Part shown: piece after piece, positions 1 to 30,199 of the stretch | How positions within the stretch are numbered: the stretch's first letter is position 1 | Layout of the letters: each line of letters starts with the position of its first letter | Source: a virus | Direction: 5' to 3' (one strand) | IMG/VR virus record: IMGVR_UViG_3300009181_000239 | Coordinates: 1 to 30,199 of that record | DNA: 30,199 nucleotides | Program-made: the position numbers and the translations under genes | The notes under the pieces: model-generated | What the model was told of the DNA's origin: nothing | The model's database searches: none | Seen by the model: only the letters and a program-made list of their open reading frames with translations

Positions 1-1
1 G

Positions 2-58
2 CACTATCTCACCGATAGAGCGCGATTAATGTGTAGAAAACCAAAAGAGGAGAAGTAA
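2..58 (+). CDS. possible 3' end of an upstream gene (partial)
   Basis: A frame open from base 2 ends at TAA 56-58, directly before the ATG at 59. It would give a 18-residue basic tail ending in KPKEEK. The Shine-Dalgarno sequence of the next gene (GAGGAG, about 47-52) would lie inside it, as is common in this compact genome. A second frame ends at TAA 27-29 and cannot be excluded. Too little is visible to suggest a function. Confidence 0.3.
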   Translation, partial: HYLTDRARLMCRKPKEEK

Positions 59-463
59 ATGAACATATGTCCACACTGCGAACAAAAGATTCGCAAACTT
101 AATCCGCATAGGATGTGTAGATCAAAAATTGCTTTGTTGAATTACATTGCACAACAAGAAGATTGGGTAAAAATATCAACAGGTTCTCCAAGACAAGTAG
201 CCGGAGATGCCGCGGTACTTGCCATTAGATTGGAATGGTTCGGCCTTGTAGAGCATGGCCCTCGCAGATCAGGTTTGTACAGAGCCACGCTTAACGGCAT
301 TAATTTTTTAAAAGGGACTCATGCCGTACCCAAAGTTATTTGGTGTAGAGATGGCAGAGTTATTGATCGTGACACCATGTTGGTAACAATCGGTAGCGTT
401 AAGCACGTGGTATTAGACAACGCGTATTGGAGCGCGTACCCATCTATGCAGAGGAGCGCATAG
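59..463 (+). CDS. small zinc-finger-like protein, function unknown
   Basis: This encodes 134 residues. The N-terminus carries a possible zinc-binding site, C4-x2-C7 followed by H17-x2-C20. The next 60 residues (LLNYIAQQEDWVKIS, then a short helix and RSGLYRATLNGINFL) resemble a small winged-helix arrangement, but no specific family is recognised. The ATG is preceded by GAGGAG at good spacing. The stop codon TAG (461-463) overlaps by one base the GTG start of the helicase gene, so the two are probably translationally coupled. A DNA-binding or accessory role in the replication block is inference from the metal site and position only. The reading frame itself is well supported by start, spacing and coupling. 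Confidence 0.75.
   Translation: MNICPHCEQKIRKLNPHRMCRSKIALLNYIAQQEDWVKISTGSPRQVAGDAAVLAIRLEWFGLVEHGPRRSGLYRATLNGINFLKGTHAVPKVIWCRDGRVIDRDTMLVTIGSVKHVVLDNAYWSAYPSMQRSA
451..456 (+). promoter_or_regulatory. ribosome binding site that sets the helicase start
   Basis: GAGGAG ends six bases before GTG 463-465. It favours GTG 463 over the in-frame TTG at 427, which lies upstream of this site. The GTG overlaps the previous stop as TAGTG. Confidence 0.7.
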
Positions 464-2025
464 TGCAGATCGTAGAAAACAAAGCGCTTGTTCTACGAAC
501 GCGAAACCCCAGTAAGTACGCAATCATTCCTAAACACAAAGTTCTTTCTGAGAATGGTGGTGTGTACGAAGTTGCCGTTTACTGGGGGCTTGATGAGTCC
601 CGCGTACTTAGAAACCTAGGCGTTAAGAATGTACCGTCCCCCATCACAAGAAGATACACATGGCCGGGCAAGTATTTGCCAATGGCTCACCAAATAGAAA
701 CGTCTGCTTTCCTCACAATGAACCGCCGAGCATTTTGTTTTAACGATCCTGGCACGGGCAAAACATTGTCAGCGCTGTGGGCTGCGGACTATTTAATGGA
801 ACGCAATGAAGTCAGGCGTGTTCTTGTTCTGTGCCCTTTGTCCATCATGCACAGTGCTTGGATGGGTGACATCAATCGAAGTGTTATCCATCGCTCAGCC
901 GTTGTTGCGCACCATTCTCAAGCTAGCCGACGCATTGAGATGATTCAGCAAGACTATAAGATTGTGATTGCAAACTACGATGGACTCAACTTGATAGCAA
1001 ACGAAATCAAGAACGATGGGCGATTCGATCTCGTGATTGTGGATGAGGCCAACGCATACAAGAACCCATCAACGAGACGGTGGAAGGCGCTTGCATCTAT
1101 TGTGAACCCTGACACTTATCTGTGGATGATGACGGGCACGCCCGCATCACAGTCTCCTGTAGACGCGTATGGTTTGGCTAGACTCGTTAACCCAAGCGGT
1201 GTACCCAAGTTTCAAACAGCATGGCGCGATAAGGTAATGAACAAGATCAGCATGTTTAAATATGCACCCAAGCCTATGGCAAGAGAGATGGTGTACGAAG
1301 CCCTACAGCCTGCTATACGCTTTACCAAAGATCAGTGCCTCGACTTGCCCCCAGTGATAACGGTGACGCGTGAGGTGCCGATGACGCCTCAACAGGCCAA
1401 ATACTACAAGCTCCTCAAAGAGCAGATGATGGTTCGTACATCAGGGGAAGTCATTAGTGCAATCAATGCGGGTGTGGCGGTTAGCAAACTCTTACAGATA
1501 AGTTGTGGAGCGGCTTACACCGATGACAAAGAGGTGGTGGAGTTTGATGCCTCCCCACGCTTAAGCGTACTTGACGAAATCCTAGAAGAAACAGATCGCA
1601 AGGTCATCATCTTTGCTATGTTTAGGTCAAGCATCGACTCGATCATCAAGCATCTTGTAGGGAACGGTCATTCTGTTGGGACTATTCATGGTGACGTAAC
1701 GGCAAGCAAGCGTGGGCAAATCATCAACGACTTTCAAACGACTGACAAGATCAAAGTCTTGGTGCTACAACCTCAAGCAACCGCACACGGGATTACCCTA
1801 ACCGCCGCGGACACCGTTGTATTTTTTGGGCCATTGATGAGTGTAGAAATGTACACGCAGTGCATAGCGCGTGCGGATAGAAAGGGGCAAGACTCTGACA
1901 AAGTAACTGTGGTACACATTGAGTCAAGCCCAATAGAAAAGAAGTTGTTCAAGGCAATGGGTGAGAAAGTTTCTGACCACGCGTTGCTCGTTGGCATGTT
2001 TGATAGTGAAGTAAAAAATATTTAA
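463..2025 (+). CDS. SNF2-type DEAD/H helicase
   Basis: From the GTG at 463 this encodes 520 residues of a superfamily 2 (SNF2-like) ATP-dependent DNA translocase or helicase. The visible motifs are, in order: Walker A DPGTGKT at 95-101, motif Ia (VLVLCPLSIMHSAW) about 30 residues later, motif II DEAN at 194-197, motif III MTGTP at 223-227, motif IV KVIIFAMFRSS around 385, and motif VI QCIARADRKGQ at 466-476. Motif II is DEAN rather than the common DEAH; the catalytic Asp-Glu is kept. Length fits the short phage members of the family, with no extra nuclease domain. Together with the Gp157-like, SSB-like and primase-helicase genes downstream it belongs to a replication or recombination block. 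Its exact task (replication, recombination or fork remodelling) cannot be read from sequence. Confidence 0.92.
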   Translation: MQIVENKALVLRTRNPSKYAIIPKHKVLSENGGVYEVAVYWGLDESRVLRNLGVKNVPSPITRRYTWPGKYLPMAHQIETSAFLTMNRRAFCFNDPGTGKTLSALWAADYLMERNEVRRVLVLCPLSIMHSAWMGDINRSVIHRSAVVAHHSQASRRIEMIQQDYKIVIANYDGLNLIANEIKNDGRFDLVIVDEANAYKNPSTRRWKALASIVNPDTYLWMMTGTPASQSPVDAYGLARLVNPSGVPKFQTAWRDKVMNKISMFKYAPKPMAREMVYEALQPAIRFTKDQCLDLPPVITVTREVPMTPQQAKYYKLLKEQMMVRTSGEVISAINAGVAVSKLLQISCGAAYTDDKEVVEFDASPRLSVLDEILEETDRKVIIFAMFRSSIDSIIKHLVGNGHSVGTIHGDVTASKRGQIINDFQTTDKIKVLVLQPQATAHGITLTAADTVVFFGPLMSVEMYTQCIARADRKGQDSDKVTVVHIESSPIEKKLFKAMGEKVSDHALLVGMFDSEVKNI

Positions 2026-2033
2026 GAAAGGAG

Positions 2034-2061
2034 TTGCAAGCTGAAAATTTTATTGTATGAT
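2034..2061 (+). promoter_or_regulatory. sigma-70-like promoter before the Gp157-like gene
   Basis: TTGCAA (2034-2039) and TATGAT (2056-2061) are separated by 16 bases, in the 72-base gap after the helicase stop. This is a near-consensus host sigma-70 pattern. It would drive the Gp157-like gene and those after it separately from the helicase. The spacer is one base shorter than the ideal 17. Confidence 0.55.
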
Positions 2062-2097
2062 GTTAAACCTTAGACAAAAAATAAAGAGGAGAAGAAG

Positions 2098-2544
2098 ATG
2101 ATAATTGATGATGAAGCCCCTCCAGTGGAGGAAACAAAAAACGAAATAGCTAACGTGTCTATGGATAAGTTAGCTAAAGTTTACCGCAAGATGTCCGCAC
2201 GTGTTCAAGAGTTAACGCAAGCTTACGAGAACGAAGTTGAGCAAATAAAAGCCCAACAAGAACAAGTAAAGAATGCGCTCAAGGATATGATGTTGGCGTT
2301 AGGCGTGAGCTCTGTTCGCACAGATCAGGGCACAGTAGTGTTGTCTACCAAGACACGCTATAACACACAAGACTGGGACTCGTTTAAAACATTCATGCTT
2401 GAGCATGATGCAATTGACTTGTTGGAAAAGCGCATTGCGCAAGGCAACATGTCAAAGTTTTTAGAAGAGAACCCCGGCCTTCTACCCCCCGGCTTAAACT
2501 CAAATACTGAGTACGCCATTTCCGTTCGCAAACCAACTAAGTAA
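2098..2544 (+). CDS. siphovirus Gp157-like protein
   Basis: This encodes 148 residues. Residues about 20-65 form a charged helix likely to be a coiled coil (KLAKVYRKMSARVQELTQAY, then EQIKAQQEQVKNALKDMM). A short beta-rich part follows (VRTDQGTVVLSTKTRYN) and then a helical tail ending with NTEYAISVRKP. This layout matches the Gp157 family first described in siphoviruses of Streptococcus thermophilus and common next to phage helicases and recombination proteins. Its biochemical role is not settled. GAGGAG precedes the ATG. It is the first gene after the predicted promoter at 2034-2061. Family assignment rests on layout and recalled similarity, not on a search. Confidence 0.78.
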   Translation: MIIDDEAPPVEETKNEIANVSMDKLAKVYRKMSARVQELTQAYENEVEQIKAQQEQVKNALKDMMLALGVSSVRTDQGTVVLSTKTRYNTQDWDSFKTFMLEHDAIDLLEKRIAQGNMSKFLEENPGLLPPGLNSNTEYAISVRKPTK

Positions 2545-2557
2545 TTAGGAGAAGATC

Positions 2558-2788
2558 ATGTTGCATACATACCCGTTAGAAAAAGCACCTATTCTTATTG
2601 TGCAAGAAGGATTTAAAACAGAAGAAGAAGCAGTCGCTGTATGGCACACGCTTGAGAATAAATTTGAATTTAAAGTGAAACTTATTTACAAAGGCCCCGA
2701 GTTCCCCGGAACAACGATAGCTTTTACTTTAGAGAAGTGTGATCCCGAAGATTACAGAACGTATTATAAATTTGGTGAAATTGTTTAA
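2558..2788 (+). CDS. hypothetical protein, 76 residues
   Basis: A short acidic protein with no recognised family. It alternates beta-like stretches (APILIVQEGF, FEFKVKLIYKGP, TTIAFTLEKC) with one helix (TEEEAVAVWHTLE), so it is probably a small alpha/beta fold. The ATG has AGGAG at the right distance. It lies 13 bases after the Gp157-like gene, and its stop TAA (2786-2788) overlaps the AAGGAG that serves the SSB-like gene, which suggests coupled expression. Confidence 0.7.
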   Translation: MLHTYPLEKAPILIVQEGFKTEEEAVAVWHTLENKFEFKVKLIYKGPEFPGTTIAFTLEKCDPEDYRTYYKFGEIV

Positions 2789-2792
2789 GGAG
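2787..2792 (+). promoter_or_regulatory. ribosome binding site that sets the SSB-like start
   Basis: AAGGAG stands six bases before ATG 2799. It decides against the upstream in-frame ATG at 2739, which lies inside the 76-residue gene and has no comparable site. Confidence 0.65.
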
Positions 2793-2798
2793 AAAAAA

Positions 2799-3698
2799 AT
2801 GAGCAACGTACAATTATTTAACCCATCACAAGTACCCGCCTTTGCAAAGAACCGCAAAGAACTCTCACCCATCTCTAAAGCCCTTGCGGGTGGCTCATTA
2901 GGTGGCGGTGGCAAACGCATCTCTATCAAGGGTGGCGTTTTCCGTTTGGTCAATGGCGGTAAAGAGATCGCATCCATCGAAGATCGTCATCTGGACGTCG
3001 TGATTGTCAATGCCGCGCCTAAGATCGCACGCGTGTTTTATTTGAAGTCTTACGACGCTGAGTCTGTATCAGGCCCTGACTGCTACTCTAACGATGGCGA
3101 GACACCCGAGGCCAATGCTGTAAACAGGCAAGCTGAGAAGTGCTCCGAGTGTCCCAAGAACATCGCGGGCTCTGGTCAAGGTAACAGTCGCGCTTGCCGT
3201 TATCAACAACGTCTTGCTGTAGTACTGGCGAATGACATTAGCGGTGACGTGATGCAGTTGACATTGCCCGCGACTTCGATCTTTGGTAAAGAAGATGGAG
3301 ACAAGCGACCACTACAAGCCTACGCTCGTTGGTTGGCCGCGCAGAACATCGACCCATCTGAGGTGGTGACGCGCATGAAGTTTGATACCAAGTCTGAGTC
3401 ACCTAAGTTGTTCTTTGTGACAATGCGTTGGTTAACAGATGACGAGTTCCCTATTGCTACTGAAAAGGGTAAGACCGACGAAGCCGTCAAAGCCGTGACG
3501 TTTACTGTTGCCAAGACAGATAACGTAGCACCTCCAGCACCTGTGGCTATCGCCGGTACAAAGCCAAAGAAAGTTGCACCGCCCGTAGCAGAGGAAGACG
3601 AGGAGCCAGTAGTTCGCAAAGAAGAGAAGAAGCCTAGCGCAGTACCCAAAGCCAAGGCCGCATTGTCTGATATGGTTGATGATTGGGATGATGAGTAA
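2799..3698 (+). CDS. probable single-stranded DNA-binding protein
   Basis: From ATG 2799 this encodes 299 residues. Residues 30-150 look beta-rich (RISIKGGVFRLVNGGKEIAS, LDVVIVNAAP, IARVFYLKSY) and contain four cysteines, C95, C115, C118 and C133, spaced as a possible structural zinc site. After a Pro/Ala/Lys-rich low-complexity linker (about 240-285) the protein ends in the acidic tip DMVDDWDDE. A flexible linker plus acidic tip is the hallmark of SSB proteins such as E. coli SSB, T7 gp2.5 and T4 gp32, where it recruits partner enzymes; T4 gp32 also binds zinc. Position between the Gp157-like gene and the primase fits. The identity is inferred from architecture. An unrelated zinc-bearing replication accessory protein remains possible. 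Confidence 0.65.
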   Translation: MSNVQLFNPSQVPAFAKNRKELSPISKALAGGSLGGGGKRISIKGGVFRLVNGGKEIASIEDRHLDVVIVNAAPKIARVFYLKSYDAESVSGPDCYSNDGETPEANAVNRQAEKCSECPKNIAGSGQGNSRACRYQQRLAVVLANDISGDVMQLTLPATSIFGKEDGDKRPLQAYARWLAAQNIDPSEVVTRMKFDTKSESPKLFFVTMRWLTDDEFPIATEKGKTDEAVKAVTFTVAKTDNVAPPAPVAIAGTKPKKVAPPVAEEDEEPVVRKEEKKPSAVPKAKAALSDMVDDWDDE

Positions 3699-3976
3699 TG
3701 GCATACTCACCTCAAATTATTGAAGGTGTAAAGCTCGCGCCTAAGACGTTGGGTAACCAACTCGGGCGTTGGGCGATACATATTGACTTCCCAGTAACCA
3801 AAGTGGCCAAGGCAACTGGCGCTTCGCGTCAGTCAGTCTACAACTGGTTCAATGGTGGCGAAGTCTTCGTAGCGTACCGCCCTGCGGTACAGTCTCTCAT
3901 CAACATATTAAAAACGTCGCCCACTGCGGACGAGGCTTGGAGGAAATCATGCAAGGCATTCAACCTAGACACTTAA
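3698..3976 (+). CDS. helix-turn-helix DNA-binding protein
   Basis: This encodes 92 residues. Residues about 25-52 contain a clear helix-turn-helix of the XRE/Cro type (ITKVAKATG-like: VTKVAKATGASRQSVYNWFN), with the GAS turn and a recognition helix SRQSVYNWF. The rest is helical. The ATG overlaps the preceding stop (TAATG at 3696-3700), so it is coupled to the SSB-like gene. A role as a phage transcription regulator or as an origin- or replication-related DNA binder is likely, but its target is not visible. No operator-like repeat was noticed next to it. Confidence 0.75.
   Translation: MAYSPQIIEGVKLAPKTLGNQLGRWAIHIDFPVTKVAKATGASRQSVYNWFNGGEVFVAYRPAVQSLINILKTSPTADEAWRKSCKAFNLDT
3939..3943 (+). 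promoter_or_regulatory. ribosome binding site that sets the 61-residue gene start
   Basis: GGAGG lies five bases before ATG 3949. This makes ATG 3949 a better start than the in-frame TTG at 3937, which would overlap the site itself. Confidence 0.6.
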
Positions 3977-4134
3977 CCAACGAAGAACTTATCAGGATAA
4001 GCGCACAAGAACTAGACGCTCTTGGTTCAATGCCTCCTAGTTTTCAACAAGAATTGCTGAGACGCTTTACTGCGCTACACCCAAAAGACGAGTTCCCTCC
4101 CAAAGACCCCCGTCAGCAAGAACTTTTCTCGTAA
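3949..4134 (+). CDS. hypothetical protein, 61 residues
   Basis: From ATG 3949 this gives 61 residues, overlapping the end of the helix-turn-helix gene by 28 bases. The sequence is mostly helical and charged (LTNEELIRISAQELDAL, then PSFQQELLRRF) with a proline-rich end. No family is recognised. The GGAGG site, the tight overlap and the 14-base gap to the primase gene support it as a genuine gene. Its position suggests a small replication accessory or regulatory role, which is inference only. Confidence 0.65.
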   Translation: MQGIQPRHLTNEELIRISAQELDALGSMPPSFQQELLRRFTALHPKDEFPPKDPRQQELFS

Positions 4135-4148
4135 CCTGAAGGATACAT

Positions 4149-7082
4149 ATGACTCCGCTTGAATTTCTAGCGGTTGTTCTACCGTCCGCGGGCTTGGGAA
4201 AATACTGCGTGGTGGAACTGAACCAAAAACAACATGCGTATGCAGATACGATAGAGGAGCTTGCGCCATACATCAACGATTGGAACAACTATAAGTACGA
4301 CATTTTCTTCGCTGTAGCTACCTTCGGGGAGTCACGCGGCGCAGACGATGCTCAGTACATCAAGTCGTTCTTTATTGATTTGGATGGCTACTCAAGCAAG
4401 AAAGAGGCGGGCTTGGCGCTAGATACCTTTATGAAGAGTACGGGTTTCGATGCGCTAGGCACACCTTGGATAGTGAGTTCGGGTGGTGGGCTACATTGCT
4501 ACTGGCCGTTGACGGATGCCATCCCTGTGGGTATTTGGAAACCTATTGCTGAGAATCTAAAAAGGTTGGCAGCACAAGAGCATTTCAAGATCGACATGAC
4601 GGTAACTGCTGACGCGGCTAGGATTCTGCGTGTGCCGGGGACACAGAACTTTAAGAAGAAGTACCGCTTGCCTCGTCCTGTAAAGATACTGCAAGAGGGT
4701 GACCTGTTTAATTTAGCTGACTTCTCCAAGATCATTTATGACAAGGTGGAGGCTCCCGCACCCACACCCGTTGCGAAACCCACACCGACAAACATAGCGG
4801 GGCAACGCCCCAAGTCTTTGCAAACGGCAAGCCAAATCAAACTGATCCAAGACAGCTATACGCTCTTTGGCAACTTCGAGAACCAATGCGGTCAAGTCCA
4901 AGACTACATTGCTACGGCTCAAGAAGACGGCAAGGAACCTATATGGCGTGGTCTTTTATCTTGGGCCAAGGTGTGCGAGGACGGCGATGATAAAGCAATA
5001 TGGCTCTCGGATATGCACCCATACCCGCATGATCGGATGTACCAAAAACTCAACGAGATCAAAGGCCCATACGCTTGTATCAAGATGGACAGCGAGAACC
5101 CCGGCATATGCGAGAAGTGCCCGCACTGGGGCAAGATTACGAACCCATTGATACTGGGCAGAGAAATCAAGACCGACAACACCGCCAAAGAGATACCGTT
5201 GACGCCCGTACAAATGGTGGAATTTGATGAGACAGAACTTGACGTTGAAGAGTCTTATGAACCCGAAGAAGAAGAAAGCTTGCCCTTAGCGCCTAGCGTT
5301 ACACGTCCTGAACCCCCGCGAGGATATAGTTATGGCGAACACGGTGGTGTCTACTGCACTCGATCCGAAGAAGACGAAACCACAGGCAAAAAGACAAAGA
5401 AGAACATTCAAATTCTTGAGTACGACTTTTTTGTGGTTGACTTGTTAAAGACTGAAACTGAGCATTTAATACACATGGCCGCATGTAAACCCCAAGGCGT
5501 GAAGACTCTTAACTTCCCACAAAAGTCGATTGTCAGCAGTGTCGAGACTTTAAAGTGGTTGGCCGCCGAGAACGTCTTGTCTTCGTTTGGGGGCTACGAC
5601 AAAGTTTTGTATGAATATGTTAGTGCTTGCGCACGCCAAGCTTCAACAACCAAAGAGCCTATCGTAGTTCCGTTCCAGTGTGGTTGGCAAGATGACAACT
5701 CGTTTGTCTACAACAAGAGGGTGTTCACTAAAGATGGTCGTGAGACGCGAGTCCCTATGCCCGGCCTTGAAAATATTAACAAACACACAACACCGGAGGG
5801 TGACCTTGGTGTTTGGCAACAATTATGGAAAACAATATTCATCGACAAACCGAACATGGAGACGGCCCTCGCTATCTGTTTAGATTCATTTGGATCTCCC
5901 CTAATGCGTTTTACAGAATACGAAGGTTTTGTGTGGCACATCGGGTCAAGGTGGTCAGGCACGGGAAAGTCCCTAGTCCTAAGCGCTAAAGCCGGAGTGT
6001 GGGGTCACCCGTTGAGATACAGGACAGGCAAGAGTACGTCACTCGTAACTCTGCAACAAAGGGCGGGGCTTTTAAACAGTATGCCCCTTTTGATTGACGA
6101 GATCACCAGTACGCAACGAAACAATATGGAGTGGGCACCTACCTTTATCTTTGACTTTGCAGAGGGTCAGGGTAAGGAAAGGATGGAGGCGGGGGCAAAC
6201 AAAGAACGCGTGAACAACAGCGTTTGGAGGACAACCTGTACCATGACCTCCAATGAAAAGCTGACCGATTACATGGCCGGAGCCCGCAAGCATAGCTCAA
6301 ATGGTGAGCTTCTGAGGATGTTGGAGTGGACGCCTCACGTCAAACTAGAGTGGACTAAAGAGGAACGCGCCATCCTGTTGGAGATTAAACGTAATTACGG
6401 CGTAGCAGGTGAAGCATGGGTTCGTTGGTTGGTCAGGAATCAAAAGACAGCAGATGAGGTCGTTCAAAAGATACACAAACATCTTAAGAAAGCCTTGAAC
6501 TTTACCGATGACGAGCGTTATTGGCACGCGGGATGCACAGTTATCGTAGCGGCTGCCGTCCTTTTGCGGAAAGAATACGCCAATATCCTTGACGTGGAGA
6601 TCAATAAAGTCATCAACGCCTTGAAAGGTTTGGTTGAGAAAGGCCGTGCGGTTATCTTAGGTAGTGTGCGCACTGCTGAAGACGTATTGAACACCTACAT
6701 CAGCGACAACTACGGCAACTTCGTGGTCATCAAGAAGGCAGATGGCCGCCTACTGGCCTCATGGGGGGAGGATGGCGTGGTCGATAAGTCGATCACAAGG
6801 TCTAAAGTTCTTGGGCGGGTGGAGCATGGGCTTATGCGTCCGGGCTACCGCGAGTTCTTTATTGAGGAAGGGATGTTGAAGAAACATTGCGTGAGCATGA
6901 GCTTTGGCTACGACGAGTTCAAGTCGCAGATGGAGTCCTTGTTTAGCGTGACCTACATCAAGAAAGACATGTTGTCCAAGACCAATGGCCCACTGATGCG
7001 CGTGAACGTGATGCACATTAGCTTTAAAGAAGAAGTGTTTGATGGTAATACAATATCCTTGGACACTCCTAAAGAAGGGTGA
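4149..7082 (+). CDS. primase-helicase (AEP-like primase, DUF927-like helicase)
   Basis: This encodes 977 residues in three parts. Residues about 55-200 look like an archaeo-eukaryotic-type primase: FIDLD at 75-79 supplies the metal-binding aspartates, SSGGGLHCYW (110-119) matches the SxH motif with H116, and TADAARILRVPGTQN lies near 150-165. Next comes a cysteine cluster, C310, C321, C324 with H326, which may bind zinc. The centre (about 400-720) resembles DUF927-type helicase domains, with Walker A GSRWSGTGKS at 599-608 and Walker B LLIDEIT at 647-653. The last 200 residues are helical and unassigned. It probably primes and unwinds DNA at the phage fork. GAAGGA precedes the ATG. The length suits fused phage primase-helicases. 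The general call is secure; the exact subfamily is not. Confidence 0.88.
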   Translation: MTPLEFLAVVLPSAGLGKYCVVELNQKQHAYADTIEELAPYINDWNNYKYDIFFAVATFGESRGADDAQYIKSFFIDLDGYSSKKEAGLALDTFMKSTGFDALGTPWIVSSGGGLHCYWPLTDAIPVGIWKPIAENLKRLAAQEHFKIDMTVTADAARILRVPGTQNFKKKYRLPRPVKILQEGDLFNLADFSKIIYDKVEAPAPTPVAKPTPTNIAGQRPKSLQTASQIKLIQDSYTLFGNFENQCGQVQDYIATAQEDGKEPIWRGLLSWAKVCEDGDDKAIWLSDMHPYPHDRMYQKLNEIKGPYACIKMDSENPGICEKCPHWGKITNPLILGREIKTDNTAKEIPLTPVQMVEFDETELDVEESYEPEEEESLPLAPSVTRPEPPRGYSYGEHGGVYCTRSEEDETTGKKTKKNIQILEYDFFVVDLLKTETEHLIHMAACKPQGVKTLNFPQKSIVSSVETLKWLAAENVLSSFGGYDKVLYEYVSACARQASTTKEPIVVPFQCGWQDDNSFVYNKRVFTKDGRETRVPMPGLENINKHTTPEGDLGVWQQLWKTIFIDKPNMETALAICLDSFGSPLMRFTEYEGFVWHIGSRWSGTGKSLVLSAKAGVWGHPLRYRTGKSTSLVTLQQRAGLLNSMPLLIDEITSTQRNNMEWAPTFIFDFAEGQGKERMEAGANKERVNNSVWRTTCTMTSNEKLTDYMAGARKHSSNGELLRMLEWTPHVKLEWTKEERAILLEIKRNYGVAGEAWVRWLVRNQKTADEVVQKIHKHLKKALNFTDDERYWHAGCTVIVAAAVLLRKEYANILDVEINKVINALKGLVEKGRAVILGSVRTAEDVLNTYISDNYGNFVVIKKADGRLLASWGEDGVVDKSITRSKVLGRVEHGLMRPGYREFFIEEGMLKKHCVSMSFGYDEFKSQMESLFSVTYIKKDMLSKTNGPLMRVNVMHISFKEEVFDGNTISLDTPKEG

Positions 7083-7275
7083 GGGCTTCTTTATTCCAAG
7101 CCTTGACTTAGAAAAGACGAGGGAACTGGGGCTACGCGCCTCAGTTCGCCATCGCATCAAGTCTCACGCTCGGTTCGGGATCAAGGAAGGGCGGATTGGC
7201 GTGTGGTTTTATCGAGATTTTCCCGCATCGTATTTGCGAACCGAATCTTCATCTGACGAACCTCATCCAACTTAG
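7042..7275 (+). CDS. small conserved-looking phage protein, 77 residues
   Basis: From ATG 7042 (an in-frame TTG stands just before it) this gives 77 residues and starts 41 bases before the primase-helicase stop, in another frame. Its first 60 residues (WTLLKKGEGFFIPSLD, a basic helical centre, FGIKEGRIGVWFYR) look like a compact alpha/beta fold. I recall similar GxxFFxP...GVxxYR proteins as small uncharacterised proteins in other phages. Its function is unknown. The last 17 residues look like low-complexity tail. The gene overlaps the 3' end of the giant gene on the other strand by 95 bases (7181-7275). No convincing terminator separates the two converging operons. Confidence 0.7.
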   Translation: MVIQYPWTLLKKGEGFFIPSLDLEKTRELGLRASVRHRIKSHARFGIKEGRIGVWFYRDFPASYLRTESSSDEPHPT

Positions 7276-10200
7276 AACGCTTATCTTCTCCTGACATGCT
7301 GGTTGAGCGTATTGCATTCTCGTACGCAGTCAAGTCACGCATGGTGGATGTGTAATAGTCAGACATAGATGCCATCATGTAATCATTGCTACGGGTTTGA
7401 ACCAAGCGCATGGCCTCGGCTTTCTCACCTTTGGTAATGAGATCATCCACAGTAGTCTCAAGCTTTTTCAAGTCCGCTAGCTTGTCGTAAACGCTTGTAA
7501 TAATCCCGCCCGCATCATTGGGTTGGAACAGACCGCCAACAACAGGCGTCTCAGACAAACGCTTATACGCTTTCTCTGGTGATTCCCCCGTTGGTACGCC
7601 CATGCTGACCGCTTGTGCAAAAGCCAAACCCATCGTGCCGGTATAACCACGAATCAACTCGTCCAACTTAATTGGAGAAACACCCGCTACTTTGCCAATC
7701 AATTTAGATACCTCAGTTGTATTGGCTCTAAACTGATATTCGGGCATTAGCGCGGCCTCATGGGGCGTAAGAGTATCTCTACCTGTATAGAACGACTTGC
7801 CCAATCCTGCTTCAATAGCTGGACGCAGTGCTTGGGGAATACCGTAAGACGTACCGCCGGGGATGGTCTGCAACAAGATTTGTTCAAACGCTTTCACAGC
7901 TTCTTCTCCGCCGTGCTTGTTCTTCATGGTGTTGTACAACGCCTCGGGCAAAGCCTTAAAGATGTAACCAATCTCAAAAGGAATTGGCAAACGAATAGGT
8001 TCGTCTACGCCGGGGATACGAATAAACCAGTTGCCGTACTTTTGTTCTGGCGTGGCATTCTTGTACGCCTCGTCATCTTGCATCATGTTTGCGTAGGCCA
8101 GAGTACCCGCCGCAACCATCAAACCTCGTGTCAACAATTTCTCTTGAATCTTTAAGCGTTCATTGAACGGAAGCTTTCCTGTCAACGCTTTGTACAACAC
8201 GTTCATGGATTGAATCTGCGCGTTAAAGAAAGGAATCATAGCGTTCATCCAATGCACGCTAGGTGATGCTCCGCGCTTGTTAAAGTTCATAGACTCAAGC
8301 GACATTAGCGTGGCTTCCATTTCAGAAAGACCTTGCTTAATGTAGCTGTTGTATTGTGCGCGGCGTGTAGCGGCATCGGCTTCCATGTTAATTGCTTCGG
8401 CTTTGGCAATAAGTTGTGACCAGTTTGATCTACCGGCAGTGATGTCTTTAAGAATCTTGGTCAAGTCTTCGCTTGTACCCGTAAAGATTTGACCGCCTGT
8501 AATACCACGCTTTTCAAGTATTTCTTTTGTTGGACTGCCGATCTCTCTTATTGCTCCCATCACAGGGGTAAAGTCAGCACCGGCCAATAAAGGTGCGGCA
8601 ACTGAGTCACGGAACAACTGCTTTGCCGCGTATAGAGGCGATAGTGTCACGGCTTTACGCAACAACTGTGCGGGAGCGGCAAGCAAACGCATCATGGCGG
8701 GCATCTGTGTTGGGATACCTTCCATGCCTTTGACCAATATGTCAGCAGGAATGCCTACTTGATCGGTGTCAATAAGCGCATACTTGTCTTGGCCGTTGTC
8801 TTTAAACTTAACCACATCAGGGCCGGACGTTGATCTGCCCCCGCCAATTTTAGCCAAGCCCATGTTGGCCAATTCAAACACAGCGTTCTTTGTGGCTAAG
8901 TTGCGTAAGCCCATGTCCGCAAGCATGTTGGTGTTTTGCACCGAGCTTGTCATAAAGTCTAGGATAGGTTCATCACCGCCAACCAACTCTTGCAAGTAGG
9001 GTTGCTCAGCAATGCTACCAATGCGCACGGGTGTTTCGCTACCAATAACCAACTCAGCTACGCCGTTGCGTTGACGATACCAAGGAATGTAATCGTTTTC
9101 TTTTAACAAATTAGCGGCGTGCTCTTTAGATATAGCGCCAGTTTGTACCAAGAAGTTGATAAGGTTTTTGTTATACCCGTTGTATTCATGGCGGGCGGCT
9201 TCAAAAATCTTTTTAAGACCGGGGGTATTTTCCACGGCTTTAACTGCGGCGGCCAAATCAGCTTCTGTCACTCGGCCATTAAAGTTTAGAGAACCAATGC
9301 CTTTATCTTTAACGCGAACAGCCGACATGTACAATGTAAATAATCTGTTTACAGCTTCTCCATTGCCAACCAAAGGCGTGGCTTCTTTCAAAGTCTCCAC
9401 GACTCCTTTTAGGCTATCGCCCTCAGTGGCTTCAATCAAGTATTCTTTTTTGCCATCAGCACGGATTTTCTCAACTATCTGAGGTGCACCCCTAGCAACA
9501 GACTGTGCTACAAAGTTCATGCGCTGATCGTACATGCGCAAATAGAACATCATTTGTGAACCACGCAAAGGTTCCATCAGTTTAGATAGCTTTTCAAACC
9601 CAGCAAAACGATCCACAAATTGTGTCTCTAGGCCGAGCCACCCGCCGGAGGCGGCTTGAACGCGTTGCTTGATATTCTTTTGTTTGGCAACAAACTGGTC
9701 AGCAATATGCCCCGCCGCGGCAAGTTCTGCTGAAACATATTTAGGTTTTACAGAAAATAATAATTCTCCTACTTCAGGCAATTCATTTTCTGCAATTTCT
9801 CCGTTTTCTTTTTTGGGTAGTTTATCTATTGTAGCAACAAGCTGTGAACGCACATTTAAAACAGCCGCTTGTAATTTTTCAACTGCGTCAGGTTTGCTTT
9901 TTAACAAATCTATTAAAGATTCAGTAGAATCCCCGTTGCCGTAACTTTCCCAATGTAGATGCGAGTACAGGCTTTCTTTACCTTCTATATCGGAATCCGC
10001 GTTGTACAACGCTTCAGCAAATACATCGTTATCTATATCAAAAGAATATTGTTTTACTATGTTTCGTAAAGCCGGAGTTTTAGCCATGCCTATCGCAGTG
10101 CTAAACCATGAGTCAGCGGCATTTAGTGTTGCGTTAAACAGTTTTGCTTTAGCGTCAAGCGACATACCCATGTTAACTGCGGGTAACTGCATTCCACCAA

Positions 10201-13200
10201 CCGCGGCTACTGCCCCACGTAAAAAAGCACGGCGACTCATACCGCTTGGCGTAGGTTGCATTTCCATTTGTGCCGCACCAAACGCCATGTCAACCAAGCC
10301 TTGTGCGTCAAGGCTTTCAGGGCGCATACCAAACTTTTGCAATAGTTTACGAAAACTATCTGCAATTTTACTTAGCCACTCACCCAACACACCTTTGATT
10401 TTGTTAGGGGTAACGCCCGCCTTAACCGCTTCTTCAACAGCATACGCCAAGATTTCATCAGATCTTTGACTTGCTGGGGTGTTAGCTTCGTCTACCCGTG
10501 CTATAGCTTCTTTAGCAATGCGAGACTCTACAGAGTTGTCGTTTCTTTTTGCCCAAGATTCAATAGTGCTACTGAGCGTGTCATACTGTTCTTTGCCAAG
10601 TATGTTCTTTAACCCAACGTGAGCGCCTACTTCGTGCAGTAAAACACCTAACGCTTGTCCTTGATTAATATTTTCTGCAATTAAAAAAACTTTGTTACCC
10701 GCAGTATCTACAAAACCGCGTGTGTTTGAAGGAATGCGGTCTTTATATTGAGGGTTGCTTTGTAATAGGGCATTAACAGAAGAATAGATTTTAATACGGC
10801 CTAGATCAGTAAAGTGTTTTTTTAATTCTTGATTAACTATAGAAACAGTACTGGGATTATCTGTACTACCGCGAGAAAACCCAATGCCTTTTTCAAGGTC
10901 TTCGTCAGCTTGGAAAACCAACGGCCCCGCCTTGCCTTCATATATTTGTTCGCGTGTCACGTTAAGCACTTCTTCTGTCAACGCCACGGTTTCAGCAAAC
11001 AAAGACTGCGCCGCTTTAGCGGGCATATTAAAGAATTGAGAAAGCGCTTCAACAAATCTAGTAAAAATACTCTTACGTGGTTTGTCTGAAGGAATTTCAG
11101 TCAACAGTTTTTGAAATTCTCTGTTGGCAAACAACTCTGCAACAAATTCTTTGGCGTTGGTTAAACCGTAAATATCAGAAGGCTTCTTAGCGCCCAAGAC
11201 CATGCTATGATTTCTAAAGTATGTTCTGCCTTCTGGCGTAGCTAACCAATCTACAACTTTAAGACGCAAAGCATCCATTTGTTTCATCAACTCAGGCTGC
11301 AAGTTCATAGCGCGAACAGTTGCAGCATGAGTCAACTCATGCAATAAAACTTTATTAACTTGCGCTGAATTACTATTTACATAAACAACGTCAAGAGACG
11401 TGGTATAAATCCCCGACGCACGCATTTTACCGTCTACAAGATAATCGTCAGTCATGTAAACACGACCGCTACCATCCATTATGGGGGCTTTAGAAAACAC
11501 TTCAGCCAACGCATTAAACAATTGCCTAACCATTGGAGACGTTGTTTTTTGTGCACCATAACGGGCGGCTTCTTCAAAAGTCAAACCATGCAACGGATGA
11601 TCTTTTGCTATCGTTGTATTAAATTTACGCGCGCCTGCGTTTTCAACAGCTTCTTTAGTCATTGACCGCAATTGTTCAAGCGTAGGTGCGGGTTTAGGTG
11701 TAGGTTTAAGTGCTGGCTCTTTTCTTTTTATTGGTGGATAGTTAATTAATGTTTTTACAGCAATAGGTCTGCTAGGTTTAAAAGGCGGCACTCGCATTGG
11801 ATCAAAATCATTGTTCAACGCATCGTCAATTAAATCGTCTTGTAATTGACTTTCAGGTGCTTTTTCTGCATTCTTTAATATCTTGCGTTCTTCTTTGAAC
11901 GTGGCTTTAGCCGCTTCTTTGTTGAGCTTAGCATCTCTTACATACGCTTGTTGTTCAATAGTTAATTTTCTAAGCTCTTCTTTTGCATCATTGCGTTTAG
12001 CAACAGCTTCTTTTTTGGCTGTAGCTTGTTTCTTACGGCCTTCTGCGGTTGCAGATGGGTTGTTGGCAATGTAATCAATTTGTTTTTGTGCGGCAGCAAG
12101 TTCAACTTTCTTTACGGCAATCTGTTCAAGAGGCGTAACTTTGCCTTCGGCTTTTTCAAGTTTAAATTGTCTTTCTTGTTCAGCAACATTTGGTTCTTTA
12201 ATAGCCGTCTGTATACGCCCTGTTTTAGTTTTGACTACGCCTTCTACTTTGCGAGTGGATAGTCTTAAAGGACGAATGCCTGACTCTTCGTACATTTGTT
12301 TCATGGTTGCTTCTAATGTCGCACGTTGTGCTTCATCAAACTCTTCCATTGCTTCTTGTTCTTTACGATAAAATTCGTCAGTACTCGTAATTTTCTGTGG
12401 TGCGTTGTCTAATGCGTTGTATATTTTGTTGTACGAATTTTCCACGGCTTTGGCCGCGGCTTCCATTCCTGCTTTATCACCAGCAATACGTGCTTTTTCA
12501 TACGCATTTTCGTATTTGCCAATGGCTCCACGCAAACCATTAACCGTATTTTGTACCGAAAAATTTAACGTATCACGAATAACAATGGTTTTATTGCTGC
12601 CGGGCGTACGTTCCAATATAGTGGCAATAGTCGGAGTACCGGGTTCTTTAGCGGGCATACCCGCCGCTTCACGCGCAGCCTCCGCTTTGTTCTTAGCAAC
12701 TGTTTCTTCGTTCTGAGCTTTTCTAACAGCTTCTTTTGCGGCTTCTAATTTACGTTCGGCCTTATCGCCTTCGTTTATTAACGCCTTGTCAATAGTGTTG
12801 CCTGCTTGTTCTTCAAGAACTTTTTTCTGTGTGGCACGCGCTTGCTCAAGAGCTTTCTCAATACTATTAAAAATCTTTTTGTGCTTTTCAATGTCTTTAA
12901 TAATAAATTCAAAACCGGCACGAATTTTTTTAGTATACGGGTGCAACAACAATTCTTTGGACACATAGTCCAAGCCATCCTCTAGTTCTTCTAGCTTTTT
13001 CTTAGCCTGAAAATAAGCTGTCTCAAGATCAGAAACCATGTTTCCAATTCTTTGACGAGCGGACATGCGTTGTTTTCTAATATTATTGGCTATTTTTATA
13101 GCTGTTGTAACAGCAGAATCTTCAGCGGTAATTTTAGTCAGCGTTGCACGCGCCGCTTCAACAGGGTTTTTCTTGGACTCCTCAAGCTTTTTGTTGTACG

Positions 13201-16200
13201 CGTCAATCCGTTTTTGTTCTTCTTCAATCTTTCTTGCAATCGTGGCCGCACGCTTGGCTTGGAACTCAACTTGTCTGTTGTCTTCTGCAATAGATGCGCG
13301 AAGCTTATTAACTTCACCGCTATCAAGGAAATTCATAAAGCGTTTGCTTGTTGTTCTGGTCACGCCTTTCTCAGACGCACCGGGGAACAACTCATTTTGC
13401 GCACCCTCATCGGCAACGGCACCGCGCATGTTTTTAAGATCTTCCTCCAACTGACGCGGCATCTCCAACGCAAGACCGTTCTCTACACGGCGTACTTGCT
13501 CAAGCACAAGGTCTTGGCTTTCAGGCGATAGGTTTTTAAAATACTTTTGTAGCAACTCAAGTTGCGTAGTGTCTTCTTCAGAAGCTCTATTGAGCGCGGC
13601 TTCAAACTGCTGTTCTGTGGAACGTGTTTGTCCTTGGAACTGTGTCTTAAGTATGGGCGTTACTTTTGTAACTTTTGCATTGCCCTGCTCACGCGGCGCA
13701 GGGGCTTCAATGCCAGATGCTTCATCAACGGCATCGCGCATTTGGCTACGTAAAGCTTTGGCCGCGGCATCATAGTTGTTGAAAACACGTTGCCCTAAAG
13801 GAGCACGGGAGATTTCTTCTTCTGCACCTCTAACAACTTTGTTAGCGCGCATCTGTGCTTGCGTTGTCTTAACCTGTAAAGGCTCAAAAATACCCGCACC
13901 GCGCTCAATCAATTCGGTTAAAACTTGTTCTAAGTTACCAACCGCATCTGTCTTTTCTTTGATAGATAACGGTGGTAGTTTGGCAATAACACGTTTAGCA
14001 TCTATTTCATTCAACGCCAAACCAATAACAGTATCTTTTAAACGCTCTGCGGCGTTGCGCAATGTTTGGATTCGTGCATCGGAACGATACACGCTGTCTT
14101 CTCGTATGCGTTTAATAAAATCAGACAACCTATCAAAGGCGGTAAGTTGTGCTTGTGCCAAACGTGTAGCTCTGTTGGCACGGATAGTGTCAGGCGTTTG
14201 TTTACCTTCAACACCAGTTTCTTTAGCCAACAACCCTATCTCAAGTTGTCCAGCCCCTTGTTCTGTATCGGGTTCTCTAAGGTCAGCCAGTTGTTTGCGG
14301 ATTTCTTGAGCACGCGTAGAGTTATTTGTAGCAAGCGCATAAGACAATTGTGCACGCAAAGAATCTGCTTGGCTTACACGTTCTGCGCCCATGCCTTCCA
14401 TAACACGACCAACAACAAGTTTGTCCGTTTGTCTTTTACTTGTCAATATAGAGTCCACAAGCTTGTCCACTTGTGTAGAAACCTGACCCGTAGGTAAAGT
14501 AAAAGGCCCGCGACGCTCTTGCATACGCATCATTGCGTTGCGTTCTGGCGCTAGCTTGGCATTGCGTTCTGCTTCAGCAGTGGCTTCATCTTCTTGTTTA
14601 CGTACGTTATCAAGATACTCACGCTCTTGATCTTCAATTTCTTGTGGGCCGGGTTCATATGCGCGTGCTTTGAACGCTTCTTTAGATTCAACAAATTGAT
14701 TTTTAAACTCACGCTTGGGCCCAAAGTCAAAGCCCAATTGTTCTTGGCCCGCTTCTTTCTTCAGCGCTTGGATCTCTTCACGTAGCTTTTTGGCTTTCTC
14801 AGGATCGTAGGCTGGGCCTGCCATGTCAGCAAACTCAGCTTCTTTCTTGGCCAATCTGTTCTGTATCTCTTGGGGATTTTTATACCCGCCAAGTTCTTTC
14901 AGTTGTTCATCAACGTATTTCTTTTCATTGCGCAACAAGTTGCCCTGACGTTGCAATTTCTCATGCGCGTCATAGTCTTTTTTGGCTACGGCGTTGGACT
15001 CTTGTTCTTGATGTGCCTCTAAAAGACGTTCTAGTTCCTGCTGTTTTTGAGCAAACTCAACAACTTTCTTTTTGTTTTCGTCTTCAACTTGTTCTGAAGG
15101 TTTAACTTCTTCCGGAACTTCTACGGGCTCCATACCGGGCAATGTGCCCTGTGCACTCTGGTAATACTCTTGTTGTGTCGGCCCTTGCGGTACTTCTTGA
15201 GCCGCCTGTTGTTCTATGTTGGCATAGCGCTGTTCTTGTGCTTGCTGTGCTGCGCCCTTAACGCGGCGATACTCGCCCACTTGTTCTGCAAGCTGTTTGC
15301 CAATCTCTTTAAGCTGGGCACGAGCCGCCTTATAGGCGTCAATCTCTTCAAAAGATGCGCCTTTGCCGGGTCTTTTTATGGCTTTGAGATCGCGGAACTG
15401 CTTATCCAAAGCCTCGTAATTGTTAACAAACTCCGTGGCGTACTCAGGCGTTTGTTTGCGTGCTTCTAATTGAGCCGCTTCTTCTGCCTGTACGCGCTGA
15501 GCTTCTTCCTCCTGCCCCATCTGCTCCATGCGAGCTTTACGTTGTGCAATTTGTTTCTCTTGCTCAACTTGTTGTCTAGCACCACCGCGCTCAGACAAAC
15601 GACCCGCCGCACCCATAGGCGCCAACAACCCAACTTGATATGCTGTCTGGCCATACTCGCGTAACGCGTCATCACTGGTAAGGGATAACCCTGCCTGTGA
15701 ACGCTCCAACATTTGTTGTGCAACTTCTGTGGGAATCTCAGCCAATGCGCCTGTGGCTGTACCTTTTGCAAGAGTAGTAAGTAGCTTTTCTTCTGCCAAC
15801 TTAGCGGCGTTGGCTCCTCCGCCCAATAGTGCTTTCTCAGGAATGCCAGTCAACTTACTGACAAGACGCCCGCCCAAAGGAATAAAGTTACCAGCAACAT
15901 CTAACGCGGCTTGAGGCACTGCTGCAAACCCAGCTTTCTCTCTGTTAATTTTTACAGGTTCACCACGCGCAGTTTGTTCTTCTGCTTGGCGTTCAATGTT
16001 GCCACCAAATTGAGTCAATAAAGAAGGTACTGCGGCTCCGGCTAAACCACCAATAAGCGCACCCGTTGGGCCTGCAATTGAACCAAGGGCGGCACCTGCT
16101 CTAGCGCTACCAGCAAGAGCGGCAATGTTGGGGGCTTGTTCTGCTAATGCTGCGGGGATTTGACTGACTACTTCGCCTGCCGCAGGAAGAATGCCTTTTT

Positions 16201-16525
16201 CTTTGTATGCCTTGATTACTTTATCAAGACTGGTTTGTTCAGCGTAACGCTCACCAATGTCTTTGCCACGTGAAATACCGGCTTTAGCCGCTTCCTCTGG
16301 ACTACCGCCTAACAAAGAAGAAATACCTGTACGTGCTTGAGAGATGAGGGACTCAGCGCCTTTGCTTACTGCGGCACCAAGTCCTTTTTTAGAGTACCCA
16401 ACTTGTTCATAGAACTCGGGTAGCGGGATGTCTGGGTAAAACTTTTCGTGAAGTGCGTCTGCTAGTTGCTTGTCGCTTAAGTCCTTGTACTGTGGAAACT
16501 TACTACGTACTTCACTGATGTTCAT
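7181..16525 (-). CDS. giant polyvalent ejection-type protein, LPD38-like, two zincin motifs
   Basis: This encodes 3114 residues. Residues 1-48 form a module (FPQYKDLSDKQLADALHEKF) that I recall at the start of other large phage internal proteins. Residues 110-175 and 198-312 are Gly/Ala-rich and hydrophobic. Long charged helices follow (about 315-640 and 1060-1300), then a Pro/Lys linker near 1600. HELTH at 1729-1733, with a possible third ligand E1797, is a zincin site. HEVGAH at 1964-1969 is a second metal-protease-like motif. SRRAFLRG at 2097-2104 resembles a twin-arginine signal. From about 2320 to the end, including AAKQLFRDS near 2635 and SMNFNKRGA near 2740, it resembles LPD38 of polyvalent proteins. 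Such proteins are thought to enter the host with the DNA. It is the last gene of the leftward block. The ejection role is inference; the domain outline is read directly. Confidence 0.82.
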   Translation of the reverse strand: MNISEVRSKFPQYKDLSDKQLADALHEKFYPDIPLPEFYEQVGYSKKGLGAAVSKGAESLISQARTGISSLLGGSPEEAAKAGISRGKDIGERYAEQTSLDKVIKAYKEKGILPAAGEVVSQIPAALAEQAPNIAALAGSARAGAALGSIAGPTGALIGGLAGAAVPSLLTQFGGNIERQAEEQTARGEPVKINREKAGFAAVPQAALDVAGNFIPLGGRLVSKLTGIPEKALLGGGANAAKLAEEKLLTTLAKGTATGALAEIPTEVAQQMLERSQAGLSLTSDDALREYGQTAYQVGLLAPMGAAGRLSERGGARQQVEQEKQIAQRKARMEQMGQEEEAQRVQAEEAAQLEARKQTPEYATEFVNNYEALDKQFRDLKAIKRPGKGASFEEIDAYKAARAQLKEIGKQLAEQVGEYRRVKGAAQQAQEQRYANIEQQAAQEVPQGPTQQEYYQSAQGTLPGMEPVEVPEEVKPSEQVEDENKKKVVEFAQKQQELERLLEAHQEQESNAVAKKDYDAHEKLQRQGNLLRNEKKYVDEQLKELGGYKNPQEIQNRLAKKEAEFADMAGPAYDPEKAKKLREEIQALKKEAGQEQLGFDFGPKREFKNQFVESKEAFKARAYEPGPQEIEDQEREYLDNVRKQEDEATAEAERNAKLAPERNAMMRMQERRGPFTLPTGQVSTQVDKLVDSILTSKRQTDKLVVGRVMEGMGAERVSQADSLRAQLSYALATNNSTRAQEIRKQLADLREPDTEQGAGQLEIGLLAKETGVEGKQTPDTIRANRATRLAQAQLTAFDRLSDFIKRIREDSVYRSDARIQTLRNAAERLKDTVIGLALNEIDAKRVIAKLPPLSIKEKTDAVGNLEQVLTELIERGAGIFEPLQVKTTQAQMRANKVVRGAEEEISRAPLGQRVFNNYDAAAKALRSQMRDAVDEASGIEAPAPREQGNAKVTKVTPILKTQFQGQTRSTEQQFEAALNRASEEDTTQLELLQKYFKNLSPESQDLVLEQVRRVENGLALEMPRQLEEDLKNMRGAVADEGAQNELFPGASEKGVTRTTSKRFMNFLDSGEVNKLRASIAEDNRQVEFQAKRAATIARKIEEEQKRIDAYNKKLEESKKNPVEAARATLTKITAEDSAVTTAIKIANNIRKQRMSARQRIGNMVSDLETAYFQAKKKLEELEDGLDYVSKELLLHPYTKKIRAGFEFIIKDIEKHKKIFNSIEKALEQARATQKKVLEEQAGNTIDKALINEGDKAERKLEAAKEAVRKAQNEETVAKNKAEAAREAAGMPAKEPGTPTIATILERTPGSNKTIVIRDTLNFSVQNTVNGLRGAIGKYENAYEKARIAGDKAGMEAAAKAVENSYNKIYNALDNAPQKITSTDEFYRKEQEAMEEFDEAQRATLEATMKQMYEESGIRPLRLSTRKVEGVVKTKTGRIQTAIKEPNVAEQERQFKLEKAEGKVTPLEQIAVKKVELAAAQKQIDYIANNPSATAEGRKKQATAKKEAVAKRNDAKEELRKLTIEQQAYVRDAKLNKEAAKATFKEERKILKNAEKAPESQLQDDLIDDALNNDFDPMRVPPFKPSRPIAVKTLINYPPIKRKEPALKPTPKPAPTLEQLRSMTKEAVENAGARKFNTTIAKDHPLHGLTFEEAARYGAQKTTSPMVRQLFNALAEVFSKAPIMDGSGRVYMTDDYLVDGKMRASGIYTTSLDVVYVNSNSAQVNKVLLHELTHAATVRAMNLQPELMKQMDALRLKVVDWLATPEGRTYFRNHSMVLGAKKPSDIYGLTNAKEFVAELFANREFQKLLTEIPSDKPRKSIFTRFVEALSQFFNMPAKAAQSLFAETVALTEEVLNVTREQIYEGKAGPLVFQADEDLEKGIGFSRGSTDNPSTVSIVNQELKKHFTDLGRIKIYSSVNALLQSNPQYKDRIPSNTRGFVDTAGNKVFLIAENINQGQALGVLLHEVGAHVGLKNILGKEQYDTLSSTIESWAKRNDNSVESRIAKEAIARVDEANTPASQRSDEILAYAVEEAVKAGVTPNKIKGVLGEWLSKIADSFRKLLQKFGMRPESLDAQGLVDMAFGAAQMEMQPTPSGMSRRAFLRGAVAAVGGMQLPAVNMGMSLDAKAKLFNATLNAADSWFSTAIGMAKTPALRNIVKQYSFDIDNDVFAEALYNADSDIEGKESLYSHLHWESYGNGDSTESLIDLLKSKPDAVEKLQAAVLNVRSQLVATIDKLPKKENGEIAENELPEVGELLFSVKPKYVSAELAAAGHIADQFVAKQKNIKQRVQAASGGWLGLETQFVDRFAGFEKLSKLMEPLRGSQMMFYLRMYDQRMNFVAQSVARGAPQIVEKIRADGKKEYLIEATEGDSLKGVVETLKEATPLVGNGEAVNRLFTLYMSAVRVKDKGIGSLNFNGRVTEADLAAAVKAVENTPGLKKIFEAARHEYNGYNKNLINFLVQTGAISKEHAANLLKENDYIPWYRQRNGVAELVIGSETPVRIGSIAEQPYLQELVGGDEPILDFMTSSVQNTNMLADMGLRNLATKNAVFELANMGLAKIGGGRSTSGPDVVKFKDNGQDKYALIDTDQVGIPADILVKGMEGIPTQMPAMMRLLAAPAQLLRKAVTLSPLYAAKQLFRDSVAAPLLAGADFTPVMGAIREIGSPTKEILEKRGITGGQIFTGTSEDLTKILKDITAGRSNWSQLIAKAEAINMEADAATRRAQYNSYIKQGLSEMEATLMSLESMNFNKRGASPSVHWMNAMIPFFNAQIQSMNVLYKALTGKLPFNERLKIQEKLLTRGLMVAAGTLAYANMMQDDEAYKNATPEQKYGNWFIRIPGVDEPIRLPIPFEIGYIFKALPEALYNTMKNKHGGEEAVKAFEQILLQTIPGGTSYGIPQALRPAIEAGLGKSFYTGRDTLTPHEAALMPEYQFRANTTEVSKLIGKVAGVSPIKLDELIRGYTGTMGLAFAQAVSMGVPTGESPEKAYKRLSETPVVGGLFQPNDAGGIITSVYDKLADLKKLETTVDDLITKGEKAEAMRLVQTRSNDYMMASMSDYYTSTMRDLTAYENAIRSTSMSGEDKRSKLDEVRQMKIRFANTMRENLDKTTRQSALP

Positions 16526-16535
16526 GTTTTACTTT

Positions 16536-18653
16536 CTACGTTTTACGTAATCCCAGAGGGTCTAATTGTGCACCGGCTGTTGCGGTACCGCTGCTTATCC
16601 CAGCAGGTGTTGCCATTCTAAACGCTTGAAACGCTCTTTGCAAGAACTCATCTTGTTTTGCTCTTTGCATTTCTGGGGTCAAACTCATAGCATCCATTTT
16701 GTTTAAAGATTTAAGCCAATTGTCGTACATTACATCTGCTTGGTGCATTGCTTGCGCTGTATTGACTCCGCCAGATTCAAGATTTGACGCTTTAGCGTTG
16801 GCTTCTCTGGCCAAAGCCTGACGATACATGTCTTCGCGTTCAGTCTTTTGTTGCTCGCGTTTCATGGCAAGAGCGCCAAGTCCAGCTTCGCCCACAGCAC
16901 CACCAATATTGGGGTTTTTGCTAGCCATTAAACCAAGACCAAACGCTACAAGGTCGTCGTCGCTCATGCCTTTGGCTTTCTTTGGCGTTAACTCTGCTTT
17001 AGCCGCTTCCATAAAGGAGTCTTTGGCTTTCTCAGGAATGCCTTGTTTAATTTCCCCATTGGGGCTCATGTCATCATCTCTTAGTGGCACTGGTGCAACT
17101 GGAGCAGTTTCTTCTGTGCCGGGTTCAACCAAAGGTTGATTCAAAGGACGCACTAAATTTCTAGCCGTTTCCTCATTAAAGCCTAACGACGTTCCTTTGC
17201 GACCACTGGGGGCGCTAGTGATAACCCTAGGTATTTGTGATACTGCATTTTTCATTTGCTCCATGTAAGGCATTTTGCTTGGGCCTTCGGGATTGTTTGC
17301 AGCAGCATCTTGAATAGCAGCCGCAAAACCAACATCGCCGCTCATGGCGCTCAACATAGGATTGTCTACCATTTCTTTACGACGGTTTGCAGGTAAAGTT
17401 TGCAAATCTTGCATTGCTTTATCAGTCAACATACCACCAATAACAGGGATAGCCGTTGCAACGCCAGCACCACGAATCAAACCGGGTACTCTACTGGCTG
17501 AAAAAGCTTCACGAGCAGTAGGTATCAAAGCAGAAGGTATTAGTGATTGACCTAAACCTGTACCAGTTGTGCCTTCTAAACTTGGCATTTTTTCTTTGTT
17601 TTGCAAAGAAGCAAGTCCCGCATCTTTATTTGGTAATTCCCCTGCATTGGCTGACGGCAAACCAAGCCCTGCCATTTTTAATTTTGTCCAGTTACGAAGA
17701 TCTCCAACAGTTTTTTCTCCTTTACTGCCTAGCACTTCAGGATTAGCTTTAATAATTTCGTCTGCTCTTTTAGGAGTTGTATTTTTTAAAAACTCAGCAA
17801 CTGTTTGTTTTGGATTGGCGGTTAATAGAGCTTTGCCAACAGGTTCCCCTAAAAAATGAGTTCCGTACAATTCGTGCGGTTCAGGAGCCCTGCCCAAAGA
17901 TTTTTCCAAAGCCTTTTGATTTTTGCCAAGATATAAACCACCCAATCTAATTGCTTCGCCGGGATCATTGCGCAACGCTGGATCACCGCCTAAATCTTTG
18001 TATGTTTTATCAATAAATTGAAAAAAGTTGGTAGCCGAAGATTTTGGATTTTTACCTGTTCCTTCTACGCCTGCAATCATTTGCATTACTTTTGGATCTA
18101 CCCCATTGGCTATAGCAGAATCAATCATCATTTGACGATAGTCAGGTTTAGCTTTAACAGCCCCTTGATCCGCAAAATGTGCAACACCGCCAGCAGCCAT
18201 ACTTCTTGGGGTCACACCACTGTCGGGATGCAAGTCAACTGCGGGAGCCATCTGAGCATAGTTAAACATGCCCGGTTGTTGGGGGCCGCCATCGGCATAA
18301 CCCGCGATACCACCATCAGCCATGTGCTGTAAGTTGGGAGCGTTTAGTGCTCCAATGCCTTGGTTCTCAGGTAATACAGTACCGCCGTGTGCATAGCCTG
18401 TGGCGTTGCCCATCATATCCACATTAGGCATAGACCCTACGTCAGCTACAGCCGCTTCATTGACTTTAGGAGGCATAGCTCCAGCCATTCTCGCTTGTGC
18501 AGCACGGCGCATTTCTTTACGGCGTGAGTCTTCCGAAATAATAAACGGAAGCACATAAGGATCATTTTTGTGCATCATCGCCATCTGCTTCAATGCCATA
18601 TCAGGCATCATTGCAATTCCAGATGTAAGTTTTTGTGAGTTGGGTAGTGCCAT
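16536..18653 (-). CDS. virion protein with lytic transglycosylase domain
   Basis: This encodes 705 residues. Residues 30-70 (DPYVLPFIISEDSRRKEMRR) look like a module found in other phage internal proteins. Residues 87-164 carry repeated aromatic/Met-Ala-x-Gly-Gly motifs. Residues about 172-325 resemble a lysozyme-like soluble lytic transglycosylase: MIDSAIANGVDPKVMQMIAG, then E197 as the probable catalytic acid, then NFFQFIDKTYKDLGG and HELYGTHFLG. The rest is low-complexity, with a Gly-rich hydrophobic stretch near 570-600 (FGLGLMASKNPNIGGAVGEA) and a helical end. Such enzymes in virions open the peptidoglycan during DNA entry. The gene lies four bases after the 335-residue gene and ten bases before the giant gene. 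The domain call is good; a virion location is inferred from context. Confidence 0.8.
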   Translation of the reverse strand: MALPNSQKLTSGIAMMPDMALKQMAMMHKNDPYVLPFIISEDSRRKEMRRAAQARMAGAMPPKVNEAAVADVGSMPNVDMMGNATGYAHGGTVLPENQGIGALNAPNLQHMADGGIAGYADGGPQQPGMFNYAQMAPAVDLHPDSGVTPRSMAAGGVAHFADQGAVKAKPDYRQMMIDSAIANGVDPKVMQMIAGVEGTGKNPKSSATNFFQFIDKTYKDLGGDPALRNDPGEAIRLGGLYLGKNQKALEKSLGRAPEPHELYGTHFLGEPVGKALLTANPKQTVAEFLKNTTPKRADEIIKANPEVLGSKGEKTVGDLRNWTKLKMAGLGLPSANAGELPNKDAGLASLQNKEKMPSLEGTTGTGLGQSLIPSALIPTAREAFSASRVPGLIRGAGVATAIPVIGGMLTDKAMQDLQTLPANRRKEMVDNPMLSAMSGDVGFAAAIQDAAANNPEGPSKMPYMEQMKNAVSQIPRVITSAPSGRKGTSLGFNEETARNLVRPLNQPLVEPGTEETAPVAPVPLRDDDMSPNGEIKQGIPEKAKDSFMEAAKAELTPKKAKGMSDDDLVAFGLGLMASKNPNIGGAVGEAGLGALAMKREQQKTEREDMYRQALAREANAKASNLESGGVNTAQAMHQADVMYDNWLKSLNKMDAMSLTPEMQRAKQDEFLQRAFQAFRMATPAGISSGTATAGAQLDPLGLRKT

Positions 18654-18657
18654 TTTA

Positions 18658-19665
18658 TTAACCCATGTTATAGATTGCTAACTCTGCTAAACCAGCAGGA
18701 CGTTTGACTGCACCGCCTTCAGCAAATAAACCAAGGCCTTTGGCAGCAATACCCGCACCAGCAACTTGCCCTAGCATAGAAGGGGGCGCTTGATACACAC
18801 TGCCTGTACTCTGGGCCATTGGAAGACCGCGCAAGATATCGGACATAAAACTGATTTGCTTGTATGGGTTGTTCTGGTAGTTCAAGAAGTCTTGATACTG
18901 ATTGTTCAACTGGTTTTGAACTTGCTGTTGCTGTACGCCACCATACTGCGCTTGTTGCGCGTTGATGCCCATGTTTTGTTGGTACTGCTGATTGCCAATG
19001 CCAGCTAAGTTTGAAGCGGCAGTATTGGCTGCTTGAAGACCTTGAAGCCCAAGACCTGCACCAAACTGTTGCTGTTGAGCATTGAGTTGGTTCTGGGTGT
19101 TGTATTGAGTTTGCGCTTGGTTGTACGCATCAAATTGATTTTTGGCTAAATTGCGTTGAAGGTCAGCGTTGTTTTGCGCGCCCATAATGGCTTGACGCCC
19201 ACCACCAAACGCACCGCCTAATGTGGCTTGTGCATTATTTTGTGCATTTTGGATACCCGCATTTCTATAAGCTGCCGCATCCATGACGCCTGTAAAAGGA
19301 TTCATCATGCTGTTGCCAGTTATATTACCCTTTGCGTCTTTAATATTGGCGTTGCTAAACGCGGTGTTGAAATTAGATGGGCTAAACGTGTATTGTTGAT
19401 TAAGAGCCCCAAGACCTGCCATACCCGCAAGAGCTGTTGCATCTTGCAACTGCGGTGCAGTTTGCATAGTAGCCGCATTGCCAAACGCTTGTTGCTGTAG
19501 GGGCGTGAACTGCGCTACCCGGTCTCCCATATACTGTTGATAATCAACATTAGGATCTGTAATAGCTCGGGCATTCCCGATCATGTTTTCTACATCCGCT
19601 TTAGCGTAGTCGGGGATGGTTGTGTAATTTGTTGTTTGTTGTACAAATTGTGGATCTGATGCCAT
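18658..19665 (-). CDS. Gln/Asn-rich internal virion-type protein
   Basis: This encodes 335 residues. The N-terminal part includes YMGDRVAQFTPLQQQAF (45-61), a motif I recall in other phage structural proteins. Residues 85-160 are Asn/Gly-rich, and residues 160-270 are strikingly rich in Gln and Asn with helical repeats (for example NTQNQLNAQQQQFGAG). The C-terminus has a Gly/Ala hydrophobic segment and FAEGGAV at 314-320, a motif shared with the two flanking proteins. AAGGAAG stands before the ATG. A long Q/N-rich helix fits an internal core or ejection protein, comparable in style to podovirus DNA-injection proteins, but no specific homology is claimed. It lies between the 893- and 705-residue genes of the same operon. 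Confidence 0.72.
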   Translation of the reverse strand: MASDPQFVQQTTNYTTIPDYAKADVENMIGNARAITDPNVDYQQYMGDRVAQFTPLQQQAFGNAATMQTAPQLQDATALAGMAGLGALNQQYTFSPSNFNTAFSNANIKDAKGNITGNSMMNPFTGVMDAAAYRNAGIQNAQNNAQATLGGAFGGGRQAIMGAQNNADLQRNLAKNQFDAYNQAQTQYNTQNQLNAQQQQFGAGLGLQGLQAANTAASNLAGIGNQQYQQNMGINAQQAQYGGVQQQQVQNQLNNQYQDFLNYQNNPYKQISFMSDILRGLPMAQSTGSVYQAPPSMLGQVAGAGIAAKGLGLFAEGGAVKRPAGLAELAIYNMG

Positions 19666-19674
19666 GATTCTTCC

Positions 19675-22356
19675 TTATACGGGTAAGTATTTAGCGGCAT
19701 TGGTATTGGTTGCCACTTGCTTTTTGCCAGTTGTTTTTGCGCGTGCGTTCTGTACACGATCCATCATTGCGTAAAGCTTACGAGCACCTGCTTCAGTAGA
19801 ACCATTTCCTATTTCAGACACAATGCGCGCAGGCACCACAAACTCACCATCAGCAAGGCGTGCAGGCTGACGATTACCAATAGAAGCAGGAATAGAATCA
19901 GAGACACCATCCCCCGGGCCACGGAGCAAGCGACCGCCATCAGAGTAGCCGCCTAAAGAACCCAAACCGCCCATTGCCATGCCGCCATCTGCGTAAACTT
20001 GTGGGGGATTAAAGTTAAATTTGCCTGTTGTTTTTGAAAAGAATGGATGACGCGCAGTACCGCCACGAGCCATGCCTATTAAACCGCCGTTAGCACCATG
20101 CACGGCTTCAAACTCACTGGCTGTATTTGCAACAAGCTTACCGTTAGCGTCATAGTAACGACCATCAACCCCAAAATAAAATCCGGGGTAGTCTTTTAAC
20201 TGTGTTGCAGTTTTAGGAGGTGTCCCATTTGCACCGGGAACTGAAATTGTTTTAGTGCTTAAAGAAGGCGCAGCACCAGATGCAGTTTTAGACGCTGCGT
20301 TTGCAGCCACGCTAGGGTCATAGTTTGGATTGGGGATTCTTTTATGTGTTACTGGATCAAAAATTTCTTTTACGTCAGATGCGTAAATTTTTTCATCTGG
20401 TTTAAGACCTAAGACCGCTTCCATATATGACTTAGATACTTTTGACGCCGATGTTTTAAGAGGTGCTGTGCCTTGACCTGTTAAAAAATTATATGCAGCA
20501 AAAGAGTCCCCAGTCATCGTATTGAACTGTTTGTTTGCTTCCTCCGGTGTCTTAGGCGCTTTAGGAAAATAACCGGGGCTACCGCCACCTGCTGTCCAAG
20601 CATCTGTAACTTCACCTAGGCCCGAGAATCCAGCATAAGGGCGAGCGGGTAGGTTTGGTGTTACAGATACTGTTTTATCCGCATTGAGTGTTAGATCACC
20701 GGGATTATTTTTATTACCGTATGGATTGCTTGTGCCAACAGGTGCGTTGGTTTGTGGGTTTGTTGGTAATTGCGTAACTGTTTTAGGCAACGCAATAATG
20801 CCGGGGCCACCGCCACCAGTTCCGGTAGGAGCCGCACCGATAAGAGGAGCAACGGGAGGAACACCGGTAGAGGGAGGAGGGGAAGCACCGAGAGGATGCA
20901 GTTTAGCTTCTGCCGCATCGTACCGTGCTTGTACTTGCGCTTCAGGAATTCCTGTGGTGCGTGATATTTCTTTGACGGTAATAGGATCAATTTTACCTGT
21001 TACAGGATCTTTATGCACATCCATGTAAGACGCATATTGTTGATCGTAAGCACTTCCTAAATTTGCCAATGGTGTGGCGGGGCCTTGGTATGCACCTAAC
21101 AAAGTTTTTTCTTTGCTATAGTCTTGTGCTAAATTAAATCGGTCTAAAAAATCCGCTTGACTTAAACCGATTTGACTAGCCAAATTTGGTGATGATGTGG
21201 GCGTAAGCCCTAAATTTTGCATTTGTCTATAGTAAACTTCGTCGCTTGCATTAGGTTGTGTGTTTACAAAATTAACAAATTGAGTGGCGGCAGTAGGAGA
21301 CGTTGCAGAAGCCGCAGCAGTATTGCCATAAGTTAAAGCGCCAATATCTCCTGTATAACCAAGAGCTTGTGCAACTTGTTGTGCTTGCGTTGAGTTTTGA
21401 ATTCCATAACTGTTTACAACATCTTGAGCACTTGTACCGGGAGCAAATCCAGATCGTCCGGCTTCAATAGCGCCTGCCACATCAAAGCGACGCACACCAT
21501 TTTCAATCCGCCCGCCTTGAGCTAGTGCCACGATACCGCCTGTTGCAGCGGTAGCGGGTTGTTGATAGATGTCTGAGAAGTTACGGCTACCCCATTCGCT
21601 AGCCTTGACCGCAGGCAAATCAATCATGTGATGCGTTACAGGATCGTAAATCTTTTGGCGAATGTATGCAGGGTTTACTGGGGCTGGTGTAGTGGTTTTT
21701 ACGCCTTGGTCAGCTAACATTGGAGATACTGCCATTAAACCGGACGCAGCGTTATTTTTAGCAAAAGTTCCTAAATCGCCGGGAGTTGCAGTTACGGCGT
21801 TATATCCGCCAGCAAGCTTGTCCATCTGAGGCATAGCGTTAAGTTGTGCTGTTACGCTTTCACCTAAAGCTCCGGGATTGTTTAGAAGATGCGCTTTGTA
21901 TGCTTCTGATCCAACATCTGTGCCTAAACCAGCCGCAAGTCCTTGTTCTGCACTAGCAAGTGCTCCGGGTGCAGCGGCTTGTGTTCCCGCAGCGGCTAAA
22001 TTTCCAGCTATGTCTGCCCCGCCGTAAGCACCCAATCCAGCCATAAGTCCACGAGACAAACTACCCGTTGCCAGAGTCATAATGCCGCCAGTAGCAACAC
22101 CTGCCATCATTGACGATAAACCAAATCCAGCGGGGCCAAGCAAAGCACCCAATGCCATAGGTGCGGCGGCTTTAAGTACGTCGTCTAAAAAGCCAGCTTC
22201 GGGTAAACCCGTATGTGGGTTGATTGTTAAATCCCCACCTTTGGCGTGAGCAAGGCTACGCAATCCAGCAACTTCGCTGGGCGTCATGTGCACAAGCATT
22301 TTGTCGTTGCCACGACCTTGTTGCGCTAAGTGATTGGCTACGTGTTGGAGACTCAT
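19675..22356 (-). CDS. large internal virion-type protein with conserved C-terminal module
   Basis: This encodes 893 residues. Residues 20-58 (MTPSEVAGLRSLA, then TINPHTGLPEAGF) form a compact module, followed by a Gly/Ala-rich hydrophobic segment (62-125) that could insert into or cross a membrane. The centre is Pro/Gly/Thr-rich and of low complexity. The C-terminus contains several x-A-x-G-G motifs (278-282, 762-766, 788-792, 804-808) and then a dense module from 813 (GPGDGVSDSIPASIG, LADGEFVVPARIVSEIGNG, EAGARKLYAMMDRV) that resembles the ends of other large phage proteins I recall. It precedes the 335- and 705-residue genes and may form the ejected core with them. No enzyme motif is visible. 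The exact role is unknown. Confidence 0.75.
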   Translation of the reverse strand: MSLQHVANHLAQQGRGNDKMLVHMTPSEVAGLRSLAHAKGGDLTINPHTGLPEAGFLDDVLKAAAPMALGALLGPAGFGLSSMMAGVATGGIMTLATGSLSRGLMAGLGAYGGADIAGNLAAAGTQAAAPGALASAEQGLAAGLGTDVGSEAYKAHLLNNPGALGESVTAQLNAMPQMDKLAGGYNAVTATPGDLGTFAKNNAASGLMAVSPMLADQGVKTTTPAPVNPAYIRQKIYDPVTHHMIDLPAVKASEWGSRNFSDIYQQPATAATGGIVALAQGGRIENGVRRFDVAGAIEAGRSGFAPGTSAQDVVNSYGIQNSTQAQQVAQALGYTGDIGALTYGNTAAASATSPTAATQFVNFVNTQPNASDEVYYRQMQNLGLTPTSSPNLASQIGLSQADFLDRFNLAQDYSKEKTLLGAYQGPATPLANLGSAYDQQYASYMDVHKDPVTGKIDPITVKEISRTTGIPEAQVQARYDAAEAKLHPLGASPPPSTGVPPVAPLIGAAPTGTGGGGPGIIALPKTVTQLPTNPQTNAPVGTSNPYGNKNNPGDLTLNADKTVSVTPNLPARPYAGFSGLGEVTDAWTAGGGSPGYFPKAPKTPEEANKQFNTMTGDSFAAYNFLTGQGTAPLKTSASKVSKSYMEAVLGLKPDEKIYASDVKEIFDPVTHKRIPNPNYDPSVAANAASKTASGAAPSLSTKTISVPGANGTPPKTATQLKDYPGFYFGVDGRYYDANGKLVANTASEFEAVHGANGGLIGMARGGTARHPFFSKTTGKFNFNPPQVYADGGMAMGGLGSLGGYSDGGRLLRGPGDGVSDSIPASIGNRQPARLADGEFVVPARIVSEIGNGSTEAGARKLYAMMDRVQNARAKTTGKKQVATNTNAAKYLPV

Positions 22357-22389
22357 ATTTTCCCCGTAAATAAGTTAGAGTTTATCATA

Positions 22390-22719
22390 TTAGCCTACTT
22401 TCCAGTTGGTTCCATTGGAGAATACAGGCACTGTGTTTGCCCCACCGCTAGCTACCGTTGTATTAAAAGTAGTCACCGAAGAATCCGATACAAAAGTTCT
22501 TGTGCCCGCACCTGATGTAACCGCATTAGGTAATGTAGCTACTGTATACACCGTAGTGCCAACTGTGTAGCTATTGACAATTACGTTTAAGGCATTGTTG
22601 AGCTGGTTGAAGTACAAACGCAACACGTTGGCAAACTGATCTTGATAGCGACGCTCGTACGCCTCTGTACCTAAAGGCAAGTTCGGTACTGGGGGGTTGA
22701 TGATCGGTTGTGCTGCCAT
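22390..22719 (-). CDS. small virion-type protein with fibre-like C-terminus
   Basis: This encodes 109 residues. It begins with a proline-rich strand (INPPVPNLPLG) and a helix (YERRYQDQFANVLRLYFNQL). It ends with a Ser/Thr/Gly-rich beta segment closing in VPVFSNGTNWKVG, a pattern common at the ends of tail-fibre modules. The start overlaps the stop of the gp10-like gene as TAATG (22717-22721), so the two are coupled. It is probably a minor structural protein or adaptor near the tail. The 33 bases to the next gene contain no gene. Confidence 0.65.
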   Translation of the reverse strand: MAAQPIINPPVPNLPLGTEAYERRYQDQFANVLRLYFNQLNNALNVIVNSYTVGTTVYTVATLPNAVTSGAGTRTFVSDSSVTTFNTTVASGGANTVPVFSNGTNWKVG

Positions 22720-24848
22720 TAGCGTCTGCCGTCAGGACGAATATCTAGCCTAGGGGCGCCCAACTGCCAAGTTGTACCTACTTTGTTAGACGCCATCTTG
22801 ATAATCAACTGCCGTCCACGTACCCGTGTGTAGACTTCGCCTGTAAATGTCTCAGGGTTTGCACTTAGACTAACGCTGTAAGCAGTGTTTGCTACGGGGT
22901 TGTTTGTGCCTGAACCTGAGTTGTACATGGGGTAAAGCGTCATTGTGGCTTCTGGGCTTGTGCCGCTTGTGGAACCCGAGAAAGTTAAGTCAGGAAGTAC
23001 TCTCCACACGAAAGCAAAATTATGCCCATCCCCAATATCAAACTCTGAAGAAGAAATATAAGCGTCAATAGCTGCCGCAGTGCCTGTTTCAACATCGTCA
23101 ACACCACTTTCTTGATTAAGAATGTAATTGGTATATGTAGCCGCCAAAGGTGCAGCTTGTAGTCCCGTATCCAACCATGCTGTTCTAGCCATTTTGCCGT
23201 AGTACCAAAGCTTTTCAAGGTAGTTATAGACTACATAACGGTCAATGGCCGTATTTACTGTTATACCATCAGCTAAGTATTTAGAACAATAGAACCACCA
23301 TACCTCATTGTAGGCTTCTACGGTACTGCCAAAAACTTGTTGGCTTTGGTTTTGGTTTAAGTCTTGGAACACAAATCTACGCAAATCACAGTTAAGCGTT
23401 TGTACACGACCATCGTAAGAATAGAACTTATCAATACCCATCCAGTACACAATACCAGACGCAATGGTTGCTGCATTTGGCCCCATGATAGAGATGTTGT
23501 CTCCAAGGAGTTGAGTCTTCCAGTAGTAAGGAGAGCCTACGTATTGCAAGGAATAGACCGATTGATCCGTAAACACCACAATCTCTTGACGAGTTTGGAC
23601 GGCAGAAATAATTTGCGAGCCGTGGGACAACCGGATACTGCCCGCTTGGTTTGTGGCATCGGGTGTCCACTCATAAGGGTTTTCCTGATCTGACCAACGA
23701 ATTAACATAGGATCTATTGTTGAACCGCCGTAATCGTTTGTACCAAAAGCAATTACAAACCTAGAAGCATCAGATACAAGCATGTAATTTTGAAACAAAG
23801 GCACATCAACCAACAACGATATAGAGCATCCTGAACCCGTAGATGTTGTGTTGACTATTGCACCTGCGCTATTCAAGATATTAGCCGTTAAGCCTTGCAC
23901 GTTGTACAGATAGTATGTAGTAGCCGCAGATACGCCAGTAGGCATTGAGCTTGTGGTGGCAAACTGAACGGCTGTACCTTCAGTCAAAGGAATAGTAAAT
24001 GTAACTACGGTTGGAGATGCGTTGGTAAACGTGACAGCACCACCTAAACTAGACAATAAAACACCTCTTGTGCTCCCCCCACTGGTGGCTTTCCAATAGT
24101 AAATACCACCTCCACGAGGGCCAAAAATCAAATTCTCGCCAAAGTTTTGTGCGTTCCACAACTGAAGAGCTGAAACAATGGATTGACCGTTGCCCCATGT
24201 ACCGTAGCCCCAGAGTCCAGCACCCCAACCTACAAGTGCATTTTGAAAAGCTGGGCCAGTATTGAGTTGATAGGCTGCGGTTACTGTACCGCCATTTCCT
24301 GTATCGCTAGCATTGGATGTAACAGTATTACCAGCAGTGTCCTTGGCGGTAAATGTATAAGTGGTTGTACTTGTAACGGTAATTTGATACCCTGTTGTTA
24401 AATTTAATACTGCGGCAGTGATATTGCCGCCTAGACTTGTAGATCCACTAAAAGTTACAAAGTCTCCCGTAATAGCTCCGTGTGCAGATACTGTGTTAAC
24501 ACTGATGGTTGAGCTAAAAGGCGATATGGTAACCGCAGTAAATGGGCTGGCTAGCGTTGCAGTGACTCTAATAGGCGTAATGTCATAGAACGCACCGCCC
24601 TGAAGAACATAAAACTTTAAGTTTGTACCTACAGCCAGTGTGTAGATGTTTGCCAAAGTAAACCAGTTCCAAAGAGTGCGGCAAACGCCTAAGAATTTAT
24701 TTGCTGTGTATTGCGTCCACCCGCCAATCTTTTCAGGCGTGCCTTGACGAAAGCGTACTTTGTCGGATTCATACCAGCCACCCTCGTTTGTGTATCGAGT
24801 GTTCTCCCTATTGACCCCAGGCTTAAAAACGACTTTCTGTAATGGCAT
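22719..24848 (-). CDS. P22 gp10-like stabilisation / tail structural protein
   Basis: The best start is ATG 24848, with AGGA just upstream, giving 709 residues that begin MPLQKVVFKPGVNRE. A longer ATG-initiated frame reaches 24953 but would overlap the whole end of the endolysin gene. Residues 1-95 (YTNEGGWYESDKVRFRQ, PEKIGGWTQY, LWNWFTLANIYTLAVGTN) and the beta-rich rest (for example IRWSDQENPYEWTP, GSQIISAVQTRQEIVVFTDQSVYSLQYVG) resemble the repeated blades of packaged-DNA stabilisation proteins of the P22 gp10 type, which close the portal and join it to the tail. Residues about 96-193 look like an inserted Ig-like domain (TYTFTAKDTAGNTVTS). A tail-tube protein is the main alternative. Confidence 0.72.
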   Translation of the reverse strand: MPLQKVVFKPGVNRENTRYTNEGGWYESDKVRFRQGTPEKIGGWTQYTANKFLGVCRTLWNWFTLANIYTLAVGTNLKFYVLQGGAFYDITPIRVTATLASPFTAVTISPFSSTISVNTVSAHGAITGDFVTFSGSTSLGGNITAAVLNLTTGYQITVTSTTTYTFTAKDTAGNTVTSNASDTGNGGTVTAAYQLNTGPAFQNALVGWGAGLWGYGTWGNGQSIVSALQLWNAQNFGENLIFGPRGGGIYYWKATSGGSTRGVLLSSLGGAVTFTNASPTVVTFTIPLTEGTAVQFATTSSMPTGVSAATTYYLYNVQGLTANILNSAGAIVNTTSTGSGCSISLLVDVPLFQNYMLVSDASRFVIAFGTNDYGGSTIDPMLIRWSDQENPYEWTPDATNQAGSIRLSHGSQIISAVQTRQEIVVFTDQSVYSLQYVGSPYYWKTQLLGDNISIMGPNAATIASGIVYWMGIDKFYSYDGRVQTLNCDLRRFVFQDLNQNQSQQVFGSTVEAYNEVWWFYCSKYLADGITVNTAIDRYVVYNYLEKLWYYGKMARTAWLDTGLQAAPLAATYTNYILNQESGVDDVETGTAAAIDAYISSSEFDIGDGHNFAFVWRVLPDLTFSGSTSGTSPEATMTLYPMYNSGSGTNNPVANTAYSVSLSANPETFTGEVYTRVRGRQLIIKMASNKVGTTWQLGAPRLDIRPDGRR

Positions 24849-24855
24849 GATGATC

Positions 24856-25284
24856 CTACGAGTAGATTCTTGTACCCATTTTATCAATGATAAGTGCTTG
24901 CCGTCTAGGAGTTTCTCCCTCTTTGGGTATGGCAATGTGTGTCCAGCGGTCAAACTCTCTTATCACTTGGTCATACTGTAAATCAGAGGCTATAACCAGT
25001 TTAACGACCTCATCAGGAGTAAGACTAGGCACACGGAGATCAGCAGCATTGCCAAAACGATGTGCGCTGGAATCTTTGCTTTTAACAGCGTCATTGACTT
25101 GCTTGCTACGAAACGCTGAGTTAACCATGATTGGCTTGCCTCCGAGTAGGCTTTTAACTTGTTCCAGAAACTCTGCAAGCCGTTGAAGATTCTTGGTTTC
25201 AGATTCATTAGGTTCATTGTCAAACTCCCTGTGGTCAGTGATAGTTAACTCTGCTAAAGAAAAATGGGGTGTAAGTTGCGTCAT
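24856..25284 (-). CDS. M15-family peptidase endolysin
   Basis: This encodes 142 residues, the usual length for a single-domain M15 (Peptidase_M15_3-type) enzyme. The motif SAHRFGNAAD at 73-82 provides H75 and D82, and WTHIA at 114-118 provides H116; these three are the expected zinc ligands. E110, shortly before W114, is a reasonable catalytic residue. FRSKQVN (59-65) is the usual segment before the first ligand. Such enzymes cut peptide bonds in peptidoglycan at lysis. There is no signal peptide, so release would depend on the holin. Its start overlaps the holin stop by four bases (ATGA, 25281-25284). Confidence 0.9.
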   Translation of the reverse strand: MTQLTPHFSLAELTITDHREFDNEPNESETKNLQRLAEFLEQVKSLLGGKPIMVNSAFRSKQVNDAVKSKDSSAHRFGNAADLRVPSLTPDEVVKLVIASDLQYDQVIREFDRWTHIAIPKEGETPRRQALIIDKMGTRIYS

Positions 25285-25781
25285 TTTGTTGGACTCGATT
25301 GATGGAGCAACGTATCTTTGGCTTGTGAGCCTGAAGATGAACCAAAGTAGAACGATAGGACAAGCATCAATGCACCATCTAAAGTACCCAGTACACGAGC
25401 AACCAACTCACGCATAGTCGGCTCAATTACATGGGTCAAGAGGAAGAACTGCACTGCCGCCCAAGCCAATACAATCATAACGGACAACGCAGGGGGTATA
25501 AAACTGCCTGTGGTCATCTGCATCTGACGGGCGCTTGCACGGTCTGCTACTGCCAACTTTTCAAAGTCAAGACCCATCTCTTGCGCTCTGGCTTTCAATG
25601 CTAACTCTGCGGTTTGAAGGGAGGCTATTTGGTCGGCAGTCATCTTGCCTGAATTGATGGTTTCTTGAACCTTACTAGGGTCAACACCTATGGCTTTAGA
25701 TATAGCCTCAACCGCCATGCCTGCAAGTGGGCCGCCCATCGCTGTGGCTATTGTAGGTGCTATGCTTTTTAACCAATCCAT
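25281..25781 (-). CDS. holin of the 3-TM type
   Basis: This encodes 166 residues. It has a hydrophobic Gly/Ala N-terminal segment (about 6-30), a charged helical centre (35-90), and two strong membrane spans (about 96-118 and 128-148). This matches the three-span holin family found in phages and gene-transfer agents. It would open the inner membrane so that the M15 peptidase can reach the wall. GGAG lies before the ATG, and its start overlaps the stop of the 80-residue gene as TAATG (25779-25783). Adjacent lysis genes make the assignment strong. Confidence 0.85.
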   Translation of the reverse strand: MDWLKSIAPTIATAMGGPLAGMAVEAISKAIGVDPSKVQETINSGKMTADQIASLQTAELALKARAQEMGLDFEKLAVADRASARQMQMTTGSFIPPALSVMIVLAWAAVQFFLLTHVIEPTMRELVARVLGTLDGALMLVLSFYFGSSSGSQAKDTLLHQSSPTK

Positions 25782-26023
25782 TATTTGCTCTCCAACTTCT
25801 TAATCAATTTCTGCACCTTGATTTCGGTCTGTCGTACATCCATGTACATCCACATGAGGACTGGCATAAAGAACAAGACCAGACAAAGCAATATCACAAT
25901 TACGATGACGTAGAAAGAGTCATCGTTAGAATCATCATCCACGCCCACAGGATCATTAGGATAGTTATTCCCCCTACTAGAACCCTGTGTTGAATTTTGC
26001 TTATAGCCTGTCTTCGTTGCCAT
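25781..26023 (-). CDS. single-span membrane protein of the lysis cluster
   Basis: This encodes 80 residues: a hydrophilic Asn/Ser/Asp-rich head (1-36), one strong membrane span (about 37-60, IVIVILLCLVLFFMPVLMWM) and a short basic helical tail. No lipobox or signal-peptidase II site is seen. AAGG stands about seven bases before the ATG. Its first 41 codons overlap, in a different frame, the end of the 213-residue gene. Position next to the holin suggests a lysis-related role such as an antiholin or spanin-like part, but the sequence does not show which. Confidence 0.68.
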   Translation of the reverse strand: MATKTGYKQNSTQGSSRGNNYPNDPVGVDDDSNDDSFYVIVIVILLCLVLFFMPVLMWMYMDVRQTEIKVQKLIKKLESK

Positions 26024-26541
26024 TCAATTGCCTTCTTTCTGTCCAACTCCTCTTTTCTCGCCAGTTGTTGTTGGTTGGCAATGTGTCCGATCATCTTGTT
26101 GACTCTGCTATAAAGATCCTTAAATTCACTGGGAACGTGGTACACCATGTACTCACGCAACTCATCGTTTAACTTCTCCATCTGTAGATCAGCAATAACT
26201 AACTTAATGGCAATGTCTTGTCCTTCTTCATCCCCTAACTTAGATGCTGTTGTCTCTTGCTCTTCTTTGTAGTGTTTCAAACCATTGTAGGCATGAAAGA
26301 ACTTGGTTAGAGCATCAGCAACTTGGGCATAGATTTGATTCTCATCAAACTCAGGTTTCTTTGCCTTTTTAACTGGCTTTTCAACAGATTTTTGTTGAAT
26401 TGGTTCTTTCTTATCCCCAAAAAGACCCGTTAAGAACCCCCACACTCCCTTGGCATCCTCTTGGATACCCTTTAAATCTTTGACTACACCTTCAACTTCA
26501 GCCTTGGCATCGAGGACATACTGCCTCCCCTCCTTGTACAT
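25900..26541 (-). CDS. coiled-coil protein with C-terminal membrane span
   Basis: From ATG 26541 this gives 213 residues. The body is charged and helical with coiled-coil character (for example ADLQMEKLNDELREYMVYH, NKMIGHIANQQQLARKEEL). One membrane span lies near 185-206 (VLVGGITILMILWAW). The frame stays open upstream for 23 more codons, to the TAA (26611-26613) of the previous gene. Those codons encode a coding-like helix (DPFTLVALASSAFKLVKES), which suggests the real N-terminus starts earlier, perhaps at ATT 26605-26607 (235 residues). The last 124 bases overlap the 80-residue gene. A tail-anchored protein in the lysis cluster, possibly spanin-like, is plausible. The family is not established. 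Confidence 0.68.
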   Translation of the reverse strand: MYKEGRQYVLDAKAEVEGVVKDLKGIQEDAKGVWGFLTGLFGDKKEPIQQKSVEKPVKKAKKPEFDENQIYAQVADALTKFFHAYNGLKHYKEEQETTASKLGDEEGQDIAIKLVIADLQMEKLNDELREYMVYHVPSEFKDLYSRVNKMIGHIANQQQLARKEELDRKKAIEWQRRQAISKIQHRVLVGGITILMILWAWMMILTMTLSTSS

Positions 26542-26610
26542 CTCGCATGATTCTTTGACGAGTTTAAACGCAGAGGATGCAAGGGCAACAAGTGTAAAAG
26601 GATCAATTTC

Positions 26611-26805
26611 TTACAACCCAAGAAGTTTGCTAAAGAACTGCCCTGCTACATTAGGGCCAAGAAGCACAAGAATCATCACACCATAAAGGAGATACTCAAT
26701 CTTAGCCATGCGCTTTTCTCCATTTTTAAGGGACTCAGCTATATGGGTATATCGCTCTTCGCAAACAGCAACGTGAACAGCTAGATCTTTCTCTGTGTCA
26801 GTCAT
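26611..26805 (-). CDS. small helical membrane protein, 64 residues
   Basis: The likely start is ATG 26805 (MTDTEKDLAVHVAVC), giving 64 residues. A longer frame to 26862 would cover most of the 50-residue gene with unusual His/Arg-rich residues. The protein has a helical first half (DLAVHVAVCEERYTHIAESL) and one membrane span near 40-58 (IEYLLYGVMILVLLGPNVAG). The start lies inside the end of the upstream gene, so the two are coupled. It resembles small phage membrane proteins placed before holins. The function is unknown. Confidence 0.62.
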   Translation of the reverse strand: MTDTEKDLAVHVAVCEERYTHIAESLKNGEKRMAKIEYLLYGVMILVLLGPNVAGQFFSKLLGL

Positions 26806-26950
26806 TTGGCTTATCTTGTGGTGGAGGAGTCTGTGCCTGTGCCTCTTTCTGCACTTCAGCAATCAATTGGAACACTTGGTCATAGGGTTGCTTACCTAAG
26901 TAGCCCATGATGGCGTTGATGAGGTTGACAGGTAGTGTGATTTTGTCCAT
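26798..26950 (-). CDS. 50-residue conserved-looking small protein
   Basis: ATG at 26948-26950 follows directly after the TAA (26951-26953) of the S74 fibre gene and opens a 50-codon frame ending TGA at 26798-26800. The product starts MDKITLPVNLINAIMGYLG, continues with a helix (YDQVFQLIAEVQKEAQAQ) and ends PPPQDKPND. GGAG lies about thirteen bases before the start. The hydrophobic and helical pattern looks like protein, and I recall similar very small phage proteins near fibre and lysis genes. Its end overlaps the start of the 64-residue gene by eight bases. No function is known. Confidence 0.7.
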   Translation of the reverse strand: MDKITLPVNLINAIMGYLGKQPYDQVFQLIAEVQKEAQAQTPPPQDKPND

Positions 26951-28057
26951 TTATTTGTTCTCCAATGCTGTTACTTTTGCGCTGAGTTCTTGAATTGCTT
27001 TAATGCAAAGAGAAACCATGTTGCCATAAGCCAAAGCATCAGGCAAACCATCTTCTGCGTATTGCACAAATTCCGTCAAACCAACAGCATGGACTTCTTC
27101 GGCAATTAAACCGCCAAAAATTGTTTCGCCATCGTTTTCGCTTTTGCCTTTATAAGTAACTGGGCGCAGTTGCAATACTTCCGCAAGACCATGTGTTGCT
27201 TCTTCAATATTTTTTTTGTACTTTAGTGAAGATGTTGAACGATAAAAATTACCACCTGAATCAATATATACATTTGCTCCACTACCGCTTGTAGTGTTAT
27301 AAACCTGTGGAACTCTTAAGTCACCACCAGTAGTAATAACTAACCTAGGATTCCCATCCCCATCAGACAGCACGATGTAGTTGCTTGCTGTGCGAATGTC
27401 TAAACTACCTTGGTTGCCGTTGTAGCCACCAAGAATGGTGTTATTTGCGCCAGTAGTCATAACCCCACCAGCATAATACCCAATAAAAGTATTTTTTGCG
27501 CCTGTTGAAGCATAACCAGCTTGGTCACCCATCATGGTGCAATAACTTGCGTTGCTTGTATATCCAGCTTGTCTACCTACGTAATTTGATTGCACTCCCG
27601 TGGTATTTGTATACCCCGCTTGATAACCTACTGCTGTGTTGTTTGATGCTGTGTTGTAGCGTAATGCTTGTTGTCCAACGGCTATGTTGTAATTGCCTGA
27701 TACATTGTCATATAAAACAGATGTTCCTACTCCAACATTTCCCGCACCAGTAGTTGTAACTCGACCAGCATAAGCACCAATAAAATTATTGCTATCACCT
27801 GATGTAATTGCATTGCCAGCACTATATCCAATAGCAACAGTTAAGCCACCAGTATTTGTGGCAACTTGTGCTAAATTGCCTAAAACAGTATTGGTAGCGA
27901 CAGAACCAGCACCTTGACCAATAGTCAATCCATGAATAGTTGAGTCAGCAGATGTTGTAATAGATGTTACAGAAGGCGTTGATGTAAACGCAGTTGTCTG
28001 CGTAGTCGCATCTGAAAAGGTGATGCTAGGACTTGAACCCGAAATAACTGTGGTCAT
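26951..28057 (-). CDS. tail fibre with YadA-like repeats and S74 chaperone
   Basis: This encodes 368 residues. The N-terminus (1-70) is Thr/Ser-rich and probably joins the tail. Residues about 74-214 contain nine repeats around xxGYQAGYxxx, the pattern of YadA-type trimeric beta-roll heads. From about 273 on there is an intramolecular chaperone of the S74 type: S276 and K281 in STSSLKYKKNI fit the self-cleavage Ser-Lys dyad, then LRPVTYK, FGGLIAEEVH, and a C-terminal coiled coil (IKAIQELSAKVTALENK). Such domains help trimers fold and are then cut off. AGGAG precedes the ATG. It is likely a receptor-binding fibre; the receptor is unknown. Confidence 0.85.
   Translation of the reverse strand: MTTVISGSSPSITFSDATTQTTAFTSTPSVTSITTSADSTIHGLTIGQGAGSVATNTVLGNLAQVATNTGGLTVAIGYSAGNAITSGDSNNFIGAYAGRVTTTGAGNVGVGTSVLYDNVSGNYNIAVGQQALRYNTASNNTAVGYQAGYTNTTGVQSNYVGRQAGYTSNASYCTMMGDQAGYASTGAKNTFIGYYAGGVMTTGANNTILGGYNGNQGSLDIRTASNYIVLSDGDGNPRLVITTGGDLRVPQVYNTTSGSGANVYIDSGGNFYRSTSSLKYKKNIEEATHGLAEVLQLRPVTYKGKSENDGETIFGGLIAEEVHAVGLTEFVQYAEDGLPDALAYGNMVSLCIKAIQELSAKVTALENK
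27411..27840 (-). repeat. nine protein-level repeats of the fibre head
   Basis: Within the fibre gene, about nine copies of a 14-16-residue unit appear, including AIGYSAG, FIGAYAG, AVGQQAL, AVGYQAG, YVGRQAG, MMGDQAG, FIGYYAG and ILGGYNG. The DNA copies differ, so this is old protein-level repetition rather than recent tandem duplication. Each unit is expected to form one turn of a trimeric beta-roll. Confidence 0.75.
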
Positions 28058-28058
28058 C

Positions 28059-28325
28059 TTATGCTCCTATTGCTGATATTTCTTCAGCAGATAATCCAAG
28101 CGCAGTTAACTTTGCTATTGCAGATGCTTTAGCAGTTGCTTGTGCTTGTTGTTGTTCAGCGTATTGGGTTTCTAATATGGTAACTTGCGCTGTCACTTGC
28201 TCTGATGATATTGTTATTTGATTGTTGTTTTCGTCTAATACAACCAAAGAATCAACATTATTACCTGAAATGTGTACAGCGTTTGTATATAAAGAAAGCA
28301 CAGCTTTATGAATATTAATACTCAT
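28059..28325 (-). CDS. fibre-associated small protein, 88 residues
   Basis: This encodes 88 residues with beta-like segments first (AVHISGNNVDSLVVLDENNN) and then a Gln/Ala-rich helix ending in IAKLTALGLSAEEISAIGA, a closing helix pattern I recall in small proteins next to phage fibres. Its start overlaps the previous stop by four bases (ATGA, 28322-28325), and it ends one base before the S74 fibre ATG. It may be a fibre assembly chaperone or a minor tail part. No family is assigned. Confidence 0.62.
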   Translation of the reverse strand: MSINIHKAVLSLYTNAVHISGNNVDSLVVLDENNNQITISSEQVTAQVTILETQYAEQQQAQATAKASAIAKLTALGLSAEEISAIGA

Positions 28326-28984
28326 TGTCTAATCTCCATTAAAATTATCGTACTTGCATTAGTACTACCTGAAGGTTGTGCAGTTACACTCATTCCAGAT
28401 AAACCTACTCTAAATTGTGTTGAATAAGTAGTGGAAGATGTTGTAGAAGGCGAATCTAAATAATTAAATGAGTAGTCGCTAATCATATATAATTGTTGAT
28501 TTACTGCTGTACTTGTTTGAGCAATTCTCAAACTATAAGAACCTGAACTATCCCCACCATTTGTGACTAATTGAGTTGCACCTCTATACAATTGAACACC
28601 CACGTTAGTTTGATAACCATAAGCACTTATTGCGGAATCCAAAAGAATTTGTTGACTTACTAAAACAAGAATTTTACTTGTACTAAATTGTGGTGTGATT
28701 GAAGCACTTAAATTTGTTGTGGCATAAGTTGTTGAAGTTGTGGTTGTGGGTGTCGAACTTGTACCCAACACAACTTGAACCACAGCACCACTAGGCATAT
28801 TAGTAGCAGTTAATTGACCTGTTATGCTTGATCCACTCATCACAGGAGCATTAGCAAACGTAGCAATCTGTCCTGAACTAATCGTCAACGCAGTTGTCCC
28901 TGCTGTCTGGAGTGCCAAAGCCCCTGAAGTATCAGAAGTAACAATGACCCCTGCTGATGTTGATGCGTTTACCGTTGCAGTCAT
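28322..28984 (-). CDS. tail fibre-like protein
   Basis: This encodes 220 residues. It is Ser/Thr/Gly-rich and beta-rich, with an N-terminal segment (SDTSGALALQTAGTTALTIS) typical of phage fibre stems. The C-terminal part (about 70-220, for example SKILVLVSQQIL, YGYQTNVGVQLYRGATQLV) looks like a globular beta-sandwich head. There is no S74 chaperone or coiled coil. AGGGAA precedes the ATG, two bases after the end of the S74 fibre upstream. It is probably a second receptor-binding or fibre-tip protein. Confidence 0.72.
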   Translation of the reverse strand: MTATVNASTSAGVIVTSDTSGALALQTAGTTALTISSGQIATFANAPVMSGSSITGQLTATNMPSGAVVQVVLGTSSTPTTTTSTTYATTNLSASITPQFSTSKILVLVSQQILLDSAISAYGYQTNVGVQLYRGATQLVTNGGDSSGSYSLRIAQTSTAVNQQLYMISDYSFNYLDSPSTTSSTTYSTQFRVGLSGMSVTAQPSGSTNASTIILMEIRQ

Positions 28985-28986
28985 GT

Positions 28987-30199
28987 TTATTTCCCTTCAA
29001 GAGCAGTTATACGCTCTGTTAGTGATGTAATTGTTGCTGATTGTGCTGTGACTAAAGCAGAGAGTTCTTGGATTGCTGATGTAAGAGTAGCCACCAAGAA
29101 TGATGTGTCTACGCCTTGATAAACTGGCACGGTGCGTGTACCCATGACGGCAGGGGTTGTGATGTTGCCCTCTTCGTCTTTAACTGCGGGAGTGACTTCG
29201 TACTCTTCTTCACGGGTTCCATCTTTAGAACCATGAACGCACTCAGGTACTATTTCTTGTAATTCATGGGCGATGAAACCTTGACCATCTGAACCGTCAA
29301 CATTCCATTTGTAAGTAACGGGCTTTAGTAAAGCAACTTTAGCTAATGCGCCTGTCATTGGTGCAATGTTTTGTTTTAAACGATAGTCAGATGATGTGTT
29401 GTAAGAAGTGCTTGAGCCACTTGTATAAATAGCACCTACGCCGCTATTACCATTGAAAAACTCCATCATTGGCTGACTGCCTGTTCCAGTTCTACCACTT
29501 TGAAAAATGCCTGATGCCGTTATTCTTCCGTAACTTGTTGTTGGAGGAACTGCATATTGCCCACCTACTTGAAGGTTTTGACTAGAGTCTATACGCATGG
29601 CTTCTGTATTGTTTGTAGCAAATTTTAAATTTGCTGATTCGTAATTGTTAATAAGTGCATCAGTACCACCCATTTCAATTAACAAACCATCAGAATTACC
29701 AGTCCCCGTTGAACTGTTATGCACTCTTAATGAAGGATAAGATGGACTATATACTCTTATACTAGTGTTTGAAGTACCTTGTACATCTAGCCCATAAGCA
29801 GGACTACTTGTACCTATACCTACATTGCCACTAATGGGGTTGAGCAACAAACTTGTGTAAGTAGCCCCTCCAGCAGAATCTTGTACTTGCAATCCTTTAA
29901 ATCCACTTGCAGTACCAGTAAAGTTTAAAGAGTAGCCAGTATTGTCTCTAATCTTTGCTTGGGAAGTTGTGTCAGACGCATATGTAGATAAAACATCAAA
30001 TTTAGCCAAAGGCGAAGTTGTACCTATACCTAGATTTGTTCCTGTAAAAGTAAGCGCAGTCCCAGTAGTCAAAGCACTTGTACTTGTAGCGTATGCTACG
30101 CCATTCGTTGTGAACCCTGCTCCTGATGTTTGTATTGTTCCAGTTTCAGCAGGCAGAGTAATTGTGTACGTCCCTGTTGCCGATGGAGTGATTGTGGTA
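28987..30199 (-). CDS. S74-chaperone tail fibre (5' end outside window)
   Basis: The reading frame stays open to the right edge of the window. A TTG at 30072 is probably not the start, because the codons before it still encode fibre-like sequence (TYTITLPAETGTIQTSG). The visible part has beta-rich Thr/Gly repeats (LGIGTTSPLAKFDV, VGIGTSSPAYGLDV), then an S74 chaperone with SDYRLKQNI, whose Ser codon is at 29389-29391 and Lys codon at 29374-29376. GFIAHELQEIVPE follows. It ends in a coiled coil (SAIQELSALVTAQSATITSL). It resembles the second S74 fibre downstream only in this C-terminal part. The partial state is due to the window, not to damage. Confidence 0.85.
   Translation of the reverse strand, partial: TTITPSATGTYTITLPAETGTIQTSGAGFTTNGVAYATSTSALTTGTALTFTGTNLGIGTTSPLAKFDVLSTYASDTTSQAKIRDNTGYSLNFTGTASGFKGLQVQDSAGGATYTSLLLNPISGNVGIGTSSPAYGLDVQGTSNTSIRVYSPSYPSLRVHNSSTGTGNSDGLLIEMGGTDALINNYESANLKFATNNTEAMRIDSSQNLQVGGQYAVPPTTSYGRITASGIFQSGRTGTGSQPMMEFFNGNSGVGAIYTSGSSTSYNTSSDYRLKQNIAPMTGALAKVALLKPVTYKWNVDGSDGQGFIAHELQEIVPECVHGSKDGTREEEYEVTPAVKDEEGNITTPAVMGTRTVPVYQGVDTSFLVATLTSAIQELSALVTAQSATITSLTERITALEGK

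Follow-up and report, generated by a model that had tools for sequence, protein, structure and literature searches.

A conserved internal Tat-like motif fronting an optional cassette in a giant polyvalent-type phage protein

Polyvalent proteins and the giant protein of the window

Few phage proteins are larger than polyvalent proteins, in which many modules still lack a known function. According to Iyer et al. 2017 (PMC5512222), in which the HEXXXH peptidase class is described, DdrB of phage P1 is processed before packaging, and the metallopeptidases of the polyvalent proteins themselves were proposed to do the processing. Tat signals, for their part, can work from within a polypeptide chain, as documented for a Streptomyces Rieske protein (PMC13186574). 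Our literature searches found no paper joining twin-arginine with polyvalent protein, large polyvalent protein or ejection protein, and broader searches, read by title and abstract beginning, showed no report of phage proteins of this type with an internal Tat signal. The terms 'twin-arginine' and 'signal peptide' do not occur in the main text of PMC5512222, and PMC5175280 matched tatC only as a primer sequence.

We analyzed a stretch of viral DNA of 30,199 nucleotides (IMG/VR record IMGVR_UViG_3300009181_000239, positions 1 to 30,199; hereafter referred to as the window). The last large gene of its minus-strand block of virion and ejection genes encodes a protein of 3114 residues (Table 1), and the neighboring genes match PHROGs for a transglycosylase, a DNA ejection protein and a virion structural protein. 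Judging from this context, which adjoins the transglycosylase and DNA ejection genes, the protein is probably packaged and injected with the DNA. LPD38 was identified at residues 2818–2996 (3.7e-30; 105.9 bits against a Pfam cut-off of 27). Residues 1900–2750 had no match at E ≤ 1e-5 among named phages. Several distinct domains (the peptidase module, the cassette described below and the LPD38 part) coexist in one polypeptide and are shuffled between relatives; the peptidase module stands elsewhere in locus L011, and the slot is filled by different occupants in other phages.

Table 1. Features of the giant protein and their coordinates in the window
Feature	Residues	Window position	Strand	Remarks
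Giant polyvalent-type protein, 3114 aa		7181..16525	(-)	ORF
First metal site, HELTH (HEXXH)	1729–1733	11327..11341	(-)	
Metallopeptidase module, 206 aa, HEVGAH (HEXXXH form)	1884–2089	10259..10876	(-)	Begins at FSRG joint
Tat-like cassette, 168 aa, PTPSGMSRRAFLRG to ELLFS	2091–2258	9752..10255	(-)	All-or-none unit following the peptidase module
SRRAFLRG core	2097–2104	10214..10237	(-)	SRRxFLRGA in 13/13 cassette-bearing contigs
Uncharged run GAVAAVGGMQLPAVNMGMSL, 20 residues	2104–2123	10157..10216	(-)	h-region-like
Helical domain of cassette, six main helices	2116–2258	9752..10180	(-)	AlphaFold2 mean pLDDT 85.4

The peptidase module and the cassette behind it

Alignment A1 of the peptidase module (six rows) has HEVGAH in five rows and HEVGSH in one, with E141, E148 and E149 invariant. 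The motif and a later conserved glutamate, which together characterize the HEXXXH class, are therefore both present, the glutamate presumably having a functional role. Among Pfam peptidase families, none reached its cut-off (DUF6782, 11.9 bits against 27). As a separate observation on possible cleavage sites, FSR joints numbered 35 against 15 expected over 67 proteins, a weak excess.

In one scan, MSRRxFLRGA was found behind 13 of 21 peptidase modules (13 contigs; L086, which does not differ from the window over the module, stands for it in this count, and L103 and L104 are cut by contig ends). The spacing was identical: in each of the 13, the motif lies 212 residues after the start of the module. 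All motif positions apart from x are kept in the 13 cassette-bearing contigs, the kind of conservation in relatives that the first-pass annotation had proposed to look for. A recount over all loci collected added peptidase modules that the scan had missed and found the motif behind 9 of 35 distinct modules; as none of the added modules has it, the 13/21 share exceeds the true one. Because these scans rely on a small number of peptide patterns, copies that have diverged escape them. Among 79 loci related over a wider region, the cassette occurs in four, a lower bound because several loci (for instance L013, L052, L054 and L061) end before the region.

Homologs lacking the arginine pair, which had been named in advance as evidence against the motif, do exist, but they lack the cassette altogether. 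Conversely, every cassette match has the motif and starts at or ahead of it, and peptidase modules that are 98% identical differ in cassette presence. No stand-alone cassette was encountered, all 11 matches of the cassette scan sharing contigs with peptidase modules L086–L096. In one other protein, on our reading, the cassette lies inside rather than behind a HEXXXH metallopeptidase. A pattern-based scan of bacterial genomes with the cassette region of the window yielded no relative. The P22 Inj_translocase family was considered and rejected (E = 0.094, far under the Pfam cut-off), leaving the cassette with no reliable Pfam domain.

A fold search with the model of the 143-residue helical domain gave a best VIA-align Z of 5.4, a value without significance when helical bundles are compared, and no match in BFVD at E ≤ 0.001. 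A 375-residue model was poor (pLDDT 59.6); in it, the motif segment resembles a linker joining two domains and is predicted with low confidence. It had no match at E ≤ 0.001 in the PDB, where the matches were meaningless, and matched one polyvalent protein in BFVD (2.1e-4).

The motif is preserved in an alignment in which full-length rows are 46–51% identical to the divergent L104. We compared codons in register between the window and L104: the 10 motif codons comprise 2 identical, 7 synonymous and 1 non-synonymous, as against 4, 7 and 16, respectively, for the 27 codons that follow. Counts that cross an indel (L104 over the peptidase module; L090 beyond the motif) were not used. The serine codon of the motif varies among AGT, AGC and TCT. 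The motif is under purifying selection across deep divergence. Beyond it, AVGxMxLP is kept in all 12 contigs that reach this point, as read from the 13-contig scan; in the alignment with L104, invariant columns behind the motif are masked by the truncated row of L103.

Tat likeness of the segment and its recurrence in other phage proteins

The motif segment, GMSRRAFLRGAVAAVGG, occupies residues 2095–2111. As the first-pass annotation had described, SRRAFLRG lies directly behind a methionine (Met 2096), between the second metal site (HEVGAH) and LPD38, and ahead of an uncharged stretch, which runs for 20 residues up to the first Asp. 'ANMGM', given there as following AVAAVGG, was a misreading of MQLPAVNMGM. 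In common with Tat signal peptides (PF10518, TIGR01409), the segment has the S-R-R-x-F-L-K/R core and then a weakly apolar Gly/Ala-rich run. It differs from them in lying deep in the chain, at residue 2097 of 3114 instead of near the N-terminus, in its short apolar run and in showing no A-x-A cleavage site evident by eye. In L090 and L104, a lysine ends the uncharged run after just 9 residues; the run measures 12 residues in four further giant proteins (L166, L185, L182 and L180), as compared with 14–20 in five phage ORFs with the motif close to the N-terminus. The proposed resemblance holds in that TAT_signal and TIGR01409 are the best family matches of the cut-out, conserved segment, but at 17.1 bits (cut-off 22.7) and 15.6 bits (cut-off 16.7), respectively, it stays below both cut-offs; neither family was listed in whole-protein scans. 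The Tat matches of the 16 segments scored arise partly by construction, because the segments were picked by the motif itself.

The four further giant phage proteins contain an internal SRRxFLKGA. Two of them, L182 and L180, are LPD22 polyvalent proteins whose internal Tat signals score 30.9 and 27.3 bits against the PF10518 cut-off of 22.7; they are 41% identical overall, and the motif neighborhood is well kept. In L166, the motif comes after a HEAIGH peptidase that is related to the module of the window (probability 92 in hhalign). Homology of the cassette to the helical stretch after the L166 motif was rejected, the match covering only a 35-column piece at a probability of 61. Among named phages, the L166 and L182 stretches had no match at E ≤ 0.01 and L140 had one chance-level match; a pattern-based scan of bacterial genomes with L182 and L180 found no relative. 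The DNA-pattern scans for the motif sample its occurrences and do not count them, because the patterns fix some codon choices.

Explanations of the motif segment and comparison with known systems

Our preferred explanation, to which we assign a probability of about 0.5, is that a conserved and functional targeting element of the Tat type fronts an optional 168-residue cassette of a modular polyvalent protein. After packaging, the protein would be ejected with the phage DNA, and the twin-arginine segment would either loop out to act as an internal signal or have its N-side freed by the adjacent peptidase. It would then most likely dock the helical domain, or a C-terminal fragment, at the cytoplasmic side of the host inner membrane, on TatBC, where the domain could be anchored, pass across or occupy the translocase. 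What the sequences show is the presence of the motif, its conservation under purifying selection, the all-or-none distribution of the cassette and the recurrence of such motifs in other giant phage proteins; packaging, processing, Tat binding and its outcome are inferred. Excision of a putative fragment that would be directed within the host envelope, as first suggested, is a reasonable proposal. More tentatively, mobile internal twin-arginine cassettes in ejected giant polyproteins may be exposed by the adjacent metallopeptidase after entry and engage host Tat from the cytoplasmic side, either delivering a phage domain to the envelope or blocking Tat as a decoy. Against the targeting reading count the sub-threshold Tat scores of the window segment, the short uncharged run, with a lysine in some members, and the lack of an evident A-x-A site; a protein arriving from outside has no obvious need of export, the cassette is optional, and the conservation of the apolar run itself exceeds what an h-region would need.

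Several of these points also favor the strongest competing explanation, a somewhat doubtful one, in which the segment is a short helix that binds the membrane, DNA or a virion partner in packaging or ejection and is conserved for that purpose, independently of Tat. The short apolar run with its lysine, the lack of an evident cleavage site, the position after a folded domain, the sub-threshold Tat scores of the window family, the conserved AVGxMxLP and the P-K or L-P endings toward which the internal versions in giant proteins tend, a trait of their own, are consistent with such a helix. Against it, the full S-R-R-x-F-L-R consensus is kept in 13 of 13 contigs, the internal copies of L182 and L180 exceed the Pfam cut-off, and the phage genes L127, L131 and L171, in which the motif stands close to the N-terminus, have by eye the appearance of normal Tat precursors.

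Those N-terminal versions, together with the modular presence or absence of the cassette, would also suit a once separate, Tat-exported phage protein that became fused behind the peptidase and whose signal is now passive. Purifying selection on the motif and the lack of a stand-alone copy among the 11 cassette matches make this unlikely. Still less probable is an internal translation start at Met 2096 by which the gene would yield a Tat precursor as a second product: all 13 cassette contigs have the methionine ahead of SRR, but no conserved Shine-Dalgarno-like or other ribosome-binding sequence lies ahead of the ATG, the upstream codons differ freely, and Leu or Pro replaces the methionine in L185, L180 and L182. 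A chance match, which the first-pass annotation had allowed for, has only the length of the protein in its favor and is excluded by conservation in 13 of 13 contigs, a stronger argument than the expected count of [ST]RRxFL[KR] at the protein's composition (0.0004), because the motif was chosen after being seen.

If the targeting reading is true, a recurring internal Tat signal would assign a place, the inner-membrane Tat translocase, to at least one class of polyvalent modules, and would reveal a viral use of Tat that is invisible to N-terminal signal predictors. If SignalP looks only near the N-terminus, internal signals would be missed. A Klebsiella screen recorded fitness of tatC mutants when any of three phages was present; the authors report that SignalP-6.0 found no Tat signal in the phage proteins, and inferred an indirect role of tatC (PMC13412088). 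Internal signals would bear on this puzzle, although none of those phages is known to encode a protein of this kind.

DarB-like antirestriction proteins such as those of Burkholderia phage JC1 and Pseudoalteromonas phage vB_PalP_Y7 are weakly similar to the peptidase module (tblastn; about 28% identity, best E 2e-5); they differ with respect to the cassette, of which the L096 copy, used as the query, gave a single chance-level match among named phages (E = 1). In the Streptomyces Rieske protein (PMC13186574), a Tat signal inside the chain serves the domain behind it, as proposed here; that signal belongs to a polytopic membrane protein, whereas the phage segment follows a soluble-looking peptidase. 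With the polyvalent proteins bearing zincin-like metallopeptidases described by Iyer et al. 2017 (PMC5512222), the window protein shares its giant modular build beside virion genes, LPD38, the HEXXH and HEXXXH peptidase sites and the shuffling of modules; what sets it apart is the internal twin-arginine cassette.

The motif and its setting in the giant protein

The first-pass annotation had claimed a twin-arginine (Tat)-like SRRAFLRG at residues 2097–2104 of the 3114-residue protein, where we found it. The uncharged run that it described behind the motif is also present (20 residues), although its spelling lacked a few letters; counted from G2104, the sequence directly behind the motif reads GAVAAVGGMQLPAVNMGMSL. 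The motif lies near the start of a cassette that includes a helical domain (modelled with six main helices) and follows a HEXXXH metallopeptidase module. Among the large genes of a minus-strand block, this one comes last; the block's other members match transglycosylase, DNA ejection protein, virion structural protein, endolysin and tail fibre PHROGs, and packaging and ejection of the protein are therefore likely. We place the protein among the polyvalent proteins and regard the cassette as a variant of that kind; we do not class the cassette as an established Tat signal peptide. Residues 1900–2750 had no match among named phages, in which the cassette of contig L096 had a chance-level match only; two pattern-based scans of bacterial genomes yielded no relative, and our searches of the open-licence literature turned up no description of a Tat signal within a polyvalent protein.

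Coordinates of the units, the motif and the proteins carrying related motifs
Feature	Position	Strand
3114-residue ORF	window 7181-16525	-
Peptidase module, 206 aa, HEVGAH (alignment)	window 10259-10876	-
Cassette, 168 aa, beginning with Tat-like segment (alignment)	window 9752-10255	-
SRRAFLRG	window 10214-10237	-
LPD38	residues 2818-2996	
Giant, internal SRRxFLKGA	L185:3029-9634	
Giant, internal SRRxFLKGA	L182:3393-8510	
Giant, internal SRRxFLKGA	L180:89-3598	
Giant, internal SRRxFLKGA	L166:522-9263	
N-terminal-motif gene	L127:11357-11671	-
N-terminal-motif gene	L131:5851-6519	-
N-terminal-motif gene	L171:210-770	-
Mid-sized, internal segment	L130:1555-4194	
Mid-sized, internal segment	L121:4322-4990	-
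Mid-sized, internal segment	L124:3007-3978	
Mid-sized, internal segment	L138:7552-8604	

A structural model of both units (375 aa) was weak overall (pLDDT 59.6), with residues 178–231, including the motif, below 50; the motif region is thus modelled as a linker. The helical domain modelled alone was well predicted (pLDDT 85.4), and fold searches with it gave no convincing relative. The joints at window 10876 and 9752, and those in L085, L099 and L162, frequently have the sequence FSR or LLFS(R). Across 67 related proteins FSR was counted 35 times, against 15 expected, and such joints are possibly a hinge or processing site.

Distribution and exchange of the cassette

Residues 1900–2750, used as a query, returned 79 loci, four of which carry the motif (L002, L003, L004 and L011). 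In most others the best match begins around residue 2220–2275, in a few it begins earlier, and some loci end too early to judge. The stretch in L011 lies elsewhere in the protein, ahead of the part that corresponds to the first metal site (HELTH) of the window. Given this relocation and the patchy presence among the 79 loci, the motif-bearing stretch is exchangeable.

A scan with the peptidase module gave 21 loci. On conservation of SRRxFLR, the check proposed by the first-pass annotation, homologues without the arginine pair proved to lack the cassette altogether: MSRRxFLRGA follows the module in 13 (L086–L096, plus L103 and L104, which end at contig ends), always 212 residues from the module start, and a different linker or domain follows it in eight (L097–L102, L105, L106). 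The cassette scan returned 11 loci, on the same contigs as L086–L096; the ten more distant modules from a third scan (L156–L165) all lack the motif. When recounted by blastp across all collected loci (E ≤ 1e-5, merging copies that share both the module end and the residues after it), the distinct modules numbered 35; nine carry the motif, 26 lack it, and none was too short to tell. Each cassette match begins at cassette position 1 or 3 and so includes the motif, and a GTWHGT-type domain occupies the cassette slot in many of the 26. Occupants of this slot in L018, L035, L161, L164, L165, L157 and L097 are above all the GTWHGT-type domain, or a second metallopeptidase; with such varied occupants, the slot behaves like an exchange site.

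L104, with the cassette, and L101, without it, have 98% identical peptidase modules. A tree built from those of the module scan plus L161, L162 and L164 (24 in all) requires the cassette label to change three times, and well-supported branches force two of these changes. The identity and the label changes together show that the cassette is gained or lost as a unit. MSRRxFLRGA is kept in the alignment with divergent L104 (46–51% identical to other full-length rows); in the 12 motif-bearing contigs of the module scan that reach that far, the AVGxMxLP behind it is kept too. Between the window and L104, two of the ten motif codons are identical, seven differ synonymously and one non-synonymously, against 4, 7 and 16, respectively, in the next 27; the motif serine codon differs between members (AGT, AGC, TCT). 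This pattern indicates conservation at the protein level, not recent common descent.

Tat likeness here and in other phage proteins

The DNA pattern SRRxFL[KR]GAxxAxG found 24 stretches in IMG/VR, 12 from the window's cassette family and 12 others, including motifs near the N-terminus (L127, L131) and internal copies (L121, L124, L130, L138, L140); L119, L125, L129, L134 and L139 look like chance or pattern slack. Two further patterns (21 and 44 stretches) added 64 loci, eight of which have the motif in frame within stop-to-stop ORFs of 1000 aa or more; short-ORF matches were, by eye, mostly chance or N-terminal. The eight comprise a contig of the window's own cassette family (L208), one type in L166, L174 and L170, another in L185 and L186, and the proteins of L182 and L180.

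In L185, L182, L180 and L166, 12 apolar residues and a K come after SRRxFLKGA. L182 and L180 encode LPD22 polyvalent proteins with an internal Tat signal near residue 250; they are 41% identical overall, the motif neighbourhood being much better kept, and their internal signals score 30.9 and 27.3 bits against the Pfam Tat cut-off of 22.7, below which L185 (21.0) and L166 (18.0) fall. In L166 a HEAIGH peptidase, a relative of the window's module by hhalign (probability 92 over 93 columns), precedes the motif; by our reading, the insert splits this peptidase ahead of its C-terminal helices.

The products of L127, L131 and L171 resemble, by eye, ordinary Tat precursors, that of L131 presumably being a chitinase/lysozyme-type enzyme. 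The internal Tat-like segments in the mid-sized proteins of L130, L121 (a fragment), L124 and L138 include TRRDFLRGAGAALGG... and SRRGFLRGAGAAAG...; L130 and L121 have common short peptide modules in different order.

Among 16 segments, all picked by the motif itself, PF10518 (TAT_signal) matches 15 and TIGR01409 13 (E ≤ 1). The window segment is below both cut-offs (17.1 vs 22.7 and 15.6 vs 16.7, respectively), and neither profile was among the matches in whole-protein scans of the window protein. The uncharged run after K/R measures 20 residues in the window, 22 in L088, 9 in L090 and L104, 3 in L140, 12 in the four giants and 14–20 in five phage ORFs whose motif is close to the N-terminus; the giants' segments tend to finish P-K or L-P, not A-x-A. 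The short runs, these ends and the kept AVGxMxLP point less to a cleaved export signal than to a putative docking or anchoring signal, or to a look-alike.

A possible role at the host envelope

A conserved Tat-consensus segment fronts an exchangeable domain and adjoins a peptidase. The segment could bring the helical domain, or a C-terminal fragment, to TatBC, the signal being masked within the long chain until processing; such masking would explain why an export-type signal causes no misrouting during virion assembly. PMC5512222, on polyvalent proteins, describes the HEXXXH class, proposes that these proteins' own metallopeptidases do the cutting, and places processing of P1 DdrB before packaging. 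The Rieske protein of Streptomyces has a functional Tat signal inside its chain (PMC13186574).
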